This document shows positions 1 through 64,000 of a stretch of 64,000 nucleotides of DNA, piece after piece (positions within the stretch are counted from its first letter, which is position 1; the number at the start of each line of letters is the position of its first letter). This DNA comes from Modestobacter lapidis (GTDB taxonomy: Bacteria > Actinomycetota > Actinomycetes > Mycobacteriales > Geodermatophilaceae), in NCBI GenBank assembly GCA_019779905.1, contig JABAKE010000004.1:1-64000 (forward strand), given 5' to 3'. The notes under the pieces are model-generated. The model searched no databases. It worked only from the letters and a program-made list of their open reading frames with translations, and was not told where the DNA came from. The position numbers and the translations under genes are program-made.

Positions 1-52
1 CTCCGCCCTCGTCTCCACCGCAGCCGGCAAAGATCTTGAAAAAGCGGCTTGA
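1..52 (+). CDS. C-terminal end of an unidentified protein, cut by the window edge
   Basis: An open frame enters from the left edge and ends at a TGA at 50-52. It gives about 16 residues ending in AAGKDLEKAA. The codons are mostly G/C at the third position, as in real genes here, but the last ten codons are unusually A-rich. There is too little sequence to identify a family. It could be a chance open frame. Confidence 0.35.
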   Translation, partial: SALVSTAAGKDLEKAA

Positions 53-170
53 CCATCTATAGGAGCATCACCTGGCCGCGCGCGCGAGCGCGCTCAGCGA
101 GCCGGTCGTGGGGGCCGGGGGCTTCCCGACCGGAACGCTGGCAACGGCTCAGCGGCGGCCGGGAACGGCA

Positions 171-206
171 CCTGGCCGCGGTGCGATCCGCAGGATCGCC
201 ATGTCA
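171..206 (-). repeat. Dispersed stop-codon hairpin element, copy 1 (probable terminator)
   Basis: This 36-base segment includes the stop codon of the DUF3027 gene. It matches 61202-61237 at 30 of 36 positions. On the minus strand a 7-bp hairpin with a 3-base loop (183-199) begins four bases after the TGA. One stem pair differs from the other copy as A-T instead of G-C, so the pairing is kept. The likely role is transcription termination or 3' end protection. Confidence 0.6.
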
Positions 207-1025
207 CAGCCGATCGAAGTCGGCGGTGTCGTAGCGGGCCGTGGTGGTGACCTCCACCGGCTCGCCGGAGAAGTCGCTGCTGGCCTGGCTGTGCGCACCG
301 CAGCCGTAGTCGGCGGTCACGACGCGCCCGTCGGCCGGGGCGAAGGCGTTGCTGCAGGCGCCGAGCGACATCCGCAGCGAGCCGGCCAGCGGCAGGAAGA
401 ACCCGCAGGTCGCGCAGGGGCCGGGCGCGTGCCGGGCCATCGCCGACGTCGGACCGAAGTCGCTCCGCCGCCACCGCGCGACCGCCTCGGCGCGCCCCTC
501 GGGCGACAGCACCCGCTCCCGGCCGATGCCGAGCTCCGCGGCGACGACCCGGCCGGCCGGGTCGTCGGCGGAGTCGTCGTCGACGAGGTAGGCCGGCGCC
601 AGCCGGGGGTCGTCCTCGGTGGTGGGCAAGACGTCGCCCACCGAGAGGTCGCCGGGCCGCAGCCGCTCGTGCCAGGGCACCCAGGCCGGAGCCAGCAGTG
701 CCTCGTCGCCGGGCAGCAGCACGACCTCGTCGACGGTGACCTGGTCGTCGCCGGGCGCCCGGGCGACGGTGACCGCCCAGTGCCAGCCCACGTACCCGGG
801 CAGCGCCGCGGCGAAGGTGTGGGTGGCCATGGCGCCGAGGACGCCGGGGTCGGCCGCAGCGGCCACCTCCGGGTCGACGGGCTCCGTCAGCACGCCCAGG
901 TGATCGCCGACCTCGGCCGGGGCGCCGGCCACCTCGACGGCAGCGGCGCGGGCCTGCTCGACGGCCGCGGCCAGGACGTCGTCCGGGGTGGAGCCGTGCG
1001 CAGCGTGGTGCAGGGAGTCGGACAC
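204..1025 (-). CDS. DUF3027 family protein
   Basis: A 273-residue protein matching the actinobacterial DUF3027 family, whose function is unknown. Four cysteines are visible, a CATC pair near residues 204-207 and single cysteines near 224 and 242, which could hold a metal ion. There is no signal peptide or membrane segment, so it is probably cytoplasmic. I chose the GTG at 1025 (VSDSLHH) because the longer open frame upstream is low-complexity Arg/Pro/Ala sequence lying over the divergent MFS gene. The gene is divergent from the MFS permease and ends just before a hairpin. From memory, mycobacteria carry the homologue (Rv0883c) in a similar neighbourhood. Confidence 0.82.
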   Translation of the reverse strand: MSDSLHHAAHGSTPDDVLAAAVEQARAAAVEVAGAPAEVGDHLGVLTEPVDPEVAAAADPGVLGAMATHTFAAALPGYVGWHWAVTVARAPGDDQVTVDEVVLLPGDEALLAPAWVPWHERLRPGDLSVGDVLPTTEDDPRLAPAYLVDDDSADDPAGRVVAAELGIGRERVLSPEGRAEAVARWRRSDFGPTSAMARHAPGPCATCGFFLPLAGSLRMSLGACSNAFAPADGRVVTADYGCGAHSQASSDFSGEPVEVTTTARYDTADFDRL

Positions 1026-1093
1026 GACCCCATTGTCGCGGATCGTCCAGCCGGCGCGACCGCCCCGTCCGGGGGGTGCGGCACGATGGGCCG

Positions 1094-2719
1094 GTGAGCT
1101 CGCCCACCGGTCCGCGCCGCCGCCGGCTGCGCCCGCCGCGTGGCCCCTCGGGCACAGCGGTCGACCGGGCCGACACCGCTCCGCTGGAGGTCCGCCGTCC
1201 GCAGACCCGGCCGCTGCCGGTGGCCGCCGCGCAGCCGCCGGGCGACGACGACCCCACCGTCGCCGGCGTTCCGTTCCCGCCCGCCGCGCCTCCGGGCCCC
1301 GCGCCGGTGCCGCCGGCCCCGGAACCACTCCCCGGCGCGGCAGGTCCGGCTTCGGCCGGCGGCCGCAAGGTGACCGTCACCCGGGTGGCCGCGGCCCGCA
1401 GCCGGGAGCTCACCGGCGCCGCCGTGCGCCGGGTGCGCGCGGCGAGCCGGGCCGACGGCGCCGGCGACACCGGGCTGGCCGGGCTGGTGGGGGTCAACGC
1501 CCTGCACATGGCCGGCGACGCGATGATCGCCGTCTCGCTGGCCGGCACCCTGTTCTTCGCCGCCCCGGCCGACGCCCAGCGCGGCAACGTGGCGCTCTAC
1601 CTGCTGGTGACCATGGCGCCGTTCGTCCTGCTCGCCCCGGTGATCGGGCCGCTGCTCGACCGGCTGCAGCACGGCCGCCGGTGGGCGATGGCCGCCAGCC
1701 TGGGCGGACGGGCGGTGCTCGCCGTGCTGATGGCCAGCTCCTTCGACGACGTGGCGCTCTATCCCGCCGCTCTCGGGGTGCTGGTGCTGTCCAAGGGCTT
1801 CAACGTGCTGCGCGCGGCCGTCGTCCCGCGCGTGCTCCCGCCGGCCATGTCGCTGACCTCCGCGAACGCCCGGATGTCGGTGTTCGGGTTGGCCGCCGGT
1901 GGGGTGCTCGGCGGGCTCGGCGCAGGCCTGGCCTGGTTGCTCGGCTTCAGCTGGGAACTGGGCGCCACCGCGGCGGTGTTCACCGTCGCCGCGGTCCTGG
2001 CCGTCCGGCTGCCCCCGCGCGTCGACGTCTCGGTCGGCGAGGAGCCGGCGAACGTGCTCACCACCGCCGAGATCCCGATGATCGGGCGGCGACGGCCGGC
2101 CGGGCCGCACGTGGCCACCGCACTGCGGGCCACCGCGGCGCTGCGCGGACTCGGCGGTTTCCTGACGATCTTCTCGGCGTTCCTCGTGCAGGCGACGGTC
2201 TCCGGCGGGTGGCCGGCGACCCTGGCGCTGGGCGCGATCGCCGCCGCCGCCGGGCTCGGCAGCTTCGGCGGCACCGCGGTCGCCTCCCGGCTGCACACCA
2301 CGAGCCCCGACCGGCTGGTGCTGGTCTCGGCCGGTGGCGCGGCCGCGGTCACCGTGCTGGCTGCGGTCTTCTACAGCTTCCCGATGGCCGCTGTCGTCGC
2401 CGGTGTCTCGGCCGTGGCCAACGCGCTGGGCAAGGCCGCTCTGGACGCGATCGTCCAGCGCGAGGTGTCCGAGGCGCAGCGCGCGTCGGCCTTCGCCCGG
2501 TCGGAGACGGTGCTGCAGCTCGCCTGGGTGGCCGGCGGGGTGCTGGCCATCTCGCTGCCGGCCACCGGCTGGCTGGGCTTCACCGTCGCCGCCGCGCTGC
2601 TCGTCCTCGCCGTGGCGCTGACCCTGCTCGGCCGGCGCCGGGCCGGCGCGACCACCAGCCGGGCCGGCCGGCGTCGGACTGGGGACATCCCGGCTGCACC
2701 AGGAGGGGGATGGGCGTGA
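1094..2719 (+). CDS. MFS-type membrane transporter
   Basis: A 541-residue protein. About 110 residues of Pro/Ala/Arg-rich, probably cytoplasmic sequence come first. About 12 hydrophobic segments follow, with short basic loops (DRLQHGRR) typical of the major facilitator superfamily. The substrate cannot be read from the sequence. The GTG at 1094 is used because the upstream ATG at 1076 leaves little room for the divergent promoter. The last codons overlap the start of the DUF2771 lipoprotein gene, so the two are probably translated from one message. Confidence 0.8.
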   Translation: MSSPTGPRRRRLRPPRGPSGTAVDRADTAPLEVRRPQTRPLPVAAAQPPGDDDPTVAGVPFPPAAPPGPAPVPPAPEPLPGAAGPASAGGRKVTVTRVAAARSRELTGAAVRRVRAASRADGAGDTGLAGLVGVNALHMAGDAMIAVSLAGTLFFAAPADAQRGNVALYLLVTMAPFVLLAPVIGPLLDRLQHGRRWAMAASLGGRAVLAVLMASSFDDVALYPAALGVLVLSKGFNVLRAAVVPRVLPPAMSLTSANARMSVFGLAAGGVLGGLGAGLAWLLGFSWELGATAAVFTVAAVLAVRLPPRVDVSVGEEPANVLTTAEIPMIGRRRPAGPHVATALRATAALRGLGGFLTIFSAFLVQATVSGGWPATLALGAIAAAAGLGSFGGTAVASRLHTTSPDRLVLVSAGGAAAVTVLAAVFYSFPMAAVVAGVSAVANALGKAALDAIVQREVSEAQRASAFARSETVLQLAWVAGGVLAISLPATGWLGFTVAAALLVLAVALTLLGRRRAGATTSRAGRRRTGDIPAAPGGGWA

Positions 2720-3219
2720 GGAGATCCCGATGCGCGGCGGCACTGCTGGTGGCGCTGGCCGCACTGGCCGGCTGCGGCGGAGACGATGCCGGGGAGACCT
2801 CGGCCCCCTCGGTCACGGCGCAGGTCGGCCGGCAGGAGGTTCCGGTCCGACCGACCCAGTACTGCCTGGCCGGCGAGGGGCAGCGCTACCCGAGCTCGCC
2901 GCCGGTCCTGGAGGTGCCGATGGACACCCCGATCACCCTGCGGGTACCCGAGGCGGTGGCCTCGGACGGGTGGAGCGTGCAGGTGTTCGACGACGAACTC
3001 CAGGAGCTCATCGGCGAGGTCGACGTCGACCCGGACACCCCGGTCTTCGACGGGATCAACTCCTCCGACATCGCGCCGGACGCCTTCTACCTGGTGGTGG
3101 TCCAGCGTGCTGACCCCGAGGCGTGCGACGGGCTGTCCGGCGCCTGGCCGGTCGGGTTCATCCGCTCCGGGGCGGGCGGCGCGGCCCCGCCCACGGCGAC
3201 GTCCACCCCGCCCGGCTGA
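2710..3219 (+). CDS. DUF2771 family lipoprotein
   Basis: A 169-residue protein with an Arg-rich N-terminus, a hydrophobic stretch and the lipobox LAGC near residues 18-21, so it is probably exported and lipid-anchored. The body matches the actinobacterial DUF2771 family of unknown function. The ATG at 2710 overlaps the MFS stop. An AGGAGG at 2701-2706 is placed for either this ATG or the in-frame GTG at 2716, so the start is uncertain by two codons. It is probably co-transcribed with the MFS gene, and its 3' end faces the cold-shock gene across a shared hairpin. Confidence 0.78.
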   Translation: MGVRRSRCAAALLVALAALAGCGGDDAGETSAPSVTAQVGRQEVPVRPTQYCLAGEGQRYPSSPPVLEVPMDTPITLRVPEAVASDGWSVQVFDDELQELIGEVDVDPDTPVFDGINSSDIAPDAFYLVVVQRADPEACDGLSGAWPVGFIRSGAGGAAPPTATSTPPG

Positions 3220-3226
3220 AGGCCGC

Positions 3227-3268
3227 GCAGGGGCCCGCGCCGGGCCGGCGAGGCGTGCGGGGCAGGGG
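3227..3268 (-). repeat. Dispersed 42-base 3'-flank repeat, copy A
   Basis: This stretch lies between the stops of two convergent genes. It is about 90 percent identical to 30852-30894, which sits just after the threonine-synthase-family gene. The shared core contains a short CGCCG/CGGCG hairpin. Both copies lie 4-8 bases after the stop of a minus-strand gene. Confidence 0.6.
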
Positions 3269-3276
3269 ACCCCTGC
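3262..3276. terminator. Bidirectional hairpin between convergent genes
   Basis: A perfect inverted repeat GCAGGGG-A-CCCCTGC abuts the stop of the cold-shock gene (3277) and lies 43 bases after the DUF2771 stop. There is no U-tract, as is usual in actinobacteria. Confidence 0.5.
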
Positions 3277-3660
3277 TCAGCCCTCGAGGTCGTCGGCGAC
3301 GGCGCGCAGCACCGACCCGACCTTGCGGGACACCTGCTTGTCGGGGTGCCGGCCGTGCCGCAGCCCCTCCGACACGTTGTCCAGCAGCTTGATCAGATCC
3401 TCGATGATCGGCACGAGGTCGTCGGGCTTCTTGCGGGTGGCGGCGACCGCGGAGGGCAGCGGGTCGAGCACCTGCACCTGCAGCGCCTGATCGCCACGCC
3501 GTCCCTGCACGATCCCGAACTCCACGCGCTGACCTGGCTTCAGCTCCGTGGTCCCGGCCGGCAACGCGTCCTTGTGGACGAACACGTCCGGGCCGCCCTC
3601 GCGGGCGAGGAAGCCGAAGCCCTTCTCCGCGTTGAACCACTTCACCTTGCCGCTGGGCAC
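3277..3660 (-). CDS. Cold-shock-domain protein with C-terminal extension
   Basis: A 127-residue protein. Residues 1-66 form a cold-shock domain with both nucleic-acid-binding motifs visible, KGFGFL near 13-18 and VFVHK near 26-30. The remaining 60 residues are a helical, charged extension ([16 protein letters not shown]) not found in the usual 67-residue proteins. It should bind single-stranded RNA or DNA. Extended forms are known in actinobacteria (mycobacterial CspB type), but the job of the tail is unknown. Start ATG at 3660 ([10 protein letters not shown]). It is divergent from the DUF202 pair. Confidence 0.9.
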
Positions 3661-3820
3661 GTTGTTCCCTCAGTCGTCGCTCGTCGATGGTCCCCGGCCC
3701 GACGGCCGGGGGAACGGCCGCGGGATGCCCGCGGTGCCGCGCTAGCCAGGTTAGTCGGCCTCCGCCGGGGAGGGGGCGGCGTTCCGGTGGCCGGGCGGGC
3801 GGCGGCCCTACCCTGACGCG

Positions 3821-4189
3821 GTGTCCTCCCCGGCGGGCCGGCCCGCAGCACCGCCGCACCCCGACTACCGGTTCAGCCTGGCCAACGAGCGCACGCTGCT
3901 CGCCTGGCTGCGCACCGCGCTGGCCCTGGTCGCCGGCGGGGTCGCGATGACCCAGTTCGCCCCCGACCTCGGCGTGCCCGCCGGTGGCCCCGTCGTCTCG
4001 GTCGGGCTGCTGCTGGCCGGGCTGCTCACCGCGCTGGCCGGCCACCGCCGGTACGTGCGCAACGAGCGGGCGATCGCCGCCGACCAGCCGCTGCCGGTCA
4101 GTGCCGCGGCGGCCTGGGTCACGGCGCTGGTCGCCGTCCTGGTGGTGGCGCTGCTGGTGCTCGTCGTCGTCGAGACCGTGCGCGGGTGA
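3821..4189 (+). CDS. DUF202 family membrane protein (YidH-like)
   Basis: A 122-residue protein with the DUF202 signature FSLANERTLLAWLRTALAL near residues 16-34 and three predicted membrane helices. The family is widespread but its biochemical role is not established. The GTG at 3821 is the first plausible start. The stop overlaps the start of the next DUF202 gene as GTGA, so the two are translationally coupled and may form a heteromeric membrane complex. That partnership is inferred only from the pairing. Confidence 0.85.
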   Translation: MSSPAGRPAAPPHPDYRFSLANERTLLAWLRTALALVAGGVAMTQFAPDLGVPAGGPVVSVGLLLAGLLTALAGHRRYVRNERAIAADQPLPVSAAAAWVTALVAVLVVALLVLVVVETVRG

Positions 4190-4512
4190 GCACGCCGCGC
4201 GGCGCCGGGGAGACCCAGCCGGCCCGCACCGCACTGGCCTGGCAGCGCACCGGGCTGGGTCTGCTGCTGGTCGCCGGGCTGCTGACCCGCGCCGCCGCTG
4301 TGGACGGCGACCCGTTGCTGGTGCTGCCGGCAGGGGTGGTCGCCGTCGCGGGGATCGCCGTGCTGGGCGTGCTGACCCCCCGCCGCCGGCACGCCAGCCA
4401 GCAGGCCGCCGCCGCCGGCTCGGCCGGGCAGTCGCCACGGGCGGCCGCCGTCGCCACCGGGCTGGTGGTGCTGGCCGCGCTCTGCGGCCTGGCCACCCAG
4501 CTGCTGCGCTGA
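4186..4512 (+). CDS. DUF202 family membrane protein, second of a pair
   Basis: A 108-residue protein carrying a variant of the same motif (QPARTALAWQRTGLGLLL near residues 11-28) and three hydrophobic segments. The starting GTG overlaps the upstream stop by four bases. It is shorter than its neighbour, and its motif has Gln-Arg-Thr where the first has Leu-Arg-Thr, which places it in the second DUF202 subtype. Its end faces the end of the acyl-CoA synthetase gene 13 bases away. Confidence 0.83.
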   Translation: MSTPRGAGETQPARTALAWQRTGLGLLLVAGLLTRAAAVDGDPLLVLPAGVVAVAGIAVLGVLTPRRRHASQQAAAAGSAGQSPRAAAVATGLVVLAALCGLATQLLR

Positions 4513-4525
4513 GCGGCGTTCCTCC

Positions 4526-6181
4526 TCAGGCGTTCCGGACGGCGGCCGCCGACTCCAACCCCAGCTCCCCGACCGAGACCTCGCGCATCTCGACCTTGCG
4601 GACCTTGCCGGTGACCGTCATCGGGAAGGAGTCGACCAGCTTGACGTACCGCGGCACCTTGTAGTGGGCCAGCTTGCCGGTGCAGTAGGCGCGCAGCGCC
4701 TCGGCGGTCAACGGCTCGGCGCCGGGCCGCAGCCGGACCCAGGCCATCAGCTCCTCGCCGTACCGCTCGTCCGGGACGCCGATCACCTGGGCCTCGGCGA
4801 TGTCGGGGTGGCTGAAGAGGAACTCCTCGACCTCGCGCGGGTACACGTTCTCCCCGCCCCTGATGACCATGTCCTTGATCCGGCCGACGATGTTCAGGTA
4901 GCCCTCGTCGTCCATCACCGCGAGATCACCGGTGTGCATCCAGCGGGCGGGGTCGAGCACCTCGGCGGTCTTCTCCGGCTCGTCCCAGTAGCCCAGCATC
5001 ACCGAGTAGCCGCGGGTGCAGAACTCACCCGCCGTCCCGCGCGGGACGGTCAGGCCGGTCTCGGAGTCCACGATCTTGACCTCCAGGTGCGGGTGCACCC
5101 GGCCGACGGTGGCGGTCCGGCGGTCGAGGTCGTCGTCCGCACCGGTCTGGGTGGACACCGGCGAGGTCTCGGTCATGCCGTAGCAGATGGTCACCTCGGT
5201 CATGCCCATCTCGTCGACCACCCGCTTCATCACCTCCACCGGGCACGGCGAGCCGGCCATGATCCCGGTGCGCAGGCTGGAGAGGTCGTAGTCGGCGAAG
5301 TCGGGCAGCCCGAGCTCGGCGATGAACATGGTCGGGACGCCGTAGAGGGAGGTGCACCGCTCGTCGGCCACCGCGCGCAGGGTGAGCGCCGGGTCGAACC
5401 CGGGCGCCGGGATGACCATCGTCGCGCCGTGCGACGTGCAGCCGAGGTTGCCCATCCCCATGCCGAAGCAGTGGTAAAAGGGCACCGGGATGCACACCCG
5501 GTCGGCCTCGGTGTAGCCGCAGCCCTCCCCCACGAAGAACCCGTTGTTGAGCAGGTTGTGGTGGGTGAGCGTGGCGCCCTTGGGAAAGCCCGTCGTCCCC
5601 GACGTGTACTGGATGTTGACCGGGTCGTCGGCCGACAGCAGCCGCTCGCGCTCGGCCAGCCGGCTGCGGTCGGCGGCCCGGCCGGTGTCCATCAGCCGTT
5701 CCCACTCCGGGTCGCCGAGGAAGACCACCTCGCGCAGCGCGGGGCAGTCCGCGCGCACCTCGTCGACCATGGCCCGGTAGTCGCTGGCCTTGAACGACGG
5801 CGCGGCCACCAGCACCGAGATGCCGGACTGGCGGAGCACGTAGCTGAGCTCGTGGGTGCGGTAGGCCGGGTTGACGTTCACCATGATCGCGCCGAGCTTC
5901 GCCGTCCCGTACTGCACGAAGACCCACTCGGCGCAGTTCGGTGCCCAGATGCCGACCCGGTCGCCCTTCGCCACGCCGAGGGCGTCGAGGCCGAGGGCGC
6001 AGGCATCGACCTCGTCGACCAGTTGCGGATAGGTCCAGCGGCGGCCCGTGGCGCACTCGACCAGCGCCTCGTGGTCGCCCACCCGCGCTGCCGTCCGGTC
6101 GAGGTCCGCCCCGATCGTGTCGCCCAGCAGCGGCACCGTCGAGGCCCCGTTGCCGTAGGACGGCAGCGCGGGTCGGGTCAT
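4526..6181 (-). CDS. AMP-binding fatty-acyl-CoA synthetase
   Basis: A 551-residue member of the acyl-adenylate-forming superfamily. It probably activates a medium- or long-chain fatty acid with ATP and CoA in the cytoplasm. The AMP-binding loop [12 protein letters not shown] is near residue 192, GMTETSP near 345, the hinge region [13 protein letters not shown] near 417, and the catalytic lysine motif (TVTGKVRK) near the C-terminus. Length and motif order are normal for the FadD family. Start ATG at 6181 follows a GAGAA ribosome site. It is the last minus-strand gene before the DUF202 pair. The chain-length preference cannot be read. Confidence 0.9.
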
Positions 6182-6224
6182 GGTCTTCTCCTCGTGTCGG
6201 CCCGGTTCGGGGGCAGGGGTCCTG

Positions 6225-6440
6225 CTACTCGCCCGCCATCAGGCCGGCCCGGTTCGGGCGGTCGGTGGGGTGGGCGTAGCGCAGCCGCTCCGGCGGCAGC
6301 GGGAAGGCGTGGTCCTCACCGAACGGCGAGAGCCCCCCGGCCATCTCGCTGATCAGCTCGGTCACCGGCGGACCGTCGCCCTCGGACTGCCCCCAGGTCG
6401 GCTCGACCAGGTGGGCGTGCTTCTCCTTGCGCTTGGCCAT
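6225..6440 (-). CDS. Small hydrophilic protein, function unknown
   Basis: A 71-residue ORF starting [14 protein letters not shown] with a basic N-terminus and an acidic middle. It has no membrane segment, no cysteine and no motif I recognise. The start ATG at 6440 is preceded by GGAGG. It lies 43 bases upstream of the acyl-CoA synthetase on the same strand, so the two may share a message. The good ribosome site and a non-repetitive composition make it more likely real than a shadow. A much longer open frame runs through it but has no start signal of its own. Confidence 0.6.
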
Positions 6441-6556
6441 GTCGCCTCCAGTAGCGGTGCTGCCCGGCGGTCCTCCGCCGGGACGTTCCCGGACATCTTC
6501 CCGTGCCGGGTGCCGGGAACACACCCGGCGCGCCCCCGTCGTGTCGGCCGGGCCGC

Positions 6557-7078
6557 TCAGCCCCGCCAGGCGCGGGGCCGGGCACCGAACAGCGTGCCCG
6601 CGCCGTCGGCGGTGAGCACCCACTCGCGCCCGGCGACCGGGGCGTAGGAGATCTCCGCGTCGGCCAGTTGCTGCACGGCCCGGGCGCGCCAGACGGCGGT
6701 GGACGACAGCCGCAGCCGCAGCGGCTCGTCGCCGTGCTCGTCGAAGCCGGCCGGTTCGACGTGCAGCACCGACGGGCCGGCCACGCGCAGCCGGCCCAGC
6801 CGCCACGGCTCGCGGGCCAGCGCGGTGGTCCAGCGGCGGGTGCGCACCAGGCCGCCGGCCCCGGCCGCGGCCGCGGCCGATCCCCCGCAGAGCAGCGCGA
6901 CGACCACCACCCCGGCGAGGGGGAGCCGCTCCCCGCCGTCCCGGGCGATCCGGACGGCGGCCGCGGCCAGCAGCACCCCGAGGACGACGGCGATGGCCCC
7001 GCTGCCCAGCCAGCGCAGCGCGCCGGCCCGGTGGGCCGCCAGCGCCGCGCGGGTCTGCGGGTCGTCGAGGGCGGGCAC
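6557..7078 (-). CDS. Two-helix membrane protein with PH-like C-terminal domain, unassigned
   Basis: About 173 residues if started at the GTG at 7078 (VPALDDPQTR). A TTG at 7132 would add 18 residues. There are two adjacent hydrophobic segments near residues 25-45 and 53-77, followed by a soluble half of beta-strand character (GPSVLHVEPAGF). The layout resembles small actinobacterial membrane proteins with a PH-like domain, but I cannot name a family with confidence. The gene is divergent from the helicase-associated gene, so promoters for both lie between 7079 and 7199. Confidence 0.6.
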   Translation of the reverse strand: MPALDDPQTRAALAAHRAGALRWLGSGAIAVVLGVLLAAAAVRIARDGGERLPLAGVVVVALLCGGSAAAAAGAGGLVRTRRWTTALAREPWRLGRLRVAGPSVLHVEPAGFDEHGDEPLRLRLSSTAVWRARAVQQLADAEISYAPVAGREWVLTADGAGTLFGARPRAWRG

Positions 7079-7199
7079 CCCGGGATGGTCGCAGAGCCGG
7101 TGGACGGCGGACCGGACCGTCCTGGGCGGCAACCCCGAACGGGGTGGCGGTCCTCGCCGTCACGGACACCCGGCCGGCCGACGCCGTAACGTGGAGCGG

Positions 7200-9464
7200 A
7201 TGCCTGCCGACCTGCCCGCCACGCTGGCCGCCTGGCTGCGGACCCGCTCCGACGAGCAGCTGGGCGCGCTGCTGGCCACCCGCCCCGACGTCGCCCGCCC
7301 CGCGCCCTCCGACGTGGTCGCGCTGGCGACCCGGCTGGCGGTGCCGGTCTCGGTGGACCGGGCCCTCGACGAGCTGGATGCCGCGACCCTGCAGGCCCTG
7401 GACACCGTGCTGCTCTCCCCCACCGACGGCGTGGCCCGCGCCGACCTGCCGGAACTGCTGCCCGACGTGCCGGCCGACGTCGTCGCCGACGCCGTGCAGA
7501 CCCTCACCACCCGGGCGCTGCTGTGGGGTGACGACGAGCTGCACGCCCCCGACCAGGTGCGCCGCTCGGTCCGCTACCCGGCCGGGCTGGGCCGCCGGGC
7601 GGTCGACCTGCGGGTGCCGCTCCCCCGCGACCTGCCCGCCGTGCTGGCCGCTCTCGAGGACGAGGAGCGGGCCGTGCTGGAGCGGCTGGCCGCCGACCGG
7701 CCGGTCGGTCACCTGCCCGACAGCAACGGCGGCTCGCTGACCCCGGCCCGCCGGCTGCTCCAGCAGGGCCTGCTGGCCCGCATCGACGCGATCAACGTGG
7801 AGTTGCCCCGGGAGATCGGCCTGGCGCTGCGCGGCGACCGCCCGTACGGCCCGGCCCGGGTGCGCCCCGAGCCGGAGATCACCCGCCGCGACCCCGCCTC
7901 GGTCGACCAGCAGGCGGCCGGCGCGGCGCTGGAGGTCATCGGCCGGGTGTCCGACGTCCTCACCGCCCTGGAGGAGGAGCCCGCCGGGCTGCTCCGCAGC
8001 GGCGGGCTCGGCGTCCGCGACCAGAAGCGGCTGGCCCGCGACCTGAGGATCAGCGAGACCGACGTCGCGTTCCTGGTGGAGCTGGCCCACGCCGCCGGGC
8101 TGGTCGACGTGGGCGGCGCGCACCGCGACGAGTGGCTGCCCACCCGCGGCTACGACGTGTGGCGGGAGCAGGACCTCCCCGACCGCTGGGCCGCCCTCGC
8201 CGAGGGATGGCTCACCAGCGTCCGGCTGATCTCGCTGGTCGGGCAGCGCGACGTCGCCGGCAAGGCGGTCAACGTGCTGGCACCCGACGTGGTGCGGCAG
8301 ACCGCGCCGGCGCTGCGCCGCTCCGCCCTGGCGGTGCTGGCCGAGTACCCGCCGGGCACCGGTCTGCGCGCCGACGAACTGGTCGAGCTGCTGCGCTGGC
8401 GCACCCCGCGCCGGGCCGACCGGCTGGCACCGGTCCCCGCGCTGCTGGCCGAGGCGGAGCGGCTGGGCGTCGCCGTGGCCGGGGTGCTCGGCACCGGCGG
8501 GCGGGGCCTGCTGCGCGACGGGGCGGACGGCGCCGCCGACGGCATGCGCCGCCTGCTCCCCGCACCTGTCGACCACGTGCTCGCCCAGCCCGACCTGTCG
8601 CTGATCGCGCCCGGGCCGCTGGTCGCCGAGCTGGCCGGCGTGCTCGCCGTCGTCGCCGATGTCGAGTCCTCCGGCGGCGCCACCGTCTACCGGGTGACCG
8701 ACGGCAGCGTGCGGCGCGCGCTGGACAACGGCTGGTCGGCCACCGACCTGCACGACTTCTTCACCCGCGCCTCCCGCACCCCGGTGCCACAGGCGCTGGA
8801 CTACCTCGTGGACGACGTCGCCCGGCAGCACGGCCGGCTGCGGGTCGGGGCGATCGAGAGCTACGTGCGCTCCGACGACCACGGCCTGCTCTCCCAGGTG
8901 GTCAACGACCGGCGCACCGCCAACGCCGAGCTGCGCCGGCTCGCCCCCGGCGTGCTGGTCAGCGGGCTGGCCGCCGACGAGGTGCTCAGCGTGCTGCGGG
9001 CCGCCGGGTACGCACCGGCCGGCGAGTCGGCCGGCGGCGCCGTCCTCACCCGCCCCCCGGCCAGGCCGCGGGCCGTGGGCCGCCGGCCGGGCGGCGCACC
9101 GGTGGCCGGGCCCCGGCCACTGGCCCCCGATGACCTCGCCGCGACCGTCCGGGAGATCCGCGCCGGTGACGCGGCACTAGCCGCCCGGCGCACCGACCCG
9201 GTGCGGCAGATCCCGGGTGTGACCACCGCGAACACCCTCGAGGTGCTGTCCCGGGCAGTGCGCGAGGGCCTGCCGGTCTGGCTCGGCTACGTCGACGCAC
9301 AGGGCAGCGGCAGCCAGCGGGTCGTGCAGCCGGTGTCCCTGGTCGGCGGCTTCCTGCAGGGGTTCGACGAGGGCCGCGGGGAGAGCCGCACGTTCGCCGT
9401 CCACCGGATCACCTCGGTGGCCGTGGTCGAGGACGCCGAGGAGGGACGCGCCGCAACCCCCTGA
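7200..9464 (+). CDS. Helicase-associated (XPB/Ssl2 N-domain-like) protein
   Basis: A 754-residue protein matching the actinobacterial helicase-associated domain family, typified by mycobacterial Rv0862c (from memory). It has no Walker A box, so it is not itself an ATPase. It is mostly alpha-helical and rich in Leu, Ala and acidic residues. A C-terminal WYL-like stretch (PVWLGYVDAQG near residue 695) is visible. In mycobacteria the gene is next to the XPB helicase gene, suggesting a joint role in DNA unwinding or repair. Here the XPB gene is 3.2 kb downstream. Start ATG at 7200, in the divergent interval with the membrane-protein gene. Confidence 0.82.
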   Translation: MPADLPATLAAWLRTRSDEQLGALLATRPDVARPAPSDVVALATRLAVPVSVDRALDELDAATLQALDTVLLSPTDGVARADLPELLPDVPADVVADAVQTLTTRALLWGDDELHAPDQVRRSVRYPAGLGRRAVDLRVPLPRDLPAVLAALEDEERAVLERLAADRPVGHLPDSNGGSLTPARRLLQQGLLARIDAINVELPREIGLALRGDRPYGPARVRPEPEITRRDPASVDQQAAGAALEVIGRVSDVLTALEEEPAGLLRSGGLGVRDQKRLARDLRISETDVAFLVELAHAAGLVDVGGAHRDEWLPTRGYDVWREQDLPDRWAALAEGWLTSVRLISLVGQRDVAGKAVNVLAPDVVRQTAPALRRSALAVLAEYPPGTGLRADELVELLRWRTPRRADRLAPVPALLAEAERLGVAVAGVLGTGGRGLLRDGADGAADGMRRLLPAPVDHVLAQPDLSLIAPGPLVAELAGVLAVVADVESSGGATVYRVTDGSVRRALDNGWSATDLHDFFTRASRTPVPQALDYLVDDVARQHGRLRVGAIESYVRSDDHGLLSQVVNDRRTANAELRRLAPGVLVSGLAADEVLSVLRAAGYAPAGESAGGAVLTRPPARPRAVGRRPGGAPVAGPRPLAPDDLAATVREIRAGDAALAARRTDPVRQIPGVTTANTLEVLSRAVREGLPVWLGYVDAQGSGSQRVVQPVSLVGGFLQGFDEGRGESRTFAVHRITSVAVVEDAEEGRAATP

Positions 9465-9477
9465 ACAGGCCGCCGAC

Positions 9478-9497
9478 CGGGGATGATCGGTTCCCCG
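9478..9497 (+). terminator. Possible hairpin terminator after the helicase-associated gene
   Basis: CGGGGA-N8-TCCCCG, a 6-bp stem starting 13 bases after the stop at 9464. Without a U-tract the support is modest. Confidence 0.35.
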
Positions 9498-9589
9498 TCG
9501 CACCTGGGCGGGAGTAGGTTGGGAAGCACAACCAGATGACGACCCGCCCATCGTCGCCCGAAGGGTCGTTCCTGGCCTGAGCGGACGAG

Positions 9590-10882
9590 GTGGCGCAGCA
9601 GATGGCACGGCAGACGGTCGCGGACCGGTTGGCAGCGGCGCTGGGCGCCGTCCTGGGCACGGACGAGCTCCCGGTCCGGCTGCGCGGATGGGACGGGTCG
9701 GCCACCGGCCCGGCCGGCGCACCCGTGCTGGCGGTGCGGTCGCGGCGGGCGCTGCGCCGGCTGCTCTGGTCCCCCGGGCAGCTGGGCCTGGCGCGCGGGT
9801 ACGTCGCGGGCGAGATCGACATCGAGGGCGACGTCTTCGCCACGTTCGGCGCGCTGAGCTCGGTGGGCCGGCTCGCCAGGACCGGGCCAATGGCCGCGGC
9901 GACCCCGACCGAGCGGCTGGGCCTGCTCCGCACCGCCGTCCGGCTGGGTGCGCTCGGCCCCGAGCCGACCCCGCCGCCGGAGGAGGCCGATCTCGGCCGG
10001 GTGGGCAGCCGGCACTCCCGACCCCGCGACGCCGCGGCGATCTCCCACCACTACGACGTCGGCAACGATTTCTACGAGTTGGTGCTCGGCCCGTCGATGG
10101 TCTACTCCTGCGCCGTCTTCGAGACCCCGCAGACCGGCCTGGACGCCGCCCAGGAGGCCAAGCTCGACCTGGTCTGCCGCAAGCTGGGCCTGCAGCCGGA
10201 GATGCGGCTGCTCGACGTGGGCTGCGGCTGGGGCAGCCTGGCCATCCACGCGGCGCAGCGCTACGGCGGAACCGTCGTCGGCATCACGCTGTCCGAGGAA
10301 CAGGCCCGGCTGGCCCGCAAGCGGGTCGCCGAGGAGGGCCTGACCGACCGGATCGACATCCGGGTGCAGGACTACCGGACCGTCGAGGACGGGCCCTTCG
10401 ACGCGATCAGCTCCATCGGGATGGCCGAGCACGTGGGGCGGGCGCAGATGCCCGGCTACGTCGCACGGCTGACCGACCTGCTGCGGCCCGGCGGGCGGCT
10501 GCTCAACCACGCGATCAGCTGGAACGCCGGCACCACCACCTGGGACCCGGACACGTTCATCGCCCGCTACGTCTTCCCCGACGGCGAGCTGCTCGGCCTG
10601 GGCGAGATCACCGGCCTGCTCGAGGCCGGCGACCTCGAGGTGCTCGACGTCGAGGCGCTGCGCCAGCACTACGCGCTGACGCTCCGTGCCTGGGTGGAGC
10701 GGCTAGAGGCCGACTGGGACGCCGCCGTCGCGGCATCCAGCGAGGGCCGGGCGCGGGTGTGGCGGCTCTACATGGCCGCCTGCGCGCTGGCCTTCGAGGC
10801 CGGGCACATGGGGGTAAACCAGGTGCTGCTGCAGCGCACCGGCGGCGCGCAGCCGCCGCTGCGGCGCACCGGCTGGGTCTGA
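9590..10882 (+). CDS. cfa: Cyclopropane-fatty-acyl-phospholipid synthase
   Basis: A 430-residue SAM-dependent methyltransferase of the cyclopropane/mycolic acid synthase family. It would transfer a methylene group to double bonds of membrane phospholipid acyl chains. The SAM-binding loop LLDVGCGWGS is near residue 205. Conserved SHHYDVGNDFY (near 149) and SIGMAEHVG (near 276) are typical of the family. The first 130 residues form the usual N-terminal domain. The GTG at 9590 was used; an ATG 12 bases later is an alternative. It interrupts the usual helicase-associated/XPB pairing and could instead be a 10-methyl-type lipid methyltransferase. Confidence 0.88.
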   Translation: MAQQMARQTVADRLAAALGAVLGTDELPVRLRGWDGSATGPAGAPVLAVRSRRALRRLLWSPGQLGLARGYVAGEIDIEGDVFATFGALSSVGRLARTGPMAAATPTERLGLLRTAVRLGALGPEPTPPPEEADLGRVGSRHSRPRDAAAISHHYDVGNDFYELVLGPSMVYSCAVFETPQTGLDAAQEAKLDLVCRKLGLQPEMRLLDVGCGWGSLAIHAAQRYGGTVVGITLSEEQARLARKRVAEEGLTDRIDIRVQDYRTVEDGPFDAISSIGMAEHVGRAQMPGYVARLTDLLRPGGRLLNHAISWNAGTTTWDPDTFIARYVFPDGELLGLGEITGLLEAGDLEVLDVEALRQHYALTLRAWVERLEADWDAAVAASSEGRARVWRLYMAACALAFEAGHMGVNQVLLQRTGGAQPPLRRTGWV

Positions 10883-10950
10883 CCCGGGGCGACCTCACCC
10901 GCCGCCTGGCGGCCGCGGAAACTGTCAGACCCCGTACGTATGTTCGACCC

Positions 10951-12486
10951 ATGACGACGACCGCGGTGCCGCCGGGCCCCCTCGGTGCGAGGGTCGACGT
11001 CCTCTTCACCGGCACCTGGCACGGGGAGCCGGATGGGTCGACGTGGTCCGACGAGCGGGTGGCCGCGCAGCTGCAGGGAGTGCAGCGACGGCGGGCGATG
11101 GACGCCGCGGAGGAGGCAGAGCTGATCCTCCAGTTGGCCGGTCACCGCCCCGCCGCACTCGACCCACCAGCCAACTCCCCCGGTGCCCGCCGGCCCGGCT
11201 GGACCAGCGGAATCGAAGACGCAGAGATCAGTGAGTTCTTCCTCGCCGAGCTGTCGGCGGTGCTCAACCTCGGGCGGGGCACCGCCTCGCTGAGGCTGCG
11301 GCGGGCGCTGACCTGGTCGGAGAAGTTGCCGGCCACCTTCGCGGCGCTCACAGCCGGTGAACTGGACGAACGCCGCGCCACTGCGCTGGCCGACGTGCTC
11401 GCGCACACCAACGGCGAGATCGCCGGGCAGGTGGAGGACGCACTGCTCGGGGAGGCGAGCGACCTGTCGGTGTCCCGGCTGGAGAAGCGGGCCACCGAAC
11501 TGATGCTGTCCCTGGACGCCGCGGCGGCCGACGAGCGCCGGGAGCAGGCCGCCAAGGACGCCGACGTCCGCGTGTACCCCTCACCCGCCGATGGCCGGTC
11601 GACGCTGGCCGCGGACCTGCCCACCGATGAGGCCGTCGAGTGTCACGACCTCGTCGACCAGCTCGCGGGGATGCTCAAGGCCGACGGTGACCCGCGCCCG
11701 ATCGGGGCGTTGCGGGCACACGTGCTGTCCACGTTGATCCGCCGGCCGGCTGACTCCGGCCTGCCGCAGGTGGCGGCGAACGTCACGGTCACCGCCACCC
11801 TCGACGCGCTGGCCGGCACCGGCAGCACGCCGGGCGAGGTGAACGGGCTGCCGATCACCGCCGCCCACCTGCGCGAACTGCTCACCCGGGTCGGCACCCT
11901 CGGTTTCACCGCTCCTGACGGCGGCACGCTGGCCTACGCGCTCACCGGCCCCGACGGGCGGCTGCTGGCCACCCTCACCCCTGCCGAGCTGACCCGCCTG
12001 GCCCGCCGCGGCTGCCCACACCACCCCGGGCACAGCGACCCCGGTAGCAGCCACGGCGGTGCCAGCGGCCGGTGCAGCTGTCCGGTGCTCGGCCCGCCGC
12101 CGGCCACCGACGCCTACACCCCCACCGCCCGGCAACGGGCGTTCGTCACCACCCGCGACCGGCGTTGCCGGTTTCCCAACTGCGGCCAACGCGTCGGCTG
12201 GGCCGATCTCGACCACGTCCTGGCCCACGCCTGCGGCGGGGCCACCGACTGCACCAATCTCTGCTGCCTGTGCCGCTCCCATCACCGCCTCAAGACCTTC
12301 GCCCCCGGCTGGCGCTTCGCGATGTCCCCCGACGGCGTGCTCACCGTGACCACGCCCTCCGGCGTCACCCGCACCACCCGACCACCCGGGCTACGACGCC
12401 CAGCACCTTCCGAGCCACCCGCCGAGCCCGAACCACCACCCGGCGAAAGCCCACCGCCACCGGCCGACGACCCGCCACCCTTCTGA
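10951..12486 (+). CDS. DUF222 / HNH endonuclease domain protein (13E12 repeat family)
   Basis: A 511-residue protein. Residues 1-330 match DUF222, and an HNH nuclease domain lies near 395-450 with zinc-type cysteines (CRFPNCGQ, CCLCRSHH) and the catalytic DLDH. The tail is low-complexity Pro/Glu. Such genes occur in many scattered copies in actinobacteria (REP13E12 in mycobacteria) and behave like mobile or recombinogenic elements. Their exact role is unsettled. The motifs look intact, so it may be active. Start ATG at 10951. It sits between cfa and the XPB gene with no terminal repeats visible. Confidence 0.88.
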   Translation: MTTTAVPPGPLGARVDVLFTGTWHGEPDGSTWSDERVAAQLQGVQRRRAMDAAEEAELILQLAGHRPAALDPPANSPGARRPGWTSGIEDAEISEFFLAELSAVLNLGRGTASLRLRRALTWSEKLPATFAALTAGELDERRATALADVLAHTNGEIAGQVEDALLGEASDLSVSRLEKRATELMLSLDAAAADERREQAAKDADVRVYPSPADGRSTLAADLPTDEAVECHDLVDQLAGMLKADGDPRPIGALRAHVLSTLIRRPADSGLPQVAANVTVTATLDALAGTGSTPGEVNGLPITAAHLRELLTRVGTLGFTAPDGGTLAYALTGPDGRLLATLTPAELTRLARRGCPHHPGHSDPGSSHGGASGRCSCPVLGPPPATDAYTPTARQRAFVTTRDRRCRFPNCGQRVGWADLDHVLAHACGGATDCTNLCCLCRSHHRLKTFAPGWRFAMSPDGVLTVTTPSGVTRTTRPPGLRRPAPSEPPAEPEPPPGESPPPPADDPPPF

Positions 12487-12504
12487 ACCGCTGCCTGCAG
12501 CGGT
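12487..12504 (+). terminator. Hairpin directly after the HNH gene
   Basis: ACCGCTG-CCTG-CAGCGGT, a perfect 7-bp stem that begins at the base after the stop codon. It probably ends the HNH transcript and insulates the XPB gene. Confidence 0.5.
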
Positions 12505-12674
12505 CGACCTCGTCCGCCTGCGGCCCTTCCCCAGTGGTCGCGCCGAGATGCGCCACGGGGTGCGCACGTCGGCGGCCGGGGCTCGAGCGGAAGGACCCGT
12601 CGCCGTCCGGCGTTACCGTGGTCAGTCCGGCGTGCAGGTCTGCGCCGCAGTCTCCGAGCCAAAGGAATCCCCGC

Positions 12675-14360
12675 GTGAGCGACGGCCCCCTGATCGTCCA
12701 GTCGGACAAGACCCTGCTACTGGAGGTCGACCACCCACTGGCGAAGGAGTGCCGGGCTGCGATCGCCCCGTTCGCCGAGCTGGAGCGCTCCCCCGAGCAC
12801 GTGCACACCTACCGGGTGACGCCGCTCGCGCTGTGGAACGCCCGCGCCGCCGGGCACGACGCCGAGCAGGTGGTCGACGCGCTGGTCCGCTTCTCGCGGT
12901 ACCCGGTGCCGCACGCGCTGCTGGTCGACGTCGCCGACACCATGGACCGCTACGGCCGGCTCACGCTGGCCAACAACCCGGTGCACGGGCTGGTGCTGAG
13001 CAGCAGCGACCGCGCCGTGCTGGAGGAGGTCGTCCGCAGCAAGCGAGTGGCCCCGATGCTGGGCGCCCGCATCGACGGCGAGTCCGTCGTCGTGCACCCC
13101 TCCGAGCGCGGCCGGCTCAAGCAGGCGCTGCTGAAGATTGGCTGGCCGGCCGAGGATCTCGCCGGCTACGTCGACGGGCAGGCGCACCCGATCGAGCTCG
13201 ACCAGGCCGACTGGCACCTGCGCGACTACCAGCAGCAGGCCGTCGACGGCTTCTGGGCCGGCGGCTCGGGCGTCGTCGTGCTGCCCTGCGGCGCCGGCAA
13301 GACGCTGGTCGGCGCGGCGGCGATGGCCGAGGCGAAGGCGACCACGCTGATCCTGGTCACCAACACGGTCGCCGGCCGGCAGTGGAAGCGCGAGCTGATC
13401 GCCCGCACCTCGCTGACCGAGGAGGAGATCGGCGAGTACTCCGGGGAGCGCAAGGAGATCCGGCCGGTCACCATCGCCACCTACCAGGTGATCACCACCC
13501 GCCGGAAGGGCGAGTACCGGCACCTGGACCTCTTCGACGCCCAGGACTGGGGCCTGGTCATCTACGACGAGGTGCACCTGCTGCCGGCACCGATCTTCCG
13601 GCTCACCGCCGACCTGCAGTCCCGCCGGCGGCTCGGCCTCACCGCCACGCTGGTGCGCGAGGACGGCCGGGAGGACGACGTCTTCTCCCTGATCGGGCCC
13701 AAGCGGTACGACGCCCCGTGGCGGGACATCGAGGCGCAGGGGTACATCGCGCCGGCCGAGTGCATCGAGGTGCGGGTCAGCCTGGACGACGAGGAGCGGA
13801 TGACCTACGCCGTCGCCGAGCCCGAGGAGCGCTACCGGATCGCGGCCACCGCGCAGTCCAAGCTGCCGGTGATCCGCCGGGTGCTCGAGCGGCACCCCGA
13901 CGAGCCGTCGCTGGTGATCGGCGCCTACCTCGACCAGCTCGAGGAGCTCGGTGCCGCGCTCGACGCCCCGGTGATCCAGGGGTCGACCACCAACAAGGAG
14001 CGGGAGCGGCTGTTCCAGGCGTTCCGCACCGGGGAGATCCGCACCCTGGTCGTCTCCAAGGTGGCCAACTTCTCCATCGACCTGCCCGAGGCCGCCGTCG
14101 CCGTCCAGGTGTCGGGGACGTTCGGCTCACGGCAGGAGGAGGCCCAGCGGCTCGGCCGGGTGCTGCGCCCGAAGGCCGACGGCCGGCAGGCGCACTTCTA
14201 CACCGTGGTCAGCCGCGACACCCTGGACAGCGAGTACGCCGCCCACCGGCAGCGGTTCCTGGCCGAGCAGGGGTACGCGTACACGATCGTGGACGCCGCG
14301 GACCTGGCCGGCCCGGGCGAGGTCAACGGCCCCGACCGGGTGGACGAGCCGGCCGACTGA
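12675..14360 (+). CDS. XPB/Ssl2-type DNA repair helicase
   Basis: A 561-residue superfamily 2, 3'-5' DNA helicase of the bacterial XPB (ERCC3) type. An N-terminal XPB domain precedes the motor. Walker A GAGKT is near residue 212, the DEVH box (IYDEVHLL) near 296, the SAT-like motif GLTATLVRED near 323, and motif VI QRLGRVLRP near 491. It should act in nucleotide-excision repair or transcription-coupled unwinding. The GTG at 12675 (VSDGPLIVQ) fits the family start and follows AAAGGAA. The usual partner is at 7200-9464 instead of adjacent. Confidence 0.93.
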   Translation: MSDGPLIVQSDKTLLLEVDHPLAKECRAAIAPFAELERSPEHVHTYRVTPLALWNARAAGHDAEQVVDALVRFSRYPVPHALLVDVADTMDRYGRLTLANNPVHGLVLSSSDRAVLEEVVRSKRVAPMLGARIDGESVVVHPSERGRLKQALLKIGWPAEDLAGYVDGQAHPIELDQADWHLRDYQQQAVDGFWAGGSGVVVLPCGAGKTLVGAAAMAEAKATTLILVTNTVAGRQWKRELIARTSLTEEEIGEYSGERKEIRPVTIATYQVITTRRKGEYRHLDLFDAQDWGLVIYDEVHLLPAPIFRLTADLQSRRRLGLTATLVREDGREDDVFSLIGPKRYDAPWRDIEAQGYIAPAECIEVRVSLDDEERMTYAVAEPEERYRIAATAQSKLPVIRRVLERHPDEPSLVIGAYLDQLEELGAALDAPVIQGSTTNKERERLFQAFRTGEIRTLVVSKVANFSIDLPEAAVAVQVSGTFGSRQEEAQRLGRVLRPKADGRQAHFYTVVSRDTLDSEYAAHRQRFLAEQGYAYTIVDAADLAGPGEVNGPDRVDEPAD

Positions 14361-14366
14361 CCTCAT

Positions 14367-14385
14367 GTAGCACGCGCGATGCTAC
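14367..14385 (+). promoter_or_regulatory. Palindromic operator candidate of the toxin-antitoxin operon
   Basis: A perfect inverted repeat GTAGCA-N7-TGCTAC ends eight bases before the antitoxin ATG at 14394. Phd/YefM-type antitoxins repress their own operon by binding such palindromes at the start of the transcript, so this is the expected autoregulatory site. No protein-binding evidence is available from sequence alone. Confidence 0.55.
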
Positions 14386-14393
14386 CGTGCGGA

Positions 14394-14669
14394 ATGACCC
14401 GGATCGGCGTGCGTGAACTACGCCAGAACGCGAGCGTCTACCTCGACATGGTCAAGGCGGGCGAGACCGTCGAGGTGACCGAGCGTGGGCGACTCGTCGC
14501 CGTTCTGGCGCCCCCGTCGCCGGCCAGCACGGCACGGGAGCGGCTCATCGCGGAAGGTCGCTTGATTCCGGCCCGGGGTCCCCGGGCGCTGCCCGCCCGG
14601 GTGTCGCCGGCCCCTGGTCGACCCACCGCCAGTGAGGCGCTCGCCGAGGACCGCGCCGAGGCCCGGTGA
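14394..14669 (+). CDS. Phd/YefM-family antitoxin
   Basis: A 91-residue protein. Residues 1-45 match the DNA-binding Phd/YefM fold (IGVRELRQNASVYLDMVKAG, then EVTERGRLVAVL). The Pro/Ala/Glu-rich remainder should be unstructured and wrap the toxin. It is expected to neutralise the downstream PIN ribonuclease and repress the operon through the palindrome before it. The ATG at 14394 was chosen because MTRIGVREL is the standard start. The upstream ATG at 14379 falls inside the palindrome. The stop overlaps the toxin start as GTGA. Confidence 0.85.
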   Translation: MTRIGVRELRQNASVYLDMVKAGETVEVTERGRLVAVLAPPSPASTARERLIAEGRLIPARGPRALPARVSPAPGRPTASEALAEDRAEAR

Positions 14670-15058
14670 TCGCCTTCGACACCTCCGCCCTGGTCAAGCT
14701 GGTGCTCGCCGAAGCCGAGAGCGACGTTCTGGACGACTGGGTCACGGCTCGGCCAGGGCAGCCCTGGGTTGCCAGCGACCTGTGCCGGGTGGAGGTCATC
14801 CGCGCGGTGGCCCGCTCGTCGCCCGGCGCCGTGACCGGCGCACGCCAGTTGCTGGCCGGCCTCGACCTGGTCCCGCTGAGCCAGACGCTTCTCGACCGAG
14901 CCGCAGATCTCGCCCCGCCGTCCGTACGCAGCCTGGACGCGATCCACCTTGCGACAGCGTCCACGCTGGGCGCTGCGCTCGAGGCCTTCGTCGTCTACGA
15001 CCACCGCTTGGCCGACGCCGCCCGCGCCGCCGGACTGCCCACTGCCGCACCGGCCTGA
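14666..15058 (+). CDS. PIN-domain ribonuclease toxin (VapC-like)
   Basis: A 130-residue PIN domain that likely cleaves RNA in a metal-dependent way when freed from its antitoxin. The acidic quartet is visible: DTSALVK (Asp5), CRVEVIRA (Glu near 43), LDAIHLATA (Asp near 91) and YDHRLADAA (Asp near 112). Length is normal. The GTG start overlaps the antitoxin stop by four bases, the usual coupling in these pairs. An upstream gene of Phd rather than VapB type is a common mixed arrangement. Confidence 0.85.
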   Translation: MIAFDTSALVKLVLAEAESDVLDDWVTARPGQPWVASDLCRVEVIRAVARSSPGAVTGARQLLAGLDLVPLSQTLLDRAADLAPPSVRSLDAIHLATASTLGAALEAFVVYDHRLADAARAAGLPTAAPA

Positions 15059-15128
15059 CCACCGAGCACGGCCACGCGCTGCCCGGCCGCGGGTTTGTCG
15101 CCCGGTGCCCGGTGGGCACCGGCCCGGC

Positions 15129-15641
15129 ATGGACGCGGAGATCTCCCTGCGGGTGGACGGCGAGGCCCACCGGCTGACCGTCGACACCCGCACCACCCTG
15201 CTGGACGCGCTGCGCGAACGCCTCGGCAACACCAGCCCGAAGAAGGGCTGCGACCACGGCCAGTGCGGCGCCTGCACCGTGCTGCTCGACGGCGAGCGGG
15301 CCCTGACCTGCCTGGCGCTGGCCGTCGCGTACGACGGCGCGGAGGTCGTCACGGCCGACGGGCTGGCCGCCGACGGCGAGCTACACCCGGTCCAGCAGGC
15401 CTTCCTCGACCGCGACGCCTTCCAGTGCGGCTACTGCACCCCGGGGCAGGTCTGCTCCGCCGTGGGCGTGCTCGACGAGGTGCGACGCGGCTGGCCCAGC
15501 CACGCCAGCCCCGATCTGACCGGTGACCCCGAGCTGTCCCACGACGAGGTCGCCGAGCGGATGAGCGGCAACATCTGCCGCTGCGCCGCCTACGTCAACA
15601 TCGTCCCCGCGGTGCAGCAGGCGGGCGGGCAGGCCTCGTGA
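15129..15641 (+). CDS. Molybdenum hydroxylase, 2Fe-2S subunit (PaoA/YagT-like)
   Basis: A 170-residue small subunit of a xanthine dehydrogenase-family enzyme. The plant-type 2Fe-2S cluster ligands lie in CDHGQCGAC and LTC (residues 40-64). The second cluster motif is FQCGYCTPGQ (near 98-107) plus GNICRCAAY (near 147-155). It passes electrons from the molybdenum site to the FAD subunit. Unlike E. coli PaoA it has no Tat signal, so the complex is probably cytoplasmic. Start ATG at 15129. The next gene starts inside its stop codon. Confidence 0.92.
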   Translation: MDAEISLRVDGEAHRLTVDTRTTLLDALRERLGNTSPKKGCDHGQCGACTVLLDGERALTCLALAVAYDGAEVVTADGLAADGELHPVQQAFLDRDAFQCGYCTPGQVCSAVGVLDEVRRGWPSHASPDLTGDPELSHDEVAERMSGNICRCAAYVNIVPAVQQAGGQAS

Positions 15642-16666
15642 AGCCCTTCGCCTTCGCCCGGCCGGCCGACGTCGCCGAGGCGGTGCGCACCGTCGCCGCC
15701 GACCCCGCCGCGGTGTTCCTCGCCGGCGGCACCAACCTCGTCGACCACCTCAAGCTCGGCGTCGCCACCCCCGACGTCGTCGTCGACGTCCGCCGGCTCA
15801 CCTCCCGGGAGATCGCCGACACCGCCGACGGCGGCCTGCGGATGGGCGCCGCGGTGACCAACAGCGAGCTGGCCGCCGACCGTCGGGTCCGCGAGCGGTA
15901 CCCGGTGCTCGCGCAGGCGCTGCTCGCCGGGGCCAGCGGCCAGCTCCGCAACGCGGCGACCACCGGCGGCAACCCGCTGCAGCGGACCCGGTGCGTCTAC
16001 TTCTCCGACGTCACGACCCCGTGCAACAAGCGGGAGCCCGGCAGCGGGTGCTCGGCGATCGGCGGGTACACCCGGTACCACGCCGTCCTCGGCGTTCCAC
16101 CCACCCCGCCGGGGCCTACGGCACCCGACACGTGCATCGCCACCCACCCCTCCGACATGGCGGTGGCCCTGGCCGCGCTGGACGCCCAGGTGCAGGTACT
16201 CGGCCCCCACGGTGAGCGCACCATCCCGTTCGTCGAGCTGCACCGGCTGCCCGACGGCGACCCGTCGCGGGACACGGTGCTGGAGCACGGCGACCTGATC
16301 ACCGCCATCGACCTCCCCGCGTTGCCGCTGGCGGTCAACTCGCAGTACCGCAAGGTGCGGGACCGGGCCTCCTACGCCTTCGCCCTGGTCTCGGTCGCCG
16401 CTGCGCTCGAGGTCGCGGACGGCGTCGTCCGCGACGTGCGGATCGCCCTGGGCGGCGTCGCGCACAAGCCCTGGCGGGCCACCGCCGCGGAGGAGGCGCT
16501 GCGCGGCGCGCCGGCCACCGAGGAGAGCTACCGGGCGGCGGCCGCGGCCGAGCTGGCCGGCGCCGTTCCCCAGCCGGGCATCGACGACGGGAATGCCTTC
16601 AAGATCCCGTTGGTCGGCCGCACCCTGATCGCCGTCCTGCGCGACCTGACCCCCTCGGAGGCCTGA
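15638..16666 (+). CDS. Molybdenum hydroxylase, FAD-binding subunit (PaoB/YagS-like)
   Basis: A 342-residue protein of the CO-dehydrogenase flavoprotein family. FAD-binding loops are visible (FLAGGTNLVD near residues 27-36, NAATTGGNPLQRTRC near 105-119). A cluster of cysteines follows (RCVYFSDVTTPC, then SGCSAIGG), matching the extra 4Fe-4S cluster of the PaoB subtype. The GTG start overlaps the upstream stop (GTGA) and the stop is followed one base later by the large subunit, so the three form a tight operon. It relays electrons from the iron-sulfur subunit to the final acceptor. Confidence 0.9.
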   Translation: MKPFAFARPADVAEAVRTVAADPAAVFLAGGTNLVDHLKLGVATPDVVVDVRRLTSREIADTADGGLRMGAAVTNSELAADRRVRERYPVLAQALLAGASGQLRNAATTGGNPLQRTRCVYFSDVTTPCNKREPGSGCSAIGGYTRYHAVLGVPPTPPGPTAPDTCIATHPSDMAVALAALDAQVQVLGPHGERTIPFVELHRLPDGDPSRDTVLEHGDLITAIDLPALPLAVNSQYRKVRDRASYAFALVSVAAALEVADGVVRDVRIALGGVAHKPWRATAAEEALRGAPATEESYRAAAAAELAGAVPQPGIDDGNAFKIPLVGRTLIAVLRDLTPSEA

Positions 16667-16667
16667 C

Positions 16668-18761
16668 ATGACGGAGCTGGTCGAGCCGCGTGCGATGGGC
16701 CGGGCACTGGTCCGCCGCGACGGGGTGCAGAAGGTCCGCGGAACCGCGACCTACGCCGTCGACACCCCCGTCGACCTCCCGGCGTACTGCCATCCCGTCC
16801 AGGCCACCATCGCCCGCGGGCGGGTGACGGCGATGGACACGACCGACGCCGAGGCGGTCGACGGAGTGCTGGCGGTGCTCACGCCGTTCGACGCCGAGCG
16901 GCTGGCCTCCACCGAGGACGCGGAGTACGCCGTCCTCCAGTCCGACGAGGTGGCGTTCCGGGGCCAGCTGATCGGCGTGGTCATCGCCGAGACCTCCGAG
17001 GTCGCCCGGGAGGCGGCCGACCGGGTCCGGGTCAGCTACGCCGGGCAGCCGCACGACACCGAGCTGTCGGCCGACCGCGACGACCTCTACGCCCCCGGGC
17101 AGGTCAACGCCGGGCACGAGACCGACACCGCCGAGGGTGACGTGGCCGCCGCGATGGCCGCGGCCGCGGTCACCGTCGAGCAGACCTACGAGACGGCGAT
17201 GTACCACAACAACCCGCTCGAGCCGCACGCGACGACGGCGCTGTGGGACGCGGCCGGTGATGGCTTCCTGACCCTGTGGGACTCCACCCAGGGGGTGCAC
17301 CCCGACCGCGCCGCGGTGTGCCAGGTGTTCGGTCTGGCGGAGGGGCAGGTCCAGGTGATCTGCCCGTACGTCGGCGGGGGCTTCGGCTCGAAGGGCACGC
17401 CGCACGCGAACGTGATGCTCACCGCGATGGCCGCCCGGGCACTGCCCGGGCGGGCGGTCAGGCTGGCACTCACCCGGCAGCAGATGTTCTTCCTCGCCGG
17501 CTACCGGACGCCGACCATCCAGCAGGTGCAGCTGGCCGCCGACCGGGACGGCCGGCTGTCGGCGATCGCGATCGACGTCGTCGAGCAGACGTCGAAGATC
17601 AAGGAGTTCGCCGAGCAGACCGGCGTCCCGGCCCGGATGATGTACGCCTCCCCCAGCCGCCGGACGACGCACCGGCTGGCCGCCCTCGACGTCCCGGTCC
17701 CCTCCTGGATGCGGGCGCCGGGCGAGTGCCCCGGCATGTTCGGGCCCGAGGTGGCGATGGACGAGCTCGCCGAGGCGCTGGCCATCGACCCGATCGAGCT
17801 GCGCATCCGCAACGAACCCGAGGTCGACCCGGAGACGGGGAAGCCCTGGTCCAGCCGGCACCTCGTCGAGTGCCTGCGCGAGGGCGCCGAGCGGTTCGGC
17901 TGGGCCGGCCGGGGCCCGCGGGGGCACCGCGACGGCGACTGGCTGGTCGGCACCGGCGTGGCCGCCTCGGTCTACCCGACCCTGCGGCAGGCGACGTCGA
18001 CGGCGACCATCCGGTTCGCGGGCGGGCGGTACGTCGTCGAGATCGGCGCCGCCGACCTGGGCACCGGGAGCTGGACGATCCTGCCGCAGATCGCCGCCGA
18101 CGCCCTGGGGGTGGACGTGGCCGACGTCGACGCGCGGATCGGGGACACGAGGCACCCGGTCGCCTCGGTGGCCGGTGGATCGTCGGGCACCAACACCTGG
18201 GGTTCGGCGATCGTGCAGGCCGCCCGCGAGTTCCGCGGCACGTTCGGTACCGATCCCCACGACGGTGCCGAGGCCTCCGGCGACGTCGACCAGGCCGCCC
18301 AGGACGAGGACCACGCCGCCTATGCGTTCGGCGCCCAGTTCGTCGAGGCCCGGGTGCACGCCGACACCGGCGAGGTCCGCGTCCCGCGGTTGCTGGGGGT
18401 GTTCGCCGTCGGCCGGGTGATCAACCCGCGCACAGCGCGCTCGCAGTTCATCGGCGGCATGACCATGGGCCTGTCCATGGCGCTGCACGAGAACAGCGTC
18501 TTCGACACCCGGATCGGCCAGGTCGCCAACCACGACCTCGCCGAGTACCACGTCGTCTCCAACGCCGACGTGGACGCGGTGGAGGCGTACTGGCTCGACG
18601 AGCACGATCCGTACGTCAACGCGATGGGCAGCAAGGGCATCGGAGAGATCGGGATCGTCGGGACGGCGGCGGCGGTGTCCAACGCCGTCCACCACGCCAC
18701 CGGGGTCCGGGTCCGGTCACTGCCGATCACGCTGGACAAGCTGCTGCCCGCCCTGCCCTGA
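16668..18761 (+). CDS. Molybdopterin-binding large subunit (PaoC/YagR-like aldehyde or xanthine dehydrogenase)
   Basis: A 697-residue catalytic subunit. The N-terminal a/b hammerhead domain contains KVRGTATYAVD. Molybdopterin-binding motifs include VGGGFGSKG (near 238) and GGSSGTNTWGSA. The C-terminal GSKGIGEIG contains the base-acting glutamate. The subtype with a PaoB-type partner oxidises aldehydes to acids, often aromatic ones, but purine substrates are not excluded. No XdhC/PaoD-type cofactor-insertion chaperone is encoded nearby. Start ATG at 16668, one base after the FAD subunit stop. Confidence 0.9.
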   Translation: MTELVEPRAMGRALVRRDGVQKVRGTATYAVDTPVDLPAYCHPVQATIARGRVTAMDTTDAEAVDGVLAVLTPFDAERLASTEDAEYAVLQSDEVAFRGQLIGVVIAETSEVAREAADRVRVSYAGQPHDTELSADRDDLYAPGQVNAGHETDTAEGDVAAAMAAAAVTVEQTYETAMYHNNPLEPHATTALWDAAGDGFLTLWDSTQGVHPDRAAVCQVFGLAEGQVQVICPYVGGGFGSKGTPHANVMLTAMAARALPGRAVRLALTRQQMFFLAGYRTPTIQQVQLAADRDGRLSAIAIDVVEQTSKIKEFAEQTGVPARMMYASPSRRTTHRLAALDVPVPSWMRAPGECPGMFGPEVAMDELAEALAIDPIELRIRNEPEVDPETGKPWSSRHLVECLREGAERFGWAGRGPRGHRDGDWLVGTGVAASVYPTLRQATSTATIRFAGGRYVVEIGAADLGTGSWTILPQIAADALGVDVADVDARIGDTRHPVASVAGGSSGTNTWGSAIVQAAREFRGTFGTDPHDGAEASGDVDQAAQDEDHAAYAFGAQFVEARVHADTGEVRVPRLLGVFAVGRVINPRTARSQFIGGMTMGLSMALHENSVFDTRIGQVANHDLAEYHVVSNADVDAVEAYWLDEHDPYVNAMGSKGIGEIGIVGTAAAVSNAVHHATGVRVRSLPITLDKLLPALP

Positions 18762-18904
18762 CCTCCCCCGACGGCCCGCGGAGGCCCGGCCGTGGGATCT
18801 GTCACCCCGGCCTCGACGGCCCGCCGCGGCCGCCGGCTGAGAGACTGTGGCGATCCCCCTGCCACACCGATCCCGGCACACCCGGGCGCCCCGGACGGCT
18901 GGGC

Positions 18905-18924
18905 GTGTCGGACCGATCCGACAC
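18905..18924 (+). promoter_or_regulatory. 8-bp palindrome before the SF2 helicase gene
   Basis: GTGTCGGA-CCGA-TCCGACAC is a perfect inverted repeat ending 13 bases before the ATG at 18938. It could be an operator or a translation-blocking hairpin. An in-frame GTG lies at its first base, so it might also fall inside the coding region if that start is used. Confidence 0.45.
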
Positions 18925-18937
18925 ACGATGGCGAGCG

Positions 18938-20743
18938 ATGGGAGACACCGCACTGGCGCGCGCGACACCGGCAGCCACCCCGCAGTCCGCCTCCGCACGG
19001 CCCCTCCGGGCCTGGCAGGCGGCTGCCCTGGCGCAGTACGAGGAGCAGTCCCCCAAGGACTTCCTGGTCACCGCCACGCCGGGCGCCGGGAAGACGACGT
19101 TCGCGCTGACCCTGGCCCAGCGGCTGCTGGCCCGGCGAGAGGTCGCGCGGGTCGTCGTGGTCTGCCCGACCGACCACCTGCGGCTGCAGTGGGCCGATGC
19201 GGCCGACCGGATGGGCATCGTGCTGGACCCGGGGCTGACCAACGCCGTCGGCCCGGTGCGGCCGGGCACCCAGGGCTACGTGACCACGTACGCGCAGGTC
19301 GCCGGCAAGCCGATGCTGCACGCCGCCCGGAGCACCGCGGTGAAGTCGCTGGTCATCCTGGACGAGGTACACCACGCCGGTGACGGGCTGTCCTGGGGTG
19401 AGGCGATCGAGGAGGCGTTCGGCTTCGTCGCGCGCCGGCTGTGCCTGACCGGCACCCCGTTCCGCACCAAGGCCGACGAGCGGATCCCCTTCGTGCGCTA
19501 CGAGGAGGACACCTTCCTCGGTGACGACGGCCAGGGTGGCGTGGGGCTGGCCAGCCGGGCCGACTACACCTACGGCTACAAGGAGGCCCTCGCCGACGCC
19601 GTCGTCCGGCCGGTGGTCTTCGCCGCGTACACCGGCACCTCGCGCTGGCGGAACTCCGCCGGCGAGGTGGTCGCCGCCTCGCTGACCGAGGCCGGCACCC
19701 GGTCGGTGGAGATGCAGGCGTGGCGGACGGCGCTGGACCCCAAGGGCCAGTGGGTACCGCACGTGATCGCCGCGATGGACGACCGGATCACCCACCTGCG
19801 CGAGACCGGCGTCCCCGACGCGGCCGGGCTGGTGCTGGCCAGCGACCAGGACGACGCCCGCGCCTACGCCAAGATCGTCCGCCGGGTGACCGGCAAGGCG
19901 CCCGAGCTGATCCTCTCCGACGACCCCAAGGCATCGAAGAAGATCGAGCGGTTCGCCACCGGCTCGGCCCGGATCGCGGTCTGTGTGCGGATGGTCTCCG
20001 AGGGCGTCGACATCCCCCGGGCCGCGGTCCTGGCCTGGATGACCTCCTACCGGACGCCGCTGTTCTTCGCCCAGGCCGTCGGCCGCGTGGTGCGCGCGCG
20101 CAACCCGCAGGAGTCGGCCACGGTGTTCCTGCCCGCGGTGCGGCCGCTGCTGACGCTGGCCGCCTCGCTGGAGCAGGAGCGCAACCACGTCATGCCCCCG
20201 CCCAAGGCCGCGACGGACGAGGAGCTGGAGGCCCTCGACCTGCCGCCGCGCGAGCCGCGCGAGGGCGAGCTGGCGAAGTGGGAGGCGCTGGAGGCCGACG
20301 CGCGCTTCGCGCACGTGCTGCACGGCGGGACGGCGCACACCGGCGAGGGCACGCCCGCGGTGGCACTGGCCCCGCTCGGTGCCGACGAGGAGGAGTTCCT
20401 CGGCATCCCGGGGCTGCTCACCCCCGCCCAGACCGCCGAGCTGCTGGCCAAGCGGGACGACGAGCTCCGGGTGCGCATCTCCCAGCACCGGCACCACGAC
20501 GAGGACGACGACGGCCACCTGATCGAGGAGCTGCCCGAGGTCGAGACCGGCGGCTCGTGGCGGGACGTCGCCGAGCTCCGCCGGGAGATCAACCGGCTGG
20601 TCAGCAAGGTGTCGGCCCGCACGTCCACCCCGCACGCGGTGGTGCACACCCAGCTGCGGCAGTCGGTGCCCGGCCCGCCGTCGGCCTCCGCGTCGGTGGA
20701 CGTGCTGCGGGCCCGGCGGGAGCGCCTGCGCACGATGCTGTGA
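18938..20743 (+). CDS. DEAD/DEAH-box superfamily 2 helicase
   Basis: A 601-residue protein. Walker A TPGAGKTT is near residues 46-53, the DEVH box (LDEVHHAG) near 141, motif III GTPFRTKAD near 171, and motif VI AVGRVVRARN near 378. It resembles stand-alone actinobacterial SF2 ATPases of the type-III-restriction/UvrB-like ResIII class, with no nuclease domain or methyltransferase neighbour. The acidic/His-rich segment HRHHDEDDD near 511 is unusual. The target nucleic acid is unknown. Start ATG at 18938; a GTG at 18905 would add 11 residues. Confidence 0.85.
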   Translation: MGDTALARATPAATPQSASARPLRAWQAAALAQYEEQSPKDFLVTATPGAGKTTFALTLAQRLLARREVARVVVVCPTDHLRLQWADAADRMGIVLDPGLTNAVGPVRPGTQGYVTTYAQVAGKPMLHAARSTAVKSLVILDEVHHAGDGLSWGEAIEEAFGFVARRLCLTGTPFRTKADERIPFVRYEEDTFLGDDGQGGVGLASRADYTYGYKEALADAVVRPVVFAAYTGTSRWRNSAGEVVAASLTEAGTRSVEMQAWRTALDPKGQWVPHVIAAMDDRITHLRETGVPDAAGLVLASDQDDARAYAKIVRRVTGKAPELILSDDPKASKKIERFATGSARIAVCVRMVSEGVDIPRAAVLAWMTSYRTPLFFAQAVGRVVRARNPQESATVFLPAVRPLLTLAASLEQERNHVMPPPKAATDEELEALDLPPREPREGELAKWEALEADARFAHVLHGGTAHTGEGTPAVALAPLGADEEEFLGIPGLLTPAQTAELLAKRDDELRVRISQHRHHDEDDDGHLIEELPEVETGGSWRDVAELRREINRLVSKVSARTSTPHAVVHTQLRQSVPGPPSASASVDVLRARRERLRTML

Positions 20744-20977
20744 CACTGCGACCCTGACGGGCCGCACCGCGGTCAGGTGCCGTCCCCGGCGACCCGGAGC
20801 CGTTTCGCCGCTCGGTCGCGGGACCCTCCGGGCCCCACTCCTCACGGTCCCCGTGGCCCGTGGCGAGGTCGGGTCCATTGCCCGGCTCATCCACCGCTGA
20901 CGCGTGGCTCGGCTCCGCCCGGGGAACGGCCGGGGGTGGTGTCCGGCCCGGGACGCCTGCCCAGCGAGAGGAAGCCC

Positions 20978-22402
20978 GTGCCCGAGACCGGCACCCCCAC
21001 CGACCTCACCCCCACCGTCTTCGTGCTCTACGGCGCCACCGGTGACCTCGCCCACCGGATGGTGCTGCCGGCCTTCTTCCAGCTGGCCCAGCGGGGCCTG
21101 CTGCCCGCCGACTGGCAGCTGGTCGGCAGCGGCCGTGGCGACCTGTCGCACGAGGACTTCACCGCCCGCGTGCACGACGCGCTCGCCGAGTTCGGCCCGC
21201 ACCCGGACGAGGGCCCGTGGGAGGACTTCTCGTCCCGGTTGCGGTTCGCCGGCGGCGGCTTCACCCCCGAGGACGCCGGGAGCCTGCCCGAGGTGCTGGC
21301 GCAGGCACGGGCCGACCTCGGTGAGGACGTGCAGGTGGTCCACTACCTCGCCGTCCCCCCGACCGCGTTCGCCGGGATCACCCGCGGGCTGGCGGAGCAC
21401 GACCTGACCACGGGCGCCCGGGTGGTGTTCGAGAAGCCCTACGGCACCTCGCCGGAGTCCTTCCGGGAGCTCGACGAGCTGGTGCTGTCGGTGCTGGCGG
21501 AGGACCAGGTCTTCCGGATCGACCACTTCCTGGGCAAGGAGGGCAGCCAGGACCTGCACGTGCTGCGGTTCGCCAACGGGCTGTTCGAGCAGGTGTGGAA
21601 CGCCGAGCACGTCCGTCAGGTGCAGATCGACGTCCCGGAGACCCTCGACGTGGCGCAGCGCGCCGACTTCTACGACCAAACCGGCGCGATGCTGGACATG
21701 CTGGTCACGCACCTGTTCCAGCTGGCCGCCGAGGTCGCGATGGAGCCGCCGCTCAGCCTGTCGCCGGCCGATCTGCAGGCGGCCCGCGAAGCGGTGCTGG
21801 CCGCGTTCCGGCCGCTGTCGCCCGAGGACGTCGTGCTGGGGCAGTTCGACGGGTACACCGACATCGACGGGATCGCCGCGGACTCGCAGACCGACACGTT
21901 CGTCGCCGCCCGGCTGTGGGTGGACACCGACCGGTGGCACGGCGTCCCGTTCGTCCTGCGCACCGGCAAGAAGCTCGGCGGCGACGCCCAGCGGGTCAGC
22001 CTGCTGCTGCGCAGGCCGGACGGCCCGGTGGCCTCGGTGCCCGGCGCCGGCAACGTGGTGTCGCTGTCGTTGTCCGGGGAGGGCGCGATCGACCTCCGGC
22101 TGGTCACCAAGAAGCCCGGCCCCGACCTCGCCCTGGCCGAGGCGAGGACGTCGCTGCAGCTCGGCGACGTGCCCGGCGGCGACCCGCTGCCCCCCTACGT
22201 CTCGCTGATCCACGACGTGATCACCGGCGACCGGTCGCTGTTCACCACCAGCGCCGGGCTGGGCTCGGCGTGGGCGGCGGTGCAGCCGCTGCTGGACGCG
22301 CGGCCCCCGGTCCAGCCCTACGCGCCGGGTTCGTGGGGGCCGGCGGCGGCCGACGAGCTGGCCGCCCCGTGCGGCTGGCTGCTGGGACAGCACGAGGACT
22401 GA
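20978..22402 (+). CDS. zwf: Glucose-6-phosphate 1-dehydrogenase
   Basis: A 474-residue enzyme that oxidises glucose-6-phosphate to 6-phosphogluconolactone with NAD(P)+, the first step of the oxidative pentose phosphate pathway. The nucleotide-binding motif GATGDLAHR is near residues 19-27, the conserved EKPYG near 156-160, and the active-site RIDHFLGKE near 180. The GTG at 20978 follows GAGAGGAA. There is no tal, gnd, pgl or opcA next to it, so this is a stand-alone copy and may not be the only one. The 234 bases upstream hold no gene I can support. Confidence 0.92.
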   Translation: MPETGTPTDLTPTVFVLYGATGDLAHRMVLPAFFQLAQRGLLPADWQLVGSGRGDLSHEDFTARVHDALAEFGPHPDEGPWEDFSSRLRFAGGGFTPEDAGSLPEVLAQARADLGEDVQVVHYLAVPPTAFAGITRGLAEHDLTTGARVVFEKPYGTSPESFRELDELVLSVLAEDQVFRIDHFLGKEGSQDLHVLRFANGLFEQVWNAEHVRQVQIDVPETLDVAQRADFYDQTGAMLDMLVTHLFQLAAEVAMEPPLSLSPADLQAAREAVLAAFRPLSPEDVVLGQFDGYTDIDGIAADSQTDTFVAARLWVDTDRWHGVPFVLRTGKKLGGDAQRVSLLLRRPDGPVASVPGAGNVVSLSLSGEGAIDLRLVTKKPGPDLALAEARTSLQLGDVPGGDPLPPYVSLIHDVITGDRSLFTTSAGLGSAWAAVQPLLDARPPVQPYAPGSWGPAAADELAAPCGWLLGQHED

Positions 22403-22410
22403 CGAAGAAT

Positions 22411-22433
22411 CCCGTGCCCCCGCCCTGCACGGG
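22411..22433 (+). terminator. Hairpin terminator after zwf
   Basis: CCCGTGC-N9-GCACGGG, a 7-bp stem beginning eight bases after the zwf stop. The rest of the interval to 22642 shows no gene or RNA that I can support. Confidence 0.5.
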
Positions 22434-22642
22434 GGCCCGGGGGTTGTCGTCGCGTCTGGGTCCGAGCCGGACGCTGGTCGCCTCGCGGCGGTTTGCACAT
22501 CCGCAGCTCCAGCCCCCGACCGGGGTCGGGGCGGTGTTCCGCGGCGGCAGTTATCTAGTGGAGCCCGGGGACACAGGTCGCCCGGCCCGGACGTCGTCCA
22601 CCGTACCCGCCGGAGGCCTCCTCGCGCCGCCACCCCGGGGGG

Positions 22643-23455
22643 TCAGTTGAAGCCGCGCTCGTCCTGTTTCAGGGCGGTGTCGACGGTGAGCGCCGAGGCC
22701 AGCACCAGGCTGGCCAGCGGGTCCTCCAGCCGCTGGTGCACCTGGACGACGTAGTTGTCGGCGGTGGTGAACATCGTCCGGGCGAAGCCCTCCCACTTCT
22801 TCGTGATCCGGGCGACCTCCTGGCCCGAGCCGTCGGTGATCGAGAAGTCCCAGGCCCGCCAGTTCTCCGCCTGGATCGCCCCGACCAGCTGCTCGCCGAC
22901 CATCAGGTCGAACCGGATCCTGCCGAACACGTTGGCCTGGACGATCTCGCCGACCGGCTGCCCGTCGGGCCGGGCCACCAGCACCCGGGACTTCACGATC
23001 TTGGCCGGGCGGGTGAGCACCAGCACCGGCCCGGTGGCGTCGCGCACCTCGAGGTGGTGGGTGAGGTACTGGTCGAGCTGGGAGACGAAGCGCAGCGCCT
23101 TGCGCAGCCCGCTCTGCCCGACCTGGACGACGGCGCCCAGCTGCTGCCCGTTGCCGTCGGCGACGGCGTACTCGTTGGTCAGCTCGATCAGCTTGGTCTT
23201 CTGGGCCACCACGAGCACCGGCTGCTCGAGCAGCACCGATCTCGGCCAGGCCCCGGGCTGCGGCTGGGCCCCGTACTGCTGCCCGCCGTGGGGCTGCCCG
23301 GGGTACTGCGCCCCGCCGTGCGGCGGCCCCGCGGCCGGCGGGGGTTGCGCCGGCTGCTGCACGTGCTCGGTCCAGCCCTGGCCGTCCCACCAGCGGACGC
23401 CGGGGCTCCCGGCAGGATCGGGGTACCAGCCCGGCGGAGGCGGTGGAGAGGACAT
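22643..23455 (-). CDS. DUF2510 plus phospholipid-scramblase-like protein
   Basis: A 270-residue protein. An N-terminal DUF2510 module (PPGWYPDPAGSPGVRWWDGQ, residues 7-26) is followed by a Gly/Gln/Pro-rich linker. From about residue 70 there is a scramblase/LURP-one-like beta-rich domain (VLVVAQKTKLIELTNEYAVAD, then FDLMVGEQLVGAIQAENW). Family members are linked to membrane lipid or cell-surface processes, but the bacterial role is not established. Start ATG at 23455. The gene is divergent from the M20 peptidase. Confidence 0.82.
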   Translation of the reverse strand: MSSPPPPPGWYPDPAGSPGVRWWDGQGWTEHVQQPAQPPPAAGPPHGGAQYPGQPHGGQQYGAQPQPGAWPRSVLLEQPVLVVAQKTKLIELTNEYAVADGNGQQLGAVVQVGQSGLRKALRFVSQLDQYLTHHLEVRDATGPVLVLTRPAKIVKSRVLVARPDGQPVGEIVQANVFGRIRFDLMVGEQLVGAIQAENWRAWDFSITDGSGQEVARITKKWEGFARTMFTTADNYVVQVHQRLEDPLASLVLASALTVDTALKQDERGFN

Positions 23456-23513
23456 GCCGGGCACGGTAACCGCCCGCCGGAGCGCATCCGGGCGGCGTGC
23501 CAGACTCGCGGGC

Positions 23514-24785
23514 GTGGGCGACCTGACCTCTGCCGAAGCTGCTGCCCTGGACGCGGTGGATGACGGATGGGCCGTCGAGCGGCTGTCCGCGCTGGCCGCC
23601 GTCCCGTCGGTCGGCGGGACGGCCGCCGAGTCCGAGGCGCAGCACCTGGTGGCCGCCTGGCTCGACGAGCTGGGGGCCGACGTCGACTGCTGGCCGATCG
23701 ACCTGCCCACCGCCCTGGTCGCCGAGGACGCGCCGGGGCAGGAGGTCGTGCGCGAGGAGGCGTGGGGCGTCGTCGGCACGCTGCCCGGCGCCGAGGACGG
23801 CCGCCCGGCCCTCGTGCTCGCCGGCCACACCGACGTGGTGCCGGCCGGAGACGCGGCGCTGTGGCCCGCCGACCCGTTCGTCCCGTGGATCGCCGACGGC
23901 ACGATGCACGGCCGGGGCACCTGCGACATGAAGGGCGGCCTGGTCGCCGCGCTCGCCGCGGTGCGCGCGCTGCGCACCGCGGGCGTGCGGCTGGCCCGGC
24001 CGCTGGCGGTGCACAGCGTGGTCGGTGAGGAGGACGGCGGCCTCGGCGCGTGGGCCACGCTGGCCCGCGGCCACACCGGCGACCACTGCGTCATTCCCGA
24101 GCCCACCGCGGGCGCCGTCATCACGGCCAACGCGGGGGCGCTCACCTTCCGGCTGCAGGTGACCGGCCGGGCGGCGCATGGGGCCACCCGCGGCCAGGGG
24201 GTGAGCGCGGTCGAGCTGTTCGCCGAGGTGCACACGGCGCTGCGGGTGCTGGAAGCCGAGCGCGAGGCGGACGCCGACCCGCGCTTCGGCGGCATCGAGC
24301 ACCCGTTCGCCATCTCCATCGGAACCGTGTCGGCCGGCAACTGGGCCAGCTCGGTGCCCGACACGCTGGTCGCGGAGGGGCGCTACGGCGTCCGGCTGGC
24401 CGAGCCGGTGGCCTCGGCACAGGCCGCGCTGGAGACCGCGCTCGCCCGGTTCAGTGCGGGGCACCCGTGGCTGGCCGAGCACCCGGTGCGGGTGGTGTGG
24501 ACCGGCGGCTCCTTCGCCAGCGGCCAGCTCCCGGCCGCCCATCCGCTGGGCGCGGCGGTGCAGCGCGCGGTCGCCGACGCCGGGGGCGGCTGCCCGCCGG
24601 AGCGGGCCGCCCCGTACGGCAGCGACCTGCGGCTGTACGCCGCCGCCGGGATCCCGACCCTGCAGTACGGCCCCGGGGACATCCAGCTCGCCCACGGCCC
24701 CGCCGAGCAGGTGCCGCTCGCCGAGCTCGCGACCGCGGCCCGCAGTTACGTGTTGCTGGCCATGCGCACCTGCGGGGTCAGGTGA
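23514..24785 (+). CDS. M20 family metallopeptidase (ArgE/DapE-like)
   Basis: A 423-residue zinc amidohydrolase. Metal-ligand motifs are in order: GHTDVVPAGD (near residue 103), GRGTCDMKGG (near 134) and GEEDGGLG (near 172), plus a late histidine (LAHGP near 395). The dimerisation domain (AAHGATRGQGVSA) is present. It cleaves acyl groups or peptides from an amino acid. The members named ArgE and DapE cannot be told apart from the sequence, and no arg or dap genes are adjacent. The GTG at 23514 was chosen. Its stop overlaps the HD gene start. Confidence 0.87.
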   Translation: MGDLTSAEAAALDAVDDGWAVERLSALAAVPSVGGTAAESEAQHLVAAWLDELGADVDCWPIDLPTALVAEDAPGQEVVREEAWGVVGTLPGAEDGRPALVLAGHTDVVPAGDAALWPADPFVPWIADGTMHGRGTCDMKGGLVAALAAVRALRTAGVRLARPLAVHSVVGEEDGGLGAWATLARGHTGDHCVIPEPTAGAVITANAGALTFRLQVTGRAAHGATRGQGVSAVELFAEVHTALRVLEAEREADADPRFGGIEHPFAISIGTVSAGNWASSVPDTLVAEGRYGVRLAEPVASAQAALETALARFSAGHPWLAEHPVRVVWTGGSFASGQLPAAHPLGAAVQRAVADAGGGCPPERAAPYGSDLRLYAAAGIPTLQYGPGDIQLAHGPAEQVPLAELATAARSYVLLAMRTCGVR

Positions 24786-25426
24786 CCGTCACCTTCGAGG
24801 ACTGGGCCGCATTGGCCGGCGACTCCCCCACCTCGCGCACCGAGTGGGCCGCCGTCGTCGGCGCCTGGAGCGAACCGCACCGCCACTACCACGACCTGGC
24901 GCACCTGGCGGCGGTGCTCGGCATCGTCGACCAGCTCGCCGGCGCCGCCGAGCACCCGACCGCCGTCCGGCTGGCGGCCTGGTACCACGACGTCGCCTAC
25001 GACCCGCAGCGCAGCGACAACGAGGAGGTCAGCGCGGCACGGGCGCGGATCGGGCTGGTCGGCCTGGTCGATGACGCGACCGTGGCCGAGGTGGAGCGGC
25101 TGGTGCTGCTGACCGCCGGCCACGACCCGGCCCCGGACGACGTCGACGGTGCGGTGCTCTGCGACGCCGATCTCGCGGTCCTGGCCGGCCCGCCGGAGGC
25201 CTACGCCGCCTACGCGTCGGCGGTCCGCGCCGAGTACGGGCACCTCTCCGACGAGGCCTTCACCGCCGGTCGCACCGCCGTGCTCGATCACCTGCTCGCC
25301 CTGCCGGCGCTGTACCGGCTGCCCGAGGTGGCCGCGCAGCTCACCGAGCGCGCCCGGGAGAACCTGACCGCCGAGCTCAGCCTGCTGCGGGCCCGCGCGG
25401 CGCAGCCGGGACCCGCGGCTTCCTGA
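24782..25426 (+). CDS. HD-domain metal-dependent phosphohydrolase-like protein
   Basis: A 214-residue all-helical protein. An HD-type metal site is visible: HRHYHDLAHL (near residues 33-42), the HD pair in AAWYHDVAYDP (near 73-83), H near 117 in TAGHDP and LCDADLAVL near 129. Such proteins hydrolyse phosphate esters, often of nucleotides. The substrate is not known. The GTG overlaps the M20 stop (GTGA). The last 50 bases lie over the end of the oppositely oriented DUF4031 gene. Confidence 0.82.
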   Translation: MTVTFEDWAALAGDSPTSRTEWAAVVGAWSEPHRHYHDLAHLAAVLGIVDQLAGAAEHPTAVRLAAWYHDVAYDPQRSDNEEVSAARARIGLVGLVDDATVAEVERLVLLTAGHDPAPDDVDGAVLCDADLAVLAGPPEAYAAYASAVRAEYGHLSDEAFTAGRTAVLDHLLALPALYRLPEVAAQLTERARENLTAELSLLRARAAQPGPAAS

Positions 25427-25691
25427 CGCGCAGCCCCGCGGCGAGCAGTCGCCGCAGCAGCTCCCGGCAAGCGACCGGCTCGGCCCCGGCGGCGACCGCC
25501 CGGCCGTAGAGCTCCTCGGGGACGTCGTAGTGGTCGCCCTGGAACGCCCGCCGGGGGATGTCCAGCTCGGCGGCGACGAAGGCGTGCAGCTCCGCGTAGC
25601 TGACGTCGCTCACCAGGTGCGACCACAGCCGGCCGCGCCAGGGCCAGACCGGGGTGTCGATGAGCACGGTCACGACCAGCAGTCTGCCCAT
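25377..25691 (-). CDS. DUF4031 domain protein
   Basis: About 104 residues. VLIDTPVWPWRGRLWSHLVSD and RRAFQGDHYDVPEE match the DUF4031 family, whose function is unknown. The start is uncertain: ATG 25691 (MGRLLVVTVLID) was used, but the GTG at 25673 is as likely and neither has a clear ribosome site. The 3' end overlaps the HD-domain gene by 50 bases on the opposite strand, so transcripts would be mutually antisense there. Confidence 0.72.
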   Translation of the reverse strand: MGRLLVVTVLIDTPVWPWRGRLWSHLVSDVSYAELHAFVAAELDIPRRAFQGDHYDVPEELYGRAVAAGAEPVACRELLRRLLAAGLRVRKPRVPAAPRGPAAG

Positions 25692-25735
25692 CCGCCGACG
25701 AGCCGCCACCGCACGCCCCGGTTAGCGTTCCCCTG

Positions 25736-26731
25736 GTGACGAGAGAGATCCGCTGGGGCATCGTCGGGCCGGGCCGCATCGCCGAGAACGTGGTGCGCGA
25801 CTTCGCCGTCGTGGACGACGCCCGGGTGGTGGCCGTCGCGTCCCGCTCGGCCGACCGGGCCCGGGACTTCGCCGACCGGCACGGCATCGAGCGGGCCCAC
25901 GGCTCCTACCGGGACGTCCTGGCCGACCCCGACGTCGACGTGCTGTACATCGCCACGCCCCACCCGCAGCACCACGCGATCGCGCTGGGGGCGTTGCGCG
26001 CGGGCAAGGCGCTGCTGGTGGAGAAGTCGTTCACCGCCACCACCGCCGGCGCCACCGAGGTCGTGGACCTCGCGCGCAGCAGCGGGCTGTTCGTCATGGA
26101 GGCGATGTGGACGCGCTTCCAGCCGGCCGTCGTCCGGCTGCGGGAGCTGATCGCCGACGGCGCGATCGGCGAGGTGCGCTCGGTCCAGGCCGACCTCGGC
26201 GTGCAGCGCGCGTTCGACCCCGCCGACCGGCTGTTCGCCAGGGAGCTGGGCGGTGGGGCGCTGCTCGACCTGGGCGTCTACGTCGTCTCCTTCGCCCAGA
26301 TGCTGCTGGGCAACCCCGGCTCGGTGGCTGCCGTCGGGTCGCGGTTCCCCACCGGTGTCGACGCCGAGGCCGCGCTGCTGCTCGGCTACGCCGACGGCCG
26401 GGCGGCGACGCTGACCACGTCGCTGCGCAACGCGCTGCCCGGCCAGGCGCGGGTGTTCGGGACCGCCGGGTGGATCGACGTCCTTCCCCGCTTCCACCAC
26501 CCGCAGACGATCGTGCTGCACCGGCCCGGCGCGTCGCCGGAGGCGATCAACGCTGCCCAGCTGGGCAGCGGCTACGCGCACGAGCTGATCGAGGTCACCG
26601 GGTGCCTGCAGGCCGGCCGCACCGAGAGCGCCGTGATGCCGCTGGCCGACACCCTCGCCGTCCAGGACGTGCTGGAGCAGGCCGCCGGTCAGCTGGGAGT
26701 CAGCTTCGCCGAGGACCCGGCCGCCCTCTGA
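25736..26731 (+). CDS. Gfo/Idh/MocA-family NAD(P)-dependent oxidoreductase
   Basis: A 331-residue protein. The N-terminal Rossmann motif is GIVGPGRIAENV (residues 6-17), and the family's EKSFT (near 99) corresponds to the catalytic-lysine EKP motif with Ser replacing Pro. It should oxidise or reduce a sugar, cyclitol or trans-dihydrodiol. Similarity to dihydrodiol dehydrogenases is suggested by MEAMWTRFQPA near residue 120. No sugar operon surrounds it. GTG start at 25736. The final 43 bases overlap the end of the DUF72 gene on the other strand. Confidence 0.88.
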   Translation: MTREIRWGIVGPGRIAENVVRDFAVVDDARVVAVASRSADRARDFADRHGIERAHGSYRDVLADPDVDVLYIATPHPQHHAIALGALRAGKALLVEKSFTATTAGATEVVDLARSSGLFVMEAMWTRFQPAVVRLRELIADGAIGEVRSVQADLGVQRAFDPADRLFARELGGGALLDLGVYVVSFAQMLLGNPGSVAAVGSRFPTGVDAEAALLLGYADGRAATLTTSLRNALPGQARVFGTAGWIDVLPRFHHPQTIVLHRPGASPEAINAAQLGSGYAHELIEVTGCLQAGRTESAVMPLADTLAVQDVLEQAAGQLGVSFAEDPAAL

Positions 26732-27537
26732 CGGCCCGGCTTCGGCTCGGGCACCGGCCACGCGGCGCCGGTCGCCTGACCCATGGTGGGCACCCGGGTG
26801 TGCACGCGGCCGGTGCCGCCGACCGCGTCGGCGAACACCGTGGCGTCGATGATCGCCGCGCCGCCCGGATCGTTGTTGAAGTACACCAGGACGTCGTCGC
26901 CGGCCCCGTAGGCCGTCGCCAGCCGGTCGGCCCACAGCTGCAGGGTCTCCGGGCGGTAGCGCGGCCAGGGCTCGGCCGCGCCGATGTGGAAGCGCAGGTA
27001 GCCCCAGTCGGTGGTGCGCCACAGCGGTGCGATCGGCTGCTCGTCGCGGTCGGCCCAGCACAGCGCCGCCCCGTACCGCTCGAGCAGGGCGCGCACCTCG
27101 TCGGTCCACCAGCTCTCGTGCCGCGGCTCGACGGCCACCCGGGTACCGGCCGGGAACTGGGCCAGGCACTCGCGCAGCAGGTCGACGTCGGCCCGCAGGG
27201 TGGGCGGCAGCTGCAGCAGGACGGCGCCCAGCCGGTCACCGAGCCCGGCCACCCGGTCCATCAGCCGGGCCACCGGCTCCGCCGGGTCTCGCAACCGCCT
27301 GACGTGGGTGAGGAACCGGCTGGCCTTCACCGCCCAGCGGACGTCGGGCGGGGTACGCGCCCGCCACGCCTCGAACGTGGTGCGTTCCGGCAGCCGGTAG
27401 AACGCGTTGTTGCTCTCCACGGTGGCGAAGTGCGCGGCGTGGTGTTCCAGCCACAGCCGCTGGGGCAGCTGCTGAGGGTAGAAGCGGCCGCGCCAGTCGC
27501 GGTACTGCCACCCCGAGGTCCCGATCACCACAGCCAC
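26689..27537 (-). CDS. DUF72 family TIM-barrel protein
   Basis: A 282-residue protein of the YecE-like DUF72 family. IGTSGWQYRDWRGRFYP at the N-terminus, FRLPERTTFEAW-type strand regions and FNNDPGGAAIIDA near residue 218 are hallmarks. The fold is a TIM barrel; the activity is unproven. The GTG at 27537 (VAVVIGTSG) was preferred to the ATG at 27570. Its 3' end overlaps the upstream oxidoreductase gene by 43 bases in the opposite orientation. Confidence 0.85.
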   Translation of the reverse strand: MAVVIGTSGWQYRDWRGRFYPQQLPQRLWLEHHAAHFATVESNNAFYRLPERTTFEAWRARTPPDVRWAVKASRFLTHVRRLRDPAEPVARLMDRVAGLGDRLGAVLLQLPPTLRADVDLLRECLAQFPAGTRVAVEPRHESWWTDEVRALLERYGAALCWADRDEQPIAPLWRTTDWGYLRFHIGAAEPWPRYRPETLQLWADRLATAYGAGDDVLVYFNNDPGGAAIIDATVFADAVGGTGRVHTRVPTMGQATGAAWPVPEPKPGRQRAAGSSAKLTPS

Positions 27538-27706
27538 ACCCCGGCGCTTACCCGTCCGCCCGGGCCTCACGCGGGGCGGCCCGGTGCCGCCCCGGATCGG
27601 CGACCCGTGGGCCCCGGCGCCCCGCTACCGTGCACCGGCCGCAGCCCCGCTGACCGACGGGCCCTCGGGTGCGTCCGCGCACCGCCCGGTGTGCTGAGGT
27701 CGCGGC

Positions 27707-27766
27707 ATGACCGATGCACCCGCCCGCACCGAGTGCTGCTGCTTCGCCCCGGAGGACGGGGCGTGA
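27707..27766 (+). CDS. Tiny poly-cysteine leader peptide before the GPP34 gene
   Basis: A 19-residue ORF, MTDAPARTECCCFAPEDGA, with GAGG seven bases before its ATG. It contains three consecutive cysteine codons, and its TGA overlaps the GTG of the GPP34 gene (GTGA). Poly-cysteine upstream ORFs in mycobacteria are known to act as cysteine-responsive attenuators (literature recalled, not checked). Translation of this ORF would couple to GPP34. The arrangement is seen in the sequence; the regulatory role is inference. Confidence 0.5.
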   Translation: MTDAPARTECCCFAPEDGA

Positions 27767-28575
27767 GCGGGCCGCTGCGCGAGCTGGCGGCGACGCGGCT
27801 GGCCGCGCTGTGCCTGAACCGGCGCGGACGTCCCCGTGGCCTCACCTTCGACGACCACCTGGTCCGGGGCGCGCTGATCCTGGACCTGGCGCTCTGCGGC
27901 GCGCTGACGCACACCGAGGACGCCGTCGAACTGGACCACGACCTGGCCGCCACGCACGGTCTCGCGGACGTCGCCGCCCAGGCCGACGAGGGCGACTCCT
28001 CGCTGCTGGACTGGCTGGACTGGGGTGCGCTCGGCTTCGACGAGTGGGCAGGCACCCTGGTCGAGGCGGGCCTGTGGCGGCTGCGGCCCTGGTCGCTGCG
28101 GTACCCGCTGCGCAGCTTCGAGGACGGCCAGGCGGAACGGACCGAGGCCGACCGGGCCGCTGGCCGTGCCCCTGCCCGTGCCCGTGCCCCTGCCCGTGCC
28201 CCTGCCCGTGCCCCTGCCCCTGCCCCTGCCCCTGCGGAGGGGACGTCGGGGCAGACCCTCGCCGTCCTCACGATCGGCTCGGTCAGCGGCGTGTTCGGCC
28301 GGATCACCGAACCGCCCCGCTGGGTGCTCGACGACCTGGGCGACGCCCGGTGGGCCGGGGAGCTGGTGGTGGACCGGTTGGCCGAGCTGCGCGTGCGGAT
28401 GCGGTCGATCGGCCGCGCCGTCGACCGAGCTCGGCCACCACCGCCGAGATCGGGGATGCGGGGGTCTCGCGGGCCCGCCGAGTGCCCCGGATCCCCGATC
28501 TCGACGCCGACAGGGGCGGCCCCGCGATGCGGGACCGCCCCTGCCGGGCAGTGCTGGTGGTGCTGTGTCAGCTGA
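27763..28575 (+). CDS. GPP34 (Golgi phosphoprotein 3-like) family protein
   Basis: A 270-residue protein. The GPP34 fold is seen in GRPRGLTFDDHLVRGALILDL (from residue 21) and later GSVSGVFGRITEPPRWVLDDLGDARWAGE. Eukaryotic members bind phosphoinositide; bacterial ones are common in actinobacteria with unknown roles. A Pro-Ala/Arg-Ala tract encoded by 12 hexamers (28164-28235) is inserted in the middle. The last 45 or so residues are read through an inverted repeat and a terminator-like hairpin, so the natural end may once have been earlier. GGAGGA precedes the GTG start by six bases. Confidence 0.78.
   Translation: MSGPLRELAATRLAALCLNRRGRPRGLTFDDHLVRGALILDLALCGALTHTEDAVELDHDLAATHGLADVAAQADEGDSSLLDWLDWGALGFDEWAGTLVEAGLWRLRPWSLRYPLRSFEDGQAERTEADRAAGRAPARARAPARAPARAPAPAPAPAEGTSGQTLAVLTIGSVSGVFGRITEPPRWVLDDLGDARWAGELVVDRLAELRVRMRSIGRAVDRARPPPPRSGMRGSRGPAECPGSPISTPTGAAPRCGTAPAGQCWWCCVS
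28164..28235 (+). repeat. Hexanucleotide microsatellite, 12 units
   Basis: Twelve uninterrupted hexamers, each CCGTGC or CCCTGC, lie inside the GPP34 gene and encode alternating Arg-Ala and Pro-Ala. Because the unit is a multiple of three, slippage would change protein length without shifting the frame. Confidence 0.9.
28445..28503. repeat. 13-bp inverted repeat element in the GPP34 3' end
   Basis: Arms CGAGATCGGGGAT (28445-28457) and ATCCCCGATCTCG (28491-28503) are perfect, with a 33-base GC-rich interior. The element could form a long hairpin and may be a REP-like or miniature element, or the terminator of the GPP34 transcript. It lies within the open frame. Confidence 0.6.
28511..28543 (-). 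terminator. groEL terminator hairpin (possibly bidirectional)
   Basis: CAGGGGCGG pairs with CCGCCCCTG and an inner CCCGC pairs with GCGGG around a GAT loop, giving a 14-bp stem with one mismatch. It lies about 48 bases after the groEL stop on the minus strand and inside the end of the convergent GPP34 frame. Confidence 0.65.
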
Positions 28576-28590
28576 CGCCGACGGCGGGAC

Positions 28591-30369
<1,779 letters not shown>

Positions 30370-30377
30370 TCACGAGT

Positions 30378-30404
30378 CTGGCACTCGACCCCGACGAGTG
30401 CAAG
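30378..30404 (-). promoter_or_regulatory. CIRCE operator 2 of groEL
   Basis: CTGGCACTC-N9-GAGTGCAAG has one mismatch between the arms. It follows the first CIRCE by eight bases, so the two sites are offset by 35 bases. Two operators should tighten HrcA repression. Confidence 0.85.
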
Positions 30405-30437
30405 AACAGGCAGCCGCCGAACCTCTCCGGACACGCC

Positions 30438-30472
30438 AGAGGCCCGGCCCCCACGACGGGGACCGGGCCTCT
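30438..30472 (-). terminator. Terminator of the cold-shock gene
   Basis: AGAGGCCCGG and CCGGGCCTCT form a perfect 10-bp stem, extended by an inner CCCC/GGGG, 12 bases after the cold-shock stop. It isolates the CIRCE-controlled groEL promoter from the upstream gene. Confidence 0.8.
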
Positions 30473-30483
30473 GACGTGCGCTT

Positions 30484-30684
30484 CTACAGGCTCTGGACGG
30501 CGTCGGCCTGCGGACCCTTCTCGCCCTGGACGACCTCGAAGGAGACCCGCTGGCCCTCGTCGAGGCTCTTGTACCCGTCCATCTGGATGGCCGAGTAGTG
30601 GACGAAGACGTCCTGACCGCCGTCGACGGCTATGAAGCCGAAGCCCTTCTCGGAGTTGAACCACTTCACGGTGCCCTGTGCCAC
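30484..30684 (-). CDS. cspA: Cold-shock protein CspA family
   Basis: A 66-residue single cold-shock domain. RNP1 KGFGFIAV is near residues 15-22 and RNP2 VFVHYSAI near 29-36. It binds single-stranded RNA as an RNA chaperone. The GTG at 30684 ([10 protein letters not shown]) is the standard family start; a GTG at 30696 would add four residues. The order groEL, csp, threonine-synthase-like gene matches, from memory, the Streptomyces SCO4293-4296 neighbourhood. The interval 30685-30898 holds the promoter and a dispersed repeat, and no further gene. Confidence 0.95.
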
Positions 30685-30851
30685 GTGTGCTCCCACGTTC
30701 TGTGCGGACGGCCCCCGGGGACGGGGAGCCGGGTGTCAGCTCTTCCGCCCGCCGAACACGAACGTGGACCCGAACCGCGCGGAACGCTACATCAGCCAGT
30801 GGCGCAGATCACCGTCCCGACGCGCCGCCTCACCCGGTGTGGTGGCCTGCT

Positions 30852-30894
30852 GCAGGGTCCCGCGCCGAGCCGGCGAGGCGTGGGGGGCAGCGGG
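30852..30894 (-). repeat. Dispersed 42-base 3'-flank repeat, copy B
   Basis: Near-identical to 3227-3268 and located four bases after the stop of the threonine-synthase-family gene, in the same orientation relative to that stop as copy A to its gene. It probably contributes to transcript 3' end formation. Confidence 0.6.
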
Positions 30895-30898
30895 GTTC

Positions 30899-32215
30899 TC
30901 ACCCGATGAGGCCCGCCTCGCGCAGCGACTTCAGCGAGGGCTGCACGTGGTGCGTCGGAGCGACGACCGGCAGCAGCGGATCGAGGGTCTTGAGCCCCTC
31001 GCCGGTGTTGAGGACGACGGTCTCCGCGGCCGGGTCGAGCAGCCCGCGCTCCACCAGCTGGCACAGCACCGCGATCGTCACACCGCCCGCCGTCTCACCG
31101 AAGATACCGGTGGTCCGGGCCAGCCGGCGGATGCCCGCCACGATCTCGTCGTCGCCGACCCGGCCGATCGATCCCCCGGTGCGCCGGACGGCGTCCAGCG
31201 CGTACGGGCCGTCGGCGGGGTTGCCGATGTTCAGCGACTTGGCGATGCCGGTGGCGCGGACCGGTTTGATGACGTCCCAGCCGTTGTCGAAGGCGGTGGC
31301 GATCGGGTCGCAGCCGGCCGACTGCGCGCCGAAGATCCTCCAGTCGCTGTCCTCGACGATCCCGGCCGCGACCAGCTCGCGCCAGGCCTTGTCCACCTTG
31401 GTCAGCAGCGAGCCCGACGCCATCGGGATGACGACCTGGGCCGGGATGCGCCAGCCCAGCTGCTCGGCGATCTCGTAGCCCATCGTCTTGGAACCCTCGG
31501 CGTAGTACGGCCGGACGTTCTGGTTGACGAAGGCGGTGTCCTCGAACTCGTCGGTCTCGGCGAGCTCGCTGGTCAGCCGGTTGACGTCGTCGTAGGACCC
31601 GTCGACGGCGATCAGCGCCTGCCCGTACACCGCGGACTGGACGATCTTCCCCGGCTCGAGGTCGCTGGGGACGAAGACGAACGAGGGCAGGCCCATCCGC
31701 GCGGCGTGCGCGGCGACGGAGTTCGCCAGGTTGCCGGTGGAGGCGCAGGCGATCTTCGTGTAGCCGAAGCTCTTGGCCGCGGTGGCGGCGAGGCTGACCA
31801 CGCGGTCCTTGAACGAGTGGGTGGGGTTGGCCGAGTCGTCCTTCACCCACAGACCGCCGGTGATGCCCAGCTCGGCAGCCAGCCGGTCGGCCCGGACCAG
31901 CGGCGTGAGGCCGGGGTCAAGGCTCACCCGGTCGGCCGGATCCTGCCCGACCGGCAGCAGGGCGGCGTAGCGCCAGATGTTCTGCGGGCCGGCCTCGATC
32001 TGCTCGCGGGTGACCGCGCGCATCAGCTCGGGGTCGTAGTCGACCTCGAGGGGGCCGAAGCACTCGGCGCAGGCGTGCTCGGCGATCAGGCCGAAGGTGG
32101 CGCCGCAATTGCGACAGACCAGGCCGCGGGCCGGACTCGGAGCGATCTGCCCGCCGGCGGTCGCGTCTGCCTGGACAGAACCGGGAGCGGTCAGGGTCGG
32201 GGTGGGCGAGCTCAT
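30899..32215 (-). CDS. thrC: Threonine synthase family PLP enzyme (ThrC, or MetM-like homocysteine synthase)
   Basis: A 438-residue fold-type II PLP enzyme. An N-terminal zinc-ribbon (CRNCGATF and CAEC, residues 34-52) precedes the PLP lysine in NPTHSFKDR near residue 142. Threonine synthases convert O-phosphohomoserine to threonine. A SAM-I riboswitch controls this gene, which fits a methionine role better. In Streptomyces the homologue MetM makes homocysteine from O-phosphohomoserine using the sulfur carrier MetO (literature recalled, not checked). No MetO-like gene is adjacent here. Start ATG at 32215 lies ten bases after an AGGAGG. Confidence 0.88.
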   Translation of the reverse strand: MSSPTPTLTAPGSVQADATAGGQIAPSPARGLVCRNCGATFGLIAEHACAECFGPLEVDYDPELMRAVTREQIEAGPQNIWRYAALLPVGQDPADRVSLDPGLTPLVRADRLAAELGITGGLWVKDDSANPTHSFKDRVVSLAATAAKSFGYTKIACASTGNLANSVAAHAARMGLPSFVFVPSDLEPGKIVQSAVYGQALIAVDGSYDDVNRLTSELAETDEFEDTAFVNQNVRPYYAEGSKTMGYEIAEQLGWRIPAQVVIPMASGSLLTKVDKAWRELVAAGIVEDSDWRIFGAQSAGCDPIATAFDNGWDVIKPVRATGIAKSLNIGNPADGPYALDAVRRTGGSIGRVGDDEIVAGIRRLARTTGIFGETAGGVTIAVLCQLVERGLLDPAAETVVLNTGEGLKTLDPLLPVVAPTHHVQPSLKSLREAGLIG

Positions 32216-32229
32216 GCGACGACTACCTC

Positions 32230-32353
32230 CTCATCTTCCCCGCGCCGGGCCGTCGAGCCGCGCGGGACGGAATTGGCACCTTCCCTCCGCGGGTGTGCGG
32301 ATGGCGGTTGCCGGGGCTTCATCGGGCCGTGTCCCTCTGCCCCTCTGGATGAG
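32230..32353 (-). ncRNA. SAM-I (S-box) riboswitch controlling the threonine-synthase-family gene
   Basis: On the minus strand the order of conserved S-box blocks is complete: P1 5' strand CTCATC, then AGAGGGGCAGAGGGAC, GGCCCGATGAAGCCC, CGGCAACC, GGTGCCAATTCC, and GAAGATGAG closing P1. P1 pairs 32348-32353 with 32230-32235. The AGGAGG ribosome site (32226-32231) overlaps the 3' strand of P1, so SAM binding should directly hide it and turn translation off. Confidence rests on the match to the known consensus, not on a covariance search. Confidence 0.93.
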
Positions 32354-32414
32354 TGGAACGCCGGGGACTCTACCCGCGCCCGGCCCGCCCGGGCGCGACG
32401 GTCAGGATGGGCGG

Positions 32415-33236
32415 GTGGCCACCCGCATCGTCTACACCGACCTCGACGGCACCATGGTCGGGCCGCGCGGCTCGTTCTGGCACACCGCGGGCCGCGACCT
32501 GACCGCCTCGCCGGCCACCGCGTTGCTGGAGCTGCACCGGGCCGGTATCCCGTTGGTGCTGGTCAGCGGCCGCACCCACGACCAGCTGGTGGAGGCGGCC
32601 CGGATCTTCGCCGCCGACGGGTCGATCGCCGAGCTGGGGTCGCTGATCAGCTGGGCGGCCGGCCGGGAGCAGCACCTGCTCACCGGTGAGCTGCCGGCCG
32701 AGCACACCGGCCGCACGCCGATGGCGGTCATGTCCGCCCTGGGTGTGGTCGACGAGCTGCTCGCCGCCCACCCCGGCCGGATCGAGTGGCACGAGCCCTG
32801 GCACGCCACCCACACCGCCGACGCCCTGCTGCGTGGCCTGGTGCACCCCGTCGCCGTCGACCGCTGGCTGGCCGACCGGGGTTGGGGCTGGCTGACCCTC
32901 AAGGACAACGGCCAGGTGCCGGCCGGCCCGCGGATGACGCTGCTGCCCGAGGCGCTGCCGCCGCGGGTCTACCACCTGATGCCGCGCGGGATCACCAAGG
33001 GCGCGGCCATCCGCTGGGACCTCGCCCGGCGCGGCCTGGCCGCGGCGGACGCCGTCGCGATCGGGGACAGCGTCAGCGACCTGGAGATGGCCCCGGCGGT
33101 CGGCCGGTTGTGGGTGACCGCGAACGGCGCCGGGGTTCCGGGGATGGCCGAGCTGCTCACCGCCGTCCCGAACGCCACGGTGACCGACGCCCCGATGGGC
33201 GAGGGCTGGGCCCAGGCCGTGTCGGCCTCGCTGTAG
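32415..33236 (+). CDS. HAD-family phosphatase (mannosyl-3-phosphoglycerate phosphatase-like)
   Basis: A 273-residue protein of HAD subfamily IIB. Motif I YTDLDGTMVG contains the nucleophile and acid aspartates (near residues 9 and 11). Motif II is LVSGRT near 49, and the late GDSVSDLEMA motif is near 216. This subgroup dephosphorylates mannosyl-3-phosphoglycerate or related sugar phosphates. No partner synthase is adjacent, so the substrate is open. The GTG at 32415 was chosen (VATRIVYTDLDG). It is divergent from the riboswitch-controlled gene. Confidence 0.85.
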   Translation: MATRIVYTDLDGTMVGPRGSFWHTAGRDLTASPATALLELHRAGIPLVLVSGRTHDQLVEAARIFAADGSIAELGSLISWAAGREQHLLTGELPAEHTGRTPMAVMSALGVVDELLAAHPGRIEWHEPWHATHTADALLRGLVHPVAVDRWLADRGWGWLTLKDNGQVPAGPRMTLLPEALPPRVYHLMPRGITKGAAIRWDLARRGLAAADAVAIGDSVSDLEMAPAVGRLWVTANGAGVPGMAELLTAVPNATVTDAPMGEGWAQAVSASL

Positions 33237-33263
33237 GGGCCCGGGGGGCAGCGAGGTCCTTCT

Positions 33264-34148
33264 TCAAGCCGTGACGTCCCGGCGGGAGAAGTGGCGGAGG
33301 GCCAGGGCGGTGAAGACGGCGGCGTAGACCAGCGACTGCACCACCCCGCGGAACAGGTCACCGGAGTCGATCGGCGTCTGCAGCAGGTCGGTCCAGGCGA
33401 ACTCCTCCGCGGTGGGGAACCAGTCGCGGAGGCTGCCCAGCTGCTCGACCTGGTCGAGGATCGCGAAGACGAACATCGTGAAGATCGCCCCACCGACCGC
33501 GGCGAGGGGGGCGTCGGTGACCGTGGACAGCCAGAACGCCAGCGTGCCGACGACGAGCAGGTGGACGGCGAGGTAGCCGACGATCCCGGCCAGCCGGGCC
33601 ATGCCGCTGCCCTGGCCGATGGTCAGCCCGATCGGCGTCTGCAGGTCCCCGAACCCGAAGGCGATGCCGCCGGCCACCACGGCCACCACGGCCAGCGTGA
33701 CCAGCGCGGCGACCGACAGGACGAAGGCTGCGATCCACTTCTGCCGGAGCAGCCGCATCCGCGGGATCGGCGTGGCCAGCGCGTAGCGCAGCGACCCCCA
33801 CTGCGCCTCGCTGGCCACGGTGTCGCCGAAGAAGAGCGCGAACACCACGACCAGGAAGAAGCTGGTGGCGGCGAACAGCACGAACAGGGTGAAGTTCAGC
33901 CCGCTGGCGGTGGCGACGTCGACCAGGTTGACCCGGTCGTTCTCCGCCGCCTCCTCGCTGGCGCCCAGCTGCAGGGCGGCGATCAGTACCAGCGGCAGCC
34001 CGACCATCAGCGCGAAGACGCCGAGGGTGCGGCGCCGCTTGAACTGCCGCCGGAGCTCCACGCCCAGCCGCAGCGTGCGCTCCGGCCGGTACCCGGCGAC
34101 CGCTCCGGTAGCGGCCAAAATCGCGACTTTGGCCCTCTCGTCGGTCAT
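33264..34148 (-). CDS. ABC-2 type transporter permease
   Basis: A 294-residue membrane protein with about six hydrophobic segments. The pattern is typical of ABC-2 exporters: the long first cytoplasmic region RPERTLRLGVELRRQFKRRRT, then alternating helices and the family EAQWGSLRYALATP motif near residue 117. It should form the channel for the adjacent hydrolase-ATPase fusion, whose stop codon it overlaps (ATGA). The cargo is unknown. Start ATG at 34148. It is the last gene of the minus-strand run that begins with the LytR-C protein. Confidence 0.85.
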   Translation of the reverse strand: MTDERAKVAILAATGAVAGYRPERTLRLGVELRRQFKRRRTLGVFALMVGLPLVLIAALQLGASEEAAENDRVNLVDVATASGLNFTLFVLFAATSFFLVVVFALFFGDTVASEAQWGSLRYALATPIPRMRLLRQKWIAAFVLSVAALVTLAVVAVVAGGIAFGFGDLQTPIGLTIGQGSGMARLAGIVGYLAVHLLVVGTLAFWLSTVTDAPLAAVGGAIFTMFVFAILDQVEQLGSLRDWFPTAEEFAWTDLLQTPIDSGDLFRGVVQSLVYAAVFTALALRHFSRRDVTA

Positions 34149-37054
34149 GACTCCCCCACCAGTGACAGGAACGCGTCCTCGAGCTTGCGCCGCGGTGTGA
34201 GCTGCTCGACGCCGATGCCGGCCTCGACCAGCGCGGTCAGCGCCGCCGCCCGGCCGGTGGGGCCGAGGTCGACGACCAGGCCCTCGTCGGTCCGCTCGAC
34301 CGGGCCGGCCCCGGGCAGCGCGCTCAGGACGGCGGCCGCCCGGTCGGTGTCGGCGTCGTCGGCCAGGCCGATGAGCACGGCCCCGCCGGTGCCGACGATC
34401 TCCTCGACCGTCCCCTGGGCGATCTTCTGTCCCTTGGCCATGACCACCACGTGGCTGCAGGTCTGCTCGATCTCGGCCAGCAGGTGACTGGAGACGATCA
34501 CGGTCCGGCCGGTCCGGGCGTAGGAGCGCAGCACGTCGCGCATCGCGTGGATCTGCGGCGGGTCCAGCCCGTTGGTCGGCTCGTCGAGCACCAGCAGGTC
34601 GGGCAGGCCGAGCATCGCCTGCGCGATCGCCACCCGCTGCCGCATGCCCTGGCTGTACCGGCGCACCGGCCGGTCGAGGGCGGCGCCGAGGCCGGCGACC
34701 TCGATCGCCTCCTCCATGTGCGCGTCCGCCAGTGGCCGGCCGGCGGCCGCCCAGTAGAGCGTGAGGTTGTCCCGGCCGGACAGGTGCGGCTGCAGCCCGG
34801 TGCCCTCGACGAACGAGCCGAGCCGGGAGAGCACCGGCGCACCCGGCCGCGCGGCGTGCCCGAACACCGAGATCGTGCCCTCGGTGGGCCGGATGAGGCC
34901 CATGAGCATCCGCAGCGAGGTGGTCTTGCCGGCCCCGTTGGGGCCCAGCAACCCCAGCACCTGCCCGCGCCGGACCTCGAAGGACAGGTCGCGGACGGCG
35001 ACGAAGCCATCCTTGTAGGCCTTCGTGACGCCCTCGAACCGGAGCGGTACGTCCTCCCCGTCCGGGGTGACCGCGGACAGCTGGCGGCGGCGCCGGCGGC
35101 CCCACAGCACCGCGGCCAGCCAGCCGAGCAGCCCCAGCGCCGCGAGGACGGCGAGCAGCACCCACCAGCGGGTGGCCCCGGTCGTGCCGGTGACGGTCCC
35201 GTCGGCCTGCGGGACGGCGAGCGCCGCGCCGTCGGACGCCAAGGCCACGGAGTAGACCGCCGCCTCGGCCGGGAGGGCGTACCCCTGGTCGGTGGAGGAG
35301 ACCAGCAGCCGCATGGTGTGCCCGGCCTCGAACCGGTGCACGATGCCCGGCAGCGTCACCTCGACCTCGGTCGGCGCGTCGGGGTCGGTGGAGAGCTCCG
35401 TCAGCCGCAGCGGCGCCACCAGCCCGGCGGGCAGCGTCATCCGGCCGTCGGGCGCCACGTCGTAGAGCTTGGCGAACAGCGTCGCCGTCCCGCTGGGCGA
35501 GGAGACCGCCAGCGTTCCGGTCGAGGCGCCGACGACGTCCACGGCCTCGACCAGCGGGTCGCTGTCGAAGGCGGCGAACTGACCGGGGATCTCGATCGTC
35601 GCACCGCCGAGCGCGGCGGTGACCGCGCCGAGCCCCGGCACGGTGGTGAGCGCCGCCGGGCTGCCGCCGGCCGGCGTGACCACCGGCTGGGCCGGGCCGT
35701 CGACCGGTACGGCGCGGCGCTGCGCCGGGTCGGCGCCGGCCAGGCCCGGGTAGGCGTCGGCGTCGACGGTCTGCGAGCCGCCCTGCACGCTGAGCCCGCC
35801 GGCGAGCCCGGTCGGCGCCGGGTAGCTGAAGCCGGCGTCCTGGCCCGGCGCGGGATCCTGGCCGCGCAGGTGCACGTCGAACCAGCCGGCCACCCGGTCC
35901 CGCAGGTCTGCGGTGACCCGCTCGGAGGCCGACGCGTCGTGGCCACCGGCGTACCAGACCACGCTGACCGGGGTGCCGTTCGCGGCGATGCCCCGGGCGT
36001 TGGCGTCGGCATGGCCCAGCCCGAACAGCGAGTCCTGGGTGCCCTGCACCAGCAGCGTCGGGGCGGTGATCCGGTCCAGCACCGGCGCCGGGCTGCTGCG
36101 CTCGAGCACCGCGGCGACCTCCGGCGTGAGCGTGCCGGTGGCAGCCGCGGCCTGGTAGGCGGCGCAGACGTCGGCCTGGAACCGGCCGCAGGTGAGCGCC
36201 TGGGCCACGGCCGAGGAGTTGGTGGCGGACGGAGCCGGCCCGTTCCCGCGGGCGGCGTCGTCGGGGGCCGGGGCACCGGTCCCCCCACCGAAGCCACCCG
36301 GACCGCCGGGCAGGCCGCCATCACCGGTGGGTGCCGATCCCACGCCGAAGAACAGCCCGGCCCAGGACCGCTTGAACACCCCGGTGTCGATGGTGACCGG
36401 GCGGGCGGCGAGCGTGTCGGCGCCCGGCACCCGGCCGGCCGACTCGGGGAACAGCGCCGACGTGAGCGAGTGCCAGGTGATCTGCGGGGCGATCGCGTCG
36501 ATCCGCGGGTCGTAGGCCGCGGCCAGCAGTGCCACCGCCCCGCCGTACGACGCTCCGGCCACGCCCGCGCGCGGGTCGCCGGGCGCATCCAGCAGCACGT
36601 CGTCCCGCTCGGCCAGCCGGTCCAGCAGCGTGGTGACGTCGGCGACCTCGAACCGCGGGTCGTTGAGCCCGATCCGACCGGTGCTCGTCCCGAAGCCGCG
36701 CGCCGACCAGGTCAGGACGACGTAGCCACGCTCGGACAGGTCCCGGGCATCGGCAGCCACGGAGGCCTTGCTGCCGCCGAACCCGTGGGCGACGAGCACG
36801 GCCGGAGCGGGGTCGGCAGCCGTCGCCGAGGCCGGCACGTAGAGCGTGGTGTCCAGTTCGACGGCGTCCACCCCCGTGCCGGAGGGCACCCGGGCCTCCT
36901 CGGTGGTGACGCCCTCCGCGGCGCGCGCCGGAGCCGTCGCGCCGAGGGCGAGGAACGAGACGGCCAGCAGGACGGTGAGCAGGACGGCCGACGCCGACCG
37001 GACGCCGCGGTGGGAACCGGGGCCGGCGGACGCAGGCCCGGGAACGGGGCGCAC
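34145..37054 (-). CDS. Alpha/beta hydrolase fused to an ABC transporter ATPase
   Basis: A 969-residue fusion. After a signal-like hydrophobic segment (residues 18-40) comes an S15/X-Pro-dipeptidyl-peptidase-like hydrolase with a full triad: Ser in GASYGG, Asp in GTQDSL and His in GGHDAS. A C-terminal beta-sandwich follows, then one membrane helix near 632-655, then a complete ABC ATPase from about 673 (GPNGAGKTT, YSQGMRQR, LLVLDEPTNGLD, SSHLL). The hydrolase should face outside and the ATPase inside. It pairs with the downstream permease. The GTG at 37054 is the only good start; no ribosome site is clear. Confidence 0.88.
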   Translation of the reverse strand: MRPVPGPASAGPGSHRGVRSASAVLLTVLLAVSFLALGATAPARAAEGVTTEEARVPSGTGVDAVELDTTLYVPASATAADPAPAVLVAHGFGGSKASVAADARDLSERGYVVLTWSARGFGTSTGRIGLNDPRFEVADVTTLLDRLAERDDVLLDAPGDPRAGVAGASYGGAVALLAAAYDPRIDAIAPQITWHSLTSALFPESAGRVPGADTLAARPVTIDTGVFKRSWAGLFFGVGSAPTGDGGLPGGPGGFGGGTGAPAPDDAARGNGPAPSATNSSAVAQALTCGRFQADVCAAYQAAAATGTLTPEVAAVLERSSPAPVLDRITAPTLLVQGTQDSLFGLGHADANARGIAANGTPVSVVWYAGGHDASASERVTADLRDRVAGWFDVHLRGQDPAPGQDAGFSYPAPTGLAGGLSVQGGSQTVDADAYPGLAGADPAQRRAVPVDGPAQPVVTPAGGSPAALTTVPGLGAVTAALGGATIEIPGQFAAFDSDPLVEAVDVVGASTGTLAVSSPSGTATLFAKLYDVAPDGRMTLPAGLVAPLRLTELSTDPDAPTEVEVTLPGIVHRFEAGHTMRLLVSSTDQGYALPAEAAVYSVALASDGAALAVPQADGTVTGTTGATRWWVLLAVLAALGLLGWLAAVLWGRRRRRQLSAVTPDGEDVPLRFEGVTKAYKDGFVAVRDLSFEVRRGQVLGLLGPNGAGKTTSLRMLMGLIRPTEGTISVFGHAARPGAPVLSRLGSFVEGTGLQPHLSGRDNLTLYWAAAGRPLADAHMEEAIEVAGLGAALDRPVRRYSQGMRQRVAIAQAMLGLPDLLVLDEPTNGLDPPQIHAMRDVLRSYARTGRTVIVSSHLLAEIEQTCSHVVVMAKGQKIAQGTVEEIVGTGGAVLIGLADDADTDRAAAVLSALPGAGPVERTDEGLVVDLGPTGRAAALTALVEAGIGVEQLTPRRKLEDAFLSLVGES

Positions 37055-37137
37055 GTGGGCGGCAACGGACGGCGGCCCGAAGGGGTTCCGGAGTGGCCGC
37101 GACCGGCGTGTCCGGGCAGCAGGTCGCCGGGGAGCCG

Positions 37138-39063
37138 TCAGGGCTGCCAGTTCCCGGTGGCGACCACGACGAGACCGGGATCGGGGACGCCGGGGACCTC
37201 GAAGAACCGGGGCGCCGGGCCGATGACGTCGGGGAACTGGGCGATCAACTGCTCGGCAGCGGCCTGCTGCACGGCGTCGCCCTCGGTGTAGAAGACCGTG
37301 GTGACGGCCACGTCGGCCGCCTCGTAGGTGGCCGGCTCCAGCGTCTGCCAGCCACCGGCCCCGATCTGCTCGGCGATCGACGCGGCCAGGCCGGTGATCC
37401 GCGTGCTGTTCAGCACGGTCACCGGGGCGCGGACCGGGCCGGGGGGCACGGCTGCCGCACTCGGGACGACGTCCGCGGGAGGTGCGGCCTCGGCCGGGGC
37501 GTCGGCCGACGGCTCGGCCGCCACCTGCTCCGTGGCCTCGGCCGGGGTGCCCGACGACACCTCGTCGGTACGCGGGGAGGTGAACGACCACACGCCGAGC
37601 ACCACGAGGGACACGATCACCATGGCCAGCATCAGCTGGACCGCCCGGCGGGGTGCGCCGGTCCGCTCGCCCTCCCGCTCGGCGACGGCCGACCGCCGGG
37701 GCGCGGCCGGCGAGGGGCCGGCCGCAGCGCCGCCGTGGCGACCGGCCTTGCGCGCGGCGGCCTCGGCAGCCTGCCGCTCCAGCCGGGCAGCCGCGCGGCC
37801 CCCGACCGGGCCGCTGGCCGGTCCGGGCACCGGCGTCGGCGCGTCGTGCCTGGCTGCGTCGCGGTGGGGGGCGTCGCGGTGGGGGGCGTCGCGGTGGGGG
37901 GCGTCGCGGTGGGGGGCGTCGTGCCGGGGGTGGTCGTACCGGGGAGCGTCGTACTCGTCGTGCCGGGGGGCGGCCGGCACGACGGTCGCGGGAACCCACG
38001 CGGCCGGCTGCGCCGGAAAGGAACCGGACCGGATGCCGTCGCCCGTCCGGCGCCCGGGACCGGGCGTCGGCCGCTCACCGGTGCGCGGGGACACCGGCGG
38101 AGGGCTGATCGGGTCGAAGGAGGTGGCCGGACCCAGCGACGTCAGCGGCGCCGAGGGCGGCCCCGCGACCGGAGCCAGCGACGTCAGCGGCGCCGAGGGC
38201 GGCCCCGCGACCGGAGCCAGCGACGTCAGCGGCGCCGAGGGCGGCCCCGCGACCGGAGCCAGCGACGTCAGCGGCGCCGAGGGCGGCCCCGCGACCGGAG
38301 CCAGCGACGTCAGCGGCGCCGAGGGCGGCCCCGCGACCGGGGCGAAGGACGTGGCCGGGCCACGGCCGTCCGGCGGCGTGGGCGGTGCGGGGGGCGGCGT
38401 CCAGCTGGGGGCACTGGAGGTGGCCGGGGCCGAGCGGTCCAGCGGGTTCTCGGTGGGCCAGGACGCGCGCCCGGCGCGGACCACGGGCTGGGGGCCGGAG
38501 TCGTGCAGACGGGGTGCGGGAGCCGCACTCCCTGGCGTCGCCGTCCCCGCGCCCCAGCCGGGCACCGGCCGCCGTCCGACGGCCGGGCGGACGCTGGTGG
38601 GCACGCCGGAACCGGGCGCCGGGACGTCCGTGCCGCCGGACTGGTCGCTGCGGCGCCGGCCGCCGCCCGGGGGCGTGCTGGGCGCGGGCCGCGGCGGTGT
38701 GCCCGGGAGGCGGCGGAGCAGCGGGTCCTCACCGGCCGGGAGCAGCCCTTCGCGGCGTCGTTCGGCACGGCTGCGGCGGGGCAGGGTCTCCGCGTTGGCG
38801 TCGGTGTCGGGCCCCGAGGTGGCCGGGCGCGCGCTGGGCTGGGCGCCCGTCGAGCCGCTGCTCCCCTGCCGGGGTGGGAGACCGGACGGCGGGCGGGCCG
38901 CCGTCGTCGGCGCTGCCGCACCGGCGCCCGGAGGCGTGCGCCGGTTGGCCGGGACCGGCATCGCCGGACGTGCGGAGGTGGCCGGCGCAGCGGTCCGCCG
39001 CCCCTCGGCCGCAGCGCCTTGGGAACGACTACCGTCACCCGCCGACGCCGCATGCCTCCCCAC
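37138..39063 (-). CDS. LytR C-terminal domain membrane protein with long repeat-rich N-terminus
   Basis: A 641-residue protein. About 450 residues of Pro/Ala/Arg-rich cytoplasmic sequence come first. They contain five 14-residue repeats (APVAGPPSAPLTSL) and four five-residue repeats (APHRD). A single membrane helix (LMLAMVIVSLVVLGVWSF) follows. The external C-terminal LytR_C domain starts at PVTVLNSTRITGLAASIAEQI. LytR_C domains occur in cell-wall proteins. The start GTG at 39063 has no clear ribosome site. It lies just upstream of the hydrolase-ABC fusion on the same strand. Confidence 0.78.
   Translation of the reverse strand: MGRHAASAGDGSRSQGAAAEGRRTAAPATSARPAMPVPANRRTPPGAGAAAPTTAARPPSGLPPRQGSSGSTGAQPSARPATSGPDTDANAETLPRRSRAERRREGLLPAGEDPLLRRLPGTPPRPAPSTPPGGGRRRSDQSGGTDVPAPGSGVPTSVRPAVGRRPVPGWGAGTATPGSAAPAPRLHDSGPQPVVRAGRASWPTENPLDRSAPATSSAPSWTPPPAPPTPPDGRGPATSFAPVAGPPSAPLTSLAPVAGPPSAPLTSLAPVAGPPSAPLTSLAPVAGPPSAPLTSLAPVAGPPSAPLTSLGPATSFDPISPPPVSPRTGERPTPGPGRRTGDGIRSGSFPAQPAAWVPATVVPAAPRHDEYDAPRYDHPRHDAPHRDAPHRDAPHRDAPHRDAARHDAPTPVPGPASGPVGGRAAARLERQAAEAAARKAGRHGGAAAGPSPAAPRRSAVAEREGERTGAPRRAVQLMLAMVIVSLVVLGVWSFTSPRTDEVSSGTPAEATEQVAAEPSADAPAEAAPPADVVPSAAAVPPGPVRAPVTVLNSTRITGLAASIAEQIGAGGWQTLEPATYEAADVAVTTVFYTEGDAVQQAAAEQLIAQFPDVIGPAPRFFEVPGVPDPGLVVVATGNWQP
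37856..37915 (-). repeat. 15-base tandem repeat, 4 perfect copies
   Basis: Four identical 15-base units (plus-strand GCGTCGCGGTGGGGG), flanked by degenerate units on both sides, encode APHRD or HRDAP blocks in the LytR-C protein. The unit is a multiple of three, so copy changes stay in frame. Confidence 0.9.
38134..38343 (-). repeat. 42-base tandem minisatellite, 5 copies
   Basis: Five consecutive 42-base units, almost identical down to silent positions, encode 14-residue APVAGPPSAPLTSL repeats. The near identity at third positions indicates recent expansion. Length would vary in frame. Confidence 0.93.
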
Positions 39064-39073
39064 GGTGATGAGG

Positions 39074-39391
39074 CTAGTCCGCCGAGGGGTCCGTGCCCAG
39101 CGCACGACCGGTGTGCCGCCGTTGGCGCGCCGCGCGCATCCGGCGCAGCCGGCGGACCAGCAGCGGGTCGACGGCCAGGGCCTCCGGCCGGTCGATGATG
39201 GTGTTGAGCAGCTGGTAGTACCGGGTGGCGGAGAGGCCGAACTGCTCGCGGATCGCCGCCTCCTTCGCCCCGGGGAAGCGCCACCACTGCCGCTCGAAGG
39301 CCAGGACCTGCAGGTCCCGTGCGGGCAGGGTCACACCGGCGGCTGCAGGCCGGGGTTCGGCCCCGGTGGTCGTGGCGGTGTCGCCGCTCAT
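39074..39391 (-). CDS. DUF3263 family protein
   Basis: A 105-residue protein matching the actinobacterial DUF3263 family. RDLQVLAFERQWWRFPGAKEAAIREQFGLSATRYYQLLN (residues 25-63) forms a probable helix-turn-helix, so a small DNA-binding role is possible but unproven. Start ATG at 39391 overlaps the rarD stop (ATGA), and it ends 10 bases before the LytR-C gene start. The order rarD, DUF3263, LytR-C suggests one transcript. Confidence 0.88.
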   Translation of the reverse strand: MSGDTATTTGAEPRPAAAGVTLPARDLQVLAFERQWWRFPGAKEAAIREQFGLSATRYYQLLNTIIDRPEALAVDPLLVRRLRRMRAARQRRHTGRALGTDPSAD

Positions 39392-40305
39392 CAGGTGCCG
39401 GCCGGGACGGCGGTCTCGGCGGTCCGCCGGTTGCCGTGCGCGGTGCGCAGGCTGTCGACGGTGAAGACGACCAGTGCGAGCCAGACGATGGCGAAGCCGG
39501 CCAGCCGCGCCGGGGGCAACGGCTCGGAGAACACGAAGACCCCGATGGCCAGTTGCATGAGCGGGTTGACGTACTGCAGCAGCCCGATGGTCGACAGCGG
39601 CACCCGGCGGGCCGCCGCGGCGAAGAGCAGCAGCGGGATGGCGGTGGCGATCCCTGATCCGATCAGCAGCAGCGCGTTGCCGGCGCCGGTGTGCCCGAAG
39701 GCAGCCGCCCCACGGAACTCCAGGATGCCCATGACCACGACGGCCGGGACGACGACGAGGACGGTCTCGACGAACAGGCCGGGGGCGGCCTCGACCCGGA
39801 CCAGCTTCTTCATCAGCCCGTACAAGCCGAAGGTTCCGGCCAGGGCGAGGGCGATCCAGGGTGGGCGACCGTAGTCGACGGTGAGCACCACGACGGCGAC
39901 GGCGGCCGTGCCGACGGCCACCCACTGCAACCGGCGGAGCCGCTCACCGAAGACGACCACTCCGAGCAGCACGCTGACCAGGGGGTTGATGAAGTACCCG
40001 AGGGAGGTCTCGACGACCTGGCCGGAGTTCACCCCGTAGACGAACACCAGCCAGTTGCCGACGATCAGCACCGCGGCGAGGGTCAGCACCCCGAGGGTGC
40101 GCCGGTCGGCGAAGGCCGCGCGGACCTGGCCCCACCCCCGCAGCGCGCTGAGCAGCAGGCCGACGAACAGCAGCGACCAGACGACCCGGTGGGCGACGAT
40201 CTCCACGCCGCCGGCGGGTTCGAGCAGCGGGAAGTAGAGGGGGAAGAGTCCCCACAGGAGGTAGGCCGCCAGCCCGGTGAGCACCCCGACCCGGCGTTCG
40301 TCCAC
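39391..40305 (-). CDS. rarD: EamA-family transporter RarD
   Basis: A 304-residue membrane protein with ten hydrophobic helices in two EamA halves. GLAAYLLWGLFPLYFPLL at the N-terminus and NWLVFVYGVNSGQVVETSLGYFINPL are RarD hallmarks. RarD members export small molecules or confer chloramphenicol tolerance in some bacteria; the substrate here is unknown. The GTG start at 40305 is preceded by GGTCCTCC-type sequence on the other strand. It is translationally coupled to DUF3263. Confidence 0.9.
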   Translation of the reverse strand: MDERRVGVLTGLAAYLLWGLFPLYFPLLEPAGGVEIVAHRVVWSLLFVGLLLSALRGWGQVRAAFADRRTLGVLTLAAVLIVGNWLVFVYGVNSGQVVETSLGYFINPLVSVLLGVVVFGERLRRLQWVAVGTAAVAVVVLTVDYGRPPWIALALAGTFGLYGLMKKLVRVEAAPGLFVETVLVVVPAVVVMGILEFRGAAAFGHTGAGNALLLIGSGIATAIPLLLFAAAARRVPLSTIGLLQYVNPLMQLAIGVFVFSEPLPPARLAGFAIVWLALVVFTVDSLRTAHGNRRTAETAVPAGT

Positions 40306-40370
40306 CGGAGGACCTTACGTCGGTGCCGGGCAGGATCTCGGCAGGGCACCGGGGCAGCGCAACCGGCGGT

Positions 40371-40808
40371 CTAGACCGTCTGGATGTAGCCGACCAGCTG
40401 CTCCCGCTCGGTCTCGAGCTCGTCCAGCCGCGCCTTGACGACGTCGCCGATCGAGACGATCCCGGCCAGCTCGTCGCCGACCACCACGGGCACGTGCCGC
40501 ACCCGGTGCTCGGTCATCAGCCGGGCGAGGTCGAGCACCCGGGTGTCCGGCGTGCAGGTGTGCACCTGCGCCGTCATCACGCTGCGCACCGGGTCGTCGA
40601 GCAGCGCAGCACCGCGCTCGCGTAGGCCGCGGGCGACGTCCCGCTCGGAGAAGACGCCCTCGACGTGCACCCCGTCGGCGCTCACTACCAGCGCGCCGAC
40701 GCGGTGCTCGGCCAGCAGGACCAGGGCCTCGGCGATGCTCGCCCCACCGGGAACGGTGGCCACGGCCGGTCCGCCCGCCTTGCGCTGGAGCACGTTGCTG
40801 ATCTGCAC
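40371..40808 (-). CDS. CBS-domain pair protein
   Basis: A 145-residue protein made of two CBS domains (IAEALVLLAEHRVGALVVS near residues 25-43 and DLARLMTEHRVRHVPVVVGD near 92-111), with no catalytic domain. Such stand-alone pairs bind adenosine nucleotides and regulate partners. They are frequent in hypoxia-induced sets of actinobacteria. The GTG at 40808 is preceded by GAGGAGG. It is divergent from the DUF5313 gene. Confidence 0.9.
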   Translation of the reverse strand: MQISNVLQRKAGGPAVATVPGGASIAEALVLLAEHRVGALVVSADGVHVEGVFSERDVARGLRERGAALLDDPVRSVMTAQVHTCTPDTRVLDLARLMTEHRVRHVPVVVGDELAGIVSIGDVVKARLDELETEREQLVGYIQTV

Positions 40809-40887
40809 GGCTACCTCCTCCGACGGATCCTTCGGGCCGCAGTGTGATCCCGGCCACACCGCTGGGGCAAGGCCTACCGTTGCCCAG

Positions 40888-41286
40888 GTGGACCGTGCAC
40901 GCCCGAACCCGGCCCAGTGGGTCTGGTACGCGCTCGGTGGCGGGCTCCCCCGCCACCTCGCCCCCTGGGTGCTGGACGACGTCACCCGGCGCAGCTGGGT
41001 GGTCCGGCACCTCGCGCGGGCGCTCGTGCAGCTGGCCCCCGTGGTCGCGCTGTGCCTGCTCGTGGCCCCGGTGCCGTGGGCGTTCCGGCTGAGCGCGGCC
41101 GCCGGCGGAGTGCTCATGGGGCTGCTGTTCGCACTGGCGTACATGACCGAGACGACGGAGCACCGGGCGGTCAAGGCCGGCTTCCCCGCGGGCACGACGG
41201 CGCGGGTGCGGGCCGAGCGGGTGGAGCGGGAGCAGTTGGAGCGGCGGGCCCACTACCGGCAGGGCGGGTCGGGCAGCTTCGACTGA
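40888..41286 (+). CDS. DUF5313 family membrane protein
   Basis: A 132-residue protein with two membrane helices (LVQLAPVVALCLLVAPVPWAF and SAAAGGVLMGLLFALAYM). It opens with RPNPAQWVWYALGGGLP, characteristic of actinobacterial DUF5313 proteins of unknown function. The C-terminus is charged and probably cytoplasmic (RVRAERVEREQLERR). GTG start at 40888. It is followed 35 bases later by the Rieske gene on the same strand. Confidence 0.78.
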   Translation: MDRARPNPAQWVWYALGGGLPRHLAPWVLDDVTRRSWVVRHLARALVQLAPVVALCLLVAPVPWAFRLSAAAGGVLMGLLFALAYMTETTEHRAVKAGFPAGTTARVRAERVEREQLERRAHYRQGGSGSFD

Positions 41287-41321
41287 ACCGCGCGCCCGGC
41301 CGTGGGGCCGCTTCGGGCAGG

Positions 41322-41738
41322 ATGCATCCCGTGCGTCCGGACCACCCCTGCCTGTCCCGCCGCACCCTGCTGCTCGCCGGGGGCGCCGGCCTCGGCGCCC
41401 TGGGCCTGGCCGGGTGCGCCGCCGGCGTGGACGTGCCGGTGCGGGCCGGCGACGTGCTCGTGCCGCTGGCCGACGTGCCGCGGGAGGGTGCGTACGAGGT
41501 GTCGCTGGACGGCCGGCGGGTGCTGCTCGCCCGACCGGCCGAGGGCGCCGTGGTGGCCTTCGACGCCGAGTGCCCGCACCAGGGCTGCTCGGTGCGGGCG
41601 GCCGACGCCGGCCTGGTCTGCCCGTGTCACGGCTCGGCGTTCGACCCGGCGACCGGAGCGGTGCTGCAGGGCCCGGCGACGTCCCCGCTGACCGCCGTCG
41701 CGGTGGAGGTCCGCGGGGACGACGTCGTCCTGGCCTGA
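41322..41738 (+). CDS. Rieske 2Fe-2S lipoprotein with Tat-type signal
   Basis: A 138-residue protein. A twin-arginine signal (LSRRTLLL) is followed by a lipobox-like LAGC near residues 29-32. The Rieske cluster ligands are Cys and His in CPHQGCS and CPCHGSAFD near residues 84-110. It is probably folded in the cytoplasm, exported and membrane-anchored as an electron carrier. No cytochrome b or oxygenase partner is adjacent. Start ATG at 41322. It ends two bases before the convergent dodecin gene. Confidence 0.88.
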   Translation: MHPVRPDHPCLSRRTLLLAGGAGLGALGLAGCAAGVDVPVRAGDVLVPLADVPREGAYEVSLDGRRVLLARPAEGAVVAFDAECPHQGCSVRAADAGLVCPCHGSAFDPATGAVLQGPATSPLTAVAVEVRGDDVVLA

Positions 41739-41739
41739 C

Positions 41740-41949
41740 TCACTCGTCGACGCGGAAGCCGATCTTCATGGTGACCTGGAAGTAGCCGACGTCGCCGTCG
41801 ACGACCTGGCCGCGGATCTCCTGGGTCTGGAACCACTCGATGTTCCGCACGGTTTCCGACGCCTTGCGGACCGCGGTGCGGATCGCGTCGTCGACGCTGG
41901 TGGTGGAGCTTCCGACGATCTCGCTCAGCCGGTAGACGTGGTCGCTCAA
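41740..41949 (-). CDS. Dodecin (flavin-binding dodecamer)
   Basis: A 69-residue dodecin fold: HVYRLSEIVGSSTTSVDDAI, then ETVRNIEWFQTQEIRG with the flavin-stacking tryptophan, and GYFQVTMKIGFRVDE at the end. Dodecins store or buffer FMN, riboflavin or CoA. The start is a TTG at 41949 (LSDHVYRL), supported by GGAG eight bases upstream and by the family's length. No ATG or GTG is available nearby. It is convergent with the Rieske gene. Confidence 0.92.
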   Translation of the reverse strand: MSDHVYRLSEIVGSSTTSVDDAIRTAVRKASETVRNIEWFQTQEIRGQVVDGDVGYFQVTMKIGFRVDE

Positions 41950-42034
41950 GACTGCTCCTGACGGTGGGCTGCCCGGGTGGCAGCGGGACCTCGACCCTGG
42001 CACGACTCCCGCGAGTCCGCGCGCCGGTCCCCGT

Positions 42035-42151
42035 TCAGCCGGCCACCTGCTGCGCGCTCGGCACCGCGATCCCCGCCCCGGTCTGCTCCGGCAGCTCCGG
42101 GAAGTGGCACGCGCTGGGGTGGCCGATTCCCAGTCGGTCGATGAGCAACGG
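42035..42151 (-). pseudogene. C-terminal remnant of an oligopeptide-type ABC ATPase
   Basis: The minus-strand frame ending at a TGA (42037-42035) reads GHPSACHFPELPEQ near its middle. It resembles the cysteine-containing tail of dipeptide/oligopeptide importer ATPases. Upstream of about 42151 the frame gives way to an unrelated plus-strand fragment and there is no Walker box, so at most the last 38 residues survive. The identification rests on a short stretch and is tentative. Confidence 0.4.
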
Positions 42152-42647
42152 CACCTCCGTGGGCTTCGTCTCCGCCACCGGCACGGCAGAACGCAAGCGC
42201 CTCTGGCAGGCACGGCACGACGCCCTCTACGCAGCGCTCGCGCTGCGCCCCGGCGGCAAGGCCTGGACGACGGACGTCTGCGTCCCCATCTCCGAGCTCG
42301 CCGGATGCATCCTCCGCAGCAAGGAGGAGCTGGAGGCCTCGTCCCTCGTCCACACCATCGTCGGCCACGTCGGCGACGGGAACTTCCACGCGATCATCGT
42401 GTTCGATCCCGACGACCCGGCCGAGGTCGCCGAGGCCGAGCGGCTCGATGGCGCGATCGTGCAGCGCGCCCTCGCGGTCGGCGGTACGTGCACCGGCGAG
42501 CACGGCATCGGGTACGGGAAGATCGGCCATCTCCAGGACGAGCACGGCGCAGCGGTCGACGTCATGCAGTGGGTGAAGCACGCGCTGGACCCCGACGGCA
42601 TCCTCAACCCCGGGAAGGTGCTGCCGCCCGTCTCCCAGGGCGGCTGA
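42141..42647 (+). pseudogene. C-terminal fragment of an FAD-linked D-lactate dehydrogenase
   Basis: A 168-residue open frame corresponding to the last third of FAD-dependent D-lactate/2-hydroxyacid dehydrogenases. WQARHDALYAALALRPGG, TTDVCVPIS, VGHVGDGNFH (metal-site histidines) and GGTCTGEHGIGYGK are intact. The whole FAD-binding domain is missing and the 5' edge abuts an opposite-strand ABC remnant, so a rearrangement removed it. The retained part would not be active alone. Its presence next to a 2-hydroxyacid cluster suggests it once belonged to it. Confidence 0.8.
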
Positions 42648-42695
42648 CCGTCGAGGGCTCCCCCACCGCCGGGCCGGTCCGCACCGCCGGTGCCG

Positions 42696-42719
42696 CCGGG
42701 ACCGGCACTCCGGTCCCGG
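42696..42719. terminator. Hairpin 1 between converging transcripts
   Basis: CCGGGACCGG-CACT-CCGGTCCCGG is a perfect 10-bp stem with a four-base loop. It lies between the D-lactate dehydrogenase fragment and the ThDP-enzyme gene and can serve both strands. Confidence 0.65.
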
Positions 42720-42727
42720 GGACCACC

Positions 42728-42759
42728 GGCCGGCTCCGGTGCGATGCCCGGAGCCGGCC
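42728..42759 (-). terminator. Hairpin 2, terminator of the ThDP-enzyme operon
   Basis: GGCCGGCTCCGG-N8-CCGGAGCCGGCC is a perfect 12-bp stem starting six bases after the ThDP-enzyme stop on the minus strand. With the 10-bp hairpin at 42696-42719 it forms a tandem terminator at the end of the importer operon. Confidence 0.75.
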
Positions 42760-42765
42760 CCGCGG

Positions 42766-44412
42766 CTACTCGCCGCCGGCGAACGTGTGCGCCAGGACCC
42801 AGGACGGGAACGATGTGATCTTGGCGTCGATCACCAGGGGGACGTCCCGGGGGCCGTCGACCCAGTCCGCGACCGCCGCCAGGTCCTCGGGCCCGCGCAC
42901 GGTGACCCCGGTGCACCCGAACCCCCGGGCGACGGCGGCGATGTCGGTCTCCGGGAAGACGACCGTGTCCAGGGGCGCCCCCTCCGGCGCGAAGTGGTGC
43001 ACCTCGGCTCCGTAGGCGTCGTCGTTGTAGACGACGACCACGAGCGGCAGCCGCAGCCGCACGGCGGTGTCCAGCTCGGTGAGGCTCATCATCAGTCCGC
43101 CGTCCCCGACGCCCGCGATCGCCACCCGGCCGGGGCGGGCGACGGCCGAGCCGATCGCCGCCGGCAGCGCCAGGCCGATCGACTGGAAGGCCAACGGCAG
43201 GCAGTAGCCCCACTGGTCCGGCACGTCGAAGAACATCGCCGGGTAGCCGTTGAAGTTTCCGCCGTCGGGCACCACCACCCGCTCCATCGGGAGCATCCGG
43301 TCCAACGCGATGGTCAGCGCCCGCGGATCGATCCGGTCTGCCGTGCCGGTGTCCGCGAACGGCACGTCCTGCCAGCGCGCGCCGCTGCGGATGAGCTCGG
43401 CGACGGCGTCGCTGCGGTAGCCGGCGGCGGCCTCCGGCCGCCGCTCGAGCTCGGCGGCGACGGCCGCGGCCACGGCCGCGGAGTCCCCGACGACGCCCAG
43501 CTGCGCCGGACGGTGATGACCGATGGCCTCCAGATCGAGGTCGACCTGGACCACGGTCGTCCCCGGCCGCACCAGCGTGCCGTTCCGGGTGGTCCACCGG
43601 TTCAGGGCGGCACCGAAGGACACCAGCACGTCGGCCTCCTGGATCAGCTCCGCCACGGCGTCGGTGGCGAAGCCACCCATGACGTCGAGGCTCCAGGGGT
43701 GACCGGCGAACAGGCCCCGGGCCACCGCCGACGTGCCCAGCAGGGCGCCGCACGAGTCCGCCAGGCGCTCCAGCTCCGCCCGGGCGTACAGCGCCCCCCG
43801 GCCACCGACCAGCACCGGCCGTTGTGCGCCGGCGAGCAGGTCGGCGAGGCGGTGGACCGCCTCGGGTGCCGGTCCGGCCGGCAGCCGCTCCGGAACACCG
43901 GTCACCAGGGAGTCGTCCCAGTCGACGTCGGCCTCCTGGACGTCGAGCGGCAGGTTCAGCAGCACCGTGCGCCGTTCGAGCAGCGCCCGCCGGAAGGCCC
44001 GGGTGGCGTCGGCGACGGCCGTCTCCGGGGTGTGGATCCGTTCCACCTCCGCCCCCAGCGCGGCGACCGCGGTGGCCTGGTCGATCCAGAAGTTCGACGT
44101 CCGCTGGGTGCCCGGCGTGTCCCCGGACACGACCAGCACCGGGGTACGGCTCTTGGCCGCCTCGGTGATGCCCGTCATCGCATTGGTGAGCCCGCAACCC
44201 TGGTGCAGGCTGACCACCGAGACCCGTCCCGTGCTCCGGGAGAAGGCGTCGGCCATCATCGCCGCGCCGTTCTCGTGCCGGGCCGCGACGAAGCTCGCCC
44301 CGCCCGCCACCAGGGCGTTGGTGACGTGGAAGTTGCCACTGCCGACCACGCCGAAGACCTGCTCCACGCCGAGCTGGGCGAGGGTCCGTCCGACGGCCTC
44401 GGCCACCCTCAC
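42766..44412 (-). CDS. Thiamine-diphosphate enzyme, benzoylformate decarboxylase/acetolactate synthase-like
   Basis: A 548-residue ThDP-dependent enzyme with all three domains. The activating glutamate is in AARHENGAAMMADAF near residue 47, and SLHQGCGLTNAM near 68-79 places a histidine where benzoylformate decarboxylase has a catalytic one. The ThDP/Mg motif is GVGDGGLMMS...YNDDAYG near 427-456. It probably decarboxylates a 2-oxo acid, but the fold also fits carboligases. It is the last gene of the importer/racemase operon, 37 bases after the racemase-like gene. Start GTG/ATG at 44412 (MRVAEAVG). Confidence 0.85.
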   Translation of the reverse strand: MRVAEAVGRTLAQLGVEQVFGVVGSGNFHVTNALVAGGASFVAARHENGAAMMADAFSRSTGRVSVVSLHQGCGLTNAMTGITEAAKSRTPVLVVSGDTPGTQRTSNFWIDQATAVAALGAEVERIHTPETAVADATRAFRRALLERRTVLLNLPLDVQEADVDWDDSLVTGVPERLPAGPAPEAVHRLADLLAGAQRPVLVGGRGALYARAELERLADSCGALLGTSAVARGLFAGHPWSLDVMGGFATDAVAELIQEADVLVSFGAALNRWTTRNGTLVRPGTTVVQVDLDLEAIGHHRPAQLGVVGDSAAVAAAVAAELERRPEAAAGYRSDAVAELIRSGARWQDVPFADTGTADRIDPRALTIALDRMLPMERVVVPDGGNFNGYPAMFFDVPDQWGYCLPLAFQSIGLALPAAIGSAVARPGRVAIAGVGDGGLMMSLTELDTAVRLRLPLVVVVYNDDAYGAEVHHFAPEGAPLDTVVFPETDIAAVARGFGCTGVTVRGPEDLAAVADWVDGPRDVPLVIDAKITSFPSWVLAHTFAGGE

Positions 44413-44449
44413 GCCGGCCTCACCGGGACGGCGGGGCCTCGCTGGCGAC

Positions 44450-45526
44450 TCATCCGGTCCGGTACCGGTTCCAGGTGGCCTCCGTGAACCGGATGCCGTG
44501 TCCCGGACGCTCGGGCACGAGGATGTGGCCGTCCGCGTGCTCGAGGGGCTCCTCGATGAACTCGTCCAGGAACGGGAAGTACTCGAGGTAGGTGGTGTTC
44601 TTCAGCGCCGCGGCCAGGTGGATGTGCAGCTCGCTCATGAAGTGCGGAGCGAAGCCGAGGCCGTGGGCGGCCGCGAGCTCACCGATGCGCAGGCCCTCGG
44701 TGAACCCACCCACCATGCAGATGTTGGGCTGCAGGACGTCGAGGGCCTGGGCGTTCACGAACTGCACGAACTCCCGGCTGCTGCACAGGTGCTCGCCGCC
44801 CACGATCGGCATCGGCAGGGCCTGGGCCAGCCGCTGGTGCGCCGCCACGTCGTCGCTGACGACCGGCTCCTCGAACCAGTAGATGTCGAACTCGGCCAGC
44901 CGGTTCCCCAACCACAGAGCGGTCGGCAGGTCCAGCCGCTCGTTGGCGTCGCACATGATGCGGACGCTGTCGCCCAGGGCGCGCCGCACCGCACGGACGC
45001 GCTCGATGTCGGCCGCCGGGTCGACCCCGATCCGGACCTTGACCGCCTGGAAGCCCTGCTCGACGTAGCCGGCCGAGAGCTCGACCAGCTCGTCGACCGG
45101 CAGCAGCGGGGAGCCCTTGCCGGAACCGTAGGCGGGAACCCGGTCGGTGACCTGTCCCAGCTCCCGGGCCAGGGAGTGGCCGTTGCCGCGGGCCCGCAGG
45201 TCCCACAGCGCGATGTCGATGGCCGCGATCGCGAAGGAGTTGATCCCGCGGCCGAGGCGGTGGGTGATGTACCACAGCTCGTGCCAGATGGCCTTGGCCT
45301 CGTGCACCGGACGGCCCTGCACCCGGGGCAGGAGGACGTCGTCGAGCAGGGCCTTCACCGCCACCCCGCCGCCGAAGTCGGTGACGAAGGCGAAGCCGGT
45401 GCCGGTCTCGCCGGTGTCGGTGTGCAGGGTGACGCCGATGAGCTCGTGGTGCGCGTCGTTGAAGTCACGACTCGTCCGGACGAAGGGCAGCCGCAGGATC
45501 CAGGACTCGGTCTTGATGATCTGCAC
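44450..45526 (-). CDS. Mandelate racemase/muconate lactonizing enzyme family (enolase superfamily)
   Basis: A 358-residue enolase-superfamily enzyme. The acid/base pair is KVRIG near 165-169 (Lys-x-Arg where mandelate racemase has Lys-x-Lys). Metal ligands are in MCDANERL, FEEPV and GGEHLC. The second-side base is the His in FAPHFMSE near 300, paired with Asp in DVLQPN. This is the mandelate-racemase subgroup, which racemises 2-hydroxy acids or dehydrates acid sugars. The GTG at 45526 was used. It sits between the importer permease and the ThDP enzyme. Confidence 0.87.
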   Translation of the reverse strand: MQIIKTESWILRLPFVRTSRDFNDAHHELIGVTLHTDTGETGTGFAFVTDFGGGVAVKALLDDVLLPRVQGRPVHEAKAIWHELWYITHRLGRGINSFAIAAIDIALWDLRARGNGHSLARELGQVTDRVPAYGSGKGSPLLPVDELVELSAGYVEQGFQAVKVRIGVDPAADIERVRAVRRALGDSVRIMCDANERLDLPTALWLGNRLAEFDIYWFEEPVVSDDVAAHQRLAQALPMPIVGGEHLCSSREFVQFVNAQALDVLQPNICMVGGFTEGLRIGELAAAHGLGFAPHFMSELHIHLAAALKNTTYLEYFPFLDEFIEEPLEHADGHILVPERPGHGIRFTEATWNRYRTG

Positions 45527-45584
45527 GGGGTCGGAGTTTCCTCTCTCGGGCCACGAGGGATGTGGCCGGACCAGGTTGTGGAAC

Positions 45585-47321
45585 TCAGTGGGCGACGCGC
45601 ACACCGAGCAGGCGGCGGGCGACGAGCACCACGCCGAGATTGATGACGAGCATGACGACGGAGAGTGCGCCCATCAACTGGAACTGCGACTCGGAAGCGA
45701 GGTTGTAGAGGATCACCGGCGCGACGTTGTTCGTCCCCGTGAAGAGGAAGATCGAGACGTCGAGCTCGCGGAACAGCAGAACGAAGTTGAGCACTCCGAT
45801 CGAGAGGATCGGCCCACGCAGCAGCGGGATCGTCACCCGTCGCATGGACTCGCTCCAGGACGCGCCCAGCACCCGGGCCGCCTCCTCGGTCTCCGCGTTG
45901 ACCTGCTTGAAGCCGGCGTGCACATAGGTGAACGACTGCGGCACGACCCGGATCAGGTAGGCCAGCAGCATGATCGTGAGCGTGCCGCCCAGCCAGTACG
46001 GGGAACCGCTGTAGGCGATGACCATGGCGATGCCGAGGATGGCCCCGGGGAACGCCAGCGGAGCGAGCATGAACGGCTGGATCGCCGGACGGAGCCTGGT
46101 GCGGCTGCGCTCGAGGAGCCAGACCGCCAGGACCGCCACCACGATGCTCGCCACCGTGGCCACCAGCGCGATCCACAAGCTGTTCCAGAACGACTCCAGG
46201 ATGGCCGGCCGTTCCACCAGCGCCCGGTAGTTGTCGAAGAGCACCAGGTTGTCCCAGGTGAGCGGGAGGCCCACCGCCTTGCGGAACGAGGTCAGCAGCA
46301 GCACCCCGAACGGGAGCACGATGCTGAACAGCAGGACCACGAACCCGAAGAACCAGGCAACCCAGCGCCACACGCCGAGCTCGACCGTGCGCTTCTGCCC
46401 CGGCTTGCCGCCGACGGTCGTGTAGGCGCGTTTGCCGTACAGCTTCCGCTGGAGGTACAGGAGGACGCCCAGTGCGAACAGCACGGGCAGACCCAGCACC
46501 GCCGCGTACTCAATGCGCGGCGGGAACGTCATCAACTCGAGCATCGCGGTGGGGATCGTCTGGAACCCGACCGGGCCGCCGAGGAGGGCCACCGGCCCGA
46601 AGATGACGAAGGCGCTGATGAAGACGAGGAGGCTGCCGGAGAAGATCGGCGGCAGCATCAACGGCAGCGTCACCGCGCGCAACGTGTGCCACCGGGTGGC
46701 ACCGGCGGACTCCGCGGCCTCCTCCAGCCGGCTGTCCATGTTGTCCAGCGCGTCGGTAACCGGCAGGAACACGAGGGGATAGAGGAAGAGCGTGAGGACG
46801 AGGATGATCCCCTTCGCGCCGAAGATGTCGAACGCCGGCAGCCCGAGCGGCACGAGCACGTACTCGTTCAGCAGGCCGCCGCGCGGGCCCAGCAGCAGGA
46901 TCCATCCCATCGCGGCGATGAAGCTCGGCGCGGCGAAGGTGAGCACGGCGACCGAGCGGAAGAACCGCCGACCGGGCATGTCCGTGCGGCTGACCAGGAA
47001 GGCGAACGGAACCGCGATCAGCAGCGCTCCGATGGTCGTCGCGGTGCCGATCCAGAACGAGTTGAAGATCGCCTCCAGCACGCTCCCCTGGGTGAGCACC
47101 TCCGCGTAGTTGTCGAGCCCGCGGGAGCCGGACTCCGGGAGCTCCAGGCTCTTCCAGAGAAGCGAGCCGACGGGCACCACGACCAGGAAAAAGGTCGCTG
47201 CCACCCACAACCACGGTGCGAGGGACTCCATGCCTCGCCAGCGGGCGAACCTGCCCCGGGAGCGGGGCGGGGATGGATTCCCCGTCCCGGAAGGGCGGGA
47301 ATCCGTCAGGACTCCCTGCAC
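45585..47321 (-). CDS. ABC importer permease, duplicated type (FbpB/ThiP-like)
   Basis: A 578-residue membrane protein with about 12 helices in two homologous halves, each with an EAA loop (LEEAAESAGATRWHTLRAVTLPL near residue 195 and TEEAARVLGASWSESMRRVTIPL near 475). Duplicated permeases of this kind serve iron(III), thiamine, phosphonate and some organic-acid importers. The start GTG at 47321 follows the stop of the binding-protein gene by two bases, so the genes are coupled. The genes around it point to an organic acid rather than iron, which is inference. Confidence 0.88.
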   Translation of the reverse strand: MQGVLTDSRPSGTGNPSPPRSRGRFARWRGMESLAPWLWVAATFFLVVVPVGSLLWKSLELPESGSRGLDNYAEVLTQGSVLEAIFNSFWIGTATTIGALLIAVPFAFLVSRTDMPGRRFFRSVAVLTFAAPSFIAAMGWILLLGPRGGLLNEYVLVPLGLPAFDIFGAKGIILVLTLFLYPLVFLPVTDALDNMDSRLEEAAESAGATRWHTLRAVTLPLMLPPIFSGSLLVFISAFVIFGPVALLGGPVGFQTIPTAMLELMTFPPRIEYAAVLGLPVLFALGVLLYLQRKLYGKRAYTTVGGKPGQKRTVELGVWRWVAWFFGFVVLLFSIVLPFGVLLLTSFRKAVGLPLTWDNLVLFDNYRALVERPAILESFWNSLWIALVATVASIVVAVLAVWLLERSRTRLRPAIQPFMLAPLAFPGAILGIAMVIAYSGSPYWLGGTLTIMLLAYLIRVVPQSFTYVHAGFKQVNAETEEAARVLGASWSESMRRVTIPLLRGPILSIGVLNFVLLFRELDVSIFLFTGTNNVAPVILYNLASESQFQLMGALSVVMLVINLGVVLVARRLLGVRVAH

Positions 47322-47323
47322 TG

Positions 47324-48391
47324 TCAGACCCCCATCGCTTCGGAGAACTTGGCCAGCAGCTCGTCCTTCTGCGCGGACAGCTCGTCGGCCTGGATGACCA
47401 CCAACCGGTCCTCGCCGAGCTCCTCGGCGCCTTCGGGCACGTCGGCGCCGGTCAGGACCGCGCGGGACCCGATGCCCGCCTGGATGTTCTGGAACTCCTC
47501 GCTCAGCTGGTACTGCGTGAGCAGGCGAGCAGCCGCCGGGTGCGGCGAGTCGGCCAGCGGGGCGATGAACGAGGTCAGTACGCCGATGTCCCCCTCCGGG
47601 TAGCCCATGGCCAGCGGCTCGCCGGCGTTGGCGGCGGTGGCGACGTCGGCCTCGATGCCGGGGATGCCGAAGTCGGCCTCACCGGTGGCCACCAGCTGGG
47701 TGAGCGCCAGGGCCGAGTCCGAGATCAGCGTCTCCGCCTCTCCGAGCGCCGACAGGAAGCCCGGCTCGATCTGGTCCATCGCGGCCACGAACGTGAGGGC
47801 CGCGCCGGAGGAGTTGGGGTTGGCGACGGCGAAGACGCCCGGCTGGTCGGCCAACTCCGACCACGTCGTCGGCAGCGAGGCGGGGTCCGTCGACGCCTCG
47901 TTGTACGAGTACCCCATGGCGGCCCAGGTGAAGGGCACGTGGGCAGCGTCATCGGGGGTGGCGAGAGGATCGAGGATCTCGTCCCGGTTCTCGAGCTCAG
48001 GGTCGGCGAGCACGCCCTCCTCGCTCCAGGTGCTCAGCGTGGCCTCGTCGTTGAGGCTGACGACGTCGAACTGCAGCGCTTCGGCCGAGAGCTGTGCCGA
48101 CACCTGCTGGGCGATGTCCCCTCCGCTCGCCCGCACGAACGTGACGTCGATGCCGTACTCCTCCTCGAACGACGCAGCGAGGAGCTCGACCTGCTCGCGG
48201 GTGTGCCCACCCGCGCCGATGGAGACCTCTCCCTCCTCCTGAGCGGCGGCGATCAGTTCCTCTTGATCGGTGGGCAGGTCTTCCGCGGCCTGGGTGGACG
48301 ACTCGGGCGCACTGCACCCGGCGATCGCGGTGGCGAGCACGGCGACGGCGGCGATACCGGCTGCGCGCGGACGGACGCTACGACTGGACAT
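47324..48391 (-). CDS. ABC importer solute-binding lipoprotein
   Basis: A 355-residue substrate-binding protein. A signal peptide ends in the lipobox IAGC (near residues 23-26), followed by a type-1/iron-like periplasmic binding fold (EEGEVSIGAGGHTREQVELLAASFEEEYG). No iron-binding tyrosine pair (YYxRRxxD-type) is visible near the C-terminus, which argues against ferric iron. It should deliver the ligand to the permease 2 bases downstream. Start ATG at 48391. Confidence 0.87.
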   Translation of the reverse strand: MSSRSVRPRAAGIAAVAVLATAIAGCSAPESSTQAAEDLPTDQEELIAAAQEEGEVSIGAGGHTREQVELLAASFEEEYGIDVTFVRASGGDIAQQVSAQLSAEALQFDVVSLNDEATLSTWSEEGVLADPELENRDEILDPLATPDDAAHVPFTWAAMGYSYNEASTDPASLPTTWSELADQPGVFAVANPNSSGAALTFVAAMDQIEPGFLSALGEAETLISDSALALTQLVATGEADFGIPGIEADVATAANAGEPLAMGYPEGDIGVLTSFIAPLADSPHPAAARLLTQYQLSEEFQNIQAGIGSRAVLTGADVPEGAEELGEDRLVVIQADELSAQKDELLAKFSEAMGV

Positions 48392-48436
48392 GGTGGATCT
48401 CCTCGGTGCATCGACGTTGATCAGGACGTGGAGAAG

Positions 48437-49609
48437 TCAGGACACGGACAGGCTCGAGAGCTGGGCGCCCTCGGCCGGGGGCTGGGCGGCGAGGGCGTCG
48501 GCGGGCTCGTCGATCAGGTTGCCGACGCCGGAATCGATCAGGACCGTCACCTGCGTTCCCCGGTCCATCGGGCGCAGGGTGCGCTGGACGATGCGGACGG
48601 GGTCCGGCAGGCCGTCGACGTCGACGATGTAGTGCGTCTCGTCACCCAGGAAGACCGCCTCGCGGACGGTGCCACCGGCTGTCTCCGCGTCGTCCTTGCG
48701 GCGCTCGATACCGATGTCGGGCGGGCGGACGCAGACGAGCACCTTTTCGCTGGGCCGCCGGGTCATGCCGGGTGGCGTGTTGATCCCGACGACCTGACCG
48801 GTGTCCAGGCGGACCACGACGTCCGGTGCCCACGACTGCACGGTGGCCGGGATGAAGTTCGCCGGCCCCAGCGACAGGGCGACGAACCGATTCCGGGGGT
48901 TCTGGTAGAGCTGCTCGGGAGGCCCGATCTGCTGGGTCTCGCCGGCCTTGAGTGCGACGATCCGGTCGGCCAGCGCGAGGGCCTCGATCCGGTCGTGGGT
49001 GATGTAGATCATCGTCACGCCCGACTCGCGCTGGATGTTGCGGATGGCCAGCCGCATGTCCTCGCGCAGTCGCGTGTCGAGGTTCGACAGCGGCTCGTCG
49101 AGCAGCAGCACACGCGGCTCGGTGACCAGCGCCCGCGCCAGGGCGACGCGCTGCTGCTGGCCACCCGACAACTCGTGCGGATAGCGACTGCCGAGCCCGT
49201 CGAGCTGCACCTGCTCGAGGGCGGACTGCACTCGCCCGGCGATGCTTGCGCGGCCTCCCTCGAGGGTCTTCCGTCGCCGCCGGACGGTCAGGCCGAAGCC
49301 GACGTTGTCAGCGACGGTCATGTGCGGCCACAGGGCGTAGCTCTGGAAGACGACCCCGACCTCGCGCTGGTCCGGAGGGACGAAGACCCCGGGACCGGCG
49401 ACGACGGTGCCGCCGATGGTGATCCGTCCACCCGTCGGCCGCTCGAAGCCAGCGACCATGCGCAGCGTCGTCGTCTTCCCGCAGCCGCTCGGGCCGAGCA
49501 GCACGATCGACTCGCCGGACTCGATGTGCAGGTCCAGGTCCCGGACCGCGGTGGCCTCGCCGAACACCTTCTGCAGTCCTTCGATCTTCAGGTCGGACAA
49601 ACGACGCAC
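48437..49609 (-). CDS. ABC importer ATPase (FbpC/PotA-like)
   Basis: A 390-residue ATPase. Walker A GPSGCGKTTT is near residues 39-48, the Q-loop in VVFQSYALWPH near 87, the signature LSGGQQQR near 146, Walker B LLLDEPLSNLD near 167 and the H-loop ITHDRIEAL near 202. From about 250 a TOBE-type regulatory domain (FIPATVQSW...VGNLIDE) follows. It powers the importer encoded by the next two genes. GTG start at 49609. The promoter region with two direct repeats separates it from the divergent IclR gene. Confidence 0.93.
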   Translation of the reverse strand: MRRLSDLKIEGLQKVFGEATAVRDLDLHIESGESIVLLGPSGCGKTTTLRMVAGFERPTGGRITIGGTVVAGPGVFVPPDQREVGVVFQSYALWPHMTVADNVGFGLTVRRRRKTLEGGRASIAGRVQSALEQVQLDGLGSRYPHELSGGQQQRVALARALVTEPRVLLLDEPLSNLDTRLREDMRLAIRNIQRESGVTMIYITHDRIEALALADRIVALKAGETQQIGPPEQLYQNPRNRFVALSLGPANFIPATVQSWAPDVVVRLDTGQVVGINTPPGMTRRPSEKVLVCVRPPDIGIERRKDDAETAGGTVREAVFLGDETHYIVDVDGLPDPVRIVQRTLRPMDRGTQVTVLIDSGVGNLIDEPADALAAQPPAEGAQLSSLSVS

Positions 49610-49618
49610 CTTTCAGTT

Positions 49619-49660
49619 TGTGCCGTGACATGGCACATTGGTTCGTGACGTGGCACACTG
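49619..49660. promoter_or_regulatory. Operator region with tandem direct repeats, probable IclR-family binding site
   Basis: Two 16-base direct repeats (GTGAC[A/G]TGGCACA[T/C]TG at 49625-49640 and 49645-49660) are spaced 20 bases, about two helical turns. An inverted TGTGCC-N7-GGCACA (49619-49637) overlaps the first. The site sits just upstream of the importer ATPase start and about 75 bases before the divergent IclR gene, the usual place for an autoregulating IclR repressor or activator. Binding is inferred. Confidence 0.65.
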
Positions 49661-49733
49661 AGCTTCCCGTTCGACCGTGACGAAGTCAACAGCCGCGACG
49701 AATCCGGGCGAGTTTCTGTAGAGGATGAGGTTT

Positions 49734-50468
49734 ATGCGCGTCGTTGCGACGGTGTTCCAGGTGCTGGAGGAGGTGGCCGCCCGGCAGCCCGTCGGGGTCA
49801 GCGACCTGGCGCGCTCCCTCGACCTGCCGAAGAGCACCATCCAGCGGGCCCTCGTCTCCCTGCACGAGCTGGGCTGGGTCGAGCAGGAACCAGGAGGGAC
49901 GCGGCGCTGGGTCGTGGCCATCAAGCTGCTCGTGCTGGCCGGTCGCGCCGGCGGGCTGGACCTGCGCGAGCAGGCCATGCCGGTGATGCGCGAGCTCTCG
50001 GTGCTGACCGACGAGAACGTCCACCTCTCCGTGCGCAGCGGCCGCGGCGTGGTGATCATCGAGAAGCTGGACAGCAGCAAGACCGTGCGGCTGTTCGACC
50101 CGCTCGGGGTGGTCGCGCCGATTCACGCCAGCTCCACCGGCAAGGCGATCCTCGCCTGGAGCGACGACGACGACATCGATCAGCTCCTGGCGGAGTCCTT
50201 CGAGCGGTACACCGGGCGGACCCTCGTCGACGGGAACGCGCTTCGCGAGGAGCTACGGACCATTCGGGAGCTCGGGTACTCCGTCAACCGGGGCGAGTGG
50301 CGCGATGACGTGCGGGGGGTCGCCGCCCCCATCCTCGATGCGCAGGGCCGGCCCCGTGCCGCGATCAGCGTGGCCGTGCCCGCTTCACGCCTGCCCGAGC
50401 GGCGGATCCCCGCGCTCGGCCGCCTGGTCGCGGAGACCGTGTCCCGGCTGAGCGTGAACGGCGGGTAA
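49734..50468 (+). CDS. IclR-family transcriptional regulator
   Basis: A 244-residue protein. The winged helix-turn-helix (QPVGVSDLARSLDLPKSTIQRALVSL) is in the first 50 residues, and the ligand-binding IclR domain (HASSTGKAILAW near 130, LGYSVNRGEWRDDVRGVAAPI near 182) follows. It is divergent from the importer operon and most likely controls it in response to the catabolised acid. ATG 49734 was preferred to 49725 because GAGG at 49721-49724 is placed nine bases before it. Confidence 0.9.
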   Translation: MRVVATVFQVLEEVAARQPVGVSDLARSLDLPKSTIQRALVSLHELGWVEQEPGGTRRWVVAIKLLVLAGRAGGLDLREQAMPVMRELSVLTDENVHLSVRSGRGVVIIEKLDSSKTVRLFDPLGVVAPIHASSTGKAILAWSDDDDIDQLLAESFERYTGRTLVDGNALREELRTIRELGYSVNRGEWRDDVRGVAAPILDAQGRPRAAISVAVPASRLPERRIPALGRLVAETVSRLSVNGG

Positions 50469-50507
50469 GGCCTGGTGGGCCCGGCCGATACCTGAGCCTG
50501 GGGACGC

Positions 50508-50548
50508 TCCCCGCGCGGAACACTGCAGCCGGCTGCTCCGCGCGGGGA
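50508..50548. terminator. Bidirectional terminator between iclR and the 2-hydroxyacid oxidase gene
   Basis: TCCCCGCGCGGA and TCCGCGCGGGGA form a perfect 12-bp stem, and the loop contains a second GCAGCC/GGCTGC stem. It lies 40 bases after iclR and 8 bases after the convergent oxidase gene. Confidence 0.8.
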
Positions 50549-50555
50549 ATCGAGG

Positions 50556-51842
50556 TCACCGCACGCCGGTGCGCGGACCGTCGGCTCCCAGGGCGTCCGC
50601 CGACGACGCATCCAGCGCGACCACGCCCGACCGCAGCCCGGCGACCTCGCGGACCCCGAGCAGCTGCATCGTCCGCACGAACTCCTGCCGAAGCAGTGCC
50701 AGCGAGCGACGGACTCCCGCTTCCCCGCCGGCCATCAGGCCGTACAGGTAGGCGCGTCCGATCAGGCAGGCGTCCGCCCCCAGCCCGACGGCAGCCGCGA
50801 TGTCGGCACCGCTCCGGATGGTCCCGTCGATGTAGAGCTCCGTCGAGTCCTGCAGGCGGTCCCGCACCCGGGGCAGCAGGGTCAGCGGCGCCTGGGTGCG
50901 GTCGAGCTGGCGCCCGCCGTGGTTGGACAGCACGATCCCGTCGACACCGGCGTCCGCGGCCCGTACTGCGTCGTCGAGCCGTTGGATGCCCTTGACCACG
51001 ATGGAGCCGGACCAGTTCTCCCGGAGCCAGCCGAGGTCGTCGAAGGTGACGGCCGGATCGAACATGCGCGTGATCGTCTCGGCGACGCTGCTCGGGGAGT
51101 CGCTCATCGTGGCGAAGGTCAGCGGTCCGCTGGTGAGCATGTTCAGCCACCACGACGGGTGCATCCCCATGTCCATCAGGGTCTTCGCGCGCAGGGTGGG
51201 CGGCATGGTGAACCCGTTGCGCTGATCGCGCAGGCGCCCGCCGGACACCGGGACGTCCACGGTGAGGATCAGCGTGGTGAAGCCGCTGGCGGCGGCCCGG
51301 TGCAGCAGGTCCTGGCCGGCCGCCCGGTCGCGCCACAGGTAGAGCTGGAACCACTTGTCCGCCGTCGGCAGCTCCGCGGCGAGCTCCTCGATCGACGTGG
51401 TCCCCATCGTGGACAGCGCGTACGGCAGTCCGGCGTCCCGCGCGGCCCGGCCGACGGCGAGTTCGCCCTCGTGGTGGACGGCCTTGGTCAGCCCCGTGGG
51501 GGCGAGCACCACCGGTAGGCCGGCCGGCCGGCCCTGGATGGTGGTGCCAGGACGCGCCTCGCTCACGTCCCGCAGGACATGGGGGGCGAACCGCACCTCG
51601 TCCAGGGCTGCGCGGCTCCGCGCCATGGTCAGCTCCGACTCCGCCCCACCGTCGACGTAGTCGAAGACGGCTCGGGGCGCGCGCCGCCGGGCGAGCGTGC
51701 GCAGGTCGTCGATGGAGTAGGCGCGAGCCATGCGCCGCTCGACCAGGCTGCCCGTCGGCCGCTCCCCCACCAGCATCGGTTTCAGGTCCGCCCACTTCGG
51801 CAGCTGGCGGTGGACGCGGGCGGGGCGGGCACCCTCGGTCAT
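50556..51842 (-). CDS. FMN-dependent 2-hydroxyacid oxidase/dehydrogenase (LldD/MdlB-like)
   Basis: A 428-residue TIM-barrel flavoenzyme. The N-terminal FDYVDGGAESELT (near residue 60) binds FMN, and the catalytic His-Gly-Gly motif is LSNHGGRQLD near 292-301, with IDGTIRSGADI near 326. It oxidises an (S)-2-hydroxy acid such as lactate, glycolate or mandelate to the 2-oxo acid; the substrate cannot be fixed from motifs. At 428 residues it is longer than glycolate oxidases. Start ATG at 51842. It is the last gene of the oxidoreductase-GntR operon. Confidence 0.88.
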   Translation of the reverse strand: MTEGARPARVHRQLPKWADLKPMLVGERPTGSLVERRMARAYSIDDLRTLARRRAPRAVFDYVDGGAESELTMARSRAALDEVRFAPHVLRDVSEARPGTTIQGRPAGLPVVLAPTGLTKAVHHEGELAVGRAARDAGLPYALSTMGTTSIEELAAELPTADKWFQLYLWRDRAAGQDLLHRAAASGFTTLILTVDVPVSGGRLRDQRNGFTMPPTLRAKTLMDMGMHPSWWLNMLTSGPLTFATMSDSPSSVAETITRMFDPAVTFDDLGWLRENWSGSIVVKGIQRLDDAVRAADAGVDGIVLSNHGGRQLDRTQAPLTLLPRVRDRLQDSTELYIDGTIRSGADIAAAVGLGADACLIGRAYLYGLMAGGEAGVRRSLALLRQEFVRTMQLLGVREVAGLRSGVVALDASSADALGADGPRTGVR

Positions 51843-51873
51843 CTTCGTTCTCCGATCTGTGGCGACGACGGGT

Positions 51874-52599
51874 TCAGCGGACACCGGGTCCGGCCTCGTC
51901 GGGGGCGTGCTCGGGATGGGGCAGGGCATCGAGGACCGCCTGCCGGCCGGTGTGCAGGTCCGCTTCCAGCGCGGTGACCGCCGCGTCCCCGCCACAGTGG
52001 ATCCCGGCGAGCAGCCGCGTGTGCAGGGCGGCGAGGCGACCGGCGGTGAAGTCCGGACGGACGGTCGAGACGATGTAGCGCAGCTCCTCCTCGCAGAGGA
52101 GGTAGGCGGCGAGCAGCCGGTCATTGCCGGCGGCGACCAGCAGGCTGGTGTGGATGGCCTGGTGGGTCTCCACGACGTCGATCCACGGGGCGTCGTCCGG
52201 GAGCCGTTCCAGGGCGCGCGTCGCCGCGACGAAGGCGTCGAGGTCGGCCTGGCGCTGCAGGGCGAGGCGGAGGGCGCCCACCTCCAGGACCTCCCGGTAG
52301 GCGGACACCTCGTTGACGCGGTCGCGGGTGAGCAGCGGCACGCTGGCCCCCCGGTTGGGACGGTGGTCGAGCAACCCGCTCGAGACCAGGATGCGCAGCG
52401 CCGCCCGCACGGTGTACCGGCCGGTGCGGAAGCGCGCGGCGAGCTCCTCCTCCTTCAGCCGCTCACCGGGTGGATAGCGGGCCGACAGCAGCTCCTCCCG
52501 CAGCAGGGCCGCCAGCCGACCGGCGGCGTTCTCCGGCTCGACCTCCACCGGCCGGAAGTGACCGCCCGTCCCGGGCGTGGCGATCGTGGACTCAGACAC
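51874..52599 (-). CDS. GntR/FadR-family transcriptional regulator
   Basis: A 241-residue protein. The winged helix (PPGERLKEEELAARFRTGRYTVRAALRILVSSGLL, residues 43-77) is followed by an all-helical FCD ligand domain with possible metal ligands (VETHQAIHTSLL near 143 and LHTRLLAGIH near 191). FadR-type regulators sense organic acids. Its GTG start overlaps the stop of the upstream oxidoreductase gene by eight bases and it precedes the FMN oxidase by 31 bases, so it is inside the operon it probably controls. Confidence 0.88.
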   Translation of the reverse strand: MSESTIATPGTGGHFRPVEVEPENAAGRLAALLREELLSARYPPGERLKEEELAARFRTGRYTVRAALRILVSSGLLDHRPNRGASVPLLTRDRVNEVSAYREVLEVGALRLALQRQADLDAFVAATRALERLPDDAPWIDVVETHQAIHTSLLVAAGNDRLLAAYLLCEEELRYIVSTVRPDFTAGRLAALHTRLLAGIHCGGDAAVTALEADLHTGRQAVLDALPHPEHAPDEAGPGVR

Positions 52600-55500
52600 T
52601 CGGCGTCAGCTTCAGCCGCGGGCGGCGCAGGCCCTCCCGGAGCTCCTCGGCCCGCTGCCGGGCGAGGACGGCGTTGGCCCGCTTGACGTCCTCGTAGCCG
52701 CGGATCTGGTCGGGCAGGTCGGCGATCGCCACCGCGGTGTCCAGGGTGTTGGGACGCAGCTGCTCCACGGCCTCGTCGAGCAGCTCCCGGTACCAGCGGA
52801 TGAGGTCCCGCTCCTCGCGCCGGGACTCCAGCAGGCGGAAGGGGTCCGCGACACTGCCGCGCAGCCGTCTGGACGCGCGCAGCGCCCGGAACGTCGGCGC
52901 GGCTACCGTCTCCGGCAACTGCAGCTTGCGCTTGAAGAACCGCCGGGCGAGCGGGGGCTGCAGGTTGTGCACCAGCTTCACCTCGCCCTCGAACGTGGCC
53001 GCGACGTGCTCGGCGAAGTCGGGCTTGAGGTAGAGGCGGGCCACCTCGTACTCGTCCTTGAAGGCCATCAGCTTGTAGAGGTTCCGGGTGACCGCCTCGG
53101 TCAGTCGCTGCGAGCCGGGGTCGATCGCCGACTCGCGGGCGGCGACCCGGAGGACCTCGTCCACGTAGGGCGCGGCGTAGGTCCCGTCCTGGTAGTCGAC
53201 GAGTTCGGCGATGCGGACGGCGAGCAGCCGCCGGATCGGCTCGGACAGCTCCCCGGTGCGCTGCCACAGGGCCTCGGCCGCCGCCCGGCGGCGGGGGTCG
53301 AGCCGCTGCGCACGGCGGGCGAACTCGGTGACCGCGTCGGTCTCCGGCGGCGCGATGAGCGCCTCGATCCGCGCCCGGTCGGCCACCCACAGCCGGCCGT
53401 GGCGGAACGCCTGCCGGTTGGCTTCGACGGCGACCCCGTTCAGCTCGATGGCCGCCTCGATGGCCCCGGCCGACAGCGGGAGCAGCCCCTGCTGGTATGC
53501 GGCGCCGAGGGCGATCACGTTGGTCAGCATGTAGTCGCCGAAGACCTCCTCGGCGATCCACCGCGCCCGGACCTCGACGACGTCGCGGCAGTAGTCCGCG
53601 ATGGTGTTCCGCAGGCGCTGGGTATCGATGACGGTGTGGACGTCGCGGATCTGCTCGCCGGTCGGGAACAGGTCGGTGTTGGTCACCGCGACGGTCCGCT
53701 CGGGGGCGCACCGGTCGAGGTTGGCCGGCGAGCAGGCACCGACCTCGTCGAGGGCCAGGTACAGGTCCGCCTTGCCGACGCCGACCTTGCTGGCGGGCGC
53801 CACTGTGCCCGGCGGGATCAGGGTCAGGCTGCTGACCACCGGCCCCCACTTCTGCGCGGCGCCGGTCTGGTCGAACGAGGTGACCTCGTAGCCGTCGAGG
53901 AGTCCGGCCACCGACAGGATGCCGTTCAGGGTGAGCACGCCGGTTCCGCCGACCCCGGGCATGTACAGGTTGAACGGGTGGTCGGGCACCGGCACCGTGG
54001 CCGCAGGCAGCTCGTCGTCCGAGAGCGGCTGGGCCGACCGCTTCGGGTAGCCCTTCCCCTCCTCGGTGAACACGGTCGTGAACGAGGGACAGTCGCCCTT
54101 GACGCAGGAGAAGTCCTGGTTGCACGAGGAGGTGTGGATGCGGGTCTTGTCGCCGAACTCCGTCTGCGTCTTCTGCAGGGACATGCAGTTGCTCGCGGCC
54201 CCGCAGTCACCGCAGTTCTCGCAGACGTCCTCGTTGATGACCACGTACTCCGTGGGGCGCGCCAGCTTGCCGCGCTTCTGCAGGCGCCGCCGCTCGTTGG
54301 CGCACGACTCGTCGTAGACGAGAACGGTCACGCCGGAAACCCGGGAGAGCTCGTCGGCGGTTTCCACCATGCGGTGGGCCGGCCGGATCTCGACGCCCGG
54401 CGCGAGCCGCTCCCGGCGATACCGGCGGGGTTCCTTGGTCATCAGGACGATGCGGGCGACGCCCTCGGACTCCAGCCCCCGGGTCAGGCTGGCCAGCCCC
54501 CGGGAACCGACGGCGTCCTGCGCGCCGGTGTTGGCGACCACGCCGTTGTAGAGCAGCTTGAACGTGATGTTGACGCCTGCGGCCACCGCCCAGCGCACGT
54601 TCAGGTAACTGGAGTGGTAGATCGAGCCGTCGCCGATGTGCTGCACCATGTGCTCGCGGTCGGTGTACCTCGACAACCCGATCCAGGGCAGGCCCTCGCC
54701 CCCGTACTGGGTCATGACGTCGATGTGCCGCTCGGGCTGCTCGATCACCGTGTTGAAGCAGTTGCAGCCCGGGGCGCCCCAGGCCTCCTGGCCCGGCGCC
54801 AGCACCGTCGACGTGCTGTGCGGGCAGCCGGAACAGAAGTTGGGCGTCCGAGCGGCCAGCACCTCGTAGTCCCGCTTGCGAACGGCGGCGATCTCCTCGA
54901 CCCGCGGTCGCAGCGGCAGGTCGGGCAGCACGTCTGCCAGCAGCGAGACCAAGCGTTCGGCCAGGACGTCGGCGTCCATGCCGCCCTCGACGGGGAACAG
55001 TCGAGCGCCGCGCTCGTCCCGCTTGCCGACTACCCGGATCGGGCGCCCGAGGGGCTGGAGCGCCGAGCGCACCTGCTGCTCCAGGAAGTCCCGCTTCTCC
55101 TCCACCACGACGACCCGGTCCAGACCCGCGGCGAACTCCTGCACCCGCTCCTCGTCGAGCGGGTACACCAGGCCCAGCGTGAGCATCCGGACGCCGGCGG
55201 CCCGCAGGTCGTCGTGGGTGAGCCCCAGGTCGACCAGCGCCTGCTCGACGTCGGTGGCCGACTTCCCCGCGGTGATGATCCCAACCGTATCCGCCGTCCC
55301 GGACACGACCGTCCGGTCGAGGCCGTTGGCCCGGACGTAGGCGCGCACCGCCAGGTGCTTCTCCTGGTAGAGGTGGCGTTCGGTCTCGATGTTCTTGCCG
55401 GGGAAGAACGAGAAGTCGGTGCGCTTCTGGAACGGCTTGCCGTCGATCTCCAGGTCGGGAATCTGGACCTGCGGCTCTCCGGGCGTGTAGGTGACCGACT

Positions 55501-56146
55501 GGCCCGCGTCGCAGAGCGCGCTGGTCAGCTTCATGGCCACCCAGCAGCCCGAGTACCGCGACAGGCGGATGGCGTGGACGCCGAACGACCGGAACTCCTC
55601 GACCGTCGACGGGTACAGGATCGGGATGCCTGCGGAGACGAAGGCGTAGTCCTGCTGGTAGGGCATGGTCGAGGACTTCGCCTCGTGGTCCTCGCCGGAG
55701 AGGATCACCACTGCGCCGTGCGTGGAGGTGCCGGCGAAGTTGCCGTGCTTGAGGGCGTCGCCGCTCCGGTCGACGCCGGGACCCTTGCCGTACCAGATAC
55801 CGGTGACGCCGTCCCACTCGCTGTGCGGGTGGTCCTCGAGCATCTGAGTGCCCATGTGTGCCGTGGCCGCCTGCTCCTCGTTGCCCGCCGGCACGAAGCT
55901 CACGTCGTGGTCGGCCAGCAGCTGCGGCACCCGGCTCAGCGCCAGGTCATAGCTCCCGAGCGGCGAACCCGGATAGCCGCTGATGAACGTTCCGATCCGC
56001 AGCCCGGCCGCACGGTCGCGCCGGGCCTGTTCCAACGGAAAGGCCACCAGGGCCTGCAGGCCGGGGACGAAGTGCTGCCCCGAGTCCTGCTTGAGGCGGT
56101 CGCCCAGGTCGGCCACGGGACGTGTCGTTCGGGTGCTCTGGCTCAC
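52592..56146 (-). CDS. Fused indolepyruvate/2-oxoacid:ferredoxin oxidoreductase
   Basis: A 1184-residue single-chain enzyme with IorA-like and IorB-like parts. It converts aryl or other 2-oxo acids plus CoA to acyl-CoA, CO2 and reduced ferredoxin. FISGYPGSPLGSYD lies near residue 53, CSGCPHSTS near 432, a ThDP-binding region (GDGSIYHSSYLNVRWAVAAG) near 507-526, and the 4Fe-4S motif CENCGDCGAASNC near 638. The gamma-type domain (PGVGGTGVLTLNG) starts near 727. Length is normal for aerobic fused forms. The GTG at 56146 was chosen. It is the first gene of the operon with the GntR regulator and the FMN oxidase. Confidence 0.93.
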   Translation of the reverse strand: MSQSTRTTRPVADLGDRLKQDSGQHFVPGLQALVAFPLEQARRDRAAGLRIGTFISGYPGSPLGSYDLALSRVPQLLADHDVSFVPAGNEEQAATAHMGTQMLEDHPHSEWDGVTGIWYGKGPGVDRSGDALKHGNFAGTSTHGAVVILSGEDHEAKSSTMPYQQDYAFVSAGIPILYPSTVEEFRSFGVHAIRLSRYSGCWVAMKLTSALCDAGQSVTYTPGEPQVQIPDLEIDGKPFQKRTDFSFFPGKNIETERHLYQEKHLAVRAYVRANGLDRTVVSGTADTVGIITAGKSATDVEQALVDLGLTHDDLRAAGVRMLTLGLVYPLDEERVQEFAAGLDRVVVVEEKRDFLEQQVRSALQPLGRPIRVVGKRDERGARLFPVEGGMDADVLAERLVSLLADVLPDLPLRPRVEEIAAVRKRDYEVLAARTPNFCSGCPHSTSTVLAPGQEAWGAPGCNCFNTVIEQPERHIDVMTQYGGEGLPWIGLSRYTDREHMVQHIGDGSIYHSSYLNVRWAVAAGVNITFKLLYNGVVANTGAQDAVGSRGLASLTRGLESEGVARIVLMTKEPRRYRRERLAPGVEIRPAHRMVETADELSRVSGVTVLVYDESCANERRRLQKRGKLARPTEYVVINEDVCENCGDCGAASNCMSLQKTQTEFGDKTRIHTSSCNQDFSCVKGDCPSFTTVFTEEGKGYPKRSAQPLSDDELPAATVPVPDHPFNLYMPGVGGTGVLTLNGILSVAGLLDGYEVTSFDQTGAAQKWGPVVSSLTLIPPGTVAPASKVGVGKADLYLALDEVGACSPANLDRCAPERTVAVTNTDLFPTGEQIRDVHTVIDTQRLRNTIADYCRDVVEVRARWIAEEVFGDYMLTNVIALGAAYQQGLLPLSAGAIEAAIELNGVAVEANRQAFRHGRLWVADRARIEALIAPPETDAVTEFARRAQRLDPRRRAAAEALWQRTGELSEPIRRLLAVRIAELVDYQDGTYAAPYVDEVLRVAARESAIDPGSQRLTEAVTRNLYKLMAFKDEYEVARLYLKPDFAEHVAATFEGEVKLVHNLQPPLARRFFKRKLQLPETVAAPTFRALRASRRLRGSVADPFRLLESRREERDLIRWYRELLDEAVEQLRPNTLDTAVAIADLPDQIRGYEDVKRANAVLARQRAEELREGLRRPRLKLTPSV

Positions 56147-56389
56147 ACCACGATTGTGACACAACTTTGCCGAGAAGGAACCGCCACCGCGGGTACGGGT
56201 GCGAGCACGGCTCAGCCGTTCCGCGTGGTCGCCGGCCGACGTCGGGACGGCGACACCGACGGTGGTGCACCGACGGAGGGGCAGACCAGAGAACCGGGCA
56301 CGGCCTCGCTCGAGCACGGTCCGTGCCGAACGGGCCGGAGCGGGAGGGCCCGTGCGCCCAGGCGTGATGCGGACGACCCGAGGGCAGAG

Positions 56390-56462
56390 AGCCGACGAGG
56401 GGACTCGAACCCCTAACCGCCCGATTACAAGTCGGGTGCGCTACCAATTGCGCCACGCCGGC
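56390..56462 (-). tRNA. tRNA-Thr (anticodon UGU)
   Basis: A 73-base cloverleaf on the minus strand. The acceptor arm pairs GCCGGCG with CGTCGGC (one G-U). The D arm is GCGC/GCGC, the anticodon stem CCCGA/TCGGG holds loop CTTGTAA with anticodon TGT, and the T arm AGGGG/CCCCT surrounds TTCGAGT. The anticodon reads ACA (Thr). CCA is not encoded. The discriminator base is U. Confidence 0.95.
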
Positions 56463-56515
56463 GGCGGCCGCCACGGCGGCCGGATCGATCGTAGGGCCCG
56501 GCCGTGCCGCCGCCC

Positions 56516-57259
56516 TCAGGCGGAACCCGGGCCGGTCGACGAATCGCCCCGCAGGCGCCGCACCGGGTAGCCGTCGGCGGATGCGCCGCCGGCCAGCCAG
56601 CGCGCGAACCCCGCCGGGTCGCGCCGCTCCAGCTCGTCGAGGACCTCACCACGGCGGCGCACCACGACCGCCCGCTCCGCGGCGTCGGCCGCGGATTCCA
56701 GCACTGCGGCTGTGCGCCGCCACTCGCGGCCGAGCTCCTCCACCGACAGGCCCGCCGCCGGCGGGAGGGCAGCGGCGGGGACCGCCGGTGTCGGGCCGGC
56801 CGGGGACGACGGACCACCGCCCGGCGCCGCTCCTGCCGAGGGGGGCACGCCCGGGCGTGGTGGGGTCACGCCACCGGGCGACGGCACACCGCCTCCCGGC
56901 GGAGGACCGGTGGGCGCGCTCCGGCGGGCCCACCACGCCAGCGCGACGGCGCCCACGCACGCGAGGACGAGCACGGGCGCCGCACGGCCGGCGAGCACGG
57001 CGGAGCCGGCGAGGACGAGCAGCCCGGCCACGGTGCCGACCCCCGCACGCCAGGCGGCGTCCGCGACGGTGCGGCGCAGGGGCACCACCGGGTTCTCCCG
57101 CGCGATGCCCGCGCCCAGGCATCCGGCGACCACCCCGGCCAGGGCGACGGCGAGCACGCCGGCACCGTGCAGCGAGACCCCGCCGACCACGGCGAGGACC
57201 CCGACCAGGGTCGCGGCGAACGCCACCGAGGCTCGGGTGAGCAGCTGGCGCAGGGACAC
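56516..57259 (-). CDS. Membrane protein with four helices and Pro/Gly-rich linker, unassigned
   Basis: A 247-residue protein. Four hydrophobic segments lie in residues 8-113 (VAFAATLVGVLAVVGGVSL, VLAVALAGVVAGCLGAGIA, VGTVAGLLVLAGSAVLAG, VLVLACVGAVALAWWA). A 60-residue Pro/Gly-rich linker and a small helical C-terminal domain follow (LGREWRRTAAVLESAADAAERA). I do not recognise the family. The GTG at 57259 is preceded by GGAGG, which fixes the start. It is divergent from the FetB-like permease gene. Confidence 0.7.
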   Translation of the reverse strand: MSLRQLLTRASVAFAATLVGVLAVVGGVSLHGAGVLAVALAGVVAGCLGAGIARENPVVPLRRTVADAAWRAGVGTVAGLLVLAGSAVLAGRAAPVLVLACVGAVALAWWARRSAPTGPPPGGGVPSPGGVTPPRPGVPPSAGAAPGGGPSSPAGPTPAVPAAALPPAAGLSVEELGREWRRTAAVLESAADAAERAVVVRRRGEVLDELERRDPAGFARWLAGGASADGYPVRRLRGDSSTGPGSA

Positions 57260-57440
57260 GGCATCCTCCGGGACGAGGCGACTCCACGGGCACCCCCGGC
57301 AGCGCCCGGGGTGGCCCGCCGTTCGCCCGATCTCCTGAGCGTCCCGCACCACCACCGATCCCGCCCGTCGTGCCCGCGTGTCACGGCCCGGGACGGTGCA
57401 CCGGGCTCCTGGCGACACCTGTCCGGCACCATGTCCCGCC

Positions 57441-58205
57441 GTGGGCAGCTCCGTGGTGGACCTGGGTCCGGGGCTGGTCGTCGCCCTCCTCCTGCTGACC
57501 GCGCTCGCCGCCGGCGCCGGCTGGGCCTCCGGGTTGGGCCAGCACCGCCCGATCGTGATGGCGGCACTGCGGGCCACCGTCCAGCTGGCCGTGGTGTCCG
57601 CCGTCCTGGTCGCTGTCATCGGTTCGCTGTGGCTCTCCGCGCTGTTCGTGCTGCTCATGCTCACGGTGGCGGCGACCACCGCGGCCGGGCGGGTCACCGG
57701 CCTGCCGGTCCGCACGCCGGGGGTGCTGCGGCGGGCCTCGGTGGCGGGCGCGGCCGTGCTCACCGGCGCCGCGCCGGTGGTGGCCCTGGTGCTGGCCAGC
57801 GGATCGGTCCCGCTGCGCGGCGAGGCCGTGATCCCCGTCGCCGGGATCGTGATCGGCGGGGCGATGACCGCGACGTCCCTGGCCGGCCGCCGGCTCCGCG
57901 ACGAGCTGCACCAGCGGCGCGGCGAGGTCGACGCGGCCCTGGCGCTGGGCTTCCTCCGGCACGATGCGGTGCTGGAGATCGCCCGCCCGGTCGCCGCGAC
58001 CGCGCTGGTCCCGGCGCTGGACCAGACCCGCACCGTCGGGCTGGTCACCCTGCCCGGCGCGTTCGTCGGCGTGCTGCTCGGTGGCGGCAGCGCCGCGGAG
58101 GCCGGCGCCGCCCAGCTGCTCGTGCTGGTCGGCCTGCTCGGCGCCGAGGCCCTGGCCGTGTGGGTGACCCTGGAGCTGGTCGCGCGGGGCGAGCTCGACA
58201 GCTGA
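57441..58205 (+). CDS. FetB/UPF0014-family ABC permease
   Basis: A 254-residue membrane protein with seven or so helices. The UPF0014 hallmarks are visible: RATVQLAVVSAVLVAVIG near residue 36, IPVAGIVIGGAMTATSLAGRRLRDEL near 133, and LVTLPGAFVGVLLGGGSAAEAGAAQLL near 197. E. coli FetB exports iron with the ATPase FetA; no ATPase gene is adjacent here, so the partner is elsewhere. GTG start at 57441; the preceding ATG (57431) is in another frame. Confidence 0.87.
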   Translation: MGSSVVDLGPGLVVALLLLTALAAGAGWASGLGQHRPIVMAALRATVQLAVVSAVLVAVIGSLWLSALFVLLMLTVAATTAAGRVTGLPVRTPGVLRRASVAGAAVLTGAAPVVALVLASGSVPLRGEAVIPVAGIVIGGAMTATSLAGRRLRDELHQRRGEVDAALALGFLRHDAVLEIARPVAATALVPALDQTRTVGLVTLPGAFVGVLLGGGSAAEAGAAQLLVLVGLLGAEALAVWVTLELVARGELDS

Positions 58206-58320
58206 ACCCGACACGTCCAGGCAATTCACAGCGCACCACCAGTTCCGGGCAAGTCCGGGGCCGGAGAGTGGTGTCCATCGCGGCGGGGACGTCCCACCGC
58301 GAGGTTGGGGAGGACTTCCA

Positions 58321-59730
58321 GTGACTGAGCAGAACCGTCCGGGCGACCAGACCGGACCCGGCACCGGCCGCACCGACAGCGCCCCCTGGGCGCCGCCGGC
58401 AACCCCCGCGGCGCCGCAGCAGTCCGCCGCCCAGCCGGCGCCGTACGCCGCTGGCCCGTACCAGCCCGGGAACGCGCCGACGTCGCCCTTCGGCGGGGCG
58501 CCGGCCCCCGACGCCCGGGCGCACCAGCCGTGGCCACCGGCCGGCTGGGGGCAGCAGGCCGGCGGGCACGGCGGCCTGCCGCCGGCCTTCCAGGCACCAG
58601 GCGGCCCGGCCGCCGGCCCGCCGGCACAGCCGGTCCGCCGGGCAGGGCGCTGGCGGCTCGGGGTCGCCGGGCTGGCCGCCGGTGCGCTCATCGGCGGCGG
58701 CGCCGGCGCCGGGGTGGCCACCCTCGTCGGGGACGACGCCGCCGGGCGCTCGGCCACGGTCAGCGCGCAGGAGGTCGTCATCAAGGACCCGCAGGCGGCG
58801 ACCTCGGCCACCGCGGCCGCCGCGAAGGCCGCCCCCAGCGTGGTGACCGTGTACGTCAGCTCCGGCTCCGGCTCCGGTTCCGGATCCGGCGTCGTCCTGA
58901 CCGACGACGGCTACGTGCTCACCAACAACCACGTCGTGTCGGTGGGGCCCGCGGGGAGCACCGTCGTGCAGGTGCGCACCGCCAACGGGGCGCTCCACGA
59001 CGCCACCGTGGTCGGCACCGACCCGACGTCCGACCTGGCCGTCGTGAAGCTGGCCGAAGCCCGGGACCTGACCCCGGCCACGTTCGCCGATTCCGACGAG
59101 GTGCAGGTGGGCGACCTGGCGGTCGCGATCGGCGCACCGCTGGGCCTGTCCAACACGGTCACCGACGGCATCATCAGCGCCACCGACCGCGCCGTCGCCA
59201 CCGGCTCCGACCAGGAGCAGACGGTCATCGACGCGCTGCAGACCGACGCGGCGATCAACCCTGGCAACTCCGGTGGCGCCCTGGTCGACGCGGCCGGCGA
59301 GGTGATCGGGATCAACACCGCCATCGCCACGGTCGCCACCGACGTGCCCGGCCAGCAGGGCAAGAGCGGCAACATCGGGGTGGGCTTCGCCATCCCCTCG
59401 AACACGGCGACCCGGATCGCCCAGCAGATCATCGACACCGGGTCGGCCAACCACGCCCTGCTCGGCGTGAGCGCCCGGACGGCGGCGTCGAACGGATCCC
59501 CGGTCGGCACCGGCGCGGAGCTGGTGCTGGTGCAGGCCGGCAGCCCGGCCGCGGCGGCCGGACTCCAGGTCGGCGACGTGATCACCGCCGTCGGAGACCG
59601 GTCGGTGACGTCCTCCATCGAGCTCACCGCGGCGGTGCGCAGCTCCGAGCCCGGCGACGAGGTGACGCTGACCGTGCGCCGCGGGTCGGCTGACACGACG
59701 GCCGAGGTCACGCTCGGCGCCGCCGACTGA
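58321..59730 (+). CDS. HtrA/DegP-type trypsin-like serine protease (PepD-like)
   Basis: A 469-residue membrane-anchored protease. About 105 residues of Pro/Ala/Gly-rich cytoplasmic sequence precede one membrane helix near 112-132. The external protease domain has the triad His in TNNHVVS near 204, Asp in TSDLAVVKL near 237 and Ser in NPGNSGGAL near 317. A PDZ domain (LVLVQAGSPAAAAGLQVGD) lies near 400-460. It should degrade or refold damaged envelope proteins. GTG start at 58321, 115 bases after the FetB-like gene. Confidence 0.92.
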   Translation: MTEQNRPGDQTGPGTGRTDSAPWAPPATPAAPQQSAAQPAPYAAGPYQPGNAPTSPFGGAPAPDARAHQPWPPAGWGQQAGGHGGLPPAFQAPGGPAAGPPAQPVRRAGRWRLGVAGLAAGALIGGGAGAGVATLVGDDAAGRSATVSAQEVVIKDPQAATSATAAAAKAAPSVVTVYVSSGSGSGSGSGVVLTDDGYVLTNNHVVSVGPAGSTVVQVRTANGALHDATVVGTDPTSDLAVVKLAEARDLTPATFADSDEVQVGDLAVAIGAPLGLSNTVTDGIISATDRAVATGSDQEQTVIDALQTDAAINPGNSGGALVDAAGEVIGINTAIATVATDVPGQQGKSGNIGVGFAIPSNTATRIAQQIIDTGSANHALLGVSARTAASNGSPVGTGAELVLVQAGSPAAAAGLQVGDVITAVGDRSVTSSIELTAAVRSSEPGDEVTLTVRRGSADTTAEVTLGAAD

Positions 59731-59742
59731 TCCACCGCCTCC

Positions 59743-59788
59743 GCCCACCGGCCCCGCCCCCGTTCCCCCGGGGGCGGGGCCGGTGGGC
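59743..59788 (+). terminator. Strong terminator of the HtrA-type gene
   Basis: A perfect 18-bp stem (59743-59760 with 59771-59788), 13 bases after the protease stop, with a ten-base C-rich loop. It is the longest hairpin seen in the window and separates the protease from the DUF445 gene, whose GTG follows 27 bases later. Confidence 0.85.
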
Positions 59789-59814
59789 GTTCGGGCCCGC
59801 CTACGCTCGACCCC

Positions 59815-61095
59815 GTGCCCGGCCCGCAGTCGACCCTCCCGCTGGCCGCCTCGCTCGACGACCCGGTGCGCGCCCGCGACCTGGCCCGGATGAAGCGGCT
59901 GGCGACCAGCCTGTTCCTGATCGCCGCCGCGGTCTTCCTGGCCTGCGTGCTCCTCGGCGACGACGCCGGCGCCTGGGTCGGGTACGTCCGGGCGACCGCC
60001 GAGGCATCGATGGTGGGGGCGCTGGCCGACTGGTTCGCCGTCACCGCGCTGTTCCGGCACCCGCTGGGGCTGCCGATCCCGCACACCGCGATCATCCCGC
60101 GCAAGAAGGACCAGATCGGCACCAGCCTCGGCACCTTCGTGCAGGACAACTTCCTCACCCCGGCGGTGGTCGACGAGCGGCTGGCCGCCGTCGACGTCCC
60201 CGGCAAGCTCGGGGACTTCCTCGCCGCCCCCGGCCGGGCCGAGCGGCTGGCCGGCGACGCCGGTGCCGCGCTGGGCGCGCTGACCGACCTGCTGAAGGAC
60301 GACGACCTCCAGCCCGCGGTCGCCGCACTGGTCGACCGGAAGCTGCGGGAGACCCCTGCCGCACCGGCCGTGGCCCGCACCCTGGAGCTGGTCGTGGACG
60401 GCGACCGGCACCAGGAGGTGCTGTCGGCGGCGCTGCAGGGGCTGGCGCAGTTCCTCGAGGACAACCGGCTGGTCTTCCGCGCCCAGCTGGGGGACGCGTC
60501 GCCCCCCTGGGTGCCCGACTGGGTCGACGACCGGGTGTTCGACCGGGTGTTCAGCGGCCTGCAGGGCTTCCTCACCGAGGTCGGCGCCGATCCGCGGCAC
60601 GAGCTGCGGCGTTCCTACGACCGCCGGCTGCGCGCCTACGTCTCCGCGCTGCGCACCGATCCGGCGACGGCGGCCCGCGTGGAGCACCTCAAGGACGAGC
60701 TGCTCGACCACCCAGCGGTGCGTGCCTGGTCGGGCTCGCTGTGGACCACGGTGAAGAACTCGGTGGTCACCGCGGCCGCCGATCCGGACTCGGAGCTGCG
60801 GGCCCGGGTGGCCACGCTGATCCGCCAGGCCGCGCGGCTGCTGCAGGAGGACCCGACGGTCCGCGAGCTGGTGCAGCGGCAGTCCCGCCGGGCCGCCGGC
60901 TACGTCGTGGAGCGGTTCTCCGGCGACGTGGCCGACCTGGTCGGCACCACCGTCGCCCGCTGGGACACCGAGGAGACCAGCCGCCGCATCGAACTGCAGG
61001 TCGGGCGGGACCTGCAGTGGATCCGCGTCAACGGCACGGTCGTCGGCGGGCTGGCCGGTCTGGTGATCTACACGGTGGCCCAGCTGCTGTCCTGA
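59815..61095 (+). CDS. DUF445 family membrane protein
   Basis: A 426-residue protein of the DUF445 (YjiN/YheB-like) family. One membrane helix lies near 27-45 (ATSLFLIAAAVFLACVLLG), followed by the family motif ADWFAVTALFRHPLGLPIPHTAIIP near 71-95. A long amphipathic helical region follows, and a C-terminal membrane segment (TVVGGLAGLVIYTVAQLLS). The function is unknown; a structural membrane role is suggested by the helices. GTG start at 59815. The interval 61096-61234 holds hairpins and repeats but no gene. Confidence 0.9.
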   Translation: MPGPQSTLPLAASLDDPVRARDLARMKRLATSLFLIAAAVFLACVLLGDDAGAWVGYVRATAEASMVGALADWFAVTALFRHPLGLPIPHTAIIPRKKDQIGTSLGTFVQDNFLTPAVVDERLAAVDVPGKLGDFLAAPGRAERLAGDAGAALGALTDLLKDDDLQPAVAALVDRKLRETPAAPAVARTLELVVDGDRHQEVLSAALQGLAQFLEDNRLVFRAQLGDASPPWVPDWVDDRVFDRVFSGLQGFLTEVGADPRHELRRSYDRRLRAYVSALRTDPATAARVEHLKDELLDHPAVRAWSGSLWTTVKNSVVTAAADPDSELRARVATLIRQAARLLQEDPTVRELVQRQSRRAAGYVVERFSGDVADLVGTTVARWDTEETSRRIELQVGRDLQWIRVNGTVVGGLAGLVIYTVAQLLS

Positions 61096-61141
61096 GCCGG
61101 CGTCAGCACCGTCGTGAGGAGTCAGCCGTGTCGTGAGGAGT

Positions 61142-61158
61142 GGGGCCCGGAGGGTCCC
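61142..61158 (+). terminator. Hairpin after the DUF445 gene
   Basis: GGGGCCC-GGA-GGGTCCC forms a 7-bp stem (one G-U) 47 bases after the DUF445 stop, with the same size and loop as the stop-codon hairpins nearby. A 12-base direct repeat, GTCGTGAGGAGT, lies just before it (61111-61122 and 61130-61141). Confidence 0.5.
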
Positions 61159-61201
61159 GCGATCGAGCGACGAAAGGGCTCCGCCTGACCGGGGGACGGC
61201 T

Positions 61202-61237
61202 CCTGGTCGCGGTGCGGTCCGGAGGACCGCAGTGTCA
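61202..61237 (-). repeat. Dispersed stop-codon hairpin element, copy 2 (terminator of rlmB)
   Basis: Includes the rlmB stop (61235-61237). Its 7-bp hairpin (61214-61230) begins four bases after that stop, exactly the spacing of the copy at 171-206. One stem pair differs compensatorily between the copies. The likely role is transcription termination. Confidence 0.65.
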
Positions 61238-62209
61238 TGGCCGCGGTGCGGCCCGGAGGGTCGCAGCCTGATACAGCGCGATGCCGGCCGCGACGCTCAC
61301 GTTCAGCGACTCGGTGTCCTTGGTGATCGGGATGGACAGCACGACGTCGCACCGCTCGCGCACCAGCCGGGACAGGCCGGCACCCTCGGCCCCGACCACC
61401 AGGGCGATCGGGTCGGCGAAGCCGTCGTAGGAGTGGATGCCCAGGTCGCCGTCGGCGGCCAGACCGACGGTCTGCAGGCCGGCCTCCTGGTAGCCGGCCA
61501 GGGTGCGGGCCAGGTTGACCGCTCGCGCGACCCTCAACCGGGCCGCGGCGCCGGCGCTGGTGCGCCAGGCCGAGCCGGTCATGCCCACCGCTCGGCGCTC
61601 GGGGACGACGAGACCGTGCGCGTCGAAGGCCGCGGCCGAGCGGATGACCGCACCCAGGTTGCGGGGGTCGGTGACGCCGTCCAGCGCCACGATCAGCGGC
61701 GGGCGGCCGGAGTCGCGGGCGATGTCGAGCAGGTCGTCGGGGTGCGCGTAGTCGTAGGGCGGCACCATCAGGCCGATGCCCTGGTGCAGCGCGTGGTCGC
61801 TCATCCGGTCGAACTCGGCCTTGCCCACCTCGAGCAGCGGCAGCCCGCGGTCGGCGGCCAGCTGCACGGACTCGGCGATCCGCTCGTCGGTCCCCCCACG
61901 GCTCGTGTCGCCGGTGACCACGTAGAGCGCGGTGGCCGGGATGTTCGCGCGCAGCGCCTCGAGGACCGGGTTGCGGCCCAGCAGCAGCTCGGGGGCCTCG
62001 GCGTTGCGCCGCTGCACCCGCTGCCGGTTGTCCTGACGGGCCGCCGCCGCCTTCGCCGCCTTGTACGCAGGGTGATGCGGCCGGTCGGTGGCCTTTGGAG
62101 TGGCGCCCCGACCGGCCAGCGAGCGGCGGTTCTTGCCCCCGGTTCCGGCGGTGGCGCCCTTCTTGCTCGTGCCGCTCGTGCGGCCCCGTCGTTGGCTGTT
62201 GCCGGCCAT
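61235..62209 (-). CDS. rlmB: 23S rRNA (guanosine-2'-O-)-methyltransferase RlmB
   Basis: A 324-residue SPOUT-class methyltransferase. A Lys/Arg/Gly-rich N-terminal extension (residues 1-75) is common in actinobacteria. The substrate-binding domain starts at [15 protein letters not shown], and the SPOUT motifs are [20 protein letters not shown] (near 175), [10 protein letters not shown] (near 270) and [21 protein letters not shown] (near 290). It should methylate G2251 of the 23S rRNA or a similar target. The ATG overlaps the cysS stop (TGATG). The last few residues come from a repeated hairpin element. Confidence 0.92.
61236..61271 (-). repeat. Dispersed stop-codon hairpin element, copy 3, inside the end of rlmB
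   Basis: A third related 36-base segment, 28 of 36 identical to the copy at 61202-61237 and 34 bases away. Its hairpin (61248-61264) has a C-G pair where the others have T-A, plus one G-U. It encodes the last residues of RlmB, as if a tandem duplication had moved the stop codon downstream. Confidence 0.55.
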
Positions 62210-63609
62210 CAGGTCAGCTCCCATCGTGTGCCCTGGGATGTGTCCTCGACCTGCACGCCCAGGGCGCCGAGCTGGTTCCGGATCGCGTCAGCCGACGCGT
62301 AGTCCTTGCGGGCCCGGGCCGCCGCGCGCTGTTCCAGCGCGAGGGCCACCAGGCCGTCGGTCACCGCGGGAAGCCGGGAGTCGCTGCCGCCGGCGGCCCA
62401 CTGCGGGTCCAGCGGATCCAGGCCGAGCACGCCCAGCATCGCGCGGACCGAGCCCAGCGCGCCGGCCACCGCCCGGTCGTCGCCGGCAGCGAGGGCGGTG
62501 TTGCCCTCCCGGACCGTCTCGTGCACGGCCGCGACCGCCGCCGGCGTGCCGAGGTCGTCGTCCATGGCGTTGCTGAAGTCGGCGCACAGCACGCGGGCCC
62601 CGGCGTCCGCCCCCACCCGCTCGGCCGCCCTGCGCACGAAGGACTCCAGCCGCCGGTAGGCGGTCCCCGCCTCCTCGAGCGCAACCTCGGTGAACTCGAT
62701 CGTCGAGCGGTAGTGCGGGGCCACGAGGTAGTAGCGCAGCTCGACCGGCCGCACCCGCCGCACGACCTCGTCGACCAGCGCCGTGTTGCCCAGCGACTTG
62801 CTCATCTTCTCACCGCCCATGGTGACCCAGCCGTTGTGCAGCCAGTAGCGGGCGAACCCGTCGCCGGCCGCCTGCGACTGGGCGCGCTCGTTCTCGTGGT
62901 GCGGAAAGCGCAGGTCGAGGCCGCCGCCGTGGACGTCGAACTCGGGGCCGAGGTACTTCTCGGCCATCGCCGAGCACTCCAGGTGCCAGCCCGGACGCCC
63001 CCTGCCCCACGGCGTGGGCCAGGCAGCGGTCGCCGGCTCGTCGGGCTTGGCGGCCTTCCACAGTGCGAAGTCACGGGGGTCGCGCTTGCGCTCGTCGGTC
63101 GCGGTGTCGGCGGCCGGCTGCAGGTCGCCCAGCTTCTGGCCGGTGAGCTCGCCGTACCCGGGGAACGAGCCGACGTCGAAGTAGACGTCGCCGCCGACGG
63201 CGTAGGCGTGCCCACCGGCGACGAGCCGCTCGATCAGCTCGACCATCTCCGGCACGTGGCCGGTGGCGCGCGGCTCGTAGGTGGGCGGCAGCGTGCCGAG
63301 CACCTCGTAGGCCCGGGTGGCGGCCCGCTCGTTCTCGTAGGCCCAGGCCCACCAGGGCACCCCCGCCGCGGCGGCCTTGGTGAGGATTTTGTCGTCGACG
63401 TCGGTGACGTTGCGGACGTAGGTGACCTCGGAGCCGGTGTGCAGCAGCCAGCGGCGCAGCACGTCGAAGGCGAGGGCGAACCGGACGTGCCCGATGTGCG
63501 GGGGGCCCTGCACGGTCAGCCCGCAGACGTACATGGAGACCTGCCCTGCACGCAGGGGTGTGAAGTCGCGCACGGCACGTGCGGCCGTGTCGTACAGGCG
63601 GAGGCTCAC
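62209..63609 (-). CDS. cysS: Cysteinyl-tRNA synthetase
   Basis: A 466-residue class I synthetase charging tRNA-Cys. The HIGH motif PPHIGH is at residues 36-41, the zinc Cys at 29 (YVCGLTVQG) with partner HLECSAM near 221, and the KMSKS loop near 269. The anticodon-binding domain follows from about 320. It is distinct from the mycothiol ligase MshC, which is shorter. The GTG at 63609 overlaps the ispF stop (GTGA), so ispF, cysS and rlmB form one operon, an arrangement common in actinobacteria. Confidence 0.97.
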
Positions 63610-64000
63610 TGCGCGGAGTCTACGGGCGCGGGCGGAGTGGCCCGGACCACGAGCGCGGTGGCCACCGCGGCCCGCCCCTCCCCCCGCCCGGTCAGGCCCA
63701 GCCCGTCGGTGGTGGTGGCGGTGACGCTCACCGGAGCGCCGAGGGCGGCCGACAGCGCCGCCTCGGCCTCGGCCCGGCGGGGCGCCACCTTCGGGGTGTT
63801 GCCGATCAGCTGGACCGCGGCGTTGCCTACCTCCCAGCCGGCCTCGGCGAGCACCTCGCGGACGTGCACCAGCACCGCTGCCCCGCGGGCGCCCGCCCAG
63901 CGGGGATCGTCGGTGCCCAGGAGGCCGCCGATGTCGCCCAGCCCGGCAGCGGACAGCACCGCGTCGGTGAGGGCATGCGCGGCGACGTCGCCGTCGGAGT
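63606..64000 (-). CDS. ispF: 2-C-methyl-D-erythritol 2,4-cyclodiphosphate synthase, cut by the window edge
   Basis: The last 130 residues of IspF, which cyclises CDP-methylerythritol diphosphate in the non-mevalonate isoprenoid pathway. [13 protein letters not shown] contains metal-site Asp/His residues, [15 protein letters not shown] follows, then [10 protein letters not shown] and the end motif [12 protein letters not shown]. The start lies beyond base 64000, so a fused IspDF cannot be excluded. The stop overlaps the cysS start. Confidence 0.95.

Follow-up and report, generated by a model that had tools for sequence, protein, structure and literature searches.

A SAM riboswitch precedes a putative MetM-type homocysteine synthase gene of Modestobacter lapidis that lacks an adjacent metO gene

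Judging from its sequence relationships, a gene of Modestobacter lapidis that would routinely be annotated as thrC is very probably an ortholog of Streptomyces metM. Its product would be a homocysteine synthase that uses O-phospho-L-homoserine, with CysO as the most likely sulfur carrier, and its expression would be repressed by SAM. The gene is located in the analyzed stretch of 64,000 nucleotides, which is called the window throughout the text. Hasebe et al. 2024 (Appl Environ Microbiol 90:e01247-24; available text of PMC12172450) described MetM, its carrier MetO and a SAM riboswitch in front of metM in Streptomyces albulus. The enzyme family itself is already published; new here is the absence of MetO beside metM in whole lineages.

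This assignment would correct a routine thrC misannotation across much of the class, and it raises the question of which sulfur source is used by MetM where MetO is missing. The MetM route is widespread and was always accompanied by a SAM riboswitch in a sample of 196 genomes. If it is true that CysO serves MetM, the synthesis of cysteine and of methionine would draw on a single pool of thiocarboxylate, i.e., protein-bound sulfur.

The metM Locus and Its SAM Riboswitch

Table 1. Features of the metM locus in the window.
Feature	Position	Strand	Evidence
metM ortholog, 438-aa PLP enzyme with N-terminal CxxC...CxxC ribbon, thrC by profile	30899..32215	-	ORF, profile, tree, residues
SAM (S-box, SAM-I) riboswitch aptamer, RF00162	32228..32355	-	cmscan, full length
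Shine-Dalgarno-like GGAGG, in overlap with helix P1 of the aptamer at its 3' strand (GATGAGGA, 32228-32235)	32226..32230	-	sequence reading
metM-csp gap, site of metO in Streptomyces-like genomes, without carrier gene here	30685..30898	.	six-frame profile search, synteny
Cold-shock protein gene (csp), conserved neighbor, no role supposed	30484..30684	-	translation, synteny
groEL ORF, conserved neighbor; probably starts at an internal ATG around 30222	28591..30315	-	profile, synteny

The RF00162 match upstream of metM reached 72.4 bits (E 5.3e-15, cmscan; gathering score 44.4), covered positions 1-108 of the 108 model positions and passed the curated threshold. It was the only match to this model in the 4.78-Mb Modestobacter genome. 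The original prediction of a complete S-box aptamer in front of the gene was thus borne out over the full length of the model. The location of aptamer and gene was also right, and only the end had been given as 32,353, while the model match extends to 32,355.

The ATG of metM starts 12 bases past the end of the aptamer. In the minimum-energy fold of the leader, part of the GGAGG sequence was paired within an extension of P1; in comparison to shuffled sequences the fold energy showed no extra stability (z -0.50). No transcription terminator was found when positions 32,100-32,500 were searched. The overlap of GGAGG with P1 together with the lack of a terminator-like site points to translational control of metM: at high SAM levels the aptamer would close P1 over the Shine-Dalgarno sequence and less metM would be translated. 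The 20 printed leaders from other genomes were also purine-rich directly past P1, with a layout that varied. Leaders of several families (L131, L133, L136, L138, L139, L143, L145, L146) carry GAGG...AAAGG...CCTC directly after P1. This motif could fold as a small hairpin around the ribosome site and is not present in the leader of the window.

As predicted, csp and groEL are both located downstream of metM on the same strand. The gene order is metM, metO, csp, groEL in Streptomyces-like genomes and metM, csp, groEL in the window. This neighborhood is common but not universal: among 80 named loci, csp was located downstream of metM in 52 and groEL in 62, and among 20 class regions the counts were 7 and 13, respectively. 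Among named organisms, the closest relatives of the metM gene of the window belong to Modestobacter, with 93% to M. caceresii. According to the available text of a 2021 reannotation of Streptomyces lividans (PMC8079986), the RF00162 leader of SLIV_16930-SLIV_16925 was listed under threonine biosynthesis. In both cases a SAM riboswitch precedes a threonine-annotated gene, which is part of a two-gene unit in S. lividans and a single gene here.

Separation of MetM from Threonine Synthase

That the gene would normally be called threonine synthase was confirmed by the NCBIfam thrC profile TIGR00260, to which the window protein scored 232.7 bits (cut-off 167.1); it also matched threonine synthases of the PDB with a best E value of 6e-49. 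An AlphaFold2 model of the protein, for which 31 sequences were used, had low quality (mean pLDDT 67.2, pTM 0.57) and was for this reason set aside as a query for fold searches.

The Modestobacter genome harbors a second gene of this kind, a thrC directly after hom (contig C383), and ThrC was present in 191 of the 196 class genomes. The two Modestobacter proteins are homologous with about 41% identity and have the PLP lysine motif SFKDR in common, but ThrC lacks the N-terminal Cys4 ribbon and has other conserved active-site loops. In a tree of 61 MetM and 4 ThrC sequences, with carrier-linked Streptomyces-like sequences and no named S. albulus sequence as MetM reference, the groups parted with 98% support and the window protein was placed outside the ThrC clade. 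FastTree with 122 MetM and 30 ThrC sequences and the same reference supported the ThrC clade with 0.987 and the MetM node itself with just 0.42. At 46 aligned positions, residues were at least 95% conserved within MetM and within ThrC and differed between the groups (for example STGNT to STGNL and GNAGN to ASGxL), and 19 further MetM positions, the CxxC...CxxC ribbon among them, had no counterpart in ThrC; 80 of the 122 MetM rows in this comparison came from one clade. Several of the changed loops are presumably contact sites for substrate or cofactor in ThrC structures. Another seven positions that split carrier-linked from unlinked MetM were dropped as confounded by taxonomy, because most unlinked rows share one clade.

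By orthology, membership of the window protein in the MetM family is well supported, with formation of homocysteine from O-phosphohomoserine as the predicted activity. The original assignment to the MetM type rather than to ThrC is therefore strengthened by orthology, the conserved residue changes, the association with the riboswitch and the separate hom-thrC. We infer the substrate, the product and the sulfur donor of MetM as well as the direction of its regulation. ThrB would produce O-phosphohomoserine, from which MetM as a PLP enzyme would remove the phosphate; MetM would then attach sulfur to the gamma carbon, whereas ThrC adds water at the beta carbon. The sulfur would be delivered by a thiocarboxylated ubiquitin-like carrier that is charged by a MoeZ-like enzyme.

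Distribution of MetM and Other Homocysteine Routes

The class sample consisted of 196 genomes, each at least 90% complete, and proteins with E <=1e-80 to the window protein were taken as the MetM set. A MetM-type protein was found in 135 and RF00162 in 140 of the genomes. All 135 MetM genes had RF00162 upstream on the same strand within 1.5 kb, at a median distance of 45 bp and within 250 bp for 131 of them. Nine of the 144 RF00162 matches in the class were not upstream of metM (G100:C24, G132:C1:1504714, G048:C13, G021, G027, G056, G002, G029:C10, G071). Both MetM and metX were present in 62 genomes, MetM only in 73, metX only in 56 and neither in 5. MetM and metX complement each other across the class (odds ratio 0.076, p 2e-10, with relatedness ignored).

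The Modestobacter genome has the full metX/metY set besides metM. The original prediction had named a full metX/metY set combined with the lack of any other thrC as evidence against it; the former is present in the genome, and so is the other thrC. The metY-metX operon is led by a SAM-IV riboswitch (RF00634, 82.6 bits, L012:2820-2935, corresponding to G000:C229:12564-12679 on the minus strand), whose end lies about 42 bases upstream of the probable start of metY. Two candidate homocysteine routes, MetM and metY-metX, are thus each located behind a different class of SAM-sensing RNA, and this gives strong circumstantial support to a role of metM in methionine synthesis. Since the full metX/metY set is present, MetM need not be the sole homocysteine route in this genome and could be secondary to the metX-metY route. 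A PF01053 search, performed in this genome alone, revealed a protein above the cut-off for cystathionine gamma-synthase, and a cystathionine gamma-lyase-like protein is also encoded. The metA and HcyBio families were detected in none of 12 genomes, comprising that of the window and eleven MetM genomes without MetO and metX.

A different function of the window protein has to be considered, namely that of a true SAM-controlled threonine synthase or of a bifunctional enzyme. The naming by TIGR00260 would agree with this, as would a Microcystis homolog with 51.6% identity to S. albulus MetM, for which activity as a threonine synthase has been reported. In the available text (PMC12172450), this homolog was mainly a threonine synthase/deaminase, yielded threonine and alpha-ketobutyrate and was not fully MetM-like in cells, a warning against reading function from homology alone. 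We regard either function as improbable in view of the separate hom-thrC, the deep split from ThrC with its changed conserved positions, the riboswitch upstream of every MetM gene in the sample and the 73 genomes with MetM but without metX. It is also conceivable that metX-free genomes form homocysteine by a cystathionine synthase that acts on O-phosphohomoserine, similar to plants, and that MetM without MetO need not function. Such a route would leave unexplained that every MetM kept its SAM riboswitch and that the open frame of MetM is conserved over family-level divergence, and it appears quite improbable despite the PF01053 protein of the Modestobacter genome.

Absence of MetO beside metM

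A MetO-type carrier gene directly downstream of metM, beginning 0-190 bp after it, was found in 101 of the 135 genomes, among the matches listed. In the window, a profile search in all six frames detected no carrier gene beside metM. It had been noticed before that a MetO-like gene is not adjacent to metM here, and this extends to whole lineages. Since metO is not directly downstream, the window locus is a MetM ortholog and not a MetM-MetO two-gene system. As far as the available text of PMC12172450 goes, it resembles the S. albulus system in the ThrC-homologous enzyme, which falls into a clade of Streptomyces-like sequences, in the SAM riboswitch upstream and in csp and groEL downstream. In contrast to S. 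albulus, Modestobacter has no metO beside metM and possesses metX and metY under their own SAM-IV riboswitch.

Apart from contig-end cases, the 34 MetM genomes without linked metO belong to the family of the window and to seven further groups of family level (f3, f8, f10, f14, f17, f21 and f32). In two of the 34 (G004 and G060) the locus is truncated by the end of the contig. Among the remaining 32, 30 were inspected by profile, 29 of these with at least 603 bases downstream and one (G186) with 374; G031 and G059 were counted as lacking a linked metO, as none was among the matches listed. A linked MetO-type gene was likewise found in 0 of 79 informative named loci; the 80 named loci include Modestobacter, Blastococcus, Geodermatophilus, Klenkia, Micromonospora, Actinoplanes and Glycomyces, and one of them (L046) has only 8 bases downstream. 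Linkage of metO changed at least 5 times on a 65-sequence tree. The root state was unlinked, so that loss of metO is not proved. A metO-like gene adjoins the Microcystis homolog of MetM (available text of PMC12172450), and this favors loss. Searches of the open-access literature yielded no account of MetM being active in the absence of MetO.

CysO and Other Candidate Carriers

The search of the genome suggested with the original prediction retrieved, besides hom-thrC, metX and metY, candidate carriers ending in GG. Five genes of the Modestobacter genome scored above the cut-off of PF02597 (ThiS family). Two of them are ThiS genes; the others encode a MoaD, a CysO and a carrier-like protein whose gene is paired with that of a BNR-repeat protein. 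CysO would most likely be the carrier in the Modestobacter lineage: its gene is arranged in the order mec-cysO-cysM, and its tail PAVAGG is identical to that of MetO. The protein falls into the CysO clade (0.988) of a carrier tree, from which near-duplicates were left out (six metM-adjacent rows and the cysM-adjacent L149 and L154). The metM-adjacent carriers in this tree are not one clade, and the CysO clade sits among them. In all 19 inspected regions with a cysO-type gene, 11 of them from other MetO-free genomes, cysM was found within 1 kb.

The whole cysO-cysM-mec set of the M. tuberculosis type is present in the Modestobacter genome. According to the available text of PMC3227635, the M. 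tuberculosis system has in common with the one proposed here the fold type of the PLP enzyme, an O-phospho substrate and a MoeZ-charged carrier with C-terminal thiocarboxylate. CysM differs in that it turns O-phosphoserine into cysteine; the sharing of CysO with MetM is new and proposed here. MoeZR charges both MoaD and CysO in Mycobacterium (same source), and a gene for a ThiF-domain activating enzyme is located on contig C110 of the Modestobacter genome. A precedent for carrier borrowing is BexX of Amycolatopsis, which borrows carriers of primary metabolism (available text of PMC11323500).

Eleven MetO-free MetM genomes had no detectable metX, metA or HcyBio. Ten of them contained exactly one MetO/CysO-type carrier among the matches listed, and in each of the six genomes whose carrier gene was inspected this sole carrier was CysO beside cysM. 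The lone CysO in such genomes indicates that, where MetO is absent, MetM may borrow CysO or take free sulfide. We tentatively suggest, with a probability close to but below one half, that CysO replaces MetO in the Geodermatophilaceae as well as in several further lineages of actinobacteria. CysM, which converts O-phosphoserine to cysteine, and MetM, which would convert O-phosphohomoserine to homocysteine, would then be supplied by one carrier.

CysO is the most likely replacement of MetO, and free sulfide its main rival. Direct use of sulfide by MetM of the Modestobacter lineage, without any protein carrier, would be the simplest answer to the missing partner, given that metO is not linked. 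The fold-type II PLP enzyme CysK, a relative of MetM, uses sulfide. A MetO/CysO-type carrier was, however, present somewhere in the genome for all 135 MetM genomes, including 34 of 34 without linked metO, compared to 29 of 61 genomes without MetM among the matches listed; relatedness and the role that CysO itself has with CysM confound this comparison. Sulfide as the donor would agree equally well with these observations; we give it a rather low probability. The carrier for MetM might also be the second non-ThiS carrier-like gene, which lies 100 kb from metM (C338:132670-132882; L008, L167). Its orphan product ends in VAGG and has three of four residues distinguishing MetO from CysO. A weak tree places it close to some MetO, on a long branch. 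The gene is paired with that of a BNR-repeat protein, the same pair occurs on a Burkholderia stagnalis replicon (partners 36% identical), and relatives of the carrier are found on Burkholderia, Cupriavidus and Pseudomonas records. We consider a function of this protein with MetM highly improbable and, due to the BNR pairing, the Burkholderia pair and the long branch, reject it as a candidate for a relocated MetO. The two ThiS genes are separate from each other (L006 and L007; G000:C90 and C361), and each follows a ThiO-like ORF.
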